Shown: positions 1 through 64,000 of the stretch, in pieces | How the letters are laid out: every line of letters begins with the position of its first letter | How positions within the stretch are numbered: position 1 is the stretch's first letter | Origin: Azospirillaceae bacterium | GTDB taxonomy: Bacteria; Pseudomonadota; Alphaproteobacteria; Azospirillales; Azospirillaceae | Reading direction: 5' to 3' | DNA length: 64,000 nucleotides | NCBI GenBank assembly: GCA_035645145.1 | Contig: DASQNC010000016.1 | Location: forward strand, 62,001-126,000 | The notes under the pieces: generated by a model | The model's database searches: none | What the model was told of the DNA's origin: nothing | Seen by the model: the letters and a program-made list of their open reading frames with translations, nothing else | Program-made: the position numbers and the translations under genes

Positions 1-2
1 GC

Positions 3-275
3 GCCACCCGGTTGCAGATCGTGGCGAAGGTCCTGATCCCCGAGGCCCTGCCCGGCCTGATCGCGGCCGTCACGATCACCCTGGTCAGCCTGGTCGGCTA
101 TTCGGCGATGGCCGGCGCGGTCGGCGGCGGCGGCCTGGGGGACCTGGGCATCCGCTTCGGTTACCAGCGCTTCATGCCCGAGGTCATGGCGATCGTCGTG
201 GTGGCCCTGATCCTGTTCGTCCAGGCCGTGCAGTCGGCCGGCGACCTGCTGGTGCGCCGCCTGTCCCACCGCTAG
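3..275 (+). CDS. metI: methionine-type ABC transporter permease, 3' part
   Basis: This is the last ~90 residues of a MetI-family inner-membrane permease; the 5' part lies outside the window. The EAA-type loop is visible (KVLIPEALPGLIAAV), followed by the family hallmark of a glycine-rich stretch (GAVGGGGLGDLG) and a final membrane helix (MAIVVVALILFVQ). The MetI/MetQ system imports D- or L-methionine or related substrates across the inner membrane. It is followed 66 bp downstream by a MetQ-type binding protein on the same strand, so metN (ATPase) is expected just upstream. The family call is firm; the exact substrate is inferred. Confidence 0.87.
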   Translation, partial: ATRLQIVAKVLIPEALPGLIAAVTITLVSLVGYSAMAGAVGGGGLGDLGIRFGYQRFMPEVMAIVVVALILFVQAVQSAGDLLVRRLSHR

Positions 276-341
276 GCGGTGCGGCCACCCGAATCCTTAC
301 GACACACGGCAACCAAGCAAACCAAGCAACGGAGAAATGCA

Positions 342-1151
342 ATGATCCGCCTGTCCCGCCGCGCCCTGCTGGGTGCCACCGCCGCGCTCGCCCTCGCGGC
401 CACCCTGCCGTCGACCGTGAACGCCCAGGGCACCCCGCTCCGCGTCGGCGTCACCGCCGGTCCGCACGCCCAGATCCTGGAAGTGGTCGCCCGCGTTGCC
501 GCCCGCGATGGGCTGCAAATCAAGGCGGTCGAGTTCAGCGACTACATCCAGCCGAACGCCGCCCTGTCCACCGGGGATCTGGATGCGAACAGCTACCAGC
601 ACCAACCCTTCCTGGACCAGCAGGTGAAGGATCGGGGCTACAAGCTCGTATCCGTCGCCAAGACGGTGATCTTCCCCATGGGCATCTACTCGCAGAAGAT
701 CAAATCCATTGCCGAGCTGCCGGAGGGCGGGCGCATCGGCATCCCGAACGATCCCACCAACGGCGGCCGGGCGCTCGCGGTGCTGGCCAAGGCCGGGGCG
801 TTCCAACTGCGCGAGGGCCTGGACTTCCGCGCCACCGTGGCCGACATCGTCCAGAACCCGAAGCGGCTGCGCGTGGTGGAGATCGACGCGGCCCAGATCC
901 CGCGTGCGCTGCCCGACCTGGACGCGGCGGCCATCAACACGAACTACGCCCTGCCGGCCGGGTTGAACCCGGTGCGCGATGCCATCGCCGTCGAGAGCAG
1001 CGAAAGCCCCTACGCGAACCTGATCGCGGTGCGCGAGCAGGACCGGGCCCGGCCCGAGATCGTGAAGCTGGTGAAGGCCTACCACTCGGACGAGGTGAAG
1101 CGCTTCATCCAGGAAACCTTCCAAGGCTCGGTCGTCCCGGCCTGGCAATAA
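342..1151 (+). CDS. metQ: MetQ/NlpA-family substrate-binding protein
   Basis: 269 residues, the periplasmic binding component of the methionine-type importer whose permease ends at 275. ATG 342 is chosen because a GGAG motif lies 8 bases upstream and the protein then starts with a clean signal peptide: RR at residues 6-7, a hydrophobic core to about residue 22, and cleavage near VNAQ. There is no lipobox cysteine, so unlike E. coli MetQ it is probably soluble or Tat/Sec-exported rather than a lipoprotein. The mature protein carries family features such as GDLDANSYQHQPFLDQ, the FPMGIYS region and the IPNDPTNGGRAL segment. It may bind methionine or another amino acid; the sequence alone does not decide. 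Confidence 0.87.
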   Translation: MIRLSRRALLGATAALALAATLPSTVNAQGTPLRVGVTAGPHAQILEVVARVAARDGLQIKAVEFSDYIQPNAALSTGDLDANSYQHQPFLDQQVKDRGYKLVSVAKTVIFPMGIYSQKIKSIAELPEGGRIGIPNDPTNGGRALAVLAKAGAFQLREGLDFRATVADIVQNPKRLRVVEIDAAQIPRALPDLDAAAINTNYALPAGLNPVRDAIAVESSESPYANLIAVREQDRARPEIVKLVKAYHSDEVKRFIQETFQGSVVPAWQ

Positions 1152-1165
1152 GGTCCGGCGCCCAC

Positions 1166-1642
1166 TTATTCCTGCGGCCCGGTTTTCCGGGCCCGCAGGT
1201 TGTTCTGCACATGGGTGACGCCGAGGACATCGTGCACGATGTCCTCGGCCCTGCGCTTCGCATCGCGGCTGTCCACGGTGCCGTCCAGCGTGACCTCGCC
1301 GCTCACCACCATGATGCGGATGTCGGTTGCGTCCACGAACGGATCGTCGGTCAGCACCTCGTGCACATCCTCGGAGATCCGTGCATCCGCACGCCGGTAG
1401 CCCTGCGGCCCGCGTCCGCGGAAATCCGGACCACGAACGGCCCCGAGCTGCCGGCGCGCGGATTCCTGCAATGCGTACTGGGGCGGCATCTCGCCGATGG
1501 CACGGCCGAGATAGCCGTGGATGTCGTCCCGTCCGGAGCCCGGCCCGCCGGAACCGGTGTCCTTGTCGGGGCGGCCTTCGGGACGGCTTTCGTCCCTTGC
1601 CCCTGCGGGGTCGTGGACCTGGTCGAGGCGGGTGTCGGGCAT
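1166..1642 (-). CDS. BON-domain protein
   Basis: 158 residues. The start is decided by AGGAGG seven bases upstream of ATG 1642; longer open frame upstream is not used. The N-terminal half is hydrophilic, Gly/Arg/Asp-rich and probably disordered. Residues ~88-155 form one BON domain (start ISEDVHEVL, core IRIMVVSGEVTLDGTVDS, end GVTHVQNN), the fold found in OsmY and outer-membrane-associated proteins that bind lipids or other hydrophobic surfaces. No signal peptide is visible, so its location is uncertain. It converges on metQ with a 14-bp gap and is divergent from the methyltransferase starting at 1816; both promoters should lie in 1643-1815. Confidence 0.82.
   Translation of the reverse strand: MPDTRLDQVHDPAGARDESRPEGRPDKDTGSGGPGSGRDDIHGYLGRAIGEMPPQYALQESARRQLGAVRGPDFRGRGPQGYRRADARISEDVHEVLTDDPFVDATDIRIMVVSGEVTLDGTVDSRDAKRRAEDIVHDVLGVTHVQNNLRARKTGPQE
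1171..1199 (+). terminator. possible terminator of the metIQ operon
   Basis: Inverted repeat with arms of 12 and 13 bases around a TTTT loop, one bulged base, followed on the plus strand by TTGTTCTG. It lies 20 bp after the metQ stop, inside the 3' end of the convergent BON gene. The following T run is poor, so function is uncertain. Confidence 0.35.
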
Positions 1643-1815
1643 GCCGGCCTCCTGTCGCTGCGTTCGCGCACGCTCAACCCGGTGCGCGCGGGACCGTTCC
1701 GGGATCGCCGGCCGGAATGGCGAGATCGGGGATGGGCAGCCGCGCACGTCCTGACTATGCTCGCGCCGCCCGTCCACCGGGACGGCGAACATCGACATCA
1801 GGACGCGAGCGTATC

Positions 1816-2742
1816 GTGGGCATCCAGGCCGCCCCGCAGGATCTGGGAACGATCCTCTTTTCCGACGGCTTTCCCGACCATGTGTTGCTGGACTCCGGCG
1901 ATGGCCGGAAGCTGGAGCGCTATGGCCGGATCGTGGTCGACCGGCCCGAGCCGCAGGCCATGTGGGCCCGCCGCCTGCCGCCGGAGGTTTGGAACCGCGC
2001 GGACGCGGTGTTCGAGCCGAGTGCCGGCGACGGCGAAGGCGGCAAATGGACACTGCGGGGCAAGGTGCCCGAGAAGTGGCCCATGGCCCACGAAGGGCTC
2101 CGCTTCTTCGGCCGGCTGACGCCGTTCCGCCATCTCGGGGTCTTCCCCGACCAGAAGCCCCATTGGGATTTCCTGTCCTCCGCCCTGGCCCGTTGCCGCA
2201 CGGCGGATGGCGGACCGCCGCAGGTGTTGAACCTGTTCGCCTATACCGGCGTCGCGTCGTTGGTGGCGGCCAAGGCCGGCGCCCGCGTCACCCATGTGGA
2301 CGCGTCGAAGAAGGCGCTGGAATGGGCCAAGGAGAACCAGGCGGAATCCGGCCTGCCCCCGGACGGCATCCGGTGGATCCTGGACGACGCCACCAAGTTC
2401 GTCGCCCGCGAGGCGCGGCGCGGCCGCAAATACCACGGCATCCTTCTGGATCCGCCCAAGTACGGCCGCGGGCCCAAGGGCGAGATCTGGGACCTGTTCG
2501 AAAGCCTGCCCGGAATGGTGCGCCAGTGCGCCGAAATCCTGGCCGACGATGCCTCGTTCATGATCCTGACCGCCTATGCGGTGCGGGCGTCCTACCTGTC
2601 GCTCGACCAGCTCATGCGTGAAGCCTTGGCCGGGCGCGGTGGCCGCCTCGTCAGCGGGGAACTGGCGATCCGCGCCCCGGACAGCGGACTGGCGGTCCCG
2701 ACCTCCCTCTACAGCCGTTGGAGTGCCGATGCGACCGCATGA
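1816..2742 (+). CDS. class I SAM-dependent methyltransferase (RlmI/RlmK-like)
   Basis: 308 residues from GTG 1816; ATG codons upstream would run into the BON promoter region, and a weak AGGA precedes this GTG. The SAM-binding loop is NLFAYTG (~139-145), the acidic ribose-binding position is VDAS (~161), and the catalytic-region motif is DPPKYGRG (~212-219), as in RlmI/RlmK-like RNA methyltransferases. The N-terminal ~100 residues form a small beta-rich domain with no clear PUA signature. It overlaps the next RNA methyltransferase by 14 bp, so the two are probably co-translated and both may act on rRNA or tRNA. The precise target is unknown. Confidence 0.85.
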   Translation: MGIQAAPQDLGTILFSDGFPDHVLLDSGDGRKLERYGRIVVDRPEPQAMWARRLPPEVWNRADAVFEPSAGDGEGGKWTLRGKVPEKWPMAHEGLRFFGRLTPFRHLGVFPDQKPHWDFLSSALARCRTADGGPPQVLNLFAYTGVASLVAAKAGARVTHVDASKKALEWAKENQAESGLPPDGIRWILDDATKFVAREARRGRKYHGILLDPPKYGRGPKGEIWDLFESLPGMVRQCAEILADDASFMILTAYAVRASYLSLDQLMREALAGRGGRLVSGELAIRAPDSGLAVPTSLYSRWSADATA

Positions 2743-3568
2743 GACGGACGGGCGGCCCGGCATCGTCAAACAGGTCACCAGCCACGCGAACCCCGGCGTC
2801 AAGCTCGTGAAATCCCTCGCCCTGCGCAAGGCGCGCAAGGAGACGGGTCTGTTCTACGCCGAGGGCGCCAAGGTGGTGGCCGCCGCCCGGGACGCCGGCT
2901 GGACCGCGCGCATGTTCCTGTTCAAGGAAGGGACGGGCGCCAGGGGCGGCATCGTCGGCGACCTGCAGGACTGGGCCGTGGCCGGCGGCGCGGAATGCCT
3001 GGAGGTGCCGGACGCCATCCTGTCCAAGCTGGTCATGAAGGACAACCCGCAGACGGTGCTGGGGGTGTTCCGCCAGCGTTGGCACACTCTCGACGCGGTC
3101 GTGCCCAAACCCGGCGTGCCTTGGATCGTGCTCGAGAATGTCCGGGATCCCGGCAACCTGGGAACCATCGTCCGCACGGCCGATGCCGCCGGTGCCGCCG
3201 GCGTCGTGCTGGTCGGGGAGTCGTGCGACCCCTATTCCATCGAGGCGGTGCGGGCGACCATGGGGTCGATCTTCGCCGTGCCCATCGTCCGGGCCGAGCG
3301 AACGGCGTTCCTGGAATGGCTCGCATCCTGGCCGGGCATTTCGGTCGGCACCGCCCTGCCCGCCCGCCAGGACTACCGGACCCTGGACTACAGTGCGCCG
3401 ACCCTGCTGATCATGGGCAACGAGGGGGCCGGCCTGTCCGACGCCATGGCCGGAGCCTGCACGCATCTGGTGAAGATCCCCATGAAAGGGGCGGCCGACA
3501 GCCTGAACCTTGCCATTGCTACGGCGCTGGTGCTGTACGAGGCGCAACGGAGGACGCTGAGCCTGTAA
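2729..3568 (+). CDS. TrmH/SpoU-family RNA 2'-O-methyltransferase
   Basis: 279 residues. ATG 2729 lies inside the end of the upstream methyltransferase gene (14-bp overlap). An N-terminal SpoU substrate-binding domain (~20-105) precedes the SPOUT catalytic domain. Its three conserved motifs are present: ENVRDPGNLGTIVRTADAAG (motif 1, catalytic Arg), IMGNEGAGLS (motif 2) and IPMKGAADSLNLAIA (motif 3, knot). The family methylates ribose 2'-OH groups in tRNA or 23S rRNA; which base is not predictable here. The 3' end overlaps the convergent hydrolase gene by 50 bp. Confidence 0.88.
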   Translation: MRPHETDGRPGIVKQVTSHANPGVKLVKSLALRKARKETGLFYAEGAKVVAAARDAGWTARMFLFKEGTGARGGIVGDLQDWAVAGGAECLEVPDAILSKLVMKDNPQTVLGVFRQRWHTLDAVVPKPGVPWIVLENVRDPGNLGTIVRTADAAGAAGVVLVGESCDPYSIEAVRATMGSIFAVPIVRAERTAFLEWLASWPGISVGTALPARQDYRTLDYSAPTLLIMGNEGAGLSDAMAGACTHLVKIPMKGAADSLNLAIATALVLYEAQRRTLSL

Positions 3569-4646
3569 GGACCGGGGCGGTCGGTGCGGCTCCTCGGACC
3601 GTATTCCGCAGGGTGCGCGCCTCCTCCGCCCCCGGTCCGGCGCGCTGGGCGACGTCCTCGATTGCGTCGAGGACCGCACTGGCGGCGAAATGGTGGGGCA
3701 TGTGCCCGAGGCCGGGCAGGATGGTCAGGGTGCTGCCCGGAACCTCCCGCGACAGGGCCACGGCCTGGGCCTGGTGGTCCACGATCCGGTCCCCGTCCCC
3801 GGCGAGAATGGCCACCGGCGTGTCCAGTTTGCGGTAGCGGTCCTGCAGGCGGGCGGCGGCCGGTACCATCAAACCGGAGTCCGCCGCGAAGGCACGGAGC
3901 TGCCAGGGCCGGAGCGACATGTCCACCGGGAACTCCGCGGCGAAGCGCCGGGTGACCGGCTTCGGTGCGAACATCCGCCGGATCAGGGCGGGTGCGATCA
4001 ATGCGCTCAGCACCGGTGAGATCGTGTACCGCATGGCGTCCCCGACCACGGGCAGGGCCGGTGGGGCGAACAGCAACGCATCGACGCGCGGTGTGGGAAA
4101 GTAATAGCCCGACATCAGCACCAGCCCCGCCACGTCGGACGGGCTTTCCAGTGCCAGGGCCAAGGCGACCAGGGCTCCCCAGGAATGACCGAGGACGACC
4201 GGCCGGTGGACATTGAGACGCCGGAGCGCCTGCGCAATCACCGCGGCCTGGGCCTCGGGCCACCAGATGCGATCCCGGGGACGGCTGCTATGGCCGAAAC
4301 CCGGCCGATCAAATGCCAGAACCCGGTGGTTCCGCGCCGCACCATCGATCAGGCCGCTGATGGCGAAGTCGGCGACCATTGCGCCGTTGCCATGGAGCAG
4401 GACGACCGGCGGCCCCTCTTCACCCGCCTCCGGGCCACGGTCGACGAAGTGCAGACGCACGCCGTCGACCGTCAGGAACCGACCGGCGGGCGGGTTCCGC
4501 CGCTCCGCCCGGCGTGCGCGGGCAACCACCACGGCGGCGGTCCCCACCGCAGCCGCCGACGCCAGCAGCAGACCCGCGGCGGCGCGGCGGGGTGTTGCAC
4601 GCCCGACCGGTCCATGACGTGCCGGTTCCACCCACCCCGAACCCAT
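3519..4646 (-). CDS. alpha/beta-hydrolase, N-terminally membrane-anchored
   Basis: 375 residues; ATG 4646 has GGAGGG at good distance. Residues ~20-47 are a hydrophobic helix ([20 protein letters not shown]) followed by an Arg-rich segment, so the protein is probably anchored in the inner membrane. The hydrolase domain shows the oxyanion HGNGA, the nucleophile elbow GHSWGA (Ser), the acid in LAGDGDRIV (Asp) and the catalytic His in GLGHMPHH. The substrate is unknown; related proteins are esterases, epoxide hydrolases or haloperoxidase-like enzymes. The C-terminal ~45 residues, which overlap the convergent methyltransferase gene, are low-complexity Ala/Pro/Thr sequence and unlikely to be part of the fold. 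Confidence 0.86.
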   Translation of the reverse strand: MGSGWVEPARHGPVGRATPRRAAAGLLLASAAAVGTAAVVVARARRAERRNPPAGRFLTVDGVRLHFVDRGPEAGEEGPPVVLLHGNGAMVADFAISGLIDGAARNHRVLAFDRPGFGHSSRPRDRIWWPEAQAAVIAQALRRLNVHRPVVLGHSWGALVALALALESPSDVAGLVLMSGYYFPTPRVDALLFAPPALPVVGDAMRYTISPVLSALIAPALIRRMFAPKPVTRRFAAEFPVDMSLRPWQLRAFAADSGLMVPAAARLQDRYRKLDTPVAILAGDGDRIVDHQAQAVALSREVPGSTLTILPGLGHMPHHFAASAVLDAIEDVAQRAGPGAEEARTLRNTVRGAAPTAPVLTGSASSVAPRTAPAP

Positions 4647-4746
4647 CCTCGCCCTCCTGCACCGCAACAAGAGGACAACTGGTGCGTCCCCCTGTTGTTC
4701 CGGCGCGCCGATGGCCGAAAGGACCGCAGGGTTGAAGCAACCGGAT

Positions 4747-4977
4747 TCAGAAGGCCCGGTCGGAGCCGTCCGGCCGGCGGGACGATGCCGCCGGCCATGT
4801 GCCCCAGTTGGGATTTGCCTTGCGGATCGACCGGATCAGCCGTTCCTCGGCCAAGTCCGCGGCGCGTGCCACACTTTCGGCCGGACCGCGCAGGCCCATG
4901 CGCCAAAGTTCGAGCGCCTTGTTCCGCAGGCGGCCGGCATCGAACCAAGCTTCCAGGGATTGAGGGGTCATCAACAC
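4747..4977 (-). CDS. small hypothetical protein, 76 residues
   Basis: I do not recognise this protein. GTG 4977 is preferred because GGGAGG lies seven bases upstream; ATG 4971, two codons in, is the alternative. The sequence has no signal peptide or membrane helix and looks like a helical, charged protein: SLEAWFDAGRLRNKALELW, then an Arg/Glu-rich amphipathic stretch with a W near the end (NPNWGTW). The length and amphipathic helices recall small granule- or membrane-surface proteins, but I cannot assign it. It is divergent from the hybrid kinase at 5216. Confidence 0.55.
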   Translation of the reverse strand: MLMTPQSLEAWFDAGRLRNKALELWRMGLRGPAESVARAADLAEERLIRSIRKANPNWGTWPAASSRRPDGSDRAF

Positions 4978-5137
4978 GGGCCGTCCTCCCAAGGGATCGG
5001 GAACCAGGTCCGGCGAGGCATGGGATCGCCCGCACCAGTGGTCAGGCGGGCATGGATGCAGCAAACCCCCGAGGTGTGGAATTCATCAAAAGCGCTTATG
5101 CGCTCCGGTAGGCGGCCCCCCTCTATTACCGACGTTC

Positions 5138-5153
5138 GGGTAGGTCCCTACCC
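5138..5153. promoter_or_regulatory. 16-bp perfect dyad upstream of the PAS hybrid kinase
   Basis: GGGTAGG-TC-CCTACCC is a perfect inverted repeat (7-bp arms, 2-bp centre), 62 bp before ATG 5216. It lies between the divergent small gene (start 4977) and the kinase, in the only AT-richer stretch of that intergenic region. A dyad of this size next to a start suggests an operator for a dimeric helix-turn-helix regulator such as a NarL/FixJ-type protein. The regulator is not in the window. Confidence 0.42.
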
Positions 5154-5215
5154 ATTTGGACTGACCCCACCCTAAGCGGATTGGCCCGACGTTGCTTTCC
5201 CCCTATCGTTGCACC

Positions 5216-7597
5216 ATGAGGCAGGACGGGCCCCTTTCGTTACCAGTGGCTGCCGGGCACGCGCCCGGGGTGACCAGTGCCACCTTGGTCGAGATCCTCG
5301 ATGGGCTCGAGGACGGCTGCTATGGTGTGGACCGGGCCTGGACCATCATCGCCTTCAACCGCGCCGCCGAGACCCATTTCGGGGTCGACCGGTCCGCGGT
5401 TCTGGGCCGCGACCTTTGGCACGCGTTCCCGGCTGCCACCGGAACCGAATTCGAACGCCGGGCGCGAACCGTCATGGCGACGGGCGTCCCGGTCGAGTTC
5501 GAAGGTCCGACCGCGCGGAAGTCCGATTGCTGGCTCCAGGTGCGGATCAGCGCGACCTCGAACGGCCTGACCGTCAGCTTCCGCGACGTGACCGCCCGGC
5601 GCATGGCGGAAATGGCCCGCCAGGAGAGCGAGCGCCGCTTCCGCACAATGGCCGACAATGCCCCCGCGCTGATCTGGATGACCAACACCGAGGGGCATCC
5701 GATTTTCCTGAACCGGCGGCACGAGGAGGTGTTCGGGCGCCACGTGGAAGAGCTGCAGCGGATACGCTGGCGCGATCTCATCCACCCGGACGATCTTCCC
5801 TCGTTCCGAAAAGTCTATTTCGAGGCCCGGCATCGGTCCGAAGGGTTCCGGACGGAGACGCGGATCGCCGACGCCGAGAACCGGATCCTCTGGCTCAGGG
5901 TTGACGGCGTGCCACGCTTCGGGCCGGATGGCACCCTCGAAGGCTATACGGGCTGCAGCGTCGATATCACAGACATCAAACGTGCCGAGGAGGCGCTGCG
6001 CAATCTCAACCGGACCCTGGAGGAGCGGGTGGAGGCCCGCACCCGCGAACTGTCGGTCATGGCCGAGGAGCTGCGGGAAAGCGAGGCCCGCTACCGGGCC
6101 ATCTTCGATCATTCGCCCGATGCGATCTTCGTCATCGCGGTCACTCCCGGCCGCCGGCTCGTCTTCGAGGGTGGAAACCCGGCCACCGCCGCCCTCTTCG
6201 ACCTGGACGAGGCGGCGATGCGCGGACATGAACTCCAGACCGTTCTCCCCCGCGCGACAGTCCGTCGGCACCGCCGCCACATCCTTCGTTGCCTTGCGGA
6301 AAAGCGGCCGGTCCAGTTCGAGTTCACCCTCGACCGGCCAGCCGGGCGAGCGGTCTGCGACGCCATCGTTGTGCCGCTGATGGACGAGGCCGGCAAAGTG
6401 GTCCGCCTCGCGGTAACCTCGCGCGACGTCACCGCGCAGCGTCACGGGGAATCCGCCCTGCGCCAAGCCCAGAAGATGGAGGCGGTCGGCCAGCTCACCG
6501 GGGGGATGGCCCACGACTTCAACAACCTGCTCCAGGCCCTCACGAGCTGCCTGCAGATGATCGGCCGGCGGAACCCCGCGCCCGAACTGGTGCCGGTGGT
6601 TGAGGCGGGGCAGCGGGCGATCCAGCGCGGTGCCCGGCTGGTCCAGCAACTGATGGCCTTCGCCCGCCGGCAGGCGCTGCGGCCGGAGCCGGTGGACGTG
6701 CGCGACCGCGTGCTGGCGATGTCCGACCTGATGAGCCACGCCCTGCGTGCGGACATCGACCTGTCCTTGAGTCTGGAGCCGGGCCTGTGGCCGGTCATGG
6801 CGGATCCGACGCAGTTCGAACTCGCGCTGTTGAATCTGGCCGTGAACGCGCGGGATGCGATGCCGACCGGCGGGTGCCTGCGGATCGAGGGGCGAAATCT
6901 CCTGCTCGGTGCCGGCGAGGATCCGGATGGGCTCGCCGGCGCGTTTGTCCGGCTCTCCGTCTCCGACAATGGGCCCGGAATGGACGCGGACACCCTGGCC
7001 CGCGCGTTCGACCCGTTCTTCACGACCAAGGCGGTTGGCAAGGGTTCGGGTCTCGGCTTGGCCCAAGTGCAAGGCTTTGCCCGCCAGTCCGGCGGTGTGG
7101 CACGCATCGACAGCGCTCCCGGCCAGGGCACCACGGTGACGCTTCTGCTTCCGCGCACCGACAAGGTGCCCGCCGGGGTCCGGCAGGTGGACTCCCGTCC
7201 GTCGACAGCCGGGACCGCCCACCGGATTCTGCTGGTCGAGGATGACCCCATCGTGGGCGCCCTCGTCTGCGCCGCGCTTACGGACTGGGGACATGAGATC
7301 ACCCGGGCCACCACCGCCGACCAAGCCATGACGCTGATCACAAGCGGCGAAGCCTTCGACCTGGTGCTCACCGACGTCGTGATGCCCGGTGCCGCCAGCG
7401 GCCTCGACTTGGCGCGCACCGTCCGGCAGTTGCGCCCCGGGCTGCCGGTCGTGCTTGCAACCGGCTACAGCGAAGGGATCGTCGCGGGCGAAGGGTTCCG
7501 CGTCCTTGCCAAACCCTTCCGGATGGAAACGCTGATCAACGCGATCGAAGATGCGCTTGCCGCCAGCCCGGCCCTGAGGCGGGTCGCTCCCGTCTAA
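5216..7597 (+). CDS. soluble PAS-PAS-PAS hybrid histidine kinase with receiver domain
   Basis: 793 residues with no signal peptide or membrane helix, so a cytoplasmic sensor. Domains in order: PAS (~24-135), PAS with PAC (~148-265), a heptad-like linker (NLNRTLEERVEARTRELS), PAS (~295-415), HisKA with H box MAHDFNNLLQA (phospho-His at residue 433), HATPase with N box NLAVNARDAMP and G boxes DNGPGM and GSGLGLAQVQGFA, then a receiver (ILLVEDD at ~675, phospho-acceptor Asp 720 in LTDVVMPG, Lys in LAKPF). The HDFNN H box places it in the large family of PAS hybrid kinases whose REC domain often acts as a phosphate sink or passes phosphate to an unlinked regulator. The ligand is unknown. The start lacks a strong ribosome binding site; TTG 5192 is an alternative. 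Confidence 0.92.
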   Translation: MRQDGPLSLPVAAGHAPGVTSATLVEILDGLEDGCYGVDRAWTIIAFNRAAETHFGVDRSAVLGRDLWHAFPAATGTEFERRARTVMATGVPVEFEGPTARKSDCWLQVRISATSNGLTVSFRDVTARRMAEMARQESERRFRTMADNAPALIWMTNTEGHPIFLNRRHEEVFGRHVEELQRIRWRDLIHPDDLPSFRKVYFEARHRSEGFRTETRIADAENRILWLRVDGVPRFGPDGTLEGYTGCSVDITDIKRAEEALRNLNRTLEERVEARTRELSVMAEELRESEARYRAIFDHSPDAIFVIAVTPGRRLVFEGGNPATAALFDLDEAAMRGHELQTVLPRATVRRHRRHILRCLAEKRPVQFEFTLDRPAGRAVCDAIVVPLMDEAGKVVRLAVTSRDVTAQRHGESALRQAQKMEAVGQLTGGMAHDFNNLLQALTSCLQMIGRRNPAPELVPVVEAGQRAIQRGARLVQQLMAFARRQALRPEPVDVRDRVLAMSDLMSHALRADIDLSLSLEPGLWPVMADPTQFELALLNLAVNARDAMPTGGCLRIEGRNLLLGAGEDPDGLAGAFVRLSVSDNGPGMDADTLARAFDPFFTTKAVGKGSGLGLAQVQGFARQSGGVARIDSAPGQGTTVTLLLPRTDKVPAGVRQVDSRPSTAGTAHRILLVEDDPIVGALVCAALTDWGHEITRATTADQAMTLITSGEAFDLVLTDVVMPGAASGLDLARTVRQLRPGLPVVLATGYSEGIVAGEGFRVLAKPFRMETLINAIEDALAASPALRRVAPV

Positions 7598-7902
7598 GCC
7601 CGCCTCTGTCCGGGCAGGCTGAACGGCATCACCGACACCTGCCGTGGCGGAGCTTGGAAATCCGAGGCCGGATCACGTCTCCGGCGCCCGCTCCCGGACG
7701 CGCCCTGGGCTGCCTCCCTCTGCCCCGTACATCCGACCCCGGATCCGCACGGTGCCTTGCCCCCCGTCGAGGCGGGAAGCACGGGGAACCTGCTGGCGGA
7801 CCATGTTGCGCATGGAGCGCCCTCTTTTATCGTATACGTTCAACGGCGTACGGTTGCACCGCCCTGTGACCGATCCACAACCAGGAACATGGAACCCGGC
7901 TT
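7598..7902. other. 305-bp intergenic region before the redoxin gene
   Basis: No convincing gene on either strand. The last 80 bp contain the AT-rich stretch CTCTTTTATCGTATACGTTC. Two self-complementary hexamer/octamer sites, CGTATACG (7831-7838) and CGTACG (7847-7852), are 8 bp apart and could be part of the promoter or an operator for the gene at 7903. No terminator with a T run follows the kinase stop. Confidence 0.4.
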
Positions 7903-8469
7903 ATGAGCGACCTCGCACCCGTTTTCCCTGGTCAGCAGGCTCCGGCGCTCGAAGTCCCGCTCGCCCGGGGCGGTTTCTTCGACCTCGCCCGGGAAGCGCC
8001 GCAGCATTTCACGATGGTGGTGTTTTACCGTGGCCTCCATTGCATCGCCTGCAAGGCGCAACTCAAGGACCTCGAGGCGAAGCTGCCGGAGTTCGAAAAA
8101 CGTGGCATTGGCGTGGTCGCAATTTCCTCGGACAGCCGGGAACGGGCGGAAAGGACCAAGTCCGATTGGGGACTGCCGACCCTGCGGCTCGGCCACAGCC
8201 TGGATCTGCGCATGGCCCGTTCCTGGGGGCTCTATGTCTCCAAAGGGCGCACCGGCCCCACCGCGACGGGCGTGGACGAGCCGGCACTGTACTCCGAGCC
8301 CGGGCTTTACCTCGTTCGGCCGGACGGCACGGTGTATGTCGGAAGCATTCAGACGATGCCCTTTGCGCGTCCGCATTTCGCCGACATTCTGTCGGCCGTC
8401 GACTTCATGATCGCCAAGAATTACCCGGTCCGCGGCGACGTCCTGGACCTTCCGCCGGCCTCGACCTGA
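7903..8469 (+). CDS. AhpC/TSA-like redoxin
   Basis: 188 residues, thioredoxin fold of the peroxiredoxin-like AhpC/TSA family. The active-site region is YRGLHCIACKAQL (~44-56), with a CxxC pair instead of the usual PxxxTxxC peroxidatic motif; this matches the 'peroxiredoxin-like' subfamily (YRGxHCPxCxxQL). Other family blocks are GVVAISSDSRE, and LYLVRPDGTVYVGSIQTMPFARP. No signal peptide, so cytoplasmic. It likely reduces peroxides or disulfides using thioredoxin-type partners; activity has to be inferred from family only. It stands alone, with the convergent proline-rich ORF 27 bp after its stop. Confidence 0.86.
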   Translation: MSDLAPVFPGQQAPALEVPLARGGFFDLAREAPQHFTMVVFYRGLHCIACKAQLKDLEAKLPEFEKRGIGVVAISSDSRERAERTKSDWGLPTLRLGHSLDLRMARSWGLYVSKGRTGPTATGVDEPALYSEPGLYLVRPDGTVYVGSIQTMPFARPHFADILSAVDFMIAKNYPVRGDVLDLPPAST

Positions 8470-8496
8470 CGAACAGGGGACAACGCCGTCCCGGCG

Positions 8497-8709
8497 TTAG
8501 GAGGTCCGTCCGCCGCCGGGACGGCCCCGGACGGGGGATGGTTGGTCTGGCCCAGGGTCCGGGTTGGGAACCGTCGGGGTCGGCTCCCATGTCGGCGGCA
8601 CATCCGCCGGTGGGACCGGAACATATTCCGGGATTGGCCCCGGGCTCGGCGGATCCTGGCGCGGCGGTTCGCCAGGTGTGATGGGATCGGATTGCTGCTG
8701 TGGTGACAC
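8497..8709 (-). CDS. proline-rich small protein, 70 residues
   Basis: Not a recognised family. GTG 8709 is supported by GGAGG eight bases upstream. About one third of the residues are proline, with repeated PxP and PP units (PPRQDPPSPGP, YVPVPPADVPP), no hydrophobic helix and no cysteine. It is probably an extended, disordered chain that could serve as an SH3-like or EVH1-like ligand or a linker peptide. Such proline-rich ORFs can be compositional artefacts in GC-rich DNA; the good Shine-Dalgarno sequence is the main argument for translation. Confidence 0.48.
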   Translation of the reverse strand: MSPQQQSDPITPGEPPRQDPPSPGPIPEYVPVPPADVPPTWEPTPTVPNPDPGPDQPSPVRGRPGGGRTS

Positions 8710-9025
8710 GGGCGGCCTCCGTGGTCACGGGAATGCACATTCCATAGTGTCCCAACAGGTACGGCATCGCCGGGTTGCCTGGCGGCGGAAGAAACCCCCA
8801 CGCAACATGCAGGCCGCCGGCGCGTGGTGACGGGAGGTCCGCGATCAACTCAAGGCGCCGCCTGTTGTACCGGCCAATACGAAAGCTGGCGGTGCCGTGG
8901 CGGCGCAATCAAACGGCCCGGCCGTCTTATGCCCCCGGCGGACCGTCCCGGGCGATTGCCCGGAACGGGGGCCGATGCCGGACCGAGTGTCGGCAGGGGA
9001 CCGGGCAAAAGCGGGGACCCATCCC
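8710..9025. other. 316-bp intergenic region
   Basis: Divergent spacer between the proline-rich ORF (minus) and the phosphoribosyltransferase (plus). It holds a short perfect palindrome GGAATGCACATTCC (8730-8743) but no recognisable gene or RNA. An AT-richer patch around 8735-8765 is the likeliest promoter position for the minus-strand ORF. Confidence 0.35.
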
Positions 9026-9706
9026 ATGATCGGCCAAGTGTTCCATGATCGCACAGAGGCGGGCCGCCGACTTGCGGAGCGTCTTGCAGGTCTGGCCAGG
9101 GCGGCGCCGGTCGTACTCGCGCTGCCGCGGGGCGGTGTGCCTGTCGGCCGGGAAGTCGCCGACATGCTCGGCGCGCCGCTGGACCTTCTGCTCGTGCGCA
9201 AGGTCGGGGCGCCTTGCCACCCCGAACTCGCGATCGGCGCAGTGGCGGGTGGCACGGCCGAACCCGAGGTGTACCGCGACGAAGGGTTGGTTTCGCGCCT
9301 GGGGGTGCCCGATGTGTGGTTCGCCGCCGAGGCGGCCCGGGAGCTGGCCGAAATCGACCGAAGGCGCGCCGAGTATCTGCAGGGCCGTCCGCCCCTCGAC
9401 CTTTCCGGGCGGACGGTGATCGTGGTGGACGATGGGGTCGCCACGGGCGCGAGCATCCGGCTTGCACTCAGGGCCGCACGCCGACAGCGACCGGCCCGCC
9501 TCGTCATGGCCGTACCCGTTGCGGCGCCGTCCACGCTGGCCCGCCTGGCGGACGAGACGGACGAAATCGTGGCGGTCCTGACGCCCGAGGACTTCGCCGC
9601 CGTGGGCCAATTCTATATCGACTTCCACCAGTTGAACGATGCCGAGGTCAAGCGGCTGCTGCATGGTCCGTCCGTGCGGCAACGGCCCATTGGACGGGCC
9701 GGCTGA
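9026..9706 (+). CDS. phosphoribosyltransferase-family protein
   Basis: 226 residues from ATG 9026, with GGGGA nine bases upstream. It is a type I phosphoribosyltransferase fold: N-terminal VLALPRGGVPVGREVA (hood/loop region ~30-46), and the PRPP-binding signature VIVVDDGVATGAS (~130-142), followed by ARRQRPARLVMAVPVA. The length and the RGGVPVG motif fit the 'phosphoribosyltransferase' proteins frequently found near stress genes or fused to dienelactone hydrolase, whose substrate base is unknown. It is cytoplasmic. Nothing nearby identifies a pathway. Confidence 0.86.
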   Translation: MIGQVFHDRTEAGRRLAERLAGLARAAPVVLALPRGGVPVGREVADMLGAPLDLLLVRKVGAPCHPELAIGAVAGGTAEPEVYRDEGLVSRLGVPDVWFAAEAARELAEIDRRRAEYLQGRPPLDLSGRTVIVVDDGVATGASIRLALRAARRQRPARLVMAVPVAAPSTLARLADETDEIVAVLTPEDFAAVGQFYIDFHQLNDAEVKRLLHGPSVRQRPIGRAG

Positions 9707-9823
9707 GCGGAACCGACGGCCGGTACCGACGTTCAGGCGAACGGAAAAGCCGGTTCGCCTCGGAATCCGAGCGCAGGGCGGGCCGCCGCCTTCGGTTCGT
9801 CGCCCCCGGCCGATTCGCCGGTC

Positions 9824-10240
9824 CTAGGTGCGTCTGTTGCCGGGATCGGGGGGGCGCATGTCGCGTCCCGCATCGCCGCCAGGCTCCCCGTCGCCGCGGC
9901 CCGCCACGCCGCGCCCCTTGTCGGGTATGCCGGCTTGGCGCCCAAGCGGCCCGGGTTGATCCCCGACCGGCGCGGTGCCGCTCCCGTGCGGCATCTCGCC
10001 GGTGGCCGGCTGATGCTCGCTGCGGATGTCCCGCTGGAAGCCGATGTCATGCGGATTCGGCGGATCCGCGCTGACCACCGGTTGCGCACCTTGGGGGTCG
10101 GACGTCATCGGCTGAATGTCCTTGGCCCGGTCGAACGGCTGCGATTGGTGTCCTTCGAGAGGCCCGGGGTCGGTCCTGTCCCGCAGGACCGGATCATCGT
10201 CGGAGGATGCGGAGATGTTGCGGCGGGTATCGTCGGCCAT
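9824..10240 (-). CDS. hypothetical hydrophilic protein, 138 residues
   Basis: I do not recognise it. ATG 10240 is chosen for the AGGAGG located six bases upstream. The sequence is rich in Asp, Gly, Pro, Arg and Gln with no hydrophobic segment and is almost certainly disordered: it starts MADDTRRNISASSDDD and ends in Gly/Arg/Asp repeats (GRGVAGRGDGEPGGDAGRD). Its composition resembles stress-induced hydrophilic proteins, but no named motif is present. It lies downstream of the large hybrid kinase gene on the same strand, separated from it by a terminator-like hairpin. Confidence 0.55.
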   Translation of the reverse strand: MADDTRRNISASSDDDPVLRDRTDPGPLEGHQSQPFDRAKDIQPMTSDPQGAQPVVSADPPNPHDIGFQRDIRSEHQPATGEMPHGSGTAPVGDQPGPLGRQAGIPDKGRGVAGRGDGEPGGDAGRDMRPPDPGNRRT

Positions 10241-10334
10241 GACGGCCTCCTTCGGAGCCAGGTACGGCAACAACCGCTACGGACCGCCCGCATCCCGGTC
10301 GGGGAGTCGCCATGGCTTCTCCGCTGGAGAAAGC

Positions 10335-10362
10335 CCCGATCCGGCGGAACCGCCGGATCGGG
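10335..10362 (-). terminator. terminator of the 10.4-13.4 kb hybrid kinase gene
   Basis: Perfect 13-bp inverted repeat (CCCGATCCGGCGG / CCGCCGGATCGGG, 2-bp centre) 6 bp beyond the kinase stop. On the minus strand it is followed by GCTTTCTCC, a weak T-rich tail typical of intrinsic terminators in GC-rich genomes. Confidence 0.6.
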
Positions 10363-10368
10363 ATTCGC

Positions 10369-13362
10369 CTAGGAGGGCACGAAGGCGAAATCCTGTTTGC
10401 CCGTCCCACCGTGTGCGCGCTTCCTTCCGTACCGGCTGGCGGCGGCCAGGAGATCCGACGCCAGATACGGCTTGGCCAGATACCCGTCCATGCCCGCGGC
10501 CTGGCACCGTGCGACCACGTCGGCCACCGCGTTGGCGGTCAGGGCGACGATGGGAACTTGCGATGCGTCCCCTGGCAAGGCGCGGATCGCGCGGGCCGCC
10601 TCGACGCCATCCATGACGGGCATCTGCAGATCCATGAACACCAGATCATAACCGCCCCCCTGGGCGGCGTTCACCGCCGCAGCCCCGTCTGCGGCGATCG
10701 CGACCGAGTGCCCCGCTTTGCGCAGGATGGCGGTTGCGAGTGTCCGGTTCTCGGGATTGTCCTCCGCGAGCAGCACGCGCAGACCGAGGGCGCGGGACGC
10801 CACATGCGGGACGGAGATTTCCGCCACGGCGGTCGTCGAGAGCGGCAACTCGAACCAGAACGTCGAGCCCACGCCCGGCTCGCTTTCGACACCGATCGCC
10901 CCGCCCATGGCTTCGACCAGCCGGCGGCAGATCGCCAGTCCCAGTCCCGTCCCGCCGAACCGGCGTGTGGTGGTCCGGTCCGCCTGGCTGAAGCTCTTGA
11001 AAAGGCGCGCCTTGACCTCCGCGGAAATGCCGATGCCGGTATCCACGACCTCGACCCGAAGCCGGTCCGGCGCACCCGCGGCGCGCGCCGCATGCACGCG
11101 GACACCCCCGGTCTCGGTGAACTTGACGGCGTTGACCAGCAGGTTCAGCAGCACTTGGCGCAACCTGACCGGGTCCCCGTCCACACGTTCGGGCAGATCG
11201 TCCGCGATCTCCACCGCCACGCCCAACCCCTTGGCATCGGCGTCCCGACCGGCCAGGGCCACGCATCCCTCGATCAGGCTGCACAGATGCACGGGAACAA
11301 TCTCGAGTTCCAGCTTGCCCGCCTCGATCTTCGAGAAGTCCAGCACATCGTTGACGATCGCCAGGAGGGAATGGCCGGCATCCCTCAGCATCACCAGATA
11401 GCTTTCGCGCTCCTCCTCGGTCAGGCCACCGGACAGCAGCAGGTCCGAAAACCCGATGATGCCGTTGAGCGGCGTCCGCAACTCATGGCTCATCGTGGCC
11501 AGGAATTCCGACTTCGCCCGTGCCGCGGCTTCCGCCTGCACCCGCGCTTCGCGGAGTTCGGCCTCCTCGGCCGCGCGCATTGTGACGTCACGGCTCACGG
11601 CCACGATTTTGGGCGCTTGGCCGTCACCGATATACCGGCCAATGGTCTCCAGCATCGTGTAGCCGCCATCCGCCCGGCGCATGCGGAACCGCAGGACAAC
11701 CGTGATTTCGGGGGATGTGATGACTTGGCCGAGCGCCTCGGCCAACTTCTCCACGTCTTCGGGATGCACGAAGTGGAAAGGCGACATCCCCACCATGTCC
11801 TCGGGCTTGTGCCCCAGGATCCGCTCGCAAGAGGGCGACATGTAGAGACAAGTCCCGTCCTGCGTATGCAAGGCGATCATGTCGTTCACATTGTCCGCCA
11901 GCAGCCGGTACAACGCCTCCCGTTCCGTCAGGATCTGCTCGCGGCGGTTCCGCTCGGTCACCTCGCGGCTCATCCCGACGACCCGGGTCGGACCATCCGT
12001 CCCCATGATGGGGGCCTGTACGATTTCCCAATCCCGTTGCGTGCCGGTCCAGGTGCTGGACGTTTCGAAGCGCAAAGGACCACCCGCCTCCAGGCAGGCA
12101 AGGAAACGCGCGCGCGTGTTGCGGGCGACCTCCAGCGGCATCAAAGCGCCAAGGCTCCGCCCGGCAATGGTCTCCGGGGTGCCGCCAAGGTAGGCCGCCC
12201 CTGCCGAGTTCACCATTTCCAGAATGGGGAACCCGTCCCGGCCCAACTGCATCACGTACAGGTGGTCGGGTACGCTTTCGAAGACGGTGCGCAGCAATGT
12301 TTCCCGGTCCGCCACGGCCTGGACCGCACGTGCGCGCCTGCGCACCTCGACCGCCAGCCATGCGGCCAGCAGGGCCCCGATCAGCGTCGTGGCAACCGCG
12401 GCCGAAACGGTCCGGAAAGCCAGTGATCGCCACGGCGCAAGGATCTCGTCCTTGGGACGCACAACGGTCGCGACCAGGGGAAAACGGCGCACGGCCTTGT
12501 AGCCGAACACCAGTTCACCCCCGTTGGCAACGGCCGGGGACCAATAGGCGCCCTCCGGTGCCCGCTTCAGCTCCGAGAAAAGCCGCGCATCCGGAAACGC
12601 TTGGCCGAGCCCCCGCGAGTCCGCGGGGCCGTTGACCGAACGCGCCCGTACGATCTGGTCGAGGCCGATCAGCGTCACCACGCCGCCGGAACCGAGATCC
12701 AACGACCGGTAGGACGCGGCGAGACGGAATGGGTTGACCAGGACCAGGGCAACGCCACCGAACGAACCGTCCGGCGCGTTCATCCGCCGCGAAATGGGGA
12801 TCGACCACCGGCCGGACGGGCGTACAACGATGGGAGGGCCGACATACACCTCGCCGGTATCGCGCTCCAGGTGGACGCGGACGTGCGCACGGTCCAGATG
12901 GTTCGGCCGAACCACCCCGACGTCGAGATTGGATGCCGAAAGGAACCCATCGGCCCCGACGATCGCGACCTCGGTCGCGACGTCGCCGAGCGGCAAGGGA
13001 TGGCGGCGCAACGTCCGTACGAGGTCGAACGCCTCCCCTTCCTCTTCGACATCGGCCTTGACCGCGTTCAAAAAGAGTTCGGTGGCAGCAAGAACCCAGT
13101 CCGTCTGTTCCGAGAAGCCGGCCGCGAGATTCGCCACGTCGCGCTCCGCAGCGGCGAGCATGGCATCCCGCTCTATCTTCAGGAACGCGGCAACGCCGAA
13201 CCAGAGGGCAATGGCAACGGCAGCCGCGCTCAGAAGCACGATCCGCTGGCCTTTGAGGACAGACACGGCTTGAAGCACCCGTTGCCCAGTGTTGACGATG
13301 ACCCGGCGCAATCTTATGCGCGAACGCCTTAACGATTTATCAAGCAGGCGCTGCCTTCCCAC
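10369..13362 (-). CDS. membrane hybrid histidine kinase, periplasmic sensor, two PAS and receiver
   Basis: 997 residues from GTG 13362 (no better start upstream of the first helix). Layout: basic N-terminus, TM1 (~41-61), a periplasmic PDC/dCache-like sensor (~62-320, with RWSIPISRRMNAPDGSFGGVA typical of PDC sensors), TM2 (~327-348), two PAS domains (~365-480, ~490-610), HisKA with SHELRTPLNGIIGF (phospho-His 626), HATPase (NLLVNAVKFT, DTGIGIS, GTGLGLAICRRL) and a receiver (LLAEDNPENR, Asp 911 in VFMDLQMPVMDG, Lys in YLAKPY). It should sense a small periplasmic ligand. No partner regulator or Hpt gene is adjacent, so output is through an unlinked protein. Confidence 0.92.
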   Translation of the reverse strand: MGRQRLLDKSLRRSRIRLRRVIVNTGQRVLQAVSVLKGQRIVLLSAAAVAIALWFGVAAFLKIERDAMLAAAERDVANLAAGFSEQTDWVLAATELFLNAVKADVEEEGEAFDLVRTLRRHPLPLGDVATEVAIVGADGFLSASNLDVGVVRPNHLDRAHVRVHLERDTGEVYVGPPIVVRPSGRWSIPISRRMNAPDGSFGGVALVLVNPFRLAASYRSLDLGSGGVVTLIGLDQIVRARSVNGPADSRGLGQAFPDARLFSELKRAPEGAYWSPAVANGGELVFGYKAVRRFPLVATVVRPKDEILAPWRSLAFRTVSAAVATTLIGALLAAWLAVEVRRRARAVQAVADRETLLRTVFESVPDHLYVMQLGRDGFPILEMVNSAGAAYLGGTPETIAGRSLGALMPLEVARNTRARFLACLEAGGPLRFETSSTWTGTQRDWEIVQAPIMGTDGPTRVVGMSREVTERNRREQILTEREALYRLLADNVNDMIALHTQDGTCLYMSPSCERILGHKPEDMVGMSPFHFVHPEDVEKLAEALGQVITSPEITVVLRFRMRRADGGYTMLETIGRYIGDGQAPKIVAVSRDVTMRAAEEAELREARVQAEAAARAKSEFLATMSHELRTPLNGIIGFSDLLLSGGLTEEERESYLVMLRDAGHSLLAIVNDVLDFSKIEAGKLELEIVPVHLCSLIEGCVALAGRDADAKGLGVAVEIADDLPERVDGDPVRLRQVLLNLLVNAVKFTETGGVRVHAARAAGAPDRLRVEVVDTGIGISAEVKARLFKSFSQADRTTTRRFGGTGLGLAICRRLVEAMGGAIGVESEPGVGSTFWFELPLSTTAVAEISVPHVASRALGLRVLLAEDNPENRTLATAILRKAGHSVAIAADGAAAVNAAQGGGYDLVFMDLQMPVMDGVEAARAIRALPGDASQVPIVALTANAVADVVARCQAAGMDGYLAKPYLASDLLAAASRYGRKRAHGGTGKQDFAFVPS

Positions 13363-13562
13363 TCATCCAGCCAACCGTAACGTGCACAGTGTGTTTCAAG
13401 GCCCTTACCGACAGAGCACTACCGGGGAACGCGGTGTCACGGCGGTCCTGCGGCACACAACCTTCAACCAGCAGGCATTAAGGTTTTATGGACATCCATA
13501 TGCACAAACCTTATTGACCAATTACGGTCCATTGTTCGGATCGGGAGGAATACGGACGGGGC

Positions 13563-15317
13563 ATGTTCGCATTTGTGCCAACCGAACCTCGACCTGGCAC
13601 GCCACCCCCTTCGCCCACAGGATTCCCCCGCATCCTGCCCCGGTGGATGACAGCCCATGTCTTGGCCTGGGCACGCGTGTGCTCGACGCCGCGGATTCGA
13701 GTCCGCCTCCTCCTTCTGGGATTGCTGATCCTGGGCACCGCGGGCGCGGCGGTGGGCACCTACCTCGTCGGCCTGGGCCAACTCGACCAAACGACAGCGG
13801 CATTGGAAAGGCTGCGCAGCCTCGATGAGGCCGTCGATGAACTCGCGCACGAGGTCAACGAAATCCGGCACGCCCAGCACCACTTCATGGTGTGGTTCGA
13901 CCCCATCGACGCCGGCCGTTATCACCGGGCGCGGGAAGAGGCCGGAAGACTTCTGGATCGTATCGTGACCGAACTCGGATCGTCCGGCGGCGTGGCGGTG
14001 ACCAAGCGCCTGCGCACGAACATCGAGCGGCACGCGCAAGGCTTCAATCGGTTCGTCGATCTCGTCGCAACGCGGGGCAGCAAGGAAGACGAGGGGTTGC
14101 AGGGGGCGTTCCGCCATGCCGCCCACCTCGTCGAAGCACGGCTTTCCGCGATGAACGATGCCGACCGGCTCACCATCGCGCTGCTCATGATGCGGCGTCA
14201 CGAGAAGGATTTCATGCTCCGAAGGGACGAGGCCCACCTGGAGCGTTTCCAGGAGCGCCGGAATGAAATCCTGGCCATGCTGCCATCAACGGGACTTGAT
14301 GCGGCCGAAGCCCGGACCATCGCAACCCACATGGACTCGTACGCCGCTGCGTTCGAAGCGTTTGCAGCCGTGGAGAAACACCGGGTGTTGCTCGGCGCGG
14401 AAATCGCCAAGCTGGCCGACGAGATCGAGGCCGATTTGCGGGTCCTCGACAGTGTCCAGACGACCCGCTTCGAGGCGGCCGAACAGGCCTATGCCAAAGG
14501 CCGCGGGGATATCCGGCGCGCAATCCTCATTGCCATCCTTCTGGTCCTGGCGGTCTCGGCGGCATTGGGCACAGCCATCGCCTGGGGCCTTGCACAGCTC
14601 GTCCGGGAAGCCCAGGAGACGAACCAAGCCAAAAGCCGCTTCCTGGCAGTGGTCACCCACGAGTTGCGAACCCCCCTCAATGTGGTCGTCGGCTTTGCCG
14701 AAATGATCGAGGAAGAGGCATCCGGCCCACTGGGCACCCCCGAATACCGGGACTGGGCCAAGGAGATCCGGGCGGGCGGACAGCGTCTCCTGGCCATGGT
14801 GAACGACGCGCTGGAGTTCGCCCAGCTGGACGCAGGCATGGCGAATGCCGCATGCGAACAGGTGGATGTCGGTATGGTCATCAAGGCCAGTCTGCGCAAC
14901 CTCGGCGGGCGCGCCCTGGAAAGGGCGCAGACCCTGGAGGGGGAGGACGGGATCGAGCCCGGTCTCCTGGTTCAGGCGGATGAACGCATGCTCCGACGGC
15001 TGCTGACCTGCCTGCTGGACAATGCCGTCAAGTTCACCCCCCAAGGAGGCACGGTGCGGGTCGGCGCGGTACGCCTGCCCGGCGGCAAGGTGGAGGTGAC
15101 GGTCCGGGACAACGGGGTCGGTATCGCACCCGAACTCCTGGACCGGGTCGTTGAGCCTCTCTTCCAGGCCGACGGCGCCCTCGCACGGGGGTACGAAGGC
15201 TCCGGCCTCGGCTTGGCAATCGCCCAGCGCCTGGTGGCCCTGCAAAAGGGAAGCATGACGATCGAAAGCGAGCCCGGCGTCGGCACCACGGTCAAGGTCC
15301 GGCTGCCGACGGCATAA
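13563..15317 (+). CDS. membrane sensor histidine kinase with HBM-like helical sensor
   Basis: 584 residues. ATG 13563 follows a GGAGGA; ATG 13647 is an alternative giving a shorter cytoplasmic tail. TM1 (~46-68) and TM2 (~320-342) bracket a long all-helical periplasmic region containing LMMRRHEKDFMLRRDE (~218-233), the hallmark of helical bimodular (HBM) sensors of chemoreceptors. The kinase core follows directly: THELRTPLNVVVGFAEM (phospho-His 366), N box LLDNAVKFTPQGG, DNGVGIAPE and GSGLGLAIAQRL. There is no HAMP and no receiver. HBM proteins studied bind organic acids such as TCA intermediates or acetate; that ligand class is an inference. It is divergent from the hybrid kinase ending at 13362, with ~200 bp between them. 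Confidence 0.9.
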   Translation: MFAFVPTEPRPGTPPPSPTGFPRILPRWMTAHVLAWARVCSTPRIRVRLLLLGLLILGTAGAAVGTYLVGLGQLDQTTAALERLRSLDEAVDELAHEVNEIRHAQHHFMVWFDPIDAGRYHRAREEAGRLLDRIVTELGSSGGVAVTKRLRTNIERHAQGFNRFVDLVATRGSKEDEGLQGAFRHAAHLVEARLSAMNDADRLTIALLMMRRHEKDFMLRRDEAHLERFQERRNEILAMLPSTGLDAAEARTIATHMDSYAAAFEAFAAVEKHRVLLGAEIAKLADEIEADLRVLDSVQTTRFEAAEQAYAKGRGDIRRAILIAILLVLAVSAALGTAIAWGLAQLVREAQETNQAKSRFLAVVTHELRTPLNVVVGFAEMIEEEASGPLGTPEYRDWAKEIRAGGQRLLAMVNDALEFAQLDAGMANAACEQVDVGMVIKASLRNLGGRALERAQTLEGEDGIEPGLLVQADERMLRRLLTCLLDNAVKFTPQGGTVRVGAVRLPGGKVEVTVRDNGVGIAPELLDRVVEPLFQADGALARGYEGSGLGLAIAQRLVALQKGSMTIESEPGVGTTVKVRLPTA

Positions 15318-15563
15318 CCATCGCGGATGGGCGGCCACGCGGGGACCTGAGGCACGGGGCTCGGCCATGGCCCGGACCGCTGCCACCATTCGGCGCGGAA
15401 CGCCTCGACACGGGCTTTCGGCCCTTGATGGAGGTACGGAGTGGCGCTTCAGCCCCTGACCTTGCCGTCACCCCAAGGAGGAGCGAATCACACGGTCACG
15501 CGGCCGGGCTTCCCCCAGCAGCTCCAGCAAACCCGAAGCTGTCCTAGGTGATCGCCAAAACGA

Positions 15564-15599
15564 CCAAGGGGCCGGACCCGTTCAGGTCCGACCCCTTGG
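15564..15599 (-). terminator. intrinsic terminator of the tRNA-Arg gene
   Basis: 15-bp stem with one mismatch (CCAAGGGGTCGGACC / GGTCCGGCCCCTTGG read on the minus strand) and a 6-base loop, followed by TCGTTTTGG. It begins 7 bases after the tRNA CCA end, on the same strand. Confidence 0.78.
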
Positions 15600-15605
15600 A
15601 GAAAC

Positions 15606-15682
15606 TGGCGCGCCCGAGAAGATTCGAACTCCTAACCCTCAGATCCGTAGTCTGATGCTCTATCCAGTTGAGCTACGGGCGC
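15606..15682 (-). tRNA. tRNA-Arg, anticodon ACG
   Basis: 77-nt cloverleaf including encoded CCA. Acceptor GCGCCCG pairs with CGGGCGC. The D arm is AGCTCAACTGGATAGAGC, the anticodon stem TCAGA/TCTGA encloses loop CTACGGA (anticodon ACG, G at 37), and the T arm holds GTTCGAATC. ACG (A34 modified to inosine) reads CGU, CGC and CGA arginine codons. Confidence 0.96.
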
Positions 15683-15763
15683 TTTCGATCAGCGGCGAGC
15701 GAAGCTCACCGCGTCGAGGCCGGGAACTTAGCCAACCGCTCCGGCCATTGCAAGCCCCAAAAT

Positions 15764-16744
15764 TCATCTTTTTAGCGCGGCGACGATGGCGCCGATGTTG
15801 TGCCGCAGCATCGCCGCATGGGACGGGGCCGGACCTCCGGGCCCGGACAGGGCATCGGAGTAAAGCCGGCCGCCCACCACGGCCCCGGACTCCGCGGCGA
15901 TCCGTTCGATCACCCGGGGATTGGACACGTTCTCCACGAACACCGCGCGGATGCCGTCCTGCCGCACCTGCCGGATCAGCGCGGCCACCTGCTGGGCGGT
16001 GGGCTCGGCATCCGTGGACAGGCCCTGCGCGGGGACGAAGGCGATGCCGAACCGGTCGCCCAGATAGCCGAAGCTGTCATGGGACGTCACGACCCGGCGC
16101 CGATCCGGCGGAACGGCGGCCAATTGCTCGTGCCCCCAGGTCTCGATCCGGGCCAATTCCTGGGCATAGGCGTCGGCGTTGGCCCGGAACCGGTCGGCGC
16201 GCGCCGGGGCGATCTTGGCAAGGCCGTCCGCGATGTTGCGGACCATCGCCTGCGCCCGCAGCGGGTCCTGCCAAATGTGGGGATCCGCGGAGGCGGGGGA
16301 ATGGGCATGACCATGGGAGTGGCCGGACTTCGCCTTTGCCGGACCGTGCCCCGGCCCATGCGCCGCGTCCTTGCCCATTCCGAGGGTCGGCACGCCCTCG
16401 CTGGCGGTGACCACCGGCCCCTTGTAGTTGGCCGAGCGGATCAAGCGGGTCATCCACCCCTCGAATCCATGGCCATTCACGACCACGAGCTGGGCCTGCG
16501 ACACCGCGCGGGCGTGGGCCGGCGACGGTTGGAACACGTGGGCGTCGGCGTCGGGGCCGATGAGGGGGGCGACCTCCACGGCATCGCCGCCGACCACCCG
16601 GACCATATCCGCCAGCACGCTGAAGGACGCCACCACGCGGACCTTGCCCGCAGAGGCTTCCTGTGCCGCCGCGGGCAAGGCGCCCAGGATGGGGACGGCC
16701 AGCAGGGCAGCGGCAAAGCCCAGCAGCCGGCGGCGTGCGGTCAT
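15764..16744 (-). CDS. znuA: zinc ABC transporter substrate-binding protein
   Basis: 326 residues; ATG 16744 has AAGGA seven bases upstream. A signal peptide (RRR then LLGFAAALLAVPILGALPAAAQ) directs it to the periplasm. It is a cluster A-I metal-binding protein: ligand His in DAHVFQPSP, a His-rich loop (~128-152, with HGPGHGP and SGHSHGHAHS) characteristic of zinc rather than manganese binders, His in DPHIWQDP, His in TSHDSFGY, and an acidic ligand in STDAEPT. It captures Zn(II) and delivers it to ZnuB. It is the last gene of the znuC-znuB-znuA operon, 19 bp after znuB. Confidence 0.92.
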   Translation of the reverse strand: MTARRRLLGFAAALLAVPILGALPAAAQEASAGKVRVVASFSVLADMVRVVGGDAVEVAPLIGPDADAHVFQPSPAHARAVSQAQLVVVNGHGFEGWMTRLIRSANYKGPVVTASEGVPTLGMGKDAAHGPGHGPAKAKSGHSHGHAHSPASADPHIWQDPLRAQAMVRNIADGLAKIAPARADRFRANADAYAQELARIETWGHEQLAAVPPDRRRVVTSHDSFGYLGDRFGIAFVPAQGLSTDAEPTAQQVAALIRQVRQDGIRAVFVENVSNPRVIERIAAESGAVVGGRLYSDALSGPGGPAPSHAAMLRHNIGAIVAALKR

Positions 16745-16763
16745 CCGTCGATCCTTTCCGAAT

Positions 16764-17636
16764 TCAAGCCGAGAGATGGCGCGTCCGGCGCGGCAGACGG
16801 GCCAGGCCGCCCTGCGTGCCGAACAGGAGCGAGACGATGTAGGCCGCCCCGGCGGCCAGGATGATCGCCGGCCCGGACGCCACATCGAGGTGGAACGAGA
16901 CAACCAGACCCGCATAACCGGCAGCGGCGGCTATGCCCACGGCGACGGCGACCAGAGGTCCCACCTCCCGCGCCCAGAACCGCGCGGTGGCCGCGGGCAG
17001 CATCATCAGGCCCACCGCCATCAACGTGCCCAGCGCTTGGAAACCCGCCACCAGGTTCAGGACCACCAGCATCATGAAGGCCAGATGGTAGACCCCGCCG
17101 CGGCCGCCGACCGCCCGCAGGAAGCCCGGATCGAAGCTTTCCAGCACCAGCGGCCGGTAGATCAGCGCCAGGACGAACAGGGTCACCGTCGTAATGGAGG
17201 CGACCAGCAGCAGTGCCGGATCGTCCACCGCCAACACCGTGCCGAACAGCACGTGCATCAAGTCGACGTTGGAGCCGCGGGACGAAATCATGAAGACGCC
17301 GGCCGCCAGCGAGATCAGGTAGAAGGCCGCGAAACTCGCGTCCTCCTTCAAGGCCGTCCGGCGGGAAACCAGTCCGGCCAACAGCGCCACCGCCATTCCG
17401 GCCGCGAACCCGCCCACGCTCATCGCCGGCAGCGACAAGCCCGACACCAGGAACCCGAAGGCCGCCCCCGGCAGGATGGCGTGGCTCATGCTGTCGCCGA
17501 CCAGACTCATCCGCCGCAGCACCAGCAGGACGCCGACCGGGCCGCAGCCCAGGGCAAGCGCGAACGTCGCCACCAGCGCGCGGCGCATGAACGCGAAATC
17601 GGCGAAGGGCGCCAACAGGAGATCGTAAGCGGTCAC
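16764..17636 (-). CDS. znuB: zinc ABC transporter permease
   Basis: 290 residues, ABC-3 family inner-membrane permease with about eight hydrophobic helices. The family block near the N-terminus (LRRMSLVGDSMSHAILPGAAFGF) couples to the ATPase; the second signature is GLMMLPAATARFW. The gene lies 26 bp after znuC and 19 bp before znuA, so it is translated from the same zinc-controlled message. It forms the homodimeric channel for Zn(II) delivered by ZnuA. Confidence 0.92.
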   Translation of the reverse strand: MTAYDLLLAPFADFAFMRRALVATFALALGCGPVGVLLVLRRMSLVGDSMSHAILPGAAFGFLVSGLSLPAMSVGGFAAGMAVALLAGLVSRRTALKEDASFAAFYLISLAAGVFMISSRGSNVDLMHVLFGTVLAVDDPALLLVASITTVTLFVLALIYRPLVLESFDPGFLRAVGGRGGVYHLAFMMLVVLNLVAGFQALGTLMAVGLMMLPAATARFWAREVGPLVAVAVGIAAAAGYAGLVVSFHLDVASGPAIILAAGAAYIVSLLFGTQGGLARLPRRTRHLSA

Positions 17637-17662
17637 GTTGCAGCCTTATCGCAGCCCCGGCA

Positions 17663-18406
17663 TCACGCCACGGCCCGCTCGCAGGCGGCGGCCGTTTCGT
17701 CCCACGCCTCGGCCATGGTGCGGGCGCGCCACAGATGCTCGGGCGTCAGGACGTCGTTCGTGGCCCCCCACGCGATCAGGTCGCGGGCCAGCAGCAGGGT
17801 TTCGGGAAAGTGCCGACGGACCTGGTCCAGATCGTGGAGCACGGCAACCACCGTGCGCCGCTCGCCGTGCCAACGGCCGACAAGCGCCAGCAGGTCCGCG
17901 GTGGTGCGCGCGTCCAACGCGTTGAACGGCTCGTCCAGAAGGATCACGCGCGCATCCTGCAGCAGCATGCGGGCGAACAACACCCGCTGGAACTGCCCGG
18001 CCGACAGGGAGCCGATGGGCCGGCGCTCGAACCCCCTCAACCCGACCGCGTCCAGCGCCTGCCTGCCCTGGTCGCGCAAATCGGCGCCGATCCGCCGGAA
18101 CGGCCCCACCCGATGCCAATGCCCCATCAGCACGCAGTCGATCACGCTAATGGGAAAGGACCGGTCGATCTCCGCCTGCTGCGGAAGGTAGGCCAAGTCG
18201 GCCGGGTCAATCGCCCCACGATCGATTCGCCCCTGCATCGGACGCAGCAGCCCGGCGATGGCTTTCAGCAACGTGCTTTTGCCCGCACCGTTCGGCCCCA
18301 CCACGGCCGTCAGCGATCCCGGCGCAAAGCGCCCGGTCACGTGGTGGACGGCGGGGTGCCGTTCGTACCCCACGGTCAGGTCGGTCAGGCGGATGGCGTC
18401 CATCAT
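17663..18406 (-). CDS. znuC: zinc ABC transporter ATP-binding protein
   Basis: 247 residues from ATG 18406 (ATG 18403 is the next codon and equally possible). Walker A is GPNGAGKST (~37-45), the Q-loop region is LAYLPQQAEIDR, the signature is a slightly unusual SAGQFQRV (LSAGQ for LSGGQ), Walker B is VILLDEPFNALD and the switch His is in VLHDLD. It powers ZnuB at the cytoplasmic face. It begins 4 bp after the stop of the 65-codon ORF, with no clear ribosome binding site of its own, so its translation may depend on that upstream ORF. Confidence 0.92.
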   Translation of the reverse strand: MMDAIRLTDLTVGYERHPAVHHVTGRFAPGSLTAVVGPNGAGKSTLLKAIAGLLRPMQGRIDRGAIDPADLAYLPQQAEIDRSFPISVIDCVLMGHWHRVGPFRRIGADLRDQGRQALDAVGLRGFERRPIGSLSAGQFQRVLFARMLLQDARVILLDEPFNALDARTTADLLALVGRWHGERRTVVAVLHDLDQVRRHFPETLLLARDLIAWGATNDVLTPEHLWRARTMAEAWDETAAACERAVA

Positions 18407-18410
18407 GGCG

Positions 18411-18608
18411 TCAGTCCAAAGCCCAAAGCACCGCCGCCCAAAGCCCGGCGCAAGCAACGGCCGTGGCCACCAGGCGCGCACCGGCCCCCTCGGCGATCAG
18501 CGCCACATCGGTGCGCCACCGCGTCGCCCCGGCGCGCCACCGCGTCGCCCCGGTGCGCAGCCGGCCCTGCCGCGGGCGACCCGGTTCGAAGTGGGTGGTC
18601 TGATGCAT
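18411..18608 (-). CDS. 65-residue single-helix membrane protein leading the znu operon
   Basis: I know of no family for it. ATG 18608 has AGGGG eight bases upstream. The N-terminal 33 residues are basic and polar, beginning MHQTTHF with two His that could touch metal, and contain a 7-residue duplication (GATRWRA, GATRWRT). Residues ~45-63 form one hydrophobic helix (LVATAVACAGLWAAVLWAL) ending in LD. The predicted topology is N-in with a positively charged cytoplasmic tail. It is the first gene after the Zur-like operator and its stop is 4 bp before znuC, so it is co-transcribed and probably translationally coupled. It might be a transporter accessory peptide, a sensor peptide or only a translated leader. 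Confidence 0.58.
   Translation of the reverse strand: MHQTTHFEPGRPRQGRLRTGATRWRAGATRWRTDVALIAEGAGARLVATAVACAGLWAAVLWALD
18511..18552. repeat. 21-bp tandem duplication inside the 65-codon ORF
   Basis: Two adjacent 21-bp copies (18511-18531 and 18532-18552) differ at one base (GTGCGCC versus GCGCGCC) and are followed by the first six bases of a third. The unit is a multiple of three, so it adds seven residues in frame (GATRWR A/T). Confidence 0.9.
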
Positions 18609-18630
18609 GCCGTCGCCCCTGCGCCTTGCT

Positions 18631-18653
18631 GGAATGTTATAACGTATCATTCC
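18631..18653. promoter_or_regulatory. Zur-like operator of the zinc operon
   Basis: GGAATG-11 bp-CATTCC with a TTATAACGTAT centre: a 23-bp dyad with perfect 6-bp outer arms and a near-palindromic TA-rich core. It matches the general layout of proteobacterial Zur boxes (AATGTTATA...). It is the most AT-rich spot of the region, 22 bp upstream of the 65-codon ORF start, so Zn-bound Zur would block the znu promoter. The zur gene is not in the window. Confidence 0.78.
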
Positions 18654-18677
18654 GACGATGGGTCAAGGGGACGATTC

Positions 18678-18720
18678 GCCCCGCATCCGGGAATCGGAGT
18701 CCGATTCCCGGATGCGGGGC
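18678..18720 (-). terminator. terminator of murQ
   Basis: Perfect 20-bp stem with a 3-base loop, starting 9 bp after the murQ stop on the minus strand. There is no poly-T tail (GAATCGTCCCCTT follows). It separates murQ from the znu promoter, which lies immediately downstream on the same strand, so it would stop read-through into the zinc operon. Confidence 0.62.
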
Positions 18721-18729
18721 CGTCCGGTC

Positions 18730-19614
18730 TCAGGACGTCAAGCCGTCCAGCGCGCGGCGCAAAAACCCCTCGGCCTTGTCCAGTGCTTGGCGCGCCTCAT
18801 CGGCCGACAGGCCCCGGGCCACCAGCACCGCCGGCTTCACCCGGCCGTTGGTGGCGGCCAGCGCGGCCTCGGCACGTCCCTCGTCGCACCCGGCAACGCG
18901 CATCACCATGCGGACGCCGCGGCGGCGCAGCTTGGCGTTGGTGGCCTGCATGTCGACCATGTTGCCGTCGTAGACGCGACCCAGGCGCACCATGGCCAGG
19001 GTGGAAAACAGGTTGAGCGCCACCTTCTGCGCCGTGCCCGCCTTCATGCGCGTGGACCCCGCGATCAGCTCGGCCCCCGTGTCCAACAGGATCGGCACCT
19101 CGGCCGCCTTCAGCAGCGGCGCGTCCGGGTTCGACGCCATCCCGATGCCGAGCGCCCCGCGTGCCCGCCCGCGCTCGAGCGCGCCGATGGCGTACGGCGT
19201 GGTTCCGCTGGCGGCGATCGAAATCACGATGTCGTCCGCACCCACCCCGTGGCCGTCGATCTCCTTGACGGCCGCGTCGTAGTCGTCCTCGGCCCCTTCC
19301 ACCGCCTGGATCAGCGCCGGTGCGCCCCCGGCAACCAGCCAGACGATGCGCGAGGCCGGCCAATCGAAGGTCGGCGTCAGCTCGACCCCGTCCTGCACAC
19401 CGATTCGCCCGGATGTCCCGGCACCGGCATAGACGAGCCGGCCGCCACGGCGCAGCCGCGGCACCGCCAGCTCCACCGCGGCGGCAATGGACGGCAGGGC
19501 CGCGCGCACCGCGGCGACGGCGGACAATTGGCCTTCGTAGAGCCCGTCGAGAACCTCGGCCGGGCTCCAGGTGTCCAGGCCGAGACTGCGGGGACTGACG
19601 CTTTCGGTCTTCAT
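18730..19614 (-). CDS. murQ: N-acetylmuramic acid 6-phosphate etherase
   Basis: 294 residues, SIS-domain etherase of full family length. It removes the lactyl ether of MurNAc-6-phosphate to give GlcNAc-6-phosphate and D-lactate, in peptidoglycan recycling or uptake of wall sugars. Signature motifs: GRLVYAGAGTSGRIGVQD, followed by VELTPTF with a catalytic Glu, GAEDDYDAA with the second Glu, VISIAASGTTPY, and the MurQ-specific AGSTRMKAGTAQK and NLFST. It is divergent from a sugar ABC importer/kinase operon, which suggests that operon brings in and phosphorylates a muropeptide sugar. ATG 19614 has no strong ribosome binding site. Confidence 0.94.
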   Translation of the reverse strand: MKTESVSPRSLGLDTWSPAEVLDGLYEGQLSAVAAVRAALPSIAAAVELAVPRLRRGGRLVYAGAGTSGRIGVQDGVELTPTFDWPASRIVWLVAGGAPALIQAVEGAEDDYDAAVKEIDGHGVGADDIVISIAASGTTPYAIGALERGRARGALGIGMASNPDAPLLKAAEVPILLDTGAELIAGSTRMKAGTAQKVALNLFSTLAMVRLGRVYDGNMVDMQATNAKLRRRGVRMVMRVAGCDEGRAEAALAATNGRVKPAVLVARGLSADEARQALDKAEGFLRRALDGLTS

Positions 19615-19671
19615 GGATGCGGTGTCCGTTGCTTTCGTGGCGCCCCCCCTAGTACGCCCCGCTGGCCCGAC

Positions 19672-19718
19672 GCGCAATTGAGGCCCGCGTGCGCGGTGCG
19701 CAATTGAGGCCCGCGTGC
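19672..19718. repeat. 21-bp direct repeat upstream of murQ
   Basis: GCGCAATTGAGGCCCGCGTGC occurs at 19672-19692 and again, identical, at 19698-19718, with a 5-bp spacer (GCGGT). It lies just downstream of the DUF1499 gene and ~58 bp upstream of the murQ start. It could be a tandem binding site for a regulator of murQ or a recent local duplication. Confidence 0.85.
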
Positions 19719-19732
19719 ATTGCCGACCAGGG

Positions 19733-20242
19733 TCACGCCCCTGTGCGGCGGACCTCGGCGTCCAGGGCGGCGAGCCAGGCGGTGATCCGGGCCCTGTTGG
19801 TCCCGATGTCCCAGTAGCCGACCCGCGAGGCGCTGTAGACGGCGATGGTCGACCGCCCTTCCCCCTGCGGGAGCACCCGCGCGACCACGTCGTCGACGAA
19901 GCCCATGACCGCCGTGGTCGCGGTTGCCGCGATCAGCAGCCCGTCCGGCGACCGCGACACCACCTCCACCCGCGGCTGGGCCCGGAGCACCCGCACCCAG
20001 GCGTCGGCCAGCCGGTCGGCCGGCAGGGCGAACACCGGCGCCGGCGCATCCGGCACCGCCCGGGTGGCGCCCGCCGGGGCGGCGAGGAAATGGTTGGGGC
20101 TGGTCGGCGGCTGGATGACAACCGGGTCCAGCACGGCGGCATCACCCGTTGCGCTGGAAACCCTACGCTCGCAGGCGGCGACCGGGATGGCGGCCGCACC
20201 GCCGATGAATGCACGCAACAAGGTCCGCCGCGCCATCGGCAT
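19733..20242 (-). CDS. DUF1499-family lipoprotein
   Basis: 169 residues; ATG 20242 follows GGAGGG closely. The N-terminus has a twin-Arg (ARRTLLRAF) hydrophobic segment ending in a lipobox PVAAC (Cys ~24), so it is a predicted lipoprotein, possibly Tat-exported. The C-terminal half matches DUF1499: VDDVVARVLP, then IAVYSASRVGYWDIGTNRAR. The biochemical role of DUF1499 is unknown to me. It is on the murQ strand, 118 bp upstream, and divergent from the sugar importer; that location is suggestive of an envelope function but not proof. Confidence 0.78.
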   Translation of the reverse strand: MPMARRTLLRAFIGGAAAIPVAACERRVSSATGDAAVLDPVVIQPPTSPNHFLAAPAGATRAVPDAPAPVFALPADRLADAWVRVLRAQPRVEVVSRSPDGLLIAATATTAVMGFVDDVVARVLPQGEGRSTIAVYSASRVGYWDIGTNRARITAWLAALDAEVRRTGA

Positions 20243-20354
20243 TAAACCCTCCACGACCATCCGGCGACCAGGGTGGGATATGCGCACGAAAGATCAAGGT
20301 CCGGGAAAGAGCACTGGCCTAAGGGACAGCCGCTTCGATAGGATAAGGATCGTG

Positions 20355-20382
20355 TTGCAGCAGCCAAACCGGCTGCTACTCT
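20355..20382 (+). promoter_or_regulatory. candidate promoter with overlapping dyad for the sugar importer operon
   Basis: TTGCAG (20355-20360), 16 bp, TACTCT (20377-20382) resemble -35/-10 elements 45 bp before ATG 20427. The spacer is occupied by the perfect inverted repeat AGCAGCC-AAACC-GGCTGCT (20359-20377). An operator sitting between the promoter boxes would suit repression by a LacI- or RpiR-type sugar regulator, none of which is encoded nearby. Confidence 0.42.
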
Positions 20383-20426
20383 AGCGCCAGCCCGGGAACG
20401 GGCAGACGTGGGAGGAACATCCAGTT

Positions 20427-21695
20427 ATGAAAAGACGAACCTTCGCGGCGGCGGTTGCCGGCGCGGTGCTCGCCGTTGGCGCGGCGCTGGCGCCTGCCCA
20501 GGCCCAGACCCCGAGCCTTACCCTGTGGACCTGGCGGCAGCAGGAGATCCCGCTCTGGGAGGCGGTCGGCAAGAAGCTGAACGTCAAGATCAACGTCGAG
20601 ACCACGCGTCCGACCGAATACGATGCGCGCCTGCGGATCGCCATGCAGGACAAGGGCCCGGACATCATCCAGGGCCGGGCCGGCGCCGGGTGGATCGACC
20701 CCTATGTCCAGGCCGGCGCCTTTGCGCCCGTGGACGGGCTGGTGAACCTGGGCGAGCGGTTCCCGGTCGTGGCGCTCAACCTGATGAAGGCGAGCGACGG
20801 GAAGACCTACGGCGTCCCGTTCGCGTTCCAGACCACGCACTTCATGTACAACCAGGCCGTCTTCGACAAGCTCGGCCTGAAGGAACCCCAGACCTGGGAC
20901 GAGTTCTGGCAGGTTCTGGACACGATCAAGCAGAAGGGCGGCGGGATCGCCCCGCTGGGCGCGCCCGGCCGCGAGGCCTGGGCCCTGAACATCGCCGAGG
21001 GCATCCTGGACGCCAGCCTGCTGGGCTCCGACTTCGTGCGCGAGCTGCAGGCGGGCGACCGCTGCTTCACCGATCCGAAGTACGTGGAGAACCTGCGCAA
21101 GCTGCAGCGCATGTCCCAGTACTTCCAACCGGGCTTCGCCGGTAACGACACCAACGACGTCCTGACCTCGCTGGCGCTGGGCCAGGTCGCCATCGTCCCC
21201 TACGGCATCTTCGGCATGACGCCGATTCGGAACGTCGATCCGACCGTGAAGATCGGCCTGTTCCTGGCTCCGGCCGATGCCGGGGGCAAGCCGGCGGTCT
21301 TCGCCTATCCCGACGGCGGCTACTACATGAACGCCCGCACCCAGCAGGCGGACACCGTGAAGAAGGTCCTGGCGTTCACCGCGACCGAGGAATTCGGTCA
21401 GATGTTCGTGGACATCGTGGGCGAAATCCCGGCCGTGCGCGGGAACTTCAAGGCGCAGAAGGAACGTCCGGAACTGCAGGAGGCGCTCCAGTTCCTGAAC
21501 GAGCGCCCGTTGGAGTACCTGACCTGGGTCCGGTCGCCGTTCCGCGACGGCACGCCCAACCTCTACGACCTGCAGGCCGCGGGCCTGCAGCAGCTGTACG
21601 CCGGCCAGACGACGCCGGAACGGCTGGCAAAGACCATCCAGGACGGCCTGAACACCTCGTACAAGCCGTTCATGGAAAAGAAGAAGTGCGGCTGA
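20427..21695 (+). CDS. sugar ABC transporter substrate-binding protein
   Basis: 422 residues with GGGAGGA upstream of ATG 20427. A signal peptide (KRR, then AAAVAGAVLAVGAALAPAQAQ) directs it to the periplasm. It is a cluster-1 solute-binding protein of the carbohydrate family: LTLWTWRQQEIPLWEAVGKK at the start, GPDIIQGRAGAGWIDPYVQAG, YGVPFAFQTTHFMYN, and AFTATEEFGQMFV. It works with the permeases at 21753 and 22723. The MurQ gene opposite and the kinase in the operon point to an amino sugar such as MurNAc, GlcNAc or an anhydro-disaccharide as ligand; this is inference. Confidence 0.9.
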   Translation: MKRRTFAAAVAGAVLAVGAALAPAQAQTPSLTLWTWRQQEIPLWEAVGKKLNVKINVETTRPTEYDARLRIAMQDKGPDIIQGRAGAGWIDPYVQAGAFAPVDGLVNLGERFPVVALNLMKASDGKTYGVPFAFQTTHFMYNQAVFDKLGLKEPQTWDEFWQVLDTIKQKGGGIAPLGAPGREAWALNIAEGILDASLLGSDFVRELQAGDRCFTDPKYVENLRKLQRMSQYFQPGFAGNDTNDVLTSLALGQVAIVPYGIFGMTPIRNVDPTVKIGLFLAPADAGGKPAVFAYPDGGYYMNARTQQADTVKKVLAFTATEEFGQMFVDIVGEIPAVRGNFKAQKERPELQEALQFLNERPLEYLTWVRSPFRDGTPNLYDLQAAGLQQLYAGQTTPERLAKTIQDGLNTSYKPFMEKKKCG

Positions 21696-21714
21696 TCCTG
21701 TGATGTGAAGGAGG

Positions 21715-21742
21715 CGCCCCGCCCCCATCCGGGGGCGGGGCG
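21715..21742 (+). terminator. intra-operon stem-loop between binding-protein and permease genes
   Basis: Perfect 12-bp G/C stem (CGCCCCGCCCCC / GGGGGCGGGGCG) with a 4-base loop, followed by GTGCTTTTG and then ATG 21753. Such hairpins behind binding-protein genes usually protect the 5' message or attenuate transcription so that more binding protein than permease is made. Confidence 0.6.
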
Positions 21743-21752
21743 GTGCTTTTGA

Positions 21753-22712
21753 ATGACAACTGCGATCCAGACCCAGCCCCGGGATGCGGCCCGTGCCGCC
21801 AAACATCCGGGCCGACGCTTTCCGGCATGGCTTCAGTGCGCGCTGATGCTGGCACCGGCGTTGGCCATCTACGGGCTGTTCGACGTCTACCCAAAGCTGG
21901 CCGCCGTCTGGATCAGCTTCTACGACTGGCCGGGCATCGGGCCGCGGACCTGGGTCGGCCTGGGCAATTACGAGCGCATCTTCGGCAACCCGATCCTGCG
22001 GGAATCCTTCCTGCGCGCGGCTTGGCACAACCTGCATTTCTTCGCGGTGGTGATGGGCTGCTACCTGGTCCTGGGCACGCTGCTGGCGCTGCTGCTCAGC
22101 TTCCGGGTGCGGGGGCACCGGGTGTACCGGCTGGTGTTTTTCCTGCCCTATCCGCTCGCCACGGTGGCCATCGGCTTCCTCTGGGGGTTGATGCTGAATC
22201 CGCAGTTCGGCCCGCTGAACCAGTTGCTGCGCGCGGTCGGGCTCGGTGACCTGGCGATCCCCTGGCTGGGCTATGCGGAAACCGCGCTGACCACCATCGC
22301 GCTCATCAATGTCTGGCACCTGATCGGCTTCCCGATCCTGCTGCTGCTCGCCGGCATCACCTCGATCCGCACCGATGTGCTGGAGGCCGCGTTCATCGAC
22401 GGCTCCTCCCGTTGGCAGGTGATCCGCCACATCGTCCTGCCGCAGCTCAAGCCGGTGTACGGGCTTCTGGCGGTGCTGGTCTTCATCGGCTCGTTCAACA
22501 CGTTCGAGCTGATCTACGTGCTCCAGGGGCAGGAGGCCGGTCCGTACTTCTCGACCGACGTGCTGGGCACCTTCTTCTACCGGGTGGCCTTCGGCGGCAT
22601 GGGATCGAGCTTCGTGGGCTTCGGCCTGGGTTCGGCGATCGCCGTCGTCACCGCCCTCCTGATCCTGCCGGCGTCGCTGTGGGTGGCGCTGCGATCGCTC
22701 CGCCGCGACTAA
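21753..22712 (+). CDS. sugar ABC transporter permease (MalF/UgpA-like)
   Basis: 319 residues, binding-protein-dependent permease with six membrane helices after a ~30-residue cytoplasmic N-terminus. The EAA loop is EAAFIDGSSRWQVIRHIVLP (~210-230), which contacts an ATPase. The first periplasmic segment (LAAVWISFYDWPGIGPRTWVG) is typical of carbohydrate CUT1 permeases. It lies 57 bp after the binding protein, behind the stem-loop, and 10 bp before the second permease. Confidence 0.9.
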   Translation: MTTAIQTQPRDAARAAKHPGRRFPAWLQCALMLAPALAIYGLFDVYPKLAAVWISFYDWPGIGPRTWVGLGNYERIFGNPILRESFLRAAWHNLHFFAVVMGCYLVLGTLLALLLSFRVRGHRVYRLVFFLPYPLATVAIGFLWGLMLNPQFGPLNQLLRAVGLGDLAIPWLGYAETALTTIALINVWHLIGFPILLLLAGITSIRTDVLEAAFIDGSSRWQVIRHIVLPQLKPVYGLLAVLVFIGSFNTFELIYVLQGQEAGPYFSTDVLGTFFYRVAFGGMGSSFVGFGLGSAIAVVTALLILPASLWVALRSLRRD

Positions 22713-22722
22713 GGGGCCGGCC

Positions 22723-23562
22723 ATGGAAAAGATGTTCCGTCTGAAATCGCACGAGCAGTTCGTCGTCCAAATCTTCCTGGTCGCCTGGACGCTCGTCGTG
22801 ATCGCGCCGCTGCTGCTGGCCGTGTCCAACTCGCTCAAGCCGTTGGGCATGGTCCTGCGCGACCCGTTCGGCCTGCCCCCGGCACTGGACTTCTCGAACT
22901 ACGTCCAGGTCTGGAGCCGCGGCAACTTCGGCACCTACTTCTTCAACTCGGTCCTGGTCGCGGGCGGATCGGTCGCGCTGACGGTCTGGTTCGGATCGAT
23001 GGCCGCCTATGTGCTGGCCCGGTACGAGTTCCCGCTGAACCGCTGGCTGGTGGTGGTGTTCCTGCTGGGTCTGGTGCTGCCCCTGCGGGTCGGCATCGTG
23101 CCCCTGTACGTGCTCCTGCGCGACCTGGGCCTTCTGGACAACCGCTTCGGCCTGATCCTGGTCTACGTCGCGTCGTCCCTGCCGTTCGCGGTCTTCGTGC
23201 TCACCGGCTTCTTCAAGGGGGTGTCGCGGGATATCGAGGACGCGGCCCGGGTCGATGGCGCCGGGCCGATCCGCACCTATTTCGAAATCATCCTGCCCCT
23301 GATCCGGCCGGCGGTCGCCACCGTGGCGATCTTCACCTTCGTGTCGGTGTGGAACGACTTCTTCTTCCCGCTCCTGTTCATCAGCAGCGGCGACCTGCGC
23401 ACCCTGCCGCTGGGCCTGTCGGTCCTGTTCGCCGAGTTCAGCGTGCAATGGCACCTGCTGTTCGCCGGACTGGTGGTCATGATGATGCCGACCATCGTCG
23501 CCTTCCTGGTCGCCTCGCGCGCCTTCGTGCAGGGCCTGACCATGGGGGCCGTCAACGAATGA
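22723..23562 (+). CDS. sugar ABC transporter permease (MalG/UgpE-like)
   Basis: 279 residues, second CUT1 inner-membrane permease. The N-terminal helix follows KSHEQFVVQIFLVAWTL, and the EAA loop is EDAARVDGAGPIRTYFEIIL with the conserved Gly. It pairs with the permease at 21753. AGGGG precedes ATG 22723. Its stop overlaps the kinase start (ATGA), giving tight coupling to the sugar kinase. No ATP-binding gene follows, so the importer must borrow an ATPase encoded elsewhere. Confidence 0.9.
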   Translation: MEKMFRLKSHEQFVVQIFLVAWTLVVIAPLLLAVSNSLKPLGMVLRDPFGLPPALDFSNYVQVWSRGNFGTYFFNSVLVAGGSVALTVWFGSMAAYVLARYEFPLNRWLVVVFLLGLVLPLRVGIVPLYVLLRDLGLLDNRFGLILVYVASSLPFAVFVLTGFFKGVSRDIEDAARVDGAGPIRTYFEIILPLIRPAVATVAIFTFVSVWNDFFFPLLFISSGDLRTLPLGLSVLFAEFSVQWHLLFAGLVVMMMPTIVAFLVASRAFVQGLTMGAVNE

Positions 23563-24425
23563 CCGGAGCGCTTTACCTCGGCATCGATGGCGGCGCGACG
23601 CGTTGCCGCGCCCGCCTGTGCGATGCCGGGGGCCGCGTGCTGGGCACGGGGGAGGCCGGACCGGCCAATCCGCGCCTGGATTTCGATGGTGCGATCGCCG
23701 CCATCCGGCAGGCCACGCATGCCGCCCTTGCCGCCGCCGGCCTGCCCAACGGCACCGACGAGGCACTGGCGGGGCTGCGCGCCGGCCTTGGCCTGGCCGG
23801 CCTCGGGCAGACCAAGGACCGCAAGGCGTTCGCGGCGTGGCGCCACCCGTTCGCCGCGATGGCGTTCGCCACCGATGCGCATACGGCCCTGCTGGGGGCC
23901 CATGCCGGGGCCGACGGGGCGATCCTGATCCTCGGCACCGGCTCGTGCGGGCTGGCCCAGATCGCCGGGCGGGAATTCCGCATGGGCGGATGGGGCTTCA
24001 TGGTCTCGGATGCCGCCTCGGGAGCGTGGATCGGCCATCAGGCGGTGCGCCGGGCGCTCGACGGCCATGACGGTGTGCGTCCGCACACCGCGTTCACCCG
24101 GGCCGTCATGGCGCGCTTCGACCACGATCCCGAACGCATCGTGGCCTGGTCGGAGACGGCCCGGCCGGCCGACTACGGCACCTTTGCGCCTTTGGTGCTG
24201 GAGCACGCCGCCGACCCGGCCGCACGGCCCATCCTCACCCAAGCCGCCACGGATGCCGCCACCGTGATCGAGGCCCTGCTCGCCGCAGGCGCTCCCCGGC
24301 TGTCCTTGTTGGGTGGAATGGCGGAGCCGTTGCGCCCCCACCTGCCCCCGGATCTCGTGTCGCGCCTTTCGCCTCCGCTTGGGAACGCGCTCGACGGCGC
24401 GATGGTGCTCGCCCACCGGGCGTAA
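23559..24425 (+). CDS. BadF/BadG/BcrA/BcrD-type amino-sugar kinase
   Basis: 288 residues, ASKHA-fold kinase. Phosphate-1 motif LGIDGGATRCRARL (~7-20), connecting and phosphate-2 region GAILILGTGSCGLAQI, and the GGWGFMVSDAASGAWIG block shared with N-acetylglucosamine kinases (NagK-like, BadF family). It should phosphorylate the imported sugar in the cytoplasm using ATP. Together with MurQ opposite, a kinase acting on MurNAc (or on both GlcNAc and MurNAc) would produce MurNAc-6-P for MurQ. The start ATG overlaps the permease stop by 4 bp. Specificity for GlcNAc versus MurNAc cannot be read from the sequence. Confidence 0.88.
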   Translation: MTGALYLGIDGGATRCRARLCDAGGRVLGTGEAGPANPRLDFDGAIAAIRQATHAALAAAGLPNGTDEALAGLRAGLGLAGLGQTKDRKAFAAWRHPFAAMAFATDAHTALLGAHAGADGAILILGTGSCGLAQIAGREFRMGGWGFMVSDAASGAWIGHQAVRRALDGHDGVRPHTAFTRAVMARFDHDPERIVAWSETARPADYGTFAPLVLEHAADPAARPILTQAATDAATVIEALLAAGAPRLSLLGGMAEPLRPHLPPDLVSRLSPPLGNALDGAMVLAHRA

Positions 24426-24541
24426 CTCCGGGGCCTCGGCGGGATCCGCTCGTCAACGCTTGACGGCAGAGGTCCTCCCGGTTCGGCCGGAAGCGATCCC
24501 GACCGGCTGCTTGCGTGTTGGGTCTTCCAAAGGGAGGACCC

Positions 24542-25030
24542 ATGCTGAAGCGGATCAAGGCGCTACTGGACGAGTGGGATCAAGCCGCCGACCGGCCGGA
24601 CGACCGGCTGCCGGGCCGGCTGAACGCGTTGCAGGCGGCGGCGGCGGCACTGCTGGTCGAGGCCGCCCGCCAGGACGACACCATCTCCGGAACCGAGCGG
24701 CGGCGCATCGTGGACATGGCGAAGCGGCGTTTCCACTTGGCGGAGGACGAGGCGCAGGAGCTTCTGGCGCTGGCCGAGGCCGAGACGTCGGGCGCCGCTC
24801 ACCACTTCGACTATGTGCGGACCATCACCGACAAGTGCCCACCCGACCAGCGCGTCTGGATCATCGAGATGCTTTGGGAGGTGGCATACGCCGACGGTCG
24901 CCTGCACGACCTGGAAGCCAGCCTGTTGCGCCGCATCGGCGGCCTGCTCTATGTCTCCGACGCGGAACGCGGTGCCGCCCGGAAACGGGTGCTGCACCGG
25001 CTCGGCCTTCCGGACGAGGCCGGGCTATGA
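24542..25030 (+). CDS. TerB-like protein
   Basis: 162 residues; ATG 24542 has GGGAGG six bases upstream. It is an all-helical TerB-family protein with the typical acidic pattern: LVEAARQDDTISGTERRRI (first helix pair) and IIEMLWEVAYADGRLHDLEASLLRRI (second), the latter carrying the conserved DG..H/D..E positions thought to bind metal. The role of stand-alone TerB proteins of this type is poorly known; tellurite resistance should not be inferred. It precedes fdxA by 42 bp. Confidence 0.82.
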   Translation: MLKRIKALLDEWDQAADRPDDRLPGRLNALQAAAAALLVEAARQDDTISGTERRRIVDMAKRRFHLAEDEAQELLALAEAETSGAAHHFDYVRTITDKCPPDQRVWIIEMLWEVAYADGRLHDLEASLLRRIGGLLYVSDAERGAARKRVLHRLGLPDEAGL

Positions 25031-25072
25031 ACGACCGGCCCGAGCGGGAACCGGTCCTGTACGGAGAGTTGG

Positions 25073-25405
25073 ATGCCCTACGTCGTCACCGAAGCCTGCA
25101 TCAAGTGCAAATACACCGACTGCGTGGAAGTCTGTCCGGTGGACTGCTTCTACGAAGGCGAGAACATGCTGGCGATCCACCCCGACGAATGCATCGATTG
25201 CGGGGTGTGCGAGCCGGAGTGCCCGCCCGAGGCGATCATCCCGGACACGGGCCCGGACGGCGACCGCTGGCTGGAGGTGAACCGCCAGTATTCCGCCCAG
25301 TGGCCCAATCTCACGCGCAAGAAGGATCCCCTGCCCGAAGCCGAGGAGTTCCGGGGTGTGAAGGGCAAATTCGAAAAGCACTTCAGCCCCAAGGCCGGCG
25401 GCTGA
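25073..25405 (+). CDS. fdxA: 7Fe-8S ferredoxin FdxA
   Basis: 110 residues, a two-cluster ferredoxin of the Azotobacter FdI type. Cysteines at 9, 12, 17, 21 and 25 ([17 protein letters not shown]) and at 40, 43, 46 and 50 ([12 protein letters not shown]) arrange a 3Fe-4S and a 4Fe-4S cluster. The C-terminal extension ends in [12 protein letters not shown]. It is a cytoplasmic electron carrier. The fdxA-carD pairing is a conserved alphaproteobacterial neighbourhood, and carD follows 343 bp later. Confidence 0.95.
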
Positions 25406-25748
25406 CACGCCGCCCCCAGCCCCTCTCGAGGACCGTCCGGTAGACCGCCCGGGAGCTGCCCAATGCCGAATCCGCATGGCCGCCATCCCGAATATGTAGG
25501 GCTCTATGCCCTTTGAGGCAAACCACCGGTCTTTGTGATCGCTTAGTTATACACTATATTACAAATTCGTGGCCATGGGGGTCCGCGCACCTGCGCGGCC
25601 GAACCTCTGTGTTCGGCTGGGCACCCAGCAGCACACGTCGCGCATAAGCCGGGCATGCGCCGCACGATCGCGGCGATGGCCTGCTTCGTTTCGGAATGGA
25701 CGGCCGGGCCCCCATATCCGGACGTACCGAGGAGAGTGAGAGCCGCAG
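25406..25748 (+). promoter_or_regulatory. 343-bp region holding the carD promoter
   Basis: No gene seen. The best promoter candidate is TTGTGA (25533-25538), 16 bp, TATATT (25555-25560), in the most AT-rich stretch for kilobases, 189 bp before the carD start. That leaves a long 5' untranslated leader with GAGGAGAGTGAG shortly before ATG 25749. No terminator hairpin with a T run was found after fdxA, so some read-through into carD is likely. Confidence 0.45.
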
Positions 25749-26252
25749 ATGCCGCAACAGCAAACCGAGTTCTCGCCGGGCGACTACGTTGTCTACCCCG
25801 CCCATGGCGTGGGCCGGGTGGACAGCATTGAAACCACGGAAATTGCCGGACAGCATGTCACGCTGTATGCCATCTCCTTCGAAAAGGAACGCATGCGGCT
25901 GAAGGTTCCGGTGGCCAAGGCGAAGGCCGCGGGGCTCCGGCGCATCTCCTCCGCCGACCGCATCAAGGCGGCGCTCGACACCCTCCAGGGCCGTTCCCGC
26001 GTGAAGCGCATCATGTGGAGCCGCCGCGCCCAGGAATACGAAGCGAAGATCAACTCCGGCGACCCGGTGTCGATCGCGGAGGTCGTTCGCGACCTTTACC
26101 GTCCGACGGACCAGCAGGAACAGTCCTACAGCGAACGGCAGATCTACCAGGCGGCTTTGGAGCGCCTGGCCCGTGAACTGGCCGCCGTCGAGAAGATCGA
26201 CGAGGTGAAGGCCACCGAACGCCTCACCCAGGTGCTCAACAAGGCCGCCTGA
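25749..26252 (+). CDS. carD: CarD/CdnL-family RNA polymerase-binding regulator
   Basis: 167 residues. The N-terminal RNA-polymerase-interacting domain (FSPGDYVVYPAHGVGRVDSIE at 7-27, then YAISFEKERMRLKVPV) binds the RNAP beta subunit. The helical C-terminal domain (~70-160, with MWSRRAQEYEAKINSGD and AEVVRDLYRP) contacts promoter DNA and stabilises open complexes at rRNA and housekeeping promoters. Length and motifs fit CdnL of alphaproteobacteria. It has its own upstream promoter candidate and a strong terminator. Confidence 0.95.
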   Translation: MPQQQTEFSPGDYVVYPAHGVGRVDSIETTEIAGQHVTLYAISFEKERMRLKVPVAKAKAAGLRRISSADRIKAALDTLQGRSRVKRIMWSRRAQEYEAKINSGDPVSIAEVVRDLYRPTDQQEQSYSERQIYQAALERLARELAAVEKIDEVKATERLTQVLNKAA

Positions 26253-26284
26253 ACGTCGGCCCCTCGTCCGTCCAGGTTTTCGTG

Positions 26285-26315
26285 CCGCGCGCTGTCTCAG
26301 CGCGCGGTTTTTTTT
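26285..26315 (+). terminator. strong intrinsic terminator of carD
   Basis: Perfect 10-bp stem CCGCGCGCTG / CAGCGCGCGG with a 3-base loop, directly followed by eight T residues, 33 bp after the carD stop. It is the clearest Rho-independent terminator in the window. Confidence 0.93.
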
Positions 26316-26408
26316 GCCCAATCGCCTGGAAGGAGAGGGATTATTCGAACATTCGCGCATTGCGCGCAAAACACGCCTAAAGTACTGATAACGGTCTCGA
26401 CAAAAGGG

Positions 26409-28070
26409 GTGACCGTCTTGCTGGAGCGCTACCGCCTTCTTGCGTTGGCGTTCGCGAGCGCCGACTTCCTGTTCGAGATCGACGCGGATGGGAGGGTGAG
26501 CTTCGCCCTCGGCGCGACCACCACCCTGACGAAAAAGCTCGACACCCAGCTTCCCGGAACCGCCTGGACCGACTTGTTCGATCCCGGCGATGTGCCACTG
26601 GTCGAGGAACAGCTCCGATCACTGGGCGTGGGCAGCCGCAGCAGCCCGATCGTGGTGCGCATGGCCGCGACCGGCCCGGATGGAACCGCACGGCGCGCCT
26701 TGTTCTCGGCCTGCCGGATGAAGGAGCTCGGGAACCGGATCGCCTGCGCGGTGTCGCAGGCATCAATGGCATCCCTGGCGGCCATTTCGACTCCCGCCCG
26801 CCGGCACGACACCGAAACCCAGGTCCTGGACCAGAAATCCTTTCAGGAGGCTGCGGCCGACATCCTCCAGGCGGCGTCGGCGTCGGACCGCCAACTGGAA
26901 ATGACGCTGCTCGAACTCCCCGCGCTCGACTCGATGCGCAGCCGCCTGTCCGAAACCCAGGCCGCGGATCTGAGCCGACGGATCGGCGTGCTTCTGCGCA
27001 GCGCCGCGGCGGATGGCCAGACCGTCGGCCGGCTGGGCCCGAACCGTTTCGGCCTGGTGCACGAACGCGGCGTCGATACGGCCGATGTGGCCAAGCGCCT
27101 GGGTGCCCTGCCGGAGCAGGTGGCCCCCGGCTCCGGCACCCTGGCGGTCGAACGGACCGGGATATCGCTGTCCGCGCCGAACCTGAGCCCGGAGGAAAGC
27201 GTCCGGGCGCTCCGTTACGCCATCAACAAGTTTGCGGCCCTGCCCCCCGGCGAGATGCCCCCGGCTTCGCTGGGCGAAGCGTTGGATGCCATGGTCGCCG
27301 AGACGGTCCAGCGGGTCCGCAGCTTCGACACCATCGTCCGCGACAACCAATTCCAATTGGCGTACCAGCCCATCGTGTCCCTGGCCACGGGTGTGGTCCA
27401 CCACTACGAAGTCCTGGCGCGGTTCCCAGAGGGCAAGGGCCCCGGCGAATTGATCGCGTTCGCCGAGGAAATCGGCATCGTCGAGCGGTTCGATCTGGCG
27501 GTCATCCAGAAGGCCATCGCCAAGCTGCGCACCACGCCGCCGGACGTTGCCTTCGCCATCAACGTCTCCGGCCGTTCCATCGAAAACCCTGTGTTCGTGA
27601 AGTGCCTGATACCGTTGCTCGAGGCGAACAAGGACCTGGCGAGGCGCATCGACATCGAACTGACCGAGAGCGCCGAACTGAACCGGCTGCCGGATGTGGA
27701 CACCGTCTTGCAGCAGATCCGCCGGCTGGGCTATCGCGTTTGCCTGGACGATTTCGGCGCCGGCTCCGCCTCGTTCCAGTACCTGCAGGCGTTGCGTATC
27801 GACGTGGTGAAGATCGACGGCGCCTACATCCGCCGGATGGGCACATCCAAACGCGACGATATCATGCTCGCCGGCATCATCCGCCTTTGCTCGGACATGG
27901 GCATCGCCACCGTCGCCGAGATGGTCGAAACCCCGTTCCAGGCCGAGCAGCTTCGCAAGTTCGGCGTGAATTACGCCCAGGGTTACCTGTTCGGCAAACC
28001 CGACCCCCACCTGCCTTCGGACGCCCGCTCGGCCCGACGCGCGGACAACGACATCGTCCGCGCCCGCTGA
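26409..28070 (+). CDS. EAL-domain protein with degenerate N-terminal sensory/GGDEF-like region
   Basis: 553 residues from GTG 26409; TTG 26418 is better spaced from AAGGGG and may be the true start. Residues ~10-115 look PAS-like, ~140-290 a diguanylate-cyclase-like fold without any GGDEF motif, and ~300-540 an EAL domain. EAL key residues are kept: ExLxR as EVLAR, FAINVSGRS (Asn), IELTES (Glu), LDDFGAG (Asp-Asp), VVKIDG (Lys), AEMVET (Glu) and QGYLFGKP (Gln). It is therefore a plausible c-di-GMP phosphodiesterase. It is soluble and monocistronic after the carD terminator. Confidence 0.88.
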   Translation: MTVLLERYRLLALAFASADFLFEIDADGRVSFALGATTTLTKKLDTQLPGTAWTDLFDPGDVPLVEEQLRSLGVGSRSSPIVVRMAATGPDGTARRALFSACRMKELGNRIACAVSQASMASLAAISTPARRHDTETQVLDQKSFQEAAADILQAASASDRQLEMTLLELPALDSMRSRLSETQAADLSRRIGVLLRSAAADGQTVGRLGPNRFGLVHERGVDTADVAKRLGALPEQVAPGSGTLAVERTGISLSAPNLSPEESVRALRYAINKFAALPPGEMPPASLGEALDAMVAETVQRVRSFDTIVRDNQFQLAYQPIVSLATGVVHHYEVLARFPEGKGPGELIAFAEEIGIVERFDLAVIQKAIAKLRTTPPDVAFAINVSGRSIENPVFVKCLIPLLEANKDLARRIDIELTESAELNRLPDVDTVLQQIRRLGYRVCLDDFGAGSASFQYLQALRIDVVKIDGAYIRRMGTSKRDDIMLAGIIRLCSDMGIATVAEMVETPFQAEQLRKFGVNYAQGYLFGKPDPHLPSDARSARRADNDIVRAR

Positions 28071-28222
28071 AGAGATCCGGGCCGCGGCCCACCCTCGAAC
28101 GGCAGAGGACGGAACCATGGATCCGGCGCGATATTGATCCGTGTCGGTGCGAGGCGGCCGTCGCTGCTCGAAGCCTGGCCGCACCAGCCGCCGGCCCGTG
28201 CGCCCCCTGCCCTGGAAATCCC

Positions 28223-30958
28223 ATGACCGTCCGGAACCTGGACCATGTGCTGAAGCCCGCGTCCATCGCGCTGATCGGCGCCAGCCGGAAGCCGCGGTCG
28301 ATCGGCCAAGTGGTCGCACGCAACCTGTTCACCGCCGGCTTCGACGGACCGATCATGCCGGTGAATCCGCACGAGCGGTCGATCGAAGGCGTCCTGACCT
28401 ATCCGGACATTGCCTCACTCCCGGTCACACCGGACCTTGCGGTGATCGCCACCCCGCCGCACACGGTTCCGGCGCTGATCGACGAGCTGGGCCGCCGGGG
28501 CACGAAGGCCGCGGTGGTCATCACCGCCGGCTTCGGCGAGGGCGGGGCCGCCGCCCATGTCCAGGGCAAGGAGCTGGAGCAGCGGCTGCTCGACGCGGCC
28601 AAACCGCACCTGTTGCGCGTGGTGGGACCGAACTGCCTGGGCGTTGTCGTCCCGGGCCGGGGCATCAACGCCAGCTTCTGCCACGTGGCCCCGAAACCGG
28701 GCGACATCGCCTTTCTCGCCCAGTCGGGCGCGGTCCTGACCTCGGTGGTGGACTGGGCCGCCGCCAGGGGGATCGGCTTCTCCCACCTGGTCTCGCTGGG
28801 CGACATGGCCGATGTCGATTTCGGCGACCTGTTGGACTACCTGGCGCAGGAGGCGGGCGTCCGGGCGATCCTGCTCTATGTCGAGGCGATCAAGCACGCG
28901 CGCAAATTCATGAGCGCCGCCCGCACCGCCGCCCGGGCCAAGCCGGTCATCGTCATCAAGGCGGGCCGCAGCGAAGAGGCGGCCAGGGCCGCGGCTTCGC
29001 ATACGGGCGCCCTGGCCGGATCGGACGCCGTCTACGACGCCGCGTTCCGGCGGGCCGGCATGCTGCGCGTGGACGATCTGGACGAGTTGTTCGACGCGGT
29101 GGAGACGCTGGCCAGCGGCGTGCAGATCCGGGGCGACCGCCTTGCCATCCTGACCAACGGCGGCGGCATCGGCGTGCTGGCCACCGACACCCTGGTGGAA
29201 CAGGGCGGCCGGCTGGCGCAACTGGATCCCGCGACCATCGAGACGCTGGACACGGCGTTGCCGCCGACCTGGAGCCATGGCAACCCGGTGGACATCATCG
29301 GCGATGCGCCGGGCAAACGCTATGCCGACGCGCTGAAGGCGCTGATGGCCGACCCCAACGCCGATGCGGTGCTCGCACTCAACTGCCCGACGGCGGTGGC
29401 CGATCCGACCGATGCCGCCCGCGCGGTGGTGGAGGCGTTCGAGGCGGTGCCGCGGAGCCAACGCAAACCGCTTCTGACCAGCTGGCTCGGCGAACACGCG
29501 GCGGCCGAGGCGCGGCGCCACTTCGCCCGCCACCACGTCCCGACCCACGAGACACCGAACAAAGCGGTGCGCGCCTTCATGCACCTCGTCCACTACCGGC
29601 GGAACCAGGAGCTTCTGATGGAGACGCCGCCGTCGGTCTCGGGCGAGTTCGAGACCGACATGGCGGCGGTGCGGGCCGTGCTGCAACCGGCCTTGGACGA
29701 GGGCCGCGCGTGGCTGAGCGAGGACGAGGCCAAGATCGTTCTCAAGGCGTACGGGGTCCCGGTGGTGGAGACGGTCCGGGCCACCGGCATCGAGGCGGCG
29801 GCCGAGGCGGCGGCGCGCATCGGCGGGGCGGTGGCACTGAAGATCCTGTCGCCCGACATCACCCACAAGTCCGATGTCGGCGGCGTGGCCCTCCACCTCA
29901 TGGGCGCGGACGCGGTGCGGACCGAGGCCGCGGCGATGCTCGAGCGGGTGCGGGCGATCAAGCCGGACGCCCGCATCACCGGCTTCACCGTGCAGGAGAT
30001 GGCGCAAAAGCCCGATGCCCACGAACTGATCGTCGGCATGGTCGAGGACATCCTGTTCGGCCCGGTCCTGCTCTTCGGCCAGGGCGGGACCGCGGTGGAG
30101 GTGTTGCAGGACAGGGCGTTGGGCCTGCCGCCGCTGAACATGAACCTGGCCCGGTCCATGATCGGCGAGACCCGGGTGTCGCGGCTCCTGATGGGGTACC
30201 GGTCCCGCCCGCCCGCGCGCATCGACGACATCGCATGCACGCTCATCCGGATCTCGCAACTCGTCAGCGACTTTCCCGAAATCGCGGAGCTGGACATCAA
30301 TCCGCTGTTCGCCGACCACGAAGGGGTGCTGGCGCTGGACGCGCGCATCCGGGTCGCCCGGCCGCAGCTTCCGGGTTCGGCCCGCCTCGCCATACGGCCC
30401 TATCCCAAACGCCTGGAAAAGCCGATCCGCCTGCAGGACGGGACGGACCTGTTCCTGCGCCCGATCCGGCCCGAGGACGAACCCCTGATCCACGACATGT
30501 TCGCGCGGCTGACGCCCGAGGACATACGGCTGCGTTTCTTCGCGCCGATGAAACGCCTGTCCCACCCGGCCGCCGCGCGCCTGACGCAGATCGACTACGA
30601 TCGCGAAATGGCCCTGGTCGCCGTGAAGCGGGGCGGGGGCCGGGACGGCGCGGACGAAATCCTCGGGGTCGTCCGCATCACCGCGGACCCGGACAACACA
30701 AAGGCGGAATACGCGGTGCTGGTGCGCTCGGACATGAAGGGCCGCGGGCTCGGCTACCTCCTGATGCGCGAAATCCTGGACTACGCCCGCAACCGCGGCA
30801 TCGGGACCGTGTTCGGCCAAGTGCTCCGCGAGAACGTCAACATGCTGCGGATGGCCGGGGAATTGGGCTTCCACCGCCACGACGATCCGCAGGATCCCGG
30901 CTTGGTCGAGGTGGAGATCGACTTGGCCCGCATGCCGGCCTGGACCGCGGCCCAGTAG
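28223..30958 (+). CDS. Pat/YfiQ-like acyl-CoA synthetase (ADP-forming) fused to GNAT acetyltransferase
   Basis: 911 residues. Order: CoA-binding Rossmann domain (~8-100, SIALIGASRKPRSIG), succinyl-CoA-ligase-like domains (~130-450) with the phospho-His-type segment SHTGALAGSD, an ATP-grasp domain (~480-700, LSEDEAKIVLKAYGVPV, VALKILSPDITHKSDVGGV), and a C-terminal GNAT domain (~735-900, VLVRSDMKGRGLGYLLMREIL). This is the arrangement of protein lysine acetyltransferases Pat/YfiQ, which acetylate acetyl-CoA synthetase and other metabolic enzymes; in that family the synthetase part is often only regulatory. The retained His means catalytic activity is not excluded. It stands alone, 152 bp after the EAL gene. 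Confidence 0.92.
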   Translation: MTVRNLDHVLKPASIALIGASRKPRSIGQVVARNLFTAGFDGPIMPVNPHERSIEGVLTYPDIASLPVTPDLAVIATPPHTVPALIDELGRRGTKAAVVITAGFGEGGAAAHVQGKELEQRLLDAAKPHLLRVVGPNCLGVVVPGRGINASFCHVAPKPGDIAFLAQSGAVLTSVVDWAAARGIGFSHLVSLGDMADVDFGDLLDYLAQEAGVRAILLYVEAIKHARKFMSAARTAARAKPVIVIKAGRSEEAARAAASHTGALAGSDAVYDAAFRRAGMLRVDDLDELFDAVETLASGVQIRGDRLAILTNGGGIGVLATDTLVEQGGRLAQLDPATIETLDTALPPTWSHGNPVDIIGDAPGKRYADALKALMADPNADAVLALNCPTAVADPTDAARAVVEAFEAVPRSQRKPLLTSWLGEHAAAEARRHFARHHVPTHETPNKAVRAFMHLVHYRRNQELLMETPPSVSGEFETDMAAVRAVLQPALDEGRAWLSEDEAKIVLKAYGVPVVETVRATGIEAAAEAAARIGGAVALKILSPDITHKSDVGGVALHLMGADAVRTEAAAMLERVRAIKPDARITGFTVQEMAQKPDAHELIVGMVEDILFGPVLLFGQGGTAVEVLQDRALGLPPLNMNLARSMIGETRVSRLLMGYRSRPPARIDDIACTLIRISQLVSDFPEIAELDINPLFADHEGVLALDARIRVARPQLPGSARLAIRPYPKRLEKPIRLQDGTDLFLRPIRPEDEPLIHDMFARLTPEDIRLRFFAPMKRLSHPAAARLTQIDYDREMALVAVKRGGGRDGADEILGVVRITADPDNTKAEYAVLVRSDMKGRGLGYLLMREILDYARNRGIGTVFGQVLRENVNMLRMAGELGFHRHDDPQDPGLVEVEIDLARMPAWTAAQ

Positions 30959-30980
30959 GGGACCGCAGACCGGCGCGCCG

Positions 30981-31319
30981 TTACTTCCCGGTGCGGACCT
31001 TGGTCTCCAGACTCCGGATCATCGGACCGACATCGACCCCGTTGACCAGGAGCTTGCCGTCCGGCCGGGTCTCGATGCGGTAGGTGCGGGCCGCCCCCTC
31101 CTGCTTGCCGACCAGCGACAGGACCGACAAGGCGGCCAGCAGGCCGACCTGCTCCTTGCCGCCGTACGCTTCGCGGGCCTTCAGCACATCGATGGCCTGC
31201 TCAAGGCCCGTGATCGTCACCGTGGCCGAGGATCCCCCCTGGGCCAGGACGGGCGTGGCCGTCATCGCACCGCACAGGATGGCGGCGATGGCTGCGTTGC
31301 GGACAGGACGGGAGGGCAT
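30981..31319 (-). CDS. small secreted hypothetical protein, 112 residues
   Basis: Unknown family. It has a clear signal peptide (RNAAIAAILCGAMTATPVLAQ, cleavage after AQG at ~27). The mature ~85 residues contain VTITGLEQAIDVLKAREAYGGKEQ, a hydrophobic stretch (LLAALSVLSLVG) and a small beta-rich end (YRIETRPDGKLLVNGVDVGPMI). It is probably periplasmic. It converges on the Pat-like gene (22-bp gap) and is divergent from the helicase at 31488. Confidence 0.65.
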   Translation of the reverse strand: MPSRPVRNAAIAAILCGAMTATPVLAQGGSSATVTITGLEQAIDVLKAREAYGGKEQVGLLAALSVLSLVGKQEGAARTYRIETRPDGKLLVNGVDVGPMIRSLETKVRTGK

Positions 31320-31487
31320 GGGCTGACCCCGAACGAAGAGGAAGACTTCGCTTCTGCACGGACGGACCGATCATGTCCAGTGATCGTCGGGGCCAACCCC
31401 GCCATTCCGGCATGGAGCCCCATCGCTGCGGCGAAGGGCCGCCGCGGTACCCTTGCAAGGCAGCGAAGCGCACCCAATGGTGTTTGC

Positions 31488-34031
31488 ATGAACATGGCCC
31501 CGCACGGTCCCCTCGCTGCACCCGGCCGGGTCGTCGCCGTCCTCGGCCCGACGAACACCGGGAAGACGCACTTCGCCATCGAACGGATGCTCGCGCATCG
31601 GACCGGCATGATCGGGTTCCCGCTGCGGCTGCTGGCGCGCGAGAACTACGACAAGATCGTCAAGCTGAAGGGGGCACGGTCGGTGGCGCTCGTCACCGGC
31701 GAGGAGAAGATCGTCCCCCCCGAAGCGCGCTGGTTCGTCTGCACGGTCGAATCGATGCCGCTCGACCGCACCGTCGCCTTCCTGGCGGTGGACGAGATCC
31801 AGCTTTGCGCCGACCCCGAACGCGGCCACATCTTCACCGACCGGCTGCTGCACGCCCGCGGCTACGAGGAGACCATGCTGCTGGGCGCGGAAACGATCCG
31901 GCCGCTGATCGCCAAGCTGGTGCCGGGGACCGAGTTCATCACCCGGCCGCGCCTGTCGCAGCTCACCTACGCCGGGTACAAGAAGCTGACGCGCCTGCCG
32001 CCGCGCTCGGCCGTGGTCGCCTTTTCGGCCGCCGACGTCTATTCGCTGGCCGAACTGATCCGCCGTCAGCGCGGCGGCACCGCCGTCGTCCTGGGGGCGC
32101 TGAGCCCGCGCACACGCAATGCGCAGGTGGCCCTCTACCAGGCGGGCGAAGTGGACTACCTCGTGGCGACCGACGCCATCGGGATGGGGCTGAACATGGA
32201 CGTCGACCATGTCGCCTTCGCCCGCACGATCAAGTTCGACGGTCAGAACGCCCGTCGCCTGCGTCCGACCGAGGTGGCGCAGATCGCCGGCCGCGCCGGC
32301 CGGCACATGTCCAACGGCACCTTCGGCGTCACCGACGAGGTGGACGGGCTGTCGCCCGAAGTGGTCGTGGCGGTGGAAAACCACACGTTCGAGTCCCTGA
32401 AGGCGCTGGCCTGGCGCAACAGCGATCTGGATTTCCGGTCGCCCCAGCAGCTCCTTCGTTCGCTGGAACGCCGCCCCCCGCGCGAGGAACTGGTCCGCAT
32501 GCGGGATGCGGACGACCATCTGGCCCTGGCGGCACTGATCCAGGACGGCCAGGTGCTGGACATGGCCAAACGCCCGGCCGACGTGCGCCTGCTTTGGGAC
32601 GTTTGCCAAATCCCCGATTTCCGGAAGATCCTGTCCGACGCGCACACCCGCCTTCTGGCGCAGGTCTACCGGCATCTGATGAGCAACCAGGGCCGCCTGC
32701 CCACCGACTGGGTCGCCCAGCAGGTCGAACGCCTGGAGCGCACCGAGGGCGACATCGATGCGCTGATCTCCCGACTGGCGCACACCCGCACCTGGACCTA
32801 TGTCTCTTTCCGTCCCCAGTGGCTGGAGGACCCGGCGCACTGGCAGGACCGCACCCGCGCGATCGAGGACAAGCTGTCGGACGCCTTGCACGAGCGGCTG
32901 ACCCAGCGCTTCATCGACAAGCGGTCGGCGATGCTGGTGCGGTCGCTCGCCAGTGGTGCGAACCTGCTGGGAGCCGTGAACGCGAAGGGCGAGGTGCTGG
33001 TGGAAGGTCACACGGTCGGCAAGCTGGACGGTTTCCGGTTCGCACTGGATCCCGATGTCACGGGCGAGGACGCGCGCGCCGCCATGAGCGCGGCACGCCG
33101 GGCGATGAAGGACGAAATCACCCGCCGCGTGAGGATGTTGGAGGACGCCCCCGACTCCGACATCCACATCCACGACGACGGGACCATCACCTGGAACGGG
33201 CATGGGGCCGGCGGCGGGAGCGATGACGAAACCGGGGGTGCGGTCGCCCGGCTGGCGTCCGGAGCCGGCCCGTTGCAGCCCGCCTTCGCCGGCTTCCACG
33301 ACGATCTGCTGGATCCCGGTCAGCGGGACCGGGTGTCCAAGCGCCTGCAAAGGCGGCTGGACACCGAAGTGGCCAAGGTGCTGGCACCGCTGGAACGGCT
33401 GCGCCAAGCGGATCTGGGCGGACCTGCGCGCGGGCTGGCGTTCCAGTTGGTGGAAGCCCTGGGCGCCCTGCCCCGTGCACCGCTGGAGTCGCTTCTGGGC
33501 AGCCTGAAACGTGCCGACCGGCAGGCGCTGGGGCGGCTGGGGGTGGAAACGGGCGCCAGCTTCGTCTACCTGCCGGCCCTGCTCAAACCGCGTCCGGCCG
33601 CGCTCAAGGCCCTGCTGTGGTCCGTGTGGAAGGGGCTGCCGCTGCCCGCGCCGCTGCCGCCGCCGGGCCGGGTGTCGGTTACGGCCGATGCGGGAATCGC
33701 GCCCCAGCTCCATCAGGTGATCGGCTTCCCGGTGATCGGACCGCTGGCCATCCGCATCGACATCCGCGAGCGGTTCGAGCGGCGCCTGCATGCCGAATTC
33801 AAGACCGGCGTGCTGCAGGCGACGCCGCAACTGGCCAGCTCCATCGGTGCCTCGCCCGACGAACTGCCCCTGGTCATGGAGGCGCTGGGCTGGAAGCCGG
33901 TCGTGGGTCCGGACGGCCAATCCATCGTGTGGCGGCGCAGGACCGCGAAGAAGCCGCGGCCGAAGCCGCAGGCACCGCCGCCGGCCGACCACCCGTTCGC
34001 CGTCCTGCGCGCCCTGGACGGCCCCCGTTGA
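31488..34031 (+). CDS. Suv3-like DExH helicase
   Basis: 847 residues from ATG 31488 (ATG 31494 is close by). An SF2 helicase of the mitochondrial SUV3 type: Walker A GPTNTGKTHFA (~20-30), motif II DEIQLC (~102-107), motif V/VI TDAIGMGLNMDVD and QIAGRAGRH. The C-terminal ~350 residues contain the Suv3 C-terminal helical part and a low-complexity Lys/Arg/Pro tail. In mitochondria Suv3 unwinds RNA for degradation; the bacterial homologue is thought to act on RNA. Its stop overlaps the S4 gene start, a conserved pairing in alphaproteobacteria. Confidence 0.9.
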   Translation: MNMAPHGPLAAPGRVVAVLGPTNTGKTHFAIERMLAHRTGMIGFPLRLLARENYDKIVKLKGARSVALVTGEEKIVPPEARWFVCTVESMPLDRTVAFLAVDEIQLCADPERGHIFTDRLLHARGYEETMLLGAETIRPLIAKLVPGTEFITRPRLSQLTYAGYKKLTRLPPRSAVVAFSAADVYSLAELIRRQRGGTAVVLGALSPRTRNAQVALYQAGEVDYLVATDAIGMGLNMDVDHVAFARTIKFDGQNARRLRPTEVAQIAGRAGRHMSNGTFGVTDEVDGLSPEVVVAVENHTFESLKALAWRNSDLDFRSPQQLLRSLERRPPREELVRMRDADDHLALAALIQDGQVLDMAKRPADVRLLWDVCQIPDFRKILSDAHTRLLAQVYRHLMSNQGRLPTDWVAQQVERLERTEGDIDALISRLAHTRTWTYVSFRPQWLEDPAHWQDRTRAIEDKLSDALHERLTQRFIDKRSAMLVRSLASGANLLGAVNAKGEVLVEGHTVGKLDGFRFALDPDVTGEDARAAMSAARRAMKDEITRRVRMLEDAPDSDIHIHDDGTITWNGHGAGGGSDDETGGAVARLASGAGPLQPAFAGFHDDLLDPGQRDRVSKRLQRRLDTEVAKVLAPLERLRQADLGGPARGLAFQLVEALGALPRAPLESLLGSLKRADRQALGRLGVETGASFVYLPALLKPRPAALKALLWSVWKGLPLPAPLPPPGRVSVTADAGIAPQLHQVIGFPVIGPLAIRIDIRERFERRLHAEFKTGVLQATPQLASSIGASPDELPLVMEALGWKPVVGPDGQSIVWRRRTAKKPRPKPQAPPPADHPFAVLRALDGPR

Positions 34032-34531
34032 CGGCCCTGCGCCACACCCGCGCACCGGCGGACCAGGGCGGAAGCGGCGGGACCGAGGCCGTCGGACGCC
34101 TGCGCCTGGACAAGTGGTTGTGGCACGCCCGATTCCTGAAGACACGCAGCCAGGCGACCCGCTTTTGTGCGGAAACCCGCATCCGCAGCGGCGGCAGTGC
34201 CGAACTCAAGCCGAGCCACCCCGTGAAGCCGGGGGATGTGCTGACCTTCACGCTCGGGCGGCACGTGCGGGTGATCCGGGTGACGGCACTGGGCACCCGG
34301 CGCGGCCCGCCGGCCGAAGCGCGCGCACTCTACGAGGATCTGTCGCCGCCCTCCCCGGACACGGCCCTCCCCCGCGGCGGGGTGCCCATCGGAGTGGTCG
34401 AGGTCGCCGGGGACACGCAACAGGGCCCGGCCACCCTTGATGGCGCGGTTGGCGAAGGGACGGTGCATCGCCGCGCCCAAGCCGCCATTGACTTGGAGGG
34501 GGACGGGTTCCAGGCTCCCGACCAGAAATGA
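34028..34531 (+). CDS. S4-domain RNA-binding protein (Hsp15-like)
   Basis: 167 residues. TTG 34028 overlaps the helicase stop (TTGA); no ATG lies before the domain. The S4 domain spans ~24-85 (GRLRLDKWLWHARFLKTRSQATRFCA, with SGGSAELKPSHPVKPGDVLTF) as in Hsp15, which binds 50S subunits carrying nascent chains. The C-terminal 70 residues are Pro/Gly-rich. Translational coupling to the helicase suggests joint action on RNA or ribosomes. Confidence 0.87.
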   Translation: MTALRHTRAPADQGGSGGTEAVGRLRLDKWLWHARFLKTRSQATRFCAETRIRSGGSAELKPSHPVKPGDVLTFTLGRHVRVIRVTALGTRRGPPAEARALYEDLSPPSPDTALPRGGVPIGVVEVAGDTQQGPATLDGAVGEGTVHRRAQAAIDLEGDGFQAPDQK

Positions 34532-35013
34532 TCCGCATCCACGCAACCTGCGTCGCCGTCGAGGGACGTGCCGTGCTGCTCCGGGGCCCATCGGGCGTCG
34601 GCAAGTCCGACTTGGCCCTGCGCCTTCTGGACGGCGCTCCGGGTCGCGGCTCCCGGACGGACGCCGTCCTGGTGGCGGACGATCAGGTGGAACTGCACGC
34701 CGACGGCGGACGCCTGCTGGCCGCACCCCCCGCAGCCCTGGCCGGGCTGATTGAGGTGCGCGGGATCGGCATTGTGGAGCTGCCCTGGCACGCACCGGTT
34801 CCGGTGGGTCTTGTCGCCGACCTGGTGCCCCGGGACACGGTGGAGCGGATGCCCGAACCCTCCTGGACCGAAATGCTGGGGGTGCGGGTGCGCCACACCG
34901 CGCTCCACGCTTTCGATGCCTCCGCACCGGCCCGACTGCGGCTGTTGTTGACCGGCATCCCGGTCCGGCATCCTATGCAACTCGACAGTTCGACCGCTGC
35001 GTCCCGGCCATGA
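34528..35013 (+). CDS. hprK: HPr kinase/phosphorylase, short alphaproteobacterial form
   Basis: 161 residues, catalytic domain only, as usual in alphaproteobacteria (firmicute HprK is ~310). Walker A GPSGVGKS is at 20-27, and the family signature IEVRGIGIVELP at ~75-86. It phosphorylates or dephosphorylates a serine of HPr; the HPr encoded at 36428 keeps that serine. ATG 34528 overlaps the S4 stop and its own stop overlaps rapZ, so it sits in a translationally coupled string leading to the PTS genes. Confidence 0.92.
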   Translation: MIRIHATCVAVEGRAVLLRGPSGVGKSDLALRLLDGAPGRGSRTDAVLVADDQVELHADGGRLLAAPPAALAGLIEVRGIGIVELPWHAPVPVGLVADLVPRDTVERMPEPSWTEMLGVRVRHTALHAFDASAPARLRLLLTGIPVRHPMQLDSSTAASRP

Positions 35014-35915
35014 CCGACCCCCAACAGCCAGCCTCCGGGACCGCCCGCCAACGCGTGGTGATGATCACCGGCATGTCCGGCGCCGGCCTGTCCACGGCAT
35101 TGAAGGTGATGGAGGATCTGGGCTACGAGGCGGTGGACAACCTGCCCCTGTCCCTGGTCGGCACGCTGGTCGAGCAGACCGGCACGACCGGATCCCCCGT
35201 GGCGGTGGTGGTGGACAGCCGCAACCGCGCCTTCAATGCCGAGGCGCTGGAGGCGGTCGCGGACGCACTCCGCCGGGACCCGCGGCGGGACGTCCACCTG
35301 CTGTTCCTGGACTGCGCGGACGATGTGCTGCAGCGCCGGTTCACCGAAACCCGCCGGCGGCACCCGCTGGCGGTAGACCGGCCGGTCAGCGACGGCATCC
35401 AGCGCGAGCGCCGGATGATGGCCCGCCTGCGTGACGACGCCACACTGGTCCTGGACACCACGGGCCTTGCCATCCCCGACTTCCGGCGGATCCTGCAGGG
35501 GCACTACCGGCTGGATTCGCAACCCGGCCTGTTCGTGTTCGTGCAATCCTTCAGCTTCAAGCTCGGCCTGCCGCGCGATGCCGACCTGGTGCTGGACGTG
35601 CGCTTCCTGGCAAACCCGCACTGGGTGCCGGAACTGCGGCCGCTGACCGGCCTCAACCGCGAGGTCGCCGCCTATGTGGAAAGCGACTCCGGCTTCGCGA
35701 TCTTTTGGGAGCGGCTGACCGCCCTTCTGGAGCCTCTGCTTCCGCGCTATGCGCAGGAAGGGAAAAGCTATCTAACCATCGCCGTCGGCTGCACCGGCGG
35801 GCGGCACCGGTCGGTCTACACGGCCGAGCGGATCCGCGCATGGCTGGCCGACCAGGGTTTCAGGACGGGCCTGACCCACCGGGATATGGAGCGCGGTGGC
35901 GCAAGAAAGGGCTGA
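35010..35915 (+). CDS. rapZ: RapZ-family nucleotide-binding protein with altered P-loop
   Basis: 301 residues, full length for RapZ/YvcJ. The N-terminal P-loop reads GMSGAGLST (21-29): the Walker A lysine is Leu 27. Other family blocks are intact: LGYEAVDNLPLSL, VVVDSRNRAF, LFLDC, and the C-terminal RapZ domain with FGLPRDADLVLDVRFL-like sequence, VAVGCTGGRHRSV and the DPR-type end. In E. coli RapZ binds GlmZ/GlmY small RNAs and controls GlmS; elsewhere RapZ proteins bind and hydrolyse nucleotides. Between hprK and the EIIA gene it follows the standard alphaproteobacterial order. Loss of the lysine makes nucleotide hydrolysis doubtful. Confidence 0.93.
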   Translation: MTDPQQPASGTARQRVVMITGMSGAGLSTALKVMEDLGYEAVDNLPLSLVGTLVEQTGTTGSPVAVVVDSRNRAFNAEALEAVADALRRDPRRDVHLLFLDCADDVLQRRFTETRRRHPLAVDRPVSDGIQRERRMMARLRDDATLVLDTTGLAIPDFRRILQGHYRLDSQPGLFVFVQSFSFKLGLPRDADLVLDVRFLANPHWVPELRPLTGLNREVAAYVESDSGFAIFWERLTALLEPLLPRYAQEGKSYLTIAVGCTGGRHRSVYTAERIRAWLADQGFRTGLTHRDMERGGARKG

Positions 35916-35921
35916 GGAGGC

Positions 35922-36029
35922 ATGGTGTCCGTACAGAAGGCAATCGGCCAAGGGACATCCGGCCAAGGGGTGTCCAGCCACGGGCGGGCAAGCCTCGGCG
36001 AACCAAGACAGTGGATGGCGATTTCATGA
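35922..36029 (+). CDS. possible 35-codon leader ORF coupled to EIIA
   Basis: ATG 35922 follows the perfect AGGAGG at 35915-35920 by one base; GTG 35925 (spacing 4) is a better-placed start. The frame stays open for 35 codons and its TGA (36027-36029) overlaps the EIIA start in an ATGA. The EIIA ATG has no ribosome binding site of its own, so ribosomes finishing this ORF could restart there. The peptide (MVSVQKAIGQG..., ending WMAIS) is Gly/Ser-rich with a GQGTSGQGVS near-repeat and matches nothing I know. It could simply be a coupling leader. Confidence 0.35.
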   Translation: MVSVQKAIGQGTSGQGVSSHGRASLGEPRQWMAIS

Positions 36030-36424
36030 TCGGCATGGTTCTGGTCACGCATGGGCGTCTGGCGGAGGAGTTCATCGCCGCGCTCGAACATGTGGTGGGC
36101 GAGCAGGAGCGCGTGCGCGCCATATGCATCGGCCCGAACGACGACATGGAGGCGCGCCGGGCCGAGATCGTCGCGGCGGTGGGCGCGGTGGACGGCGGGA
36201 AGGGCGTCGTGCTGTTGACCGACATGTTCGGCGGCACCCCATCGAACCTGGCGATCAGCGTCATGAGCAAAGGCAAGGTCGAGGTGATCGCCGGGGTCAA
36301 TCTGCCCATGCTGATCAAGCTGGCCAGCGTGCGCCGTACCGAAACGCTGGCGAACGCCGTCGGTGCGGCCCGCGATGCGGGGCAGAAATACATCGCTGTC
36401 GCCTCGGCCCTGCTGGACGGCTGA
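36026..36424 (+). CDS. PTS EIIA component, mannose-family (regulatory)
   Basis: 132 residues, EIIA-Man fold without an EIIB part. The phosphorylatable His is residue 9 (VLVTHGRLAEEF); family blocks LLTDMFGGTPSNLAIS and VIAGVNLPMLIKLAS are present. With HPr and EI downstream and no EIIB/EIIC gene in sight, it is the terminal phosphate acceptor of a regulatory phosphorelay. In other alphaproteobacteria this EIIA controls kinases, transporters or RapZ-linked processes. Its start overlaps the small ORF at 35922. Confidence 0.92.
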   Translation: MIGMVLVTHGRLAEEFIAALEHVVGEQERVRAICIGPNDDMEARRAEIVAAVGAVDGGKGVVLLTDMFGGTPSNLAISVMSKGKVEVIAGVNLPMLIKLASVRRTETLANAVGAARDAGQKYIAVASALLDG

Positions 36425-36427
36425 TCC

Positions 36428-36730
36428 ATGGATTTCGACAACCAAGCCCCGCCCGGACCGGTGGACGCCGAGGCGACGGTCGTGATCACCAACCGCCGCG
36501 GCCTGCATGCGCGCGCGGCGGCCAAGTTCGTCAAGCTGGCGGCCCAGTTCGATGCCACGGTGGACGTGCTGAAGGGCGAGACCCGGGTCTACGGCCAGTC
36601 CATCATGGGCCTGATGATGCTGGCGGCCGGTCCGGGGACCGAGCTGCGCCTGGAAGCCAAGGGCGCACAGGCGCAAGCCGCCATCGAAGCGCTGGCCGAT
36701 CTGGTCGGGCGCAAGTTCGATGAAGACTGA
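36428..36730 (+). CDS. ptsH: phosphocarrier protein HPr
   Basis: 100 residues with an N-terminal extension of ~14 residues before the HPr fold. EI phosphorylates His 27 in NRRGLHARAA, and HprK acts on Ser 58 in GQSIMGLMMLAA; the spacing of 31 between them is the same as His15/Ser46 in standard HPr. It shuttles phosphate from EI (36720) to EIIA (36026). The gene starts 3 bp after EIIA and overlaps EI by 11 bp. Confidence 0.94.
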   Translation: MDFDNQAPPGPVDAEATVVITNRRGLHARAAAKFVKLAAQFDATVDVLKGETRVYGQSIMGLMMLAAGPGTELRLEAKGAQAQAAIEALADLVGRKFDED

Positions 36731-38537
36731 CGCCAAATCCGAGGACGGCCCCACCGGGACGGGGACCGGCGGGGAGGCGCCGCCGGTCCGGGAACGCGTC
36801 CTGCGCGGCCACGGGGTGAGCCCCGGCATCGCCATCGGTCCGGCCCACGTGGTGGACGCCGGCCGGCTGCCGGTGCCGGAATACGCGATCCCCGCCGCCG
36901 CCGTGGACCAGGAACGCGCCCGCTTCGCCGAGGCGGTCACCAAGGGCCGCCGGCAGCTCAAGAAGCTGAAGACCAAGGCGGGGCAGTTGCCCGAGGCCGC
37001 GGCCGAGGAGATCGGCTTCCTGCTCGACGCGCACATGGCGATGCTGAGCGACTCCCGCCTGGTGCGCGGGGTGGACCGGCGCATCGCCACCGACCTGATC
37101 AACGCCGAGGCCGCCGTCCAGGCCGAAATCGCGAGCATCGTCAAAACCTTCCAGACGATGGACGACCCGTACCTGGCCGCCCGCATGGCCGATGTGCGCG
37201 AGGTCGGAAACCGCCTGATCCGCAACCTGTTGAAGCACCCCTTCAAGGCGTTCTCGGCCCTGCCCGAGGGCACGGTGATCCTGGCCGAGGAGCTGACGCC
37301 GGCGGACACCGCCCTGCTCGACCCGCGCATCATCCGCGGCTTCGCGGCGGTGCTGGGCGGGGCCGAGGGGCACACCGCGATCATGGCGCGGTCGCTGAAC
37401 CTGCCGGCCGCCCTGGGCGTGGCGGGCCTGCTCCAGGGTGTGCAGCCGGGCGGCATGGTGGTGGTGGACGGCGTCAGCGGTCACGTGGTCCTGAACGCCA
37501 CCGACGCGACGGTGGCCGCCTACCGCGAACGTCAGGAGGAATTGGCCCGCGAACGCCAAGCCCTGCGGCGGCTGGTGAAGCTCCCCGCCGTCAGCCGCGA
37601 CGGTGTGGAGGTGACGCTCCAGGCCAACCTGGAACTCCCGCGCGACGTGGACGCGGCGGCCAGGCACGGGGCCCAGGGTATCGGCCTGCTGCGCACCGAA
37701 TTCATGTTCATGAACCGGTCCGACATCCCGGACGAGGAGGAGCAGTACCGGATCCTGCGCGACGTGGTGATGGGGATGGGCGGCCGTCCGGTGACCGCGC
37801 GCACGTTGGACGTGGGTGGCGAGAAGCTGGCCGCGGCATTGGAGGGGGCCTACCCCGAGCCGGCCAACCCGGCCCTCAGCCTGCGGGCCATCCGTCTGGG
37901 CCTGCGCGAGCCGTGGCTGCTGGAAGCGCAGTTGGCGGCCATGGTGCGCGCCGCCGCGCACGGGCCGTTGCGCATCCTGCTGCCGATGATCTGCAACGTG
38001 TCCGAGGTGCAGCGCGTGCGCGAGATGCTGGCGACCGTCATGCGCCGGCTGAAACGACGCAATGGCGTGCGGCTGCCGGAGACGCCCCCGCCGCTGGGCA
38101 TCATGATCGAGATTCCGGGCGCCGCCCTGGCGGCGGACGCGTTGGCCCGGGTCAGCGACTTCTTCGCCATCGGCACCAACGACCTGACCCAATACACGCT
38201 GGCCATCGACCGCGCGGACGAACAGGTGGCCGCCCTCTACGACCCGCTGCACCCGGCGGTGCTGCGCCTGATCCAGTTCAGTTGCGAGGCGGCGTTGAGG
38301 GCCCGCATCCCCGTCAGCGTGTGCGGCGAGATCGCGGGCGATCCGCGCTTCACCGCACTGCTTTTGGGGCTGGGCGTGCGCGACCTGTCGATGTCGCCGT
38401 CGCGGATCGGCGAAGTGAAGCGCCGCCTGCGCAACATGGACGTGCTGGAGGCCACCCGCCGCGCCCGCGTCATCATGGACCAATCGGACAGCGGCCGGAT
38501 CGCGGCCCTGCTGGACGACTTCAACGGTCTGGCCTGA
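36720..38537 (+). CDS. PTS enzyme I (no GAF domain)
   Basis: 605 residues. N-terminal swivelling domain with the PEP-utiliser His motif GGAEGHTAIMARSLN (phospho-His 218), then the PEP-binding barrel with GIGLLRTEFMFM, a mid-domain ARTLDVGG, FAIGTNDLTQYTLAIDR and the catalytic Cys region IPVSVCGEIAGDP. It lacks the N-terminal GAF domain of PtsP, so PEP phosphorylation here is probably not glutamine-gated; it may be called ptsI or ptsP depending on source. The start overlaps HPr by 11 bp, completing hprK-rapZ-EIIA-HPr-EI. Confidence 0.94.
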   Translation: MKTDAKSEDGPTGTGTGGEAPPVRERVLRGHGVSPGIAIGPAHVVDAGRLPVPEYAIPAAAVDQERARFAEAVTKGRRQLKKLKTKAGQLPEAAAEEIGFLLDAHMAMLSDSRLVRGVDRRIATDLINAEAAVQAEIASIVKTFQTMDDPYLAARMADVREVGNRLIRNLLKHPFKAFSALPEGTVILAEELTPADTALLDPRIIRGFAAVLGGAEGHTAIMARSLNLPAALGVAGLLQGVQPGGMVVVDGVSGHVVLNATDATVAAYRERQEELARERQALRRLVKLPAVSRDGVEVTLQANLELPRDVDAAARHGAQGIGLLRTEFMFMNRSDIPDEEEQYRILRDVVMGMGGRPVTARTLDVGGEKLAAALEGAYPEPANPALSLRAIRLGLREPWLLEAQLAAMVRAAAHGPLRILLPMICNVSEVQRVREMLATVMRRLKRRNGVRLPETPPPLGIMIEIPGAALAADALARVSDFFAIGTNDLTQYTLAIDRADEQVAALYDPLHPAVLRLIQFSCEAALRARIPVSVCGEIAGDPRFTALLLGLGVRDLSMSPSRIGEVKRRLRNMDVLEATRRARVIMDQSDSGRIAALLDDFNGLA

Positions 38538-38562
38538 ACGTTCCCGCCGGGACTTGGCGGTC

Positions 38563-39096
38563 ATGGCCGTCTTCTTCACCAGCGACACGCATTTCGGCCA
38601 CGCCGGCGCGATCCCCCGCTTCCGCCGCCCGTTTGCAAGCGTGGCGGAGATGGATGCGGCGATGACCGAACGCTGGAACGCGACGGTCGGCCCCACGGAT
38701 GTGGTCTGGCATCTGGGCGACTTCGCCGTCCGCCGCCCGGCGGCGGCGATGGCGGACATCCTCGGGCGGCTGAACGGCGTCAAGCACCTGATCGGCGGCA
38801 ACAACGACGGCGCGGACACGCGGAGCCTCGGCGGCTGGGCCAGTGTGCGCGACTATGTGGAAGTCGAGGTGGACGGTGTGCGCCTGGTGCTGTGCCACTA
38901 CGCGCTGCGCACCTGGAACGGCCAGTACAGGGGGGCGTGGAACCTGCACGGCCACAGCCACGGCCAACTCAAGCCCATGACCCGCCAGCGCGACATGGGC
39001 GTGGACGTGTGGGACTTCCGCCCGGTGACGGTGGCCGAACTGACCCGGCCGCGGCGGCCGGTGCGGCAGCCCGGACGAGCCGGATCCCGGACCTGA
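38563..39096 (+). CDS. metallophosphoesterase-family protein
   Basis: 177 residues; ATG 38563 is used (TTG 38554 also possible). Calcineurin-like phosphoesterase: SDTHFGH (metal-binding D-x-H at ~8-10), VWHLGDFAV (GD), IGGNNDGADT where the usual GNHD is GNND, CHYAL, and NLHGHSHGQLKP (GHxH). Related small proteins are called phosphoesterases of unknown substrate. The Asn in place of the catalytic-site His may lower activity. It follows EI by 25 bp, though no functional link to the PTS is known. Confidence 0.84.
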   Translation: MAVFFTSDTHFGHAGAIPRFRRPFASVAEMDAAMTERWNATVGPTDVVWHLGDFAVRRPAAAMADILGRLNGVKHLIGGNNDGADTRSLGGWASVRDYVEVEVDGVRLVLCHYALRTWNGQYRGAWNLHGHSHGQLKPMTRQRDMGVDVWDFRPVTVAELTRPRRPVRQPGRAGSRT

Positions 39097-39115
39097 GCCG
39101 GAATCCGGCCGCCAA

Positions 39116-39147
39116 CCCTTTACACCGGCAGCCCTTTACGCCGGCAG
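39116..39147. repeat. 16-bp tandem repeat spanning the thiolase stop
   Basis: CCCTTTACACCGGCAG (39116-39131) is followed directly by CCCTTTACGCCGGCAG (39132-39147), one mismatch. The thiolase stop (TAA, minus strand) lies in the second copy, so the gene's last codons and stop have been duplicated. Confidence 0.9.
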
Positions 39148-40326
39148 CACCTCCAGCAGCCCGGCGGCACCCATGCCGCCGCCGACGCACATGGTCACGA
39201 CCGCGTACCTCGCCTTGCGCCGGCGCCCTTCGACCAGGGCGTGCCCGATCAGGCGGGCCGCCGACATGCCGTAGGGATGGCCGATGGAGATGGCACCGCC
39301 GTTGACGTTCAGCTTGTCGTTCGGGATGCCCAGCCGGTCGCGGCAATAGAGCACCTGGACCGCGAAGGCCTCGTTCAGCTCCCACAGGTCGATGTTGTCC
39401 ACCGTCAGGCTGTTCCGCTTCAACAGCTTCGGCACGGCGAAGACGGGACCGATGCCCATCTCGTCCGGTTCGCATCCGGCCACGGCCAGGCTGCGGAAGA
39501 TGCCCAGCGGCTTCAGCCCCCGGCGCTCCGCCTCGTCCTCGCGCATGACCACGCAGGCCGACGCCCCGTCCGAAAGCTGCGATGCATTGCCGGCCGTGAT
39601 GGTGAAGCCGTCGCCCCGGACGGGCTTCAACTTGGCCAACCCCTCGGGCGTGGTGTCGGGGCGGTTGCCCTCGTCGCGGGCCAGGGTCACCGGCTCTTCC
39701 AGGACGGCCCCGGTTTCCCTGTTCTCCACCAGCTTGGTGGTGGAGACCGGCACGATTTCGTCGTCGAAGCGGCCGGCCTCCTGGGCCGCGGCCGTGCGCC
39801 GCTGGCTTTGCAGGCCATAGGCGTCCTGGGCGTCGCGATTGATGCCGTAGCGCTTCGCCACGGTCTCGGCCGTGTCGATCATGGGCATGTAGATGTCGGA
39901 CTTGTTGGCCTTGAGCCACGGATCCACCGCCCGGTACAGGTTGCGGTGCTCGTTCTGCACCAGGCTGATGCTTTCGACCCCGCCTGCGACCGCGATCGGC
40001 ACGCCTTCGTGCATGACGTGGTAGGCGGCCAGCGCGATGGCCTGCATGCCCGAGCTGCACTGGCGGTCGATGGTGGTCCCGGCCACCGTGACCGGCAGGC
40101 CGGCCCGGATGGCCGATTGGCGGGCGACGTTCAGGCCGGCCGTGCCCTCCTGCATGGCGCAGCCCAGCACCACGTCCTCGACCTCGGCCGGATCGACACG
40201 GGCGCGTTCGACCGCGGTGCGGATCACATGGCCGGCCAATTCCTGGGCGGAGGTGTTGTTGAACGCGCCGCGGTAGGCCCGCCCGATCGGCGTACGCGCG
40301 GTGGACACGATGACGGCCCGGTGCAT
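39136..40326 (-). CDS. thiolase family acetyl-CoA acyltransferase
   Basis: 396 residues; ATG 40326 is favoured over ATG 40332 because GGGGAGG is then 7 bases away. Thiolase signatures: acyl-enzyme Cys in [12 protein letters not shown] (~86-97), the NEAFAVQ motif in LWELNEAFA, His in [16 protein letters not shown] and the second Cys in [12 protein letters not shown]. It cleaves 3-ketoacyl-CoA or condenses two acyl-CoAs. The VESIS and long ISxPxx sequence resemble FadA/fatty-acid thiolases more than PhaA, but this is not certain. It is alone on its strand, 5.9 kb from the hydroxyacyl-CoA dehydrogenase at 46.2 kb. Confidence 0.93.
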
Positions 40327-40569
40327 CGGCATTCCTCCCCATTTCTTCTTGGCGTTCCGATTTTGGCACATGCCCGCGATCGGGACGCAAGCGCGCGTTC
40401 GGGCCGGGGCCGTCCGCCGGTCCGAACGCGCGGCCTGCGCAGGATGCCGCCGCTCCGAACGTAACAGAAGGCTGACGCGCCTTCGTGACGCCTCGGGTCC
40501 CGCTGGCGGCCGTCCTATATTGGGGCGGCACGGTTCACCTCCCGCGCCCGTGCATGGGAAAGGTCCGCG

Positions 40570-41724
40570 ATGACGATGAAGCGCATGGCTTTGGGCTTGG
40601 CCGCGGTCCTGGCGATCCTGGTGGCGGCCGGGTGGTGGTACGCGGACGTGCGGGCCCAAACCGAAACGCCGCCCGACACCGTGGCCGTGCGCATCGGTGA
40701 CATCGAACGCACCGTGACGGCCCAGGGCAAGGTCGAGCCGTTGGAGTCCGTCGATGTGGGCACCCAGGTCTCGGGCCTGGTCGAGCGCATCCTTGTGCAA
40801 CCGGGCGACCCGGTGAAGGCCGGGACGTTGCTGGCCGTGATCGATCCCACGGTCTACAAGGCCCAGGTCGCCGCCGACCGTGCCACCCTGCTGGGGTTGG
40901 AGGCGCAGCTTGTCGAGCGCCGCGCGATGCTGACGCTGGCGGAGAAGCAGCAGAAACGGAACGCCGAACTCTTTAAGGCGAACGCCGCCAGCCGCGAGCT
41001 GCTGGACAGCAGCATGGCCGAAGCCGAGGCCGCCAAGGCCCGGGTGGCCGTCCTGGAGGCGGAGATCGGCAAGGCCCGCTCCACCCTGGCCGCGAACGAG
41101 GCCAACCTCAGCTACACCGAGATCCGGGCGCCCATGGACGGCACGGTGATGTCCCTGTCCGCGCGTCGCGGGCAGACGATCAACGCCCGGCAGTCGGCCC
41201 CGACCATCCTTCAGATCGCGAACCTGGAAGCCATGATGGTCAAGGCGCAGGTGTCGGAGGCCGACGTCGGCAAGCTGCGGCCGGGGATGGAGGTGTACTT
41301 CACCACGCTGGGCAATCCCGGCCGGCGCTGGACCGGCAAGCTGCGCCAAATCCTGCCCACGCCCGAAGTGGTCAACGATGTCGTCCTCTACCACGCCCTG
41401 TTCGAGGTGGAGAACGCCGACCGCCGCCTGATGCCGCAGATGACGGCCCAGGTCTTCTTCGTCCTGGACCGGGCCGAAGGGGTGCCGATCCTGCCGGTGT
41501 CCGCATTGAAGCCCGATCCGGGCGGCAACCGCCATACGGTCCAGGTCGTCGACGGCGACGGCCCCGGAACCCGCACGGGCACGACCCGCACGGTCCGGGT
41601 GGGCATCCAGGACCGGGTGAACGCCCAGATCGCCGAAGGGCTGGCGCCGGGCGACCGGGTGGTCGCGGGGTTCGGCGCCACCGCCAGGGGCGGACCGCGC
41701 GACCGGGGGCCGGGCCGATCATGA
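40570..41724 (+). CDS. macA: MacA-like periplasmic adaptor (HlyD/RND family)
   Basis: 384 residues, single N-terminal membrane helix ([17 protein letters not shown]) and a periplasmic adaptor: barrel-sandwich half [20 protein letters not shown] (~46-65), a coiled-coil hairpin (~85-165, [23 protein letters not shown]), the second half [22 protein letters not shown] (~180-201) and beta-barrel residues. It links MacB in the inner membrane to the outer-membrane channel at 43760. Its stop overlaps macB (ATGA). The cargo of the pump (macrolide, peptide, siderophore or lipid) cannot be told. Confidence 0.9.
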
Positions 41725-43760
41725 CCACGGACCTTCCCCCCCCCATCGAACGCCGGCCGCTTGCCGAACACCGGCCCACCATCGAAGGCGGACCGCTTGT
41801 CGAACTCCGGAACGTCGGCAAGAGCTACCGGACCGGCGAGGTCGACACCCCCGTCCTCCGAGACCTCTCGCTGAAGATCTTTCCCGGCGAGTTCGTCGCC
41901 ATCCTGGGGGCGTCCGGGTCTGGCAAATCGACATTGATGAACATCCTGGGCTGCCTCGATCGGCCGAGCGGCGGAACCTACCTGCTGGACGGGGTCGAGG
42001 TCGGCGGATTGGACCGGGATCAACTGGCCGTCCTGCGGCGCGACGTGTTCGGCTTCGTGTTCCAGCAATACAATCTGCTGCCCAATGCGACGGCCGCCGA
42101 GAATGTGGAAATGCCGGCCATCTATGCCGGCAGCCCGCGGCGCGAGCGGGCGGGCCGTGCGCGGGGGCTGCTCGACCGGCTCGGCCTGTCCGACCGTACC
42201 GGCCACCGGCCGGGCCAGCTGTCGGGCGGCCAGCAGCAGCGGGTCTCGATCGCCCGCGCCTTGATGAACGGCGGCCGGGTCATCCTGGCGGACGAGCCGA
42301 CCGGGGCACTGGACAGCCGCAGCGGGCGGGAGGTGATGGACCTGCTGCGCGAACTGAACGCCCGGGGCCACACGATCATCCTGATCACCCATGACAGCGA
42401 GGTGGCCGCGCAGGCGAACCGGCGCATCCGGCTGGCCGACGGGCGCATCGTGTCGGACGACGGTGCCGGGATGAACGGGACGGGCCACGGGCACCCGGCC
42501 CCCGCGCCGGTCACGGGCGGCACGGCGGCGGTTCCCACCGCAGCGGCTCCCATGGGGGCGGTTCCCTTGGTGGCCGACCTCGGCGAGACGGTCCGCATGG
42601 CGTTCCGGTCGATGCGGGCGAACCTCTTCCGCACCGTCCTGACGCTGCTCGGCATCGTCATCGGCGTGGGTTCGGTGATCGCCATGCTCGCCATCGGCGA
42701 CGGCGCCAAGCGGGCGGTGGTCAGCCGGATCGAGGCCATGGGCACCGACCTGCTGCTGGTGCGCCCCGGCGGGCCGAACATGCGCGGCCGCGGGGACATC
42801 GCCACGCTGGTCCCGGACGACGCGCGGGAAATCGCGCGCCTGCCGGGCGTGCGCAGCGCCGTTCCCGAGGCCGGTGGTTCGGCGACGCTGCGGTTCGGCG
42901 GCAACGACCACCAGACCGGCGTCACCGCAACCTCCGAAGCCTTCGCCGCCGCCAAGAACTGGCTGGTGGAACGGGGCGCCTTCATCCAGGACGAGGACGT
43001 GCGCGACTACGCCCCGGTGGTCGTCCTCGGACGCACGGTCGCAAAGGATTTGTTCGACGATGGAACGGATCCGATCGGCCGGTACGTGCTGATCAAGAAC
43101 GTCCCCTTCCAGGTCGTCGGCATCATGTCCGAGAAGGGCGCCACCCCCTGGGGCAGCGACCAGGACGACGTCGCCTTCGTGCCGCTGACGACCGGCAGCC
43201 TGCGCCTGTTCGGCCAGCGCCACCTGCGGTCCGTCACCGTTCAGGCGGCGGACGTCGGCGCCATCAACGCGGTCCAGCGCGAGGTCGAGGAACTGCTGCG
43301 CGCCCGGCACGGCGCCGAGGATTTCCGCGTCCGCAACATGGCCTCCGTGCTGGAGACCGCGACCGCGACGCAAAACGCCTTCACTCTCCTTCTGGGGTCG
43401 ATCGCGGCCATCTCGCTGCTGGTGGGCGGCATCGGCGTGATGAACATCATGCTGGTCAGCGTCACCGAACGGACCCGTGAGATCGGCATCCGCATGGCCA
43501 CCGGCGCCCGGTCCGGCAACATCCAGCTCCAGTTCCTGACCGAGGCGCTGGTCGTGTGCAGTGCGGGCGGCCTGTTGGGCGTCGGCGGCGGCCTTGCGGC
43601 CGCCTGGATCATCGGGCAGTTCGGCACACCGACCATCGTGTCCCTGCCCCCCGTGCTGCTTGCGTTCGGCTGTGCCGCCGGCACCGGCCTGCTGTTCGGG
43701 TATCTGCCGGCGCGCAAGGCCTCGCGGCTCGATCCCGTGGTTGCCCTCGCCTCCGATTGA
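41721..43760 (+). CDS. macB: MacB-like ABC exporter (ATPase fused to FtsX-type permease)
   Basis: 679 residues. The N-terminal ATPase (~25-265) has Walker [10 protein letters not shown], signature [15 protein letters not shown], Walker [13 protein letters not shown] and a His switch in LITHDSEVA. After an Ala/Gly/Pro linker, four membrane helices and a large periplasmic domain follow (first helix at [23 protein letters not shown], last two around [21 protein letters not shown]). It powers a tripartite pump with the adaptor upstream and the outer-membrane factor downstream. It starts inside the macA stop and ends 1 bp into the outer-membrane gene. Confidence 0.93.
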
Positions 43761-45169
43761 TGCCGACGATGACGCCCCGCGCCCTCGTTCCCACGATCCT
43801 GCTGGCCCTGACCGGGTGCGGCATGATCCAACCCGCGGCAGGCCCGGGCCGGCCCGACGGCCCCGTGCCGGTGTCGTGGCACAACGGGGCACCGGACGCC
43901 GGCCCGGCCACGCCCATTCCCGATACCTGGTGGGCTGGCTTCGGAAGTCCGGAACTCGCCGCCCTGATCGCCGAGGCGCACCGGGGCAATCCGGATCTTG
44001 CCGCCAGCCGCCACCGGATCGTCCAGGCGGCGGCCCGCGTCCGGGCGGCCGGCGCCGGCCTGCTGCCCGTGCTCGATCTTTCGGGCAGCGCGTCGCGCGG
44101 CTGGCGCGGCGGGGGGCGGCGGCCGGGCGACAATTTCCAGGCCGGCTTCGACGCGGCCTACGAATTCGACCTGTGGGGCGGAAACCAGGCGGGCGTGGTG
44201 TCCGCCGAGGCTCTGCGCCGCGCCACCGCCTACCAGCGGGACATCCTGGCCCTGACGCTGGGGGCCGAAGTGGCGACGACGTATTTCCAGTACCTCAACC
44301 TCAACGACCGGCTGGAGAATGCGCGGCGGATCCTGGGGATCGCCGAACGGGTGCTGGCCCTGGTCGTGCGCCAAGCCGAACTCGGGGCCGCATCGGGCCT
44401 GGAGGTCAGCCAGCAGCGCGTCGCGGTGGCATCCCTGCGCGCCGGCATTCCCGCCTTCGAGCAGCGCCGGGCGGAAACGCGGAACGCGCTGGCCGAGCTG
44501 TTGGGCACCACGCCGGGCGCCCTCGCGATCCGGAGCCGCTCGCTGGACGAGGTGGCTTTGCCGGCCATCTCCCCCGGCCTGCCGTCCGAACTGCTGACCC
44601 GCCGCCCCGACATCCGGCAGGCGGAGGCATTCATCGCCGCGGCGGCGGCCGATGTGCGGCAGGCCCGCGCCGCCATGCTGCCCGCCATCCGGTTGACGGC
44701 CGGCACCGGCTATTCCAGCCCCGAGCTTGTGAACCTGTTCTCGCCCACGGGTTTCCTCGCCACCCTGGCCGCCGGGCTGACCGCCCCGATCTTCGACGGG
44801 GGCCGTCTGGCCGCCCTGCGGGACAGCACCATGGCGGAAGAGGCCGAGGCGGTGGATGCCTACCGGGCAACGGTGATCGCCGCATTCCGGGATGTGGAGG
44901 ACGCGCTGACCGCCGCACGCTTCCTGGCCGAGGTCGAAGCGGCGCAGCGGGAGGCGCTGGCCGCGGCGGAGGAGACCTATGCCCTGGCCGAAGCGCGCTA
45001 CCGTGCCGGCTCGGCGCCGTTCCTGACGCTGCTCGAAGCGCAGCGCAGCCTCTTCCAGCAGGAGGACGCCCTGGAGCAGACCCGCCTTGCACGGCTGACT
45101 GCCGCCGTCGCGCTCTACCGCGCGCTCGGGGGCGGTTGGTGCGAGGACGGGTGCGGCGCGAACCCCTGA
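43760..45169 (+). CDS. NodT-family outer-membrane efflux lipoprotein
   Basis: 469 residues from ATG 43760 (one-base overlap with macB, TGATG). The signal has a lipobox LTGC (Cys ~17), so it is anchored in the outer membrane. Family blocks: WWAGFGSPELAALIAEA, LDLSGSASRGW, VATTYFQYLNL, and repeated long helices of TolC-type barrels (AALREQ-like second half: ADVRQARAAMLPAIRLT). It completes a MacA-MacB-NodT tripartite exporter in one operon. Confidence 0.92.
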   Translation: MPTMTPRALVPTILLALTGCGMIQPAAGPGRPDGPVPVSWHNGAPDAGPATPIPDTWWAGFGSPELAALIAEAHRGNPDLAASRHRIVQAAARVRAAGAGLLPVLDLSGSASRGWRGGGRRPGDNFQAGFDAAYEFDLWGGNQAGVVSAEALRRATAYQRDILALTLGAEVATTYFQYLNLNDRLENARRILGIAERVLALVVRQAELGAASGLEVSQQRVAVASLRAGIPAFEQRRAETRNALAELLGTTPGALAIRSRSLDEVALPAISPGLPSELLTRRPDIRQAEAFIAAAAADVRQARAAMLPAIRLTAGTGYSSPELVNLFSPTGFLATLAAGLTAPIFDGGRLAALRDSTMAEEAEAVDAYRATVIAAFRDVEDALTAARFLAEVEAAQREALAAAEETYALAEARYRAGSAPFLTLLEAQRSLFQQEDALEQTRLARLTAAVALYRALGGGWCEDGCGANP

Positions 45170-45177
45170 AAAGAGAA

Positions 45178-45202
45178 GGCCCCCCGGCTGCGCCGGGGGG
45201 CC
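45178..45202 (+). terminator. terminator-like hairpin after the efflux operon
   Basis: Perfect 11-bp stem GGCCCCCCGGC / GCCGGGGGGCC with a 3-base loop, 9 bp after the stop of the outer-membrane factor. No T run follows on the plus strand; on the minus strand it is followed by TTCTCTTTTC. The remaining spacer to 45406 is AT-rich (45260-45320) and probably holds the next gene's promoter. Confidence 0.6.
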
Positions 45203-45406
45203 AAGGTCATCGTCAGGGAGGAAACGCAACCAATCGCTTGCAGGACCATGATGCCGCTTACCGGTTACATTATGGTTAACAAACCTATACGACTTCGGTT
45301 CACGTACTTTCGTAGGTAAACACCATCGGCCCCCGCGGAACCAACGGGTTGAGCCCCGGTTACCACCGGCAGCACGGCCGAACGACAAGGGCGGACGGAC
45401 AAAAGG

Positions 45407-46195
45407 ATGGCGAAGCACCCGGCGCCGGCGGGTCCGATCCGTCCCACTCCCTCCGATCGCGACCCGGGCCGGTCCCGTCGGTGTGTCCTGACGCTTGCCG
45501 CCGGTCTCGCCCTGATCATGCCGCGACCGGCGATGGCGCAGCCGACGAGGGGAAGGCCGATGGGGCATGTCGTGCTTCTGGGGGACTCGGTGTTCGACAA
45601 CGCCGCCTACGTGGCGGGGGGCCCCGATGTCGTCCGGCAACTGCGCGAACGTTTGCCGGCCGGCTGGCGGGCGACGCTGAACGCGGTGGACGGCGCCGTC
45701 ATCGGCGGCGTCGAACGGCAACTCGGCCACCTGCCCCCCGATGCCAGCCACCTCGTGGTCAGCGTCGGCGGCAACGATGCGCTGGGCAACGCCGGGATCC
45801 TGGAAGCGGGTGCCCGCTCGGTGGCCGAGGTGCTGGACCGGCTGGCCGGGATCCGGGAACAGTTCGAACGGGATTACCGGACCATGCTGCGCCAAGTGGC
45901 GGCGCGCGGCCTGCCCACGGCGGTGTGCACGATCTACGATCCGCGCTTTCCCGACCCGCTGCGGCGAAGACGGGCGGTGACGGCCCTTGCGACCCTGAAC
46001 GACGTCATCACGCGGCTGGCGTTCGCGAACGGCCTGCCCCTGGTCGATCTGCGCCTGGTCTGCAACGAGGACGGCGACTTCGCCAACCCGATCGAACCCT
46101 CGGTCCAGGGCGGCGCCAAGATCGCGACGGCCATCGCCGCGCTTGCCACCACGCAGGATTTCCGGCCCGGCCGGTCCACGGTGTTCGTGCGCTGA
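45407..46195 (+). CDS. SGNH/GDSL-type hydrolase, exported
   Basis: 262 residues; ATG 45407 sits after AAAAGG. A basic stretch (SRRCV) and hydrophobic core (LTLAAGLALIMPRPAMAQ) form an export signal. Block I is VVLLGDSVFDN (nucleophile Ser), block III SVGGNDALG. The usual C-terminal DxxH pair is not visible: the region reads CNEDGDFANPIEPSVQGG, so the third catalytic residue is unclear. It may be an esterase, lipase or glycan O-acetyl hydrolase in the periplasm. It converges on the dehydrogenase ending at 46215. Confidence 0.8.
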   Translation: MAKHPAPAGPIRPTPSDRDPGRSRRCVLTLAAGLALIMPRPAMAQPTRGRPMGHVVLLGDSVFDNAAYVAGGPDVVRQLRERLPAGWRATLNAVDGAVIGGVERQLGHLPPDASHLVVSVGGNDALGNAGILEAGARSVAEVLDRLAGIREQFERDYRTMLRQVAARGLPTAVCTIYDPRFPDPLRRRRAVTALATLNDVITRLAFANGLPLVDLRLVCNEDGDFANPIEPSVQGGAKIATAIAALATTQDFRPGRSTVFVR

Positions 46196-46214
46196 ACGGC
46201 CGGACCGGCCCCGG

Positions 46215-47753
46215 TCACCCCGCCAGCGGCATGCCCAGCATGGCGCGGCGCTTCAGCCACGGGCTGGGGCGGTAGCGCGGGTCGCCGTAGAAGTCCTGCA
46301 TGGCTTCCAGGATCGCCAGCACCGTGCGCGCCCCGATCCGGTCGCCGAGTTCCAGGGGACCGGCCGGATAGCCGAGGCCGAGCCGCACGGCGGCGTCGAT
46401 GTCGGCAGGGGTGGCGATGCGTTGCTGGGCAATGTCGCAGCCGATATTCACAATGGTCGCCACCACACGCGGCGCCACGAAGCCGGGGGAGTCCTCGACC
46501 AGGGTGCAGGGGTGCCCGCGGGCACCGAACAAGGCGCGCGCCTGGTCGCGGTATTCGGGAAGCGTGGCCGGCGTCGCCATCACCGTCCGGCGCCCGTCCA
46601 GACCGAACAGCGTATCGACCGCGACCAGCCGGGCGGGATCCAGGGCCTGATCCAGTGCCGTCGACGTGGCGTCCGGCCCCATTGGGGTGGTGACGATCAA
46701 GGCGTCGGCCCTCGGCATCGCGCCCTCGTCCATCCAAGCCCCGGCACCGAGCAGGGCGGCTTCCACCCGTGCCGCCCGGTCCGGCCGGGCTCGGGACAGC
46801 CAGACCGGCCGGGCACGGGCCAGGGCCGGATCCGGCACGGGTGGCTCGGGCGGACGCACCTGGGCCCCGTCCTGGTAGCGGTAGAAGCCCTCGCCCGTCT
46901 TGCGGCCCAACAGGCCGGCCGCATGGCGGGCCGCCAGGAGCGGCGACGGCCGGTAGCGGGGTTCCTGGTAGTACTGGGCGTAGATCAGCTCCATGACCGG
47001 GAACGACACGTCCAGACCGGTCAGGTCCATCAGTTCGAACGGGCCCATCCGGAAGCCGGCCGCCTCGCGCAGGATGCGGTCGACGTCGGCGAAGCCGCAC
47101 ACGCCCTCCAGCACCACCCGCAGCCCTTCGGTACCGAGGCCCCGCCCGGCATGGTTGACGATGAACCCCGGCGTGTCGGCGCACACCACGGCCCGGTGCC
47201 CCGTGGCCGCCACAAAGGCGGCAAGCCGGTCCACCACCTGCGCATCGGTGCGGGCGGCGCGAACCACCTCGACCACCTTCATCAGGGGAACGGGGTTGAA
47301 GAAATGCAGTCCCGCAACGCGGTCCGGGCGCCGCAGCCCGGCGGCGATGGCGGCCACGGACAGGGACGAGGTGTTGGTGGCCAGGATGGCGGAGTCGGCC
47401 ATCAACGCCTCCAACCGCCCGAACAGATCCCGCTTGGCGTCCAGCCGCTCGACGATGGCTTCCACCACCAGGTCCGCCCCGGCCAGATCCTCCATCCGGT
47501 CGGCGACCAGAATGTTCGACACCGCGGCGTCCCGGGCGTCCGGCGTCAGGCGCCCCTTGGCCATAAGCCCGTCCAGCACGCCGGCCACACCGTCGCGGGC
47601 CTTGGCCGCCGCCCCAGGCTGCGCATCGAAGCCCAACACCCGGCATCCGGCCTGCGCGGCCCATTGGATGATGCCGCGCCCCATGGTGCCGGTTCCCACC
47701 ACGCCAACCGTACGGATGCCGCCCGCCGGCGCATCCCCGCCCGCACCACCCAT
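46215..47753 (-). CDS. 3-hydroxyacyl-CoA dehydrogenase, PaaH/FadB-like
   Basis: 512 residues from ATG 47753 with GGGGGG close upstream; ATG 47792 is an in-frame alternative. The N-terminal NAD domain has VGVVGTGTMGRGI (~14-26), NTSSLSVAAIAAGL and the catalytic His in GLHFFNPVPLMKVVEVV, then two C-terminal helical domains: one at ~190-290 (TPGFIVNHAGRGLGTEG, FRMGPFELMDLTGLDV) and a second at ~415-505 (DSPGFVAPRVVATIVN). It oxidises 3-hydroxyacyl-CoA to 3-ketoacyl-CoA in beta-oxidation or phenylacetate/PHB pathways. Two tandem C-terminal domains match PaaH-type enzymes. A thiolase lies 6 kb away, not in the operon. Confidence 0.92.
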   Translation of the reverse strand: MGGAGGDAPAGGIRTVGVVGTGTMGRGIIQWAAQAGCRVLGFDAQPGAAAKARDGVAGVLDGLMAKGRLTPDARDAAVSNILVADRMEDLAGADLVVEAIVERLDAKRDLFGRLEALMADSAILATNTSSLSVAAIAAGLRRPDRVAGLHFFNPVPLMKVVEVVRAARTDAQVVDRLAAFVAATGHRAVVCADTPGFIVNHAGRGLGTEGLRVVLEGVCGFADVDRILREAAGFRMGPFELMDLTGLDVSFPVMELIYAQYYQEPRYRPSPLLAARHAAGLLGRKTGEGFYRYQDGAQVRPPEPPVPDPALARARPVWLSRARPDRAARVEAALLGAGAWMDEGAMPRADALIVTTPMGPDATSTALDQALDPARLVAVDTLFGLDGRRTVMATPATLPEYRDQARALFGARGHPCTLVEDSPGFVAPRVVATIVNIGCDIAQQRIATPADIDAAVRLGLGYPAGPLELGDRIGARTVLAILEAMQDFYGDPRYRPSPWLKRRAMLGMPLAG

Positions 47754-47923
47754 GCCGCCCCCCTTTGGATCCCTCGTCCCGACGGGGACCATTTCCGGGA
47801 ATCATGGCCGGCGGCGGGGCCGGACTGTCAACGGGTCGGGAGCGGCACCGCCATGGCACGGCCCATTCACATGGATTGTACCATGCCATGGCGGCCGCTT
47901 GCCGCCTGGGCGGGGAAATTGTC

Positions 47924-49099
47924 CTAACGGCTCTCGCCCAACTCCGCCGCGACCACGCCGCCGGCCGCGCCCATCACCTCGGCGTCGCCGGCCTGCATGG
48001 ACCGCGGTCCCGATACCGCCCGGGCTTGTTGCCCCTCGGCGCCGACCCATTGGGAACGGCCGGCCTGCACAGTCCCCCTGGCGCGGGCCGCACCCGACCG
48101 CCGACCAAGTGCCAATGCACCCGCCAGCAGCCCCAAGCCGGCGACGGCGATGGTGGCGCGAACGGCACCGGGGCTGAACATCCGGGCATTGTTGTACGCC
48201 TTGGCGTCGAAGCGGCCATGCGCGGCAAAGTCACCGGGTGCCGGCTCGTACAGGTTGGACACCGTGTCCCGTGGCGTGGGCTCGTGGGTCAGTTGCAGCG
48301 TGTACCCCTCGCGGGCCAGAACCCGGTCGCCGAGGCCGGGTGCCGCCATGGTGCCCAGGACCGTGGTCAGGGTCGACAGGCCGATCCAGCGCTCCCGCGG
48401 GGCGGCGATCGCGGCATCCACGACCTGCACGGCGACCGCCTCGGGCTGGTAGATGGGTGGCACGGGCTGGAACCGGCGGCCCATCTTGTTGGTGGACCAT
48501 TCGAATTGCGGCGTGTTCATCGCCGGCAGCTGCACCATGGTCAGCTTGACGTTGCTGCTCTCGTGCCGCAGTTCGGACCGCAGTGCGTCGGTGAACCCGC
48601 GCACGGCGAACTTCGCACCGCAATAGGCCGTCTGCATCGGGATCGCACGGTAGGCCAGGGCCGAGCCGATCTGAACAATGGTGCCGTGGTCGCGGGGGCG
48701 CATATGGCGCAGGGCGGCCATGGTCCCGTGCACCTGACCCAGGTAGATCACCTCGGTCGCCCGGCGGAACTCGCCCGGCGTGATGTCCTCGAACTCCGCA
48801 AACAGGTTGGTCGCGGCGTTGTTGATCCAGATGTCGATGCCGCCCAGCACATCGGCCGCCTGGTCGGCCGCGCGGAACAGGGCGCCGGCATCGGCCACAT
48901 CGGCCACCAGGGCCAAGCCGCGCGCGCCGGTCGCCTGCACCTCCTCCAGCGCGTGGCGCAGCCGCTCGCGCCCGCGCGCGACCAGTGCCACGTTCCAGCC
49001 GCGGCGGGCGAACTCCAACGCGATCGCCCGCCCCAAACCGGCCGAGCCCCCCGTGACCACCACCGTCCCGGTCGCCGAACCCGAAGTCCCCCGCGCCAT
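47924..49099 (-). CDS. SDR-family oxidoreductase with C-terminal extension
   Basis: 391 residues; ATG 49099 has AGGAGG seven bases upstream. Classical SDR core: TGGSAGLGRAIA (cofactor loop ~15-26), IWINNAAT, Ser in QIGSALAY, YCGAK (Tyr/Lys) and PAMNTPQF. Beyond ~250 residues it carries an extra ~140 residues with a helix-like hydrophobic segment (TIAVAGLGLLAGALAL), so it may be membrane-associated. Such long SDRs with this tail occur in soil alphaproteobacteria; the substrate is unknown. It is 170 bp upstream of the dehydrogenase on the same strand. Confidence 0.88.
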   Translation of the reverse strand: MARGTSGSATGTVVVTGGSAGLGRAIALEFARRGWNVALVARGRERLRHALEEVQATGARGLALVADVADAGALFRAADQAADVLGGIDIWINNAATNLFAEFEDITPGEFRRATEVIYLGQVHGTMAALRHMRPRDHGTIVQIGSALAYRAIPMQTAYCGAKFAVRGFTDALRSELRHESSNVKLTMVQLPAMNTPQFEWSTNKMGRRFQPVPPIYQPEAVAVQVVDAAIAAPRERWIGLSTLTTVLGTMAAPGLGDRVLAREGYTLQLTHEPTPRDTVSNLYEPAPGDFAAHGRFDAKAYNNARMFSPGAVRATIAVAGLGLLAGALALGRRSGAARARGTVQAGRSQWVGAEGQQARAVSGPRSMQAGDAEVMGAAGGVVAAELGESR

Positions 49100-49333
49100 C
49101 GCAACCTCCTCCTGCGCACGTCCGCACTCCTCTGGAACACGCAAGACGGACGGACGTCGCGGGTGCCCGCACACGGGTAAGACGGATCCAACGCCCGGCG
49201 CGATGCCGCCCCCCCTCGCGACCATGGGGGGCTACCGGGAATGGTCGCCCCCGTCCCCCTTCGCACCCGGACTTTCCGGCCCCGATCCGCGTTGAGTCCG
49301 GACAGGCGGCACTTTTCGGGCCGGAGGTGGACC

Positions 49334-49900
49334 ATGCTTTCGAAGGAGGGGTTGGAGAGGCGCGTTTCCCGGGGATCGGGCAAAATGGCGGTGCTGGCCG
49401 GACTGCTCATGCTGGCGGCCGTGCCGGCCGGCGCACAGGATGGCACCGGCGGGCTGTTCGAATGGCGGGGACGTGGCGCGGAGGCGCGGCACCTGTCCCC
49501 GGACGACACCCCGGGTCTTTTCGAACACGGGCGTCGGCGGGACGGATCCGCCGGATACGTGATCCTGGACCGCACCGGCCGCCCGGTCGGCACGGTGGAC
49601 CGCACAGATGGCCTATCGGGCGGCCTGTCGGGGATCTTCGTGCCCGACCGGTACGCCCGCCTCTTCGACCCCGATCCGCGCGACCGTCGCGACCGCCTCG
49701 GCGACCTGTTCCCGCACCGCCCGTTCGATCCATTCGACCGGTCCTTCGGAGGGGACCGGTTCGGACGCGGCATCTTCGACGATTTCGTCGTGCGGGATCG
49801 GCGGGGCCGCGCGGTCTACACCATCGAGCCGCGAACGGGCGGGCGCTTCGTGATCCGCGACCGCGACGGACGGCGGGTGGGCCGGATCGTCCCGCGTTGA
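49334..49900 (+). CDS. secreted Asp/Arg/Gly-rich hypothetical protein
   Basis: 188 residues; ATG 49334 follows GGAGG at 7 bases. A signal peptide (KMAVLAGLLMLAAVPAGAQ, cleavage near residue 36) exports it. The mature chain is unusually rich in Arg, Asp, Gly and Phe with short near-repeats of DRxGRxVG (DRTGRPVGTVD, DRRGRAVYTIE, DRDGRRVGRIV) around a central RDRRDR / DPFDRSFGGDRFGRG stretch. The repeats suggest beta-strand units or a calcium- or polysaccharide-binding surface; I know no family. It converges on the gene ending at 49904. Confidence 0.62.
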   Translation: MLSKEGLERRVSRGSGKMAVLAGLLMLAAVPAGAQDGTGGLFEWRGRGAEARHLSPDDTPGLFEHGRRRDGSAGYVILDRTGRPVGTVDRTDGLSGGLSGIFVPDRYARLFDPDPRDRRDRLGDLFPHRPFDPFDRSFGGDRFGRGIFDDFVVRDRRGRAVYTIEPRTGGRFVIRDRDGRRVGRIVPR

Positions 49901-49903
49901 CAC

Positions 49904-50401
49904 TCACCGTCCGCCGCGGCGCGGCCGTTTGGCCGGGACGCGGCGGTGGCGGGCACGCAGGCGGCGCACATTGGCCCCGGCCGCCAAGTGGACCGGGGCG
50001 ACCGCGGCCAACAGGGCCCCGGCGGCCGCATCCGCGGTCAGGCGCACGAGTTCGATCCGTCCCATGGCGCAGCGGACCGCATGGGCGGGCCATGCGGTCC
50101 ACGGCGGGAAGGGCACCATCCATGCACTGGCCAATGCCGCTTCCCGCCGCATCTGCCCAGCCCATGCCTCGGCCAGGAGTGGGATGGTCCGTACCCACGT
50201 CTGGGCGGCTGCGGCCCCCGCGCGGGTGCCGGCGGCCACCTTCTCCTCCACCATGCGGCGCAACTCCGGCCCGTGGTCGCCGTGCGGATTACCGGCCAAG
50301 GTGGTCAGCCGCCGGGCGATGACTTCGGCGGCGGCGAGGCCCAGGGCGCCACTGCGCAGCGCAAGCCTGTGTCCGGCATGATATCGGCGGGTATGGGGCA
50401 T
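49904..50401 (-). CDS. hypothetical Ala-rich protein, 165 residues
   Basis: No family recognised. ATG 50401 gives a basic N-terminus (HTRRYHAGHRLALRSG), then amphipathic Ala/Arg helices (LAAAEVIARRLTTLAG, AWAGQMRREAALASAWM) and an Arg-rich C-terminus (RRLRARHRRVPAKRPRRGG). This pattern is reminiscent of phasin-like granule proteins that bind PHB surfaces and DNA, but the resemblance is only compositional. It lies 49 bp after the glycosidase-RmlD fusion on the same strand. No strong ribosome binding site. Confidence 0.55.
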   Translation of the reverse strand: MPHTRRYHAGHRLALRSGALGLAAAEVIARRLTTLAGNPHGDHGPELRRMVEEKVAAGTRAGAAAAQTWVRTIPLLAEAWAGQMRREAALASAWMVPFPPWTAWPAHAVRCAMGRIELVRLTADAAAGALLAAVAPVHLAAGANVRRLRARHRRVPAKRPRRGGR

Positions 50402-50450
50402 CGGGATGGCCTGACCGTCCGTCCGGTTGGGATGTGGGCGGCTGTCGGCA

Positions 50451-52669
50451 TCAGTCGGCCGCATCCAGGAAATATCGGTCCATGGCGCTGTCGAGCGGCG
50501 GCAGGATCAGGCCGCGCTCGCTGGACAGGACCGTGGCGCGCCGCTCGCCCCCGTCCACCCGCGCGACCTTGGATGCATCGACCCCGGCCGTCCTGGCGGC
50601 GCGCACCGCCAGCTCGTACCAGGACACCTGGCCCTGGTTGGCGAGATGCCAAACCCCGGTGGCCCCATCGATCAGCAGGTCGAGCGTGGCATGCACCAGG
50701 TCGGGAACGTAGGTGGGCGACACCTCCGCATCCGATGCGGCTTCCACCCGCCGCCCGTCCGCCAGGGACCGCAGCGTGTGGTGGATGAAATTGTAGCGGT
50801 CCCAAGGACCGAAGAAGGCGCTGGTGCGGACGATCATCGCACGGGGATGGACGGCGGCCACCTGGCGCTCCGCCTCGGCCTTGCTGGCCCCGTACACGCC
50901 TTCGGGGCTGGTCCTGTCGCTCTCCACATAGGCGCGGCCGAGCCGGCCGTCGAACACCAGGTCGGAGGAGAAGGTGACGTAGGGTATGCCCGCCGCGGCG
51001 CACGCCTCGCCCAGGACCGCGGCACCGACGACGTTCTCGCGGAAGCAGCGTTCCGGTTCGTGCTCGGCATTGGCCACCCGCACATAGCCGGCGGTGTTGA
51101 CCACCGCCCAGGGCCTGTAGCGGGCAAGCGCCGCCGCCACCGACGCCGGATCCGCGATGTCCATGTCCGCCCGGCTGACCAGATCGCAGTCGAGCCCGCG
51201 CATGGCACAGACCCGGGCGAAGGCGCGGCCGAGCGTACCGGTGGCACCGGTGACCAGCACCCGCCGCGGCGCTGCGGCGCCGGGCCGACGCTCCCGCGCG
51301 ACCTCGGACGGCATGTACAGGCGTTCGGGCCGGTGCCACCAACCCGGCCGGTCCAACACCGGATGGTCGAAGGTGCCCGTCCTGGCCAGCGCCTCGGCCG
51401 CCGCCCCCAGGGCCGTGCGCCGTGGTGGCGAGAACCGCACATCGAATGGGCCCGGCTCATAGAGTCCGGTTTCGCGGACAAGCAACGAGTTCCAATCCAC
51501 CGCCCCGAACATCGACCAAACGGTAACGGCACGCAGGTCCACGCCCTCGGCGCGCAGGCGCGATGCGCCGTTCCAGACCTCCACCAGCCAGCGCACCTGC
51601 TCGTCGCGCGTACAGCCATGATGCGCCTCGGTGATCGCCGTGGGCAGGTGGTATCGCTCCCACACCTCGCGCAGGCGCACGTCGATGCCGGTCTCGCCCA
51701 CCGGCCAATCCATCCGCACGGCCTCGGCATCGGCGTAGCGCTCCCGCCCGTTCCCGCCATGCAGGTGGGACGGGTAGCGGTCGAGGTTTTCGTCCAGATA
51801 GCGCTCGCTGGTCAGGTAATGGTTGATCCCGATGATGTCGGGCGTCCCGCCGCCTTCCAGGAACAGTGCCAGGTCGGCCTCTTCGACCCCGGCCGCGGTG
51901 AACCCGCGGTACCAGGAATGGGTGCGGTCCACCCGACCGCAGAGCAGGTCGAAGCCCAGCCAGCGGCGTTCGTTCTCGTGCTCGGCCTGGTACGCGAGCC
52001 GCGGCGTGCTGAAGGTCTTGCCCATGTCGTCGGTCTGGATCAGTCGCGCCCCCGGCGTGATGCGGCGGATGGCGCGCATGGCCAGGACCACCGCCTTGCA
52101 TTCGGTCACCAGGCAGCGCAGGAACGTCGCCAGATCGCCACCATGGGGCGCCCAATGCCCGTACAGGCCGCTGAACCGTGCGGTGGTCAGCGGCTCGTTG
52201 ATGGGCGTGAACATGTCCACCCACGGATAGCGGGCCGCCACCCGTTCCGCATGCCGCGCCAGCATCTCGGGGAAGGCGGGATCGAGCAGGCCGGTGTAGC
52301 GGGGACCGCTGCCGTGGTGGACCAAGCCGGCGATGGGGGCGATCCCCAGGTCGCGCAGCCGGGCCATGCGGGCATCGTGCCAGGTGAAGTCGCACTCGGC
52401 CGGATCGTCCGGAGCCACCGTTTCCCACAGGACCGGGTAGCGCAGGGTCCGGATGCCCAATGCCGCGACGGCGTCCAGATCCTCGATCCGGTCCCGGTGG
52501 CCGGTCTCGGCGATCTGGTCGCGGAAGCGGTCACCGATCTGCACGACGGTGCATTCGAGCCCGCCCCAGAGCTCAAGCCCCTGCGATCCAAGCATGCGCG
52601 GTGTCCGTTTGGTGGCGGTCGGGATGGCGGAGGAAACCAAGGTTCGTGACACCCCCTCGCGTGCGCCCC

Positions 52670-52673
<4 letters not shown>
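50451..52673 (-). CDS. fusion of GH1-like glycosidase and RmlD-type sugar-nucleotide reductase
   Basis: 740 residues from ATG 52673, which overlaps the glf stop (ATGA); ATG 52595 would give a 714-residue form starting MLGSQGLELWGG. The N-terminal ~440 residues form a GH1-like TIM barrel with FTPINEPLT (acid/base Glu) and TEAHHGC (nucleophile-position Glu), plus VHHGSGPRY and WSMFGAVDW. The C-terminal ~290 residues are an extended SDR related to RmlD: LVTGATGTLGRAFARV (NAD(P) loop), NTAGYVRVANAE, YVTFSSDLVFDG and YGASKAEAE with the catalytic Tyr/Lys. RmlD normally reduces dTDP-4-keto-rhamnose. It lies directly after glf and a glycosyltransferase and is likely to modify or make a surface sugar. 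Both half functions are inferred. Confidence 0.86.
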
Positions 52674-53825
<1,152 letters not shown>

Positions 53826-53833
<8 letters not shown>

Positions 53834-55046
53834 GGGCGGCCCCCTTCGATTTGGATGCGACGACGGCGGACGTCGCACGGGTGCGCTCGCTCCTCTGCCC
53901 ACCCTGGGCCATGGCGTCCTGCACCAGGGCGTCCATTTCGGACCAAGTGCGATCCCAGGACATCGTGCCCAGGAACCGGTCGACCCGCTCCAGCCACGAG
54001 CCCTTGGGCCGCTGGAGCAGGTGCGCGGCCTTCCGCACCGCGTCCTCGGGGTCGGACGCGATCTCGACCAGCCCGGCTTCGCCATAGGGTCGAACCACAT
54101 CGGTGATCCGGGTCGAAACGACGGGCACGCCGGCCGCCAGGAACTCGGGCGTCTTGGTCGGGCTGATGAACCGGGTGGACTCGTTCAGGGCGAACGGCAT
54201 CAGGCCCACGTCCCAACCCGCCAGGTAATCCGGCAGCTCCTCGTACCGCTTGCCGCCCAGCCAATGGATGTTCGGCCGTCGGGGAAGGATCCCGGGATCG
54301 ATCTTCACCACGGGGCCGATCATGACGAACTGCCAATCGGGCCGCAGGTCGGCCATGTGGCCCACCATGTCCACGTCCATCCGTTCGTCCACGACGCCGA
54401 AGAACCCCAGCCGCGGACGCGGCACGGCGGCCTGGTCGGACGGGTCCACGGCCCCGGCCCGCGCACGCGCGAAGTGGGCGGCGTCGATGCTGCTGGGAAA
54501 GGCGTGCACGCTGTGGTGGCGCCCCCGTTTGGCCTCGTACAGGCTCCGGCCGCCGGTGAACACCAGGTCGGCACGATCGAACAGCCGCCGTTCCTGCAAT
54601 GTCAGCCGGGGAGGGGCGCCGCGGAACGCCGACAGCTCGTCCATGCAGTCGTAGACGCACACATCGGGCGCCAGATGGTCGCTGACGGTCAGCGCCATCG
54701 GCGTGTAGTACCAGACCACCAAGGGCACATCGGCGTGGCCCGCCAGCAGGTCGTCCACCAGGCTGCGCTGGGCCGCCTCGCACTCCTCACCCCCTGGCCC
54801 ATCCGGCAGGACCGGTGTGCAAACGACCACGCCGCATGGCTGCCGGGACAGGTCGAGGCGCGGCGCGACATCCGGTTCGAACACCGGTTCCTCGACAAAG
54901 TAAACGCGATAGGTCCTGGCCGCCCGGCTCAGCAGATGCTGGGGCCGTTGATAGACGAAATTCCAGCGAAGGTGGGAAAAGCAGACGAGTAGACGGGAGG
55001 GGGTGACGGCAGACGCGTTGCCATCGGCGCGCGGTGGGGGGGACAT
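53826..55046 (-). CDS. family 4-type glycosyltransferase
   Basis: 406 residues; ATG 55046 has GGAG six bases upstream. GT-B fold: N-terminal LLVCFSHLRWNFVYQRPQHL (~19-38) is characteristic of 'glycosyltransferase family 1' proteins found with glf, then DCMDELSAF, GGRSLYEAK and the donor-site region IGPVVKIDP, WLGGKRYEELP and FISPTKTPEFLAAGVPVV with the E-x7-E-like pattern. It probably transfers a sugar (possibly Galf from the adjacent glf product) onto a surface glycan. It is the first gene of a three-gene overlapping operon. Confidence 0.9.
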
Positions 55047-55344
55047 CCGGGCTCCATCGGTGGGGGCATTGCGATGAGATGGCCAAGCCCGCGCACAAGA
55101 AATGATGCCGTTTGGCTGCGAACCGGACCCAACTTTCCATAAGACAAACCTGGAAAACGAGAGTCGGTTCCCCACGAATTCGTGCAGGAATTTCCATTAC
55201 GAAGGCGGGATGCCGCATCGGACGACATATCCCTGACCCTAATTATTTGGAATGACCGGAGCGGGTCCGGGACAACGTCGGATCACATCCGGCACGCGCC
55301 GGTTCGGCAACGTCCGGCCGTTCCCGCTTTGAGGTCCGCGGACA
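55047..55344. other. 298-bp spacer upstream of the glf operon
   Basis: Promoter region for the minus-strand glycosyltransferase-glf operon, bounded on the other side by the stop of the patatin gene. The most AT-rich part is 55130-55250, around CTAATTATTTGGAATG (55239-55254). No gene, RNA or clear terminator is visible. Confidence 0.4.
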
Positions 55345-56403
55345 TCAAAGCGGTTCGAGCAGGTCCGGCACCCGGTCGCGGTCCACGGCATCCTCGAACG
55401 CGTCGGCCAGCCGCTCGGTCTCGGCGATAACCCTGCGCCAATAGGCCTGCCGCGCGGCGGTCGGCATCCGCTTGAAATCCCCACGGTCGGGGATCTTTCC
55501 ATGGGGCAAGGCGTCCAGGAACGCCCGCGAGGGACATAACAACAGGGTGCGGGCCAGATTGCGGCGGTCCGGCCGGCGCCAGTGCAGTGCCTTGTCGAAC
55601 CAGCCCGGCACGATCCGGTCCGAGAAGTGCGGATAGAGGACGAGCCCCGGTTCCCGGTACGGGATATCCAGGTGGTAGTCCATGATCCCGCCGTCCATGT
55701 ACAGGCCGGGCTTGGCACCGGCGATCCCCGCCACTGCCAGGAAGACGAAGGGTACGGCCGCGGTGGCCAGCAACGCCGCCTCCAGATTGGCCGCGCTCAA
55801 CGGAACCGCGTGGGTGGCGAAGCCCGATGCCACGTCGAAGGGCGGTGGGGTTCGGGCGTCGTGCAGCAGCGTGCGTTCGAAGAACAGGCGCAGGGTTTGG
55901 CGCCGGACGGCGTTAGCCAGTGCTGCGGCGGCCAACCCGGTCCCGAGACTGACCGGATGGTCGCGCCCCAGCAGTCCCCGCCCGCGCACCGCCAGGATGG
56001 ACAGGCGCCTGGACGGGTGGGACAGGATCTGCCGCGCGCCGTCCGCGTCCAGGATGACGCGCAGGAAGTGCCGGCAATCCTCGGTCAGCCGGGCCGCGTC
56101 GGCCGGCGGCTCGACCGCATAGTCCAGGTAGACGGACTCGAACCGGGCACTGGCCGCGACGGGATCGTCCTGGGCAAGACAAGCGAACCGCCAGCATCCG
56201 ATCGAGCTGCCGATCAGATGCAGCGGACGACGGCGTGCGCGGAACCAGCGGCCGAAAACCGCCCGGTCCAGCCGGGTCAGCGCCAACCATTTCGGACCTC
56301 CCGACGCGCCCGCCACCACATCGAAGAGATCGTCATGAAGACCTTCGGCGCGGATGCGCGCCATGGCATCCGGGCCGGCCAGGAAACGCAGGGGGCGTTG
56401 CAA
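55345..56403 (-). CDS. patatin-like phospholipase
   Basis: 352 residues from TTG 56403; this start matches the conserved opening L-R-F-x-AGP of the family, but there is no ribosome binding site, and ATG codons further in cut conserved sequence. The fold is patatin: oxyanion/nucleophile region VAGASGGPKWLAL, IGSSIGCWR with catalytic Ser in GSSIG, and the Asp of the dyad in YMDGGIMDYH. The family hydrolyses acyl chains of phospholipids. No signal peptide is seen. The function in this glycan region could be lipid-anchor turnover, which is speculation. Confidence 0.85.
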   Translation of the reverse strand: MQRPLRFLAGPDAMARIRAEGLHDDLFDVVAGASGGPKWLALTRLDRAVFGRWFRARRRPLHLIGSSIGCWRFACLAQDDPVAASARFESVYLDYAVEPPADAARLTEDCRHFLRVILDADGARQILSHPSRRLSILAVRGRGLLGRDHPVSLGTGLAAAALANAVRRQTLRLFFERTLLHDARTPPPFDVASGFATHAVPLSAANLEAALLATAAVPFVFLAVAGIAGAKPGLYMDGGIMDYHLDIPYREPGLVLYPHFSDRIVPGWFDKALHWRRPDRRNLARTLLLCPSRAFLDALPHGKIPDRGDFKRMPTAARQAYWRRVIAETERLADAFEDAVDRDRVPDLLEPL

Positions 56404-56535
56404 GGGGTGCGTCCGGTGCCGGGGAGAAACGCCCGCACCCTAAATCAAATTCCGATCCGGCGGAAACGCCCGGCCGGTCAGTCCACTTGCGCAAACAACG
56501 GGATGGAACACGGGCCGGTTTCGCCCCGACCGCCA

Positions 56536-57030
56536 TCAAGCATCCCCCGCACCCAGCGCCAGCGTCGCTTCCTGCAGGCCGGGCCAATGTTCGCCCCGGT
56601 ACGGGAACCGGGCGTAGAGGCAGGAAATGACCTGGTCCACCTGCTTGCCATCGGTGGAGATGGGAAGCAGGACCTTGCGGAGGGCGAGCTCGACGCCTTT
56701 GCCCATTTTACCCTGGCAGTCGATGCGCACCGGCTGCCGGGATCTTATGCAGCGGCGGAAATGCTCAAGAACATCGGTGCGGAGCTCGGGCCGAAGGACC
56801 TCGTCCAGGTACCTGCCGGTGTAGTCGCAGCCGTCGTACTCGACGATTTCGGTTCCATGCAGCCGAATGCGAATCCGGAAGGGGTGCTCGACGTCGAAGA
56901 TCGAGATGTTGCCCAGCCATGGCCACAGGATTTCGGGCGAAAAGCCCGCACGTGACGGCAGGCAATCGGAACTCCCTTTCGCATGCCAAAGACCGACCAG
57001 GGCATCCAGCTTTGCCGAGTCACCGTCCAT
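56536..57030 (-). CDS. PAS-domain protein (PAS_5-like), 164 residues
   Basis: ATG 57030 (the TTG one codon before is the alternative). A single PAS-type sensor with no output domain, of the alphaproteobacterial group that begins with a short helix followed by an Arg/Pro segment and W-L-G: LPSRAGFSPEILWPWLGNISIFDVE, RIRLHGTEIVEYDGCDYTGRYLDEV, and a C-terminal YARFPY. Members of this group act as soluble regulators in cell-cycle or motility control in Caulobacter-like bacteria. It stands alone. Confidence 0.78.
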   Translation of the reverse strand: MDGDSAKLDALVGLWHAKGSSDCLPSRAGFSPEILWPWLGNISIFDVEHPFRIRIRLHGTEIVEYDGCDYTGRYLDEVLRPELRTDVLEHFRRCIRSRQPVRIDCQGKMGKGVELALRKVLLPISTDGKQVDQVISCLYARFPYRGEHWPGLQEATLALGAGDA

Positions 57031-57153
57031 CAACGTCGGCCTCGAATCCGGCAGTCACGAGGATGGTATTATTTAGGAAAAACATCCAAATCCAAAGCCG
57101 GTAATTCGGCGGCGGACATCTGCCGCCGGCAATGCGGGCGGCAGGAGGATTGA

Positions 57154-57750
57154 CTAACCCTTTGGGCGAAGCGCCGCGACCATGTCGCGCGCGATCTCGG
57201 CCGGGCTCATGCGGCCGGGCCGGTACCAGGTGCGGGTCCAGTTCAACGCACCCAGCAGGGTCAGGCGGAAGATGGTCTTGTCGATGCCGGGGGCCGGGTC
57301 CAGAGCGTCCACCATCTCGCGGAACACGGTTTCGTACTCGGCCCGCTGGGCAACCAGCCGGTCGCGCACCCCGGCCAGATCCTGCGGGAATTCGGGCGTC
57401 AGGATCGAAACGAACGAGCCCTCGCCCAGCAACACCTCCAGATGCGCGGCAGCTCCCACGGCCAGCCGTTCCCATGGATCGGAAATGCCCTGGATGGCGG
57501 CCTGCACGGCGGCGGCAACCGCGGCGACTCCGGCCGCATGTGCCGCCACGAACAGCTCCTCCTTGCTCGGGAAGTGGTAATAGACCGAGCCCGGCAGCAT
57601 CCCCACCGCCTGCGCAATGTCGCGCATGCTCGTGGCCTCGTACCCCCTGGCCGCGAACAGCTGTGCCGCAATCGCCATCAACTGCTCGCGGCGATTGCCC
57701 GGCCGGTTGTCGGAACCGCCTTCGGGCACGGGGATGGGCATGTTCGTCAT
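57154..57750 (-). CDS. TetR-family transcriptional regulator
   Basis: 198 residues; ATG 57750 has GAGG eight bases upstream. The DNA-binding TetR_N domain occupies ~20-66 (IAAQLFAARGYEATSMRDIAQAVGMLPGSVYYHFPSKEELF in part), and the rest is the ligand/dimer domain, ending RDMVAALRPKG. It resembles FadR/PsrA-type or acyl-CoA-sensing TetR repressors of fatty-acid metabolism, consistent with the CAAAC-N4-GTTTG dyad 55 bp upstream of its start, which suggests autoregulation. The controlled genes are not obvious here; the thiolase and dehydrogenase are far away. Confidence 0.88.
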   Translation of the reverse strand: MTNMPIPVPEGGSDNRPGNRREQLMAIAAQLFAARGYEATSMRDIAQAVGMLPGSVYYHFPSKEELFVAAHAAGVAAVAAAVQAAIQGISDPWERLAVGAAAHLEVLLGEGSFVSILTPEFPQDLAGVRDRLVAQRAEYETVFREMVDALDPAPGIDKTIFRLTLLGALNWTRTWYRPGRMSPAEIARDMVAALRPKG

Positions 57751-58167
57751 GGGGCAACCTCGCGGCGTGCTTTGCAGGCGTCCGCGCCTGAATGCTGAAG
57801 TTATCAAACAGCCGTTTGCTATACCGGCGGGCGCAACGGCCACCCAGGATAGCGCAGTGCGGACGTGCCCGTGACATTCGTTTTCGACCCGCCCGGCATG
57901 TCCAACGCCATGCCGACGCCGGCGCCTCGGACGCGGGGCAAGCGTTGCCGATGGCCGCCAGGGATCAATGCGGCACCTCATCCGCTCACGGCGTGGCTTC
58001 TGCCCAGGTCGGGCGTCCGCGCCCGACCGCCACGGGTCGGGCGTCCGGCGGTGGAGGGCTCCAACCCGGTCGGACAGAGTCTACCTACAAAAGAGAAGTC
58101 CGATCGGGCGTGCGTAGCGGATGTCGCCCCACCTTTCGCCCCCACCCGCACCGGCCGGGACGACCTT
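57751..58167. other. 417-bp intergenic region between tetR and the VanZ-like gene
   Basis: Holds the tetR operator (57805-57818) near the tetR start. Further right, 58007-58028 is a perfect 9-bp hairpin (GGTCGGGCG / CGCCCGACC, 4-base loop), and GTCGGGCGTCCG recurs downstream at 58035. No T run follows it. I see no gene in this stretch; open frames there have untypical codon use. Confidence 0.45.
57805..57818. promoter_or_regulatory. PsrA-like TetR operator
   Basis: CAAAC-AGCC-GTTTG, a perfect 14-bp dyad that fits the PsrA consensus (G/C)AAAC-N(2-4)-GTTT(G/C). It lies 55 bp upstream of the TetR start at 57750, the spot for autorepression, in an AT-richer stretch (TTATCAAACAG...TTTGCTATA). The regulator recognising it is probably the adjacent TetR protein. 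Confidence 0.62.
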
Positions 58168-59496
58168 ATGGTCCGGGTGCCCGATACAGCCCCCCATGCC
58201 GACGTGTACGCGAAGCTCCTTCTGATTTCGGCCCTGATCGCCTATGCCTCGTTCCACCCGTTCGAAGTGCGGCTGGACGCGGCCGCCTCCGGGTTGCAGG
58301 AACTGGTACGCCTCCGCGGGCTGACGCCTTTGCTGGGCGACAGCGTGGTGAATGTCGTCATGTTCATCCCGTTCGGGGCGGTGGCCGCGCATATCCGGGC
58401 GTCACCCGGAATGAACCGGGCCCCCCTCGCCGACCCGGTCGCCGGCTGGGTTCCGCCGCTGCTGTGGGGCGGCCTGTTCGCGTTCGCGTTGCAGGTCGTC
58501 CAGATCGTCATGCCCGCCCGCCATCCCAGCATGCTCGACGTCGGATTCAACCTGGTCGGCATCGCGGTCGGCATGGCGGCCTGCCGGCTCGCCGGTGCCA
58601 AGGGTTTGACGACCGCGCAAATCGTGCCCGGCATTCTCCTGGCGCTCTGGCTTGTCCATCTGACCGCGCCGATCCTCGTCTGGTTCCGGGGCGCCGATCT
58701 CGCCGGCTTTGCCGCCGCCGGTTTCGGACCCGGGGCGTTCGCGCGGGCCCTGGTCGGGTGGCTGGTTGCCTGCCGCCTGTGCGCGAGCCTGGGCGTCCGA
58801 ACGCGGTGGCTCGTCCCGGCGGTTGCCGGCGCCGCCCTGGCCGCCGCCGCGAACCGGCTGTCCGGCCCCGGAGCCCTTGCGGGCGCCGCGGTGGCCGTTG
58901 CGCTGTGGCCACTCGTCCGCGACCGGCGGGTGGGGGATGGATGGTTCGGGCTGCTTGTGGCGGCACTCCTGGCTGCGGACACGTTCCGGGCCGTCGCCCC
59001 CTTCGGGCCGGCGGCGCGGGTGAACTGGCTGCCGTTCGCGCCGCTGCTGCGGGGCAACGAACTCGGCACTCTGGCCGTCCTGTCCGGCAAGCTGTTCGCC
59101 TATGGCGCGCTGCTGTGGTTTTCGCGGGACGTCCGGCCGCGCCCCGGTTGGGCCGGGCCGACGGCGGTTGCGGCCTATGTCGCGGCCCTGGAGGTCGCCC
59201 AGGCATGGAATCCGAAGGAAATCGCCGATACCACCGATCCGCTCATGGTGCTGGCGCTCGCCATCCTGGCCGCTCCCGTGCGGCGCCCCGGCATGCCTGC
59301 TCCGGGTGCATCCGCCCATGGGTGGCCGGAGGTCCGGAATGCCCCGCCGCACCCTTCCGATACCCAGACCGCACGGCTAGGGCCTCCCCCCCGACCGGGT
59401 GCTAATACGCCCGAAACGGAGCAACGCGGCACGGGACGTGCGACCATGGAAAACGGCAGGCCACTGTCACGCCCCGCATCCGCGAGAACACCATGA
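58168..59496 (+). CDS. VanZ-like membrane protein
   Basis: 442 residues from ATG 58168 with GGGA eight bases upstream. VanZ-family core in the first ~110 residues: FHPFEVRLDAA, DSVVNVVMFIPFGAVAAHI and, after a loop, FALQVVQIVMPARHPSMLDVGFNLVGIAVG, the typical pattern of a glycopeptide-resistance-type membrane protein. About nine further hydrophobic helices make it larger than VanZ itself. The C-terminal ~70 residues are polar. It overlaps the glycosyltransferase start by 4 bp, so it may act in surface-glycan synthesis or transport. Confidence 0.82.
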   Translation: MVRVPDTAPHADVYAKLLLISALIAYASFHPFEVRLDAAASGLQELVRLRGLTPLLGDSVVNVVMFIPFGAVAAHIRASPGMNRAPLADPVAGWVPPLLWGGLFAFALQVVQIVMPARHPSMLDVGFNLVGIAVGMAACRLAGAKGLTTAQIVPGILLALWLVHLTAPILVWFRGADLAGFAAAGFGPGAFARALVGWLVACRLCASLGVRTRWLVPAVAGAALAAAANRLSGPGALAGAAVAVALWPLVRDRRVGDGWFGLLVAALLAADTFRAVAPFGPAARVNWLPFAPLLRGNELGTLAVLSGKLFAYGALLWFSRDVRPRPGWAGPTAVAAYVAALEVAQAWNPKEIADTTDPLMVLALAILAAPVRRPGMPAPGASAHGWPEVRNAPPHPSDTQTARLGPPPRPGANTPETEQRGTGRATMENGRPLSRPASARTP

Positions 59497-60413
59497 CCCT
59501 TGTTTCGATCGGATTGCCCGTCTACTGCGGCGAGAGGTTTCTGGAGCGCTCCATCCGCTCGCTCCTCGACCAGACGTTCGGCGATTTCGAACTGGTGGTC
59601 TGTGACAACGCATCGACGGACCGGACCGCGGAAATCGTCCAGGACCTGGCCAGCCGGGACAAGCGCATCCGCTATCACCGGAACGCGGAGAACATCGGGG
59701 CGGCCCCGAATTGGAACAAGGCGTTCCGGCTCTCCACGGCCCCGTACTTCAAATGGGCGTCGCACGACGACGTCCATGAGCCGACGTATTTGGAACGCAC
59801 CCTGGCGGTCATGCGGCAGGATCCCGGAATCGTGCTGTGCCACACCCGGACCCGTCTGGTGGACGAGGACGAGCGCGATCTGCCGCGCCACCCCTCCTCC
59901 GGCCACTATGTGGACCGGGCCGGAAACCTGCGGCATGGTCCACCGCGCCCCGGCCGGGCCAGCTCCCCCGACCCCGTGGTCCGCTTCCGCGACACCTTCA
60001 TCGAGATGGTCCGCTGCTTCGACATCTTCGGGCTGATGCGCTCGGACGTGCTGGCGCGCACCTCGCTGCACCGGTCCTACTACGGATCCGATCGCTCCCT
60101 GCTGGTCGAGTTGTCCCTGTACGGCCGGTTCCACGAGGTGCCGGAGGACCTGTTCATGAAGCGCGAGCACGGCGAAACGACGCTGTCGCTTTCGCCCGAC
60201 CAGCAGGCGAAGTGGATCGACCCGAAGGGGCGCAGGCCGTCGCTGCTGACCCGGCGGCTGCAATATCTCCAGGCGTTGCAGGCGGTTGCCACCGCACCGC
60301 TCACCCTTGGCGAGCGCGCCCGTTGCCTGGCGGTGATCGCCAACAAGCCGAATTGGCGCGGTGCGTTGCGCCGGCTTGGGCCGACCCAGGGTGCGACGCC
60401 CGCCGGTCGTTAG
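59493..60413 (+). CDS. family 2 glycosyltransferase
   Basis: 306 residues; ATG 59493 overlaps the VanZ-like stop. GT2 fold: VSIGLPVYCGERFLERSIRSLLDQT (~4-28), DNASTDRT (nucleotide-binding Asp), WASHDDVHEP (DxD-type metal site), then a C-terminal half with RSYYGSDRSLLVELSL and FMKREHGETTLSLS. It probably adds a hexose to a lipid- or protein-linked surface glycan; the donor is unknown. Translational coupling to the VanZ-like membrane protein suggests they act as a pair. Confidence 0.9.
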   Translation: MTLVSIGLPVYCGERFLERSIRSLLDQTFGDFELVVCDNASTDRTAEIVQDLASRDKRIRYHRNAENIGAAPNWNKAFRLSTAPYFKWASHDDVHEPTYLERTLAVMRQDPGIVLCHTRTRLVDEDERDLPRHPSSGHYVDRAGNLRHGPPRPGRASSPDPVVRFRDTFIEMVRCFDIFGLMRSDVLARTSLHRSYYGSDRSLLVELSLYGRFHEVPEDLFMKREHGETTLSLSPDQQAKWIDPKGRRPSLLTRRLQYLQALQAVATAPLTLGERARCLAVIANKPNWRGALRRLGPTQGATPAGR

Positions 60414-60482
60414 CGGTTCCGCATCACCAAGCCGGTCGAACGGCCCGGTCACATGGCCACGCCGACACGATCGGCCGGGACG

Positions 60483-60525
60483 AACACGAAGGGGGCGGTC
60501 CCGTCTGGACCGCCCCCTTCGTGTT
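60483..60525. terminator. strong hairpin between convergent genes
   Basis: Perfect 19-bp inverted repeat (AACACGAAGGGGGCGGTCC / GGACCGCCCCCTTCGTGTT) with a 5-base loop. It sits between the GT2 stop (60413, plus) and the PIG-L stop (60558, minus) and should terminate both transcripts. TTT follows on the plus strand after a few bases. Confidence 0.72.
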
Positions 60526-60557
60526 GGCCGGTTTCCCCCTCGGGCGTCGAACGATCC

Positions 60558-61208
60558 TCAGACCACGAGCTTGTGGGCGTGGAAACCCTCGGCATAGCCT
60601 GTCGGCGAGGCGCATTGGATGCCCCGCAGGCGCAACAACGCCCAGAACGTCTCCTCGGTGAACCACGTGCGGCTCCGCTGCGTGGCGAAGCACTGCATCA
60701 GCGTCGCGATCTTCTGCTCGGCCACGCTGCGTTCGACGGGCACCATCAGGTTGGGGTTTCCGAGATCGCCGTCGTACTTGGGGATCTCGTATTCCCAGAC
60801 CAGATGATTGCGGAACGTGTTCCAGGCCAACTCGCCGAGCACGCGGTGGTCCTGGTGGTGGTCGGCGCGGCGGTGGGTCAGGACCAGATCGGGCTGGAAC
60901 GACTTGAGCCGCTCGAACTCCTCCTTGATGGCCGCCATCTCGGTCGGGAAGAAGCCGTCCCGGAAGCCGTGCAGGTCGATCCGGCTCTCGCCGGCCCTCT
61001 CCAGGAACCGGGCGGCGGACGCATTGGCCTCCTTCGCCCGCTCGCCGGTGGCCGCGAACACCACCCAGCGCACCTGCGAACCGGGGTGGCGCCCCAGCAG
61101 CGTCAGCACCGTGGCGCCGCAGCCGATCTCGATATCGTCGGAATGGGCGCCCAGGCACAGGATCCGCAGCGGCGCCCCGTCCGGACGGCCGAAACGCAAG
61201 GGCATCAT
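60558..61208 (-). CDS. PIG-L family deacetylase
   Basis: 216 residues from ATG 61208 (ATG 61205 is next). Zn-dependent PIG-L/LmbE fold: CLGAHSDDIEIGCG (metal ligands His and Asp, ~19-32), FRDGFFP, and THRRADHHQDHR with the third ligand His. Family members deacetylate N-acetylglucosamine-containing glycolipids or sugar nucleotides. Seven bases after the cytidylyltransferase gene on the same strand, it belongs to the same transcription unit, so its substrate is probably the sugar nucleotide made by that pathway or its glycan. Confidence 0.9.
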   Translation of the reverse strand: MMPLRFGRPDGAPLRILCLGAHSDDIEIGCGATVLTLLGRHPGSQVRWVVFAATGERAKEANASAARFLERAGESRIDLHGFRDGFFPTEMAAIKEEFERLKSFQPDLVLTHRRADHHQDHRVLGELAWNTFRNHLVWEYEIPKYDGDLGNPNLMVPVERSVAEQKIATLMQCFATQRSRTWFTEETFWALLRLRGIQCASPTGYAEGFHAHKLVV

Positions 61209-61215
61209 CGAACCG

Positions 61216-62079
61216 TCACTCCGCCGCGTGGATGACGGTGGACGGGGCGGGTTCCGCCGCAACCGCCGCCTCCGGGATCGCGACCGGGTCCGGAAGCGCT
61301 TGGTCGTGCCGCCACAGTTCCCACGGCGCCATGCCACGGTTGTGGGCGACCTCCAGGGTTTGCAGATCCTTGAAGGTATCGCAGCCCCGCCAGAACCCGG
61401 TGTAGGGATGGGCCACCAGCTTCCGTTCCCGGATCAACCTTTGGAAGGGTTCGAGCACCAGTTCCTCGCCGGGACGCAGATAGTCGAAGATTTCCCGCCG
61501 GAACGCGAAATACCCGGCGTTCACCCACAGGTCGGCTTCGTCCACGTCCCGGATGCCGGTGACCTGCCCCTGCTTGTCCACGTCGACGAAGTGCATCGAC
61601 ACGCTCGGCCGCGCCGCCATGAACGCGCCGACCGCATCGGTCCCCTTCAGGCGCCCGATCACATCGTCCAACGGGCAGTCGGTCAGGCCGTCGCTGTAGT
61701 TGGCGAGGAACATCGGATCGTCGCCGAGGAACGGGCGAACCGCCCGCAGCCGCTCGCCGATGTTCGACTCAAGGCCGGTCTCGACAAAGGTGATCCGCCA
61801 ATCCTCGATGTCGCGGCGCAGCAGTTCGATCTTCTGGCCGCCCTCGGACAGGACGAAATCGTTGGACAGGCACTCGTTGTAATTCAGGAAGAATTCCTTG
61901 AAGACGTGGCTTTTGTAGCCCAGGCACAGGATGAAGTCCTTGTGCCCGTGGTGCGCGTAGTACTTCATCAGGTGCCAAATGATTGGGCGGTTGCCGATGG
62001 GGACCATCGGCTTCGGCAGGGCCTCCGAGTAGTCGCGCATGCGAAGGCCGTACCCGCCGCAGAAAAGAACCACCTTCAT
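61216..62079 (-). CDS. rfbF: glucose-1-phosphate cytidylyltransferase
   Basis: 287 residues; ATG 62079 has GAGGG at ~7 bases. Nucleotidyltransferase of the RfbF type: VVLFCGGYGLRM (~4-15), SEALPKPMVPIGNRPIIWH (~19-37), and GFWRGCDTFKDL near the end. RfbF makes CDP-glucose from glucose-1-phosphate and CTP, the first step to CDP-dideoxyhexoses (abequose, paratose, tyvelose) or branched CDP-sugars in O-antigens. It is between the PIG-L gene (7 bp) and the C-methyltransferase gene (19 bp), one operon. The C-terminal 30 residues are a nonconserved Ala/Pro tail. Confidence 0.93.
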   Translation of the reverse strand: MKVVLFCGGYGLRMRDYSEALPKPMVPIGNRPIIWHLMKYYAHHGHKDFILCLGYKSHVFKEFFLNYNECLSNDFVLSEGGQKIELLRRDIEDWRITFVETGLESNIGERLRAVRPFLGDDPMFLANYSDGLTDCPLDDVIGRLKGTDAVGAFMAARPSVSMHFVDVDKQGQVTGIRDVDEADLWVNAGYFAFRREIFDYLRPGEELVLEPFQRLIRERKLVAHPYTGFWRGCDTFKDLQTLEVAHNRGMAPWELWRHDQALPDPVAIPEAAVAAEPAPSTVIHAAE

Positions 62080-62098
62080 GTCCAGGCCCTCGATGGGA

Positions 62099-63391
62099 TC
62101 AATCAATGATCAACGGTTCCGGGATGGGCACGATGAAGCGTCCGCCCCAATCGCGGATGTGCGATAGCTGGCGCATGATCTCGTCCTTGAGGTTCCAAGG
62201 CAGGATCATGACGTAGTCCGGCCGCACGAGGTCGATCCGTTCCGGCGGGTGAACCGGGATCCGCGTCCCCGGCAGGTAGCGGCCGTGCTTGTAGGGGTTG
62301 CGGTCCACCGTGAAGTCGATGAAGTCGGTCCGGATGCCGCAATAGTTCAGCAAGGTGTTCGCCTTGCCCGGCGCGCCGTAGCCGACGATGGTCCGGCCTT
62401 CCCGCTTCAGGCGGATGAGCAGGTCCAGCAGCCGGTGCTTGGTCTCGCGCACCTTCGCGTCGAACCGGGCGTAGGCGGCCAGGCTTTCCAGGCCCGCCGC
62501 ACGCTCGCCCGCCAGCACGCGGTCGACCTCGGCCGTCCGCGCGTGCCGGGCGTCCGTGCGGCAGCCGAAGACCCGCAGCGATCCGCCGTGGGTCCACAGC
62601 TCCTCCACGTCGAAGACGCGCATGCCGTGGGCGGCGAAGATCCGCTCGACCGTCCCCAGCGAGAAGTACGAGAAGTGCTCGTGGTAGATCGTGTCAAACT
62701 GGTTGCCTTCGATCAGGCGCTGGAGGTGCGGAAACTCCAGCGTCAGCACGCCGTCCGGCTTGAGGATCATGGACAGGCCGCCGACGAAATCATTGAGGTC
62801 GGGCACCTGGGCCAGCACGTTGTTGCCGGCCACCAGGTCCGCCCGCCGCCCCTCGGCGACCAGCCTGGCGGCGAGATCCCGGCCGAAGAAGGCGACCAGC
62901 GTCGGCACGCCCACGGCCTCGGCCGCCTTGGCGACATTGGCGGCCGGCTCGATCCCCAGGCACGGGATCCCGCGCGCCACGGCGTTGCGCAGCAGGTAGC
63001 CGTCGTTGCTGGCGACCTCCACCATGAAGCTGGACGGCCCCAGGTCGAAGCGCCGGGCCATCTTGTCCACGTACTCCGCCGCATGGGCCATCCAGGCGGT
63101 GGAATAGGACGAGAAATAGGCGTACTCGGTGAAGATGTGGTCGGCCCGCACGTATTCGCCGAGCTGCGCCAGCCAGCATGTGCCGCACACCTTGGCGTCG
63201 AGCGGGTGGAAGACTTCGCCCTCGCTCAGACGCTCGGCGGGGACGAAGCTCTCGCAGAGCGGCGACAGGCCGAGATCGACGAACGGATGCAGGGCGCCAC
63301 CGCAGAACCTGCAGCTTACGCTGCCGCGACCCTGGTCAAATGCCCGTCCCGCAACCGCCTCGACGGGAACGCTGATCGTTTCGACATCCAT
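62099..63391 (-). CDS. sugar C-methyltransferase-type SAM enzyme
   Basis: 430 residues; ATG 63391 has GGAG nine bases upstream. Three-domain family of TylC3/NovU/EvaC C-methyltransferases: a zinc finger (CRFCGG at ~27-32 and CGTCW at ~69-73), the SAM domain with VEVASNDGYLLRN (~125-137) and YHEHFSYFSL, and a C-terminal Rossmann-like domain (GYGAPGKANTLLNYCGI). Such enzymes methylate C-3 or C-5 of 4-keto sugar nucleotides. Placed upstream of rfbF it likely builds a branched CDP-sugar, though the CDP-glucose dehydratase needed to supply its substrate is not in the window. It is divergent from the methyltransferase at 63659. Confidence 0.9.
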   Translation of the reverse strand: MDVETISVPVEAVAGRAFDQGRGSVSCRFCGGALHPFVDLGLSPLCESFVPAERLSEGEVFHPLDAKVCGTCWLAQLGEYVRADHIFTEYAYFSSYSTAWMAHAAEYVDKMARRFDLGPSSFMVEVASNDGYLLRNAVARGIPCLGIEPAANVAKAAEAVGVPTLVAFFGRDLAARLVAEGRRADLVAGNNVLAQVPDLNDFVGGLSMILKPDGVLTLEFPHLQRLIEGNQFDTIYHEHFSYFSLGTVERIFAAHGMRVFDVEELWTHGGSLRVFGCRTDARHARTAEVDRVLAGERAAGLESLAAYARFDAKVRETKHRLLDLLIRLKREGRTIVGYGAPGKANTLLNYCGIRTDFIDFTVDRNPYKHGRYLPGTRIPVHPPERIDLVRPDYVMILPWNLKDEIMRQLSHIRDWGGRFIVPIPEPLIID

Positions 63392-63658
63392 GCAGGGGCT
63401 CCGCAAAACCGGAACGGCATCGTTCGAACAAGATGCGCGGCCTGTGAAGGGTCGCACCCGGCGAGGCGGGACGCCCCTGCCAGCTAATCCGTTCGAACGC
63501 TTAACCAGTCGGGATAGAAACGGATGGGACAGGCAACCAACGGGAACTAAGGCGCCCGGACCGCCCGCACGCGGGGGTAGCCCCCATCCCACCTCGCGCA
63601 TTGGCGCCCGCGTTGGGTAAGGACAGGGCAGCGACCGCCCAGGACAGGAGCCGGCCCC

Positions 63659-64000
63659 GTGCCGCCCCAGGACCAGACTTCCACCACCGTCCTCACCGCC
63701 GCGACGACGGCCGTTCCCGCGTGCCCGGCATGCGGCGGGGGCCGCGCGTCCCGCTTCTTCCACGTGACCCACCTTCCCGCCAACACGACGCAACTGATGC
63801 GCACGCGGGAAGCGGCGCTGGCCGAGCGCAAGGGCCCCCTGGACCTGCACGTCTGCCCGGACTGCGGCTTCGTCTTCAACGCCGCCTTCGATCCGGGCCT
63901 GATCCGGCTCGGCGAGGACGTGGAGGAAACCCAGGGCTTTTCACCGACCTTCGTCCGCTTCCACCGCGAACTGGCGGCCGACCTGGCCCGCCGCCATCCG
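63659..64000 (+). CDS. zinc-finger SAM methyltransferase, N-terminal part (cut by window end)
   Basis: GTG 63659 with GGAG eight bases upstream opens a frame that continues to the window edge (114 codons). The N-terminus has two CxxC pairs (CPACGG at ~22-27 and CPDCGFVFN at ~72-80), the zinc-finger head of methyltransferases like that at 62099, with ETQGFSPTF following. The catalytic part lies outside. Divergent arrangement from the C-methyltransferase suggests a second sugar-methylating enzyme of the same glycan pathway. Identification is on the zinc head and context only. Confidence 0.7.
   Translation, partial: MPPQDQTSTTVLTAATTAVPACPACGGGRASRFFHVTHLPANTTQLMRTREAALAERKGPLDLHVCPDCGFVFNAAFDPGLIRLGEDVEETQGFSPTFVRFHRELAADLARRHP

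Follow-up and report, generated by a model that had tools for sequence, protein, structure and literature searches.

KdpF and CydX are small single-helix subunits of KdpABC and cytochrome bd, respectively, and CbtB is a small one-helix subunit of a cobalt transporter that carries a His motif in a C-terminal tail. Deletion and promoter analyses have reportedly been carried out on zinc importers of the Zni/Tro type in Rhizobium, Agrobacterium, and Klebsiella, which are treated as three-gene systems. A further small single-helix subunit, AcrZ, belongs to AcrB (PMC7267776). The parts available to us of the papers on Klebsiella pneumoniae (PMC10797113) and Rhizobium leguminosarum (PMC12183173) present zniCBA as three genes and make no mention of a small one; the former part describes the operon's position behind mltB, and the latter locates a Zur box 153 bp upstream of zniC.

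The operon described here lies in a window of 64,000 nucleotides from an Azospirillaceae bacterium (assembly GCA_035645145.1, contig DASQNC010000016.1, positions 62,001 to 126,000) and appears to encode the same type of importer as ZniCBA of K. pneumoniae and R. leguminosarum and TroCBA of Agrobacterium tumefaciens. Its ATPase, permease, and binding protein are also related to those of AztABCD from Paracoccus denitrificans, but the AztABCD-type operons that we tested are without a small gene and several carry aztD, whereas the window operon begins with a small gene and has no adjoining aztD. The predicted small protein resembles KdpF, CydX, and AcrZ as a hydrophobic single helix of the 30- to 50-aa kind that would be bound to one membrane complex; it differs from them in that no sequence match exists in Pfam or the PDB and in that its partner would be a ZnuABC-class ABC importer for zinc. 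As with CbtB, one helix and a His-rich tail occur together in the operon of a metal transporter, but again there is no Pfam match, the His tail is N-terminal in the new family and C-terminal in CbtB, and the partner is a different one. Judged by sequence, the protein has both hallmarks of small accessory transporter subunits, namely, a single membrane helix and strict partnership with one complex.

The importer operon and its first gene

The minus strand reads, in order, a murQ-like gene, a 41-bp palindrome, a Zur-like box, a 65-codon ORF, and the genes for an ATPase, a permease, and a binding protein. The ATPase (17663..18406, minus strand) clears the NCBIfam equivalog cutoff for AztA (NF040873, 226 bits; cutoff, 220). 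The ABC-3 permease (16764..17636, minus strand; PF00950) and the solute-binding protein with its His-rich loop (15764..16744, minus strand; PF01297) have AztB (NF040871, 264 bits; cutoff, 280) and AztC (NF040870, 281 bits; cutoff, 350) as their nearest NCBIfam models, and both stay below the equivalog cutoffs. The cutoffs for canonical ZnuABC were not reached either (84 bits of 306 for ZnuC and 83 of 284 for ZnuB). Because the ATPase passes the AztA cutoff and falls far short of that for ZnuC, these scores identify the importer as Azt/Zni-like and not as canonical ZnuABC, and the initial annotation, which had called the gene behind the small ORF znuC, needs correction to an AztA-type gene. Downstream of aztC, the window holds a tRNA-like stretch, followed by an ORF for a histidine kinase, with no further long ORF that could be a gene for the metallochaperone AztD. 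A second ABC-3 permease in the genome (G000:C9:34003-34827), 35% identical to AztB, is probably the canonical ZnuB.

The small ORF (18411..18608, minus strand) translates as MHQTTHFEPGRPRQGRLRTGATRWRAGATRWRTDVALIAEGAGARLVATAVACAGLWAAVLWALD, followed by the stop codon. An AGGGG ribosome binding site (18616..18620, minus strand) lies 7 nt 5' of its ATG at 18608, and a Zur-like operator, GGAATGATACGTTATAACATTCC (18631..18653, minus strand), lies upstream; the 15-mer core of this operator (18635-18649) matches TGTTATANTATAACA at 12 of 15 positions. The stop, which ends at 18411, is separated by 4 nt from the ATPase ATG at 18406, and no Shine-Dalgarno sequence was seen before that ATG in the window sequence. 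The protein has a single hydrophobic helix near its C-terminus and a basic N-terminus whose Arg-rich tail contains two His residues only. The initial annotation had described just such an arrangement, a 65-residue membrane peptide with a basic, His-containing N-terminus as the operon's first gene, its signals, and an ATPase gene with no obvious ribosome binding site, and all of this stands.

A single-sequence AlphaFold2 model predicts one long helix (residues 14-64), as would be expected and nothing beyond that. The variable N-terminal tail contains an in-frame 21-bp tandem duplication (18510..18551, minus strand) that codes for GATRWRA-GATRWRT. Between the murQ-like gene and the zinc operon lies the 41-bp perfect palindrome, CCCCGCATCCGGGAATCGGAGTCCGATTCCCGGATGCGGGG (18679-18719), which has no T run and is probably a terminator-like stem.

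Scans of Pfam, NCBIfam, and PHROG with 20 and 24 members of the family gave only isolated, weak, and unrelated matches, and a sequence search of the PDB gave no match to the small protein. A resemblance to FtsX (NF038346) reached 15.7 bits against a cutoff of 250 and was dismissed. Public records list members as "hypothetical protein" (Skermanella mucosa WP_202684557.1, Paracoccaceae bacterium QEW23251.1, and Thioclava WP_339115353.1), and at two loci an incomplete gene table lists no gene at the position. The family is thus missing from family databases; an earlier description outside the open-access literature is possible.

Distribution of the small gene

A short ORF in GC-rich DNA is no evidence by itself, and we therefore read the DNA in front of the ATPase gene in relatives. 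Used as the sole query, the window peptide returned many weak matches and hardly retrieved its relatives by sequence search; because only matches beside the permease mattered, the ATPase and permease were used as anchors to collect them. Twenty genomes of the family have an AztB-like permease, and in every one of them an ORF of 33 to 65 aa with one hydrophobic helix precedes the ATPase gene; Arg45, Leu56, and Trp57 are invariant in the alignment of the family members. A first set of loci from the class had the small gene in 28 cases of 28. A test profile built from the family members and 26 class sequences was then run on 60 further class loci that it had not seen, and 58 of these have the ORF, mostly at 7 to 37 bits, whereas the reverse strand of the same 60 loci never gave more than 2.6 bits. 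Two loci with low profile scores (L135 and L147) are plainly members by eye; two of the 60 (L153 and L158) are without the small ORF.

A 29-position profile of the conserved core, which in the window comprises R45, L56, W57, and W62 around the single membrane helix (18414..18500, minus strand; matched at G000:C16:80414-80500 with an E value of 5.4e-8), was searched over whole genomes regardless of position. Within the order, each of the 27 genomes with an AztA/ZniC-type ATPase gave exactly one match, always beside aztA and directly upstream of it, and the 55 importer-negative genomes together gave one, at chance level (E = 0.009). The search of 398 genomes from the phylum gave 61 matches. We read 49, and 46 of these lie directly upstream of aztA or aztB, and the other 3 have E values of 0.007 to 0.009, with about 4 chance matches expected in 398 genomes. 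Of 80 named loci found via the permease, 79 extend far enough upstream, and 78 of these have the small gene, its carriers including Rhizobium, Agrobacterium, Methylobacterium, Komagataeibacter, Pseudomonas, and Chromobacterium, among others; among these 79, Kushneria pakistanensis is without it. At two loci (L253 and L270), Gln replaces the core Arg, and membership was judged by eye.

The family spans Alpha-, Beta-, and Gammaproteobacteria, and one Planctomycetota and one Gemmatimonadota bin also carry the gene, although these are metagenome bins and possibly misassigned. Its retention in strongly reduced genomes (0.9 to 1.5 Mb) hints that it is needed. We observed it alongside aztAB in one genome of 1.2 Mb and another of 0.9 Mb. 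In R. leguminosarum, a 42-codon member occupies most of the 153-bp space between the Zur box and zniC. At another locus (L212), the small gene lies between the Zur box and zniC, with an MltB-like gene upstream, as described for Klebsiella zniCBA, and this shared position suggests that the Klebsiella-type operon also has the small gene. At six loci, from several Azospirillum and Skermanella genomes, a co-directional gene lies directly 5' of the small gene; it is annotated as DUF1826 in Skermanella mucosa and looks similar at the remaining loci, a link between the DUF1826 family and the zinc operon.

Other importers do without the small gene. None was found in ten canonical znuCB operons from the same family (profile scores of at most 2.2 bits) or in six AztABCD-type operons (two from Paracoccus and one each from Sinorhizobium, Phyllobacterium, Devosia, and Bradyrhizobium). 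In the permease tree, five of the six AztABCD-type permeases fall into a single clade with full support amid the small-gene-associated permeases, which fits a single loss, in a tree with long branches and few sampled absences. Importers with a related AztB can thus manage without the small gene, which makes it dispensable in principle and counts against an accessory-subunit role. Three AztB residues, R18, S68, and D138, are conserved where the small gene is present and changed in the AztABCD clade that has none, R18 being replaced by Gln in each of the five AztABCD-type sequences; they are candidate contact sites on the permease (window 16764-17636, minus strand), a lead that comes from one clade.

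Selection, core, and tails

The aligned copies evolve as protein-coding sequence. In the proposed frame, dN/dS over 47 non-overlapping pairs of related copies is 0.21 (bootstrap, 0.16 to 0.26) versus 1.1 and 2.4 in the shifted frames, with selection of members by profile score possibly depressing dN slightly. The conservation at the amino acid level on which the initial annotation had staked its proposal is therefore present, in three classes and with silent changes preferred. Taken with the distribution, these comparisons indicate that the small ORF is a protein-coding gene of an unnamed family of single-helix membrane proteins of about 29 to 110 aa.

The core has the gap-free form R-x11-W-x4-W, with Trp at +12 and +17 from the Arg. 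The Arg is present in 221/221 members, a count inflated by setting the register on it, and the Trp residues are present in 213/221 and 193/221, counts that are less affected. The density of Lys plus Arg is 0.15 per residue ahead of the helix and 0.02 behind it, with N exceeding C in 220 of 226 members, a set that includes four unrelated matches taken out before the operator and stop/start counts. Because these residues are six times as dense before the helix as after it, the N-terminus should, by the positive-inside rule, be cytoplasmic. A His-rich N-terminal tail, such as MVPAASQAHHHDHAHGHSHGHAHGHDHTHAHVHD, occurs in 34 members (~15%) from several distinct regions of the AztB tree. In five loci of one gammaproteobacterial group, the tail ends, after several His residues and immediately before the helix, in a fixed motif, E-G-P-C-H-F-S-L-M-S-L, which is a possible Cys/His metal site. 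The C-terminal ends of members differ in length and sequence, and an arrest peptide was set aside for this reason.

A Zur-like 15-mer (at least 12/15) lies upstream in 126/219 relatives, compared with 2.4 expected from mononucleotide shuffles. With the aztA start taken as the one nearest the stop, which biases toward small distances, the stop and start are at most 20 nt apart in 215/221 members, and the nearest in-frame start is inferred to overlap the stop by 4 nt in 136/221.

A putative accessory subunit of the permease

In the searches made here, the small gene stands first in a zinc operon behind a Zur-like box, usually abuts or overlaps the ATPase gene, and accompanies one importer subtype only. 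Because the protein is conserved, prefers silent changes, and is tied to the importer, a role with the permease is the natural reading, and we put the probability that it serves the AztAB/ZniCB-type zinc importer as a small accessory membrane subunit at roughly 0.6. The initial annotation's idea that the peptide tunes ZnuB/ZnuC thus survives as to the kind of role but not as to the partner, which is not canonical ZnuABC. The helix would insert with its N-terminus in the cytoplasm, and its conserved Arg/Trp face would pack on the AztB-type permease and so stabilize or tune the AztA2B2 complex, by analogy with KdpF, CydX, and AcrZ and their partners. The N-terminal tail would be presented at the cytoplasmic exit of the permease, where a His-rich tail, if present, might bind zinc as it enters and either hand it on or exert feedback on transport. 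The more specific proposal, an obligate subunit of a large subclass of zinc ABC importers whose cytoplasmic, often His-rich tail receives zinc or gates transport by feedback, can be put forward only tentatively. Although sensing or hand-off is an attractive role for the His-tailed members, it cannot hold for the whole family, most of which lacks such a tail.

Other readings give the peptide a different part or none. The initial annotation also raised a translational leader, that is, an ORF read only to bring ribosomes to the ATPase start, its peptide being functionless. The 4-nt gap in the window, the frequent stop/start overlap in relatives, and an aztA without a Shine-Dalgarno sequence in the window do fit translational coupling, but coupling is equally compatible with a working protein, and a leader explains neither the purifying selection on the amino acid sequence nor a membrane helix conserved in three classes with fixed Arg-Trp spacing; the variable C-terminal ends are also unlike those of arrest peptides, and we regard a leader as unlikely. 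That the ORF is a product of chance or an annotation artifact, as the 52 open frames of at least 40 aa between 15 and 21.5 kb of this GC-rich window might suggest, is rejected by all of the conservation results, including the gap between forward and reverse strands, and merits practically no credence.

It is doubtful, too, that sensing or accepting zinc in the cytosol is the protein's main task, which would make it a zinc-binding device near the importer exit that passes zinc on or shuts transport at high zinc. The setting in a zinc operon with a Zur-like box, the gene for a GTP-binding protein that comes after the importer in Skermanella, and the His-rich tails on the predicted cytoplasmic side argue for it, and these tails lend the zinc sensing proposed in the initial annotation some indirect support. 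However, most members have few or no His residues, the window copy with its two included, and the conserved part is the helix and not a metal site. An independent Zur-regulated membrane peptide, active elsewhere and merely cotranscribed with the importer, would suit a gene that comes first in its operon and whose product's contact with AztB is inferred, but it is very improbable, as genome-wide searches gave only a few chance-level matches away from the importer and the gene is absent from canonical znuCB and AztABCD operons.

The accessory-subunit reading implies that zinc transporters of a class already under study probably contain a component missed in earlier counts. If a fourth, conserved membrane component is encoded between the Zur box and the ATPase gene, heterologous expression and structural work, as well as promoter fusions that assume the ATPase gene to be first, may be incomplete. 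The protein would add a clear case to the single-helix subunits of transporters, a small class, and it allows a direct test of zinc reception at the cytoplasmic face of an ABC importer, a step that is poorly understood. An obligate subunit that gates transport by its tail would, if true, be a one-helix control device new to ZnuABC-type importers, for which we know of none.
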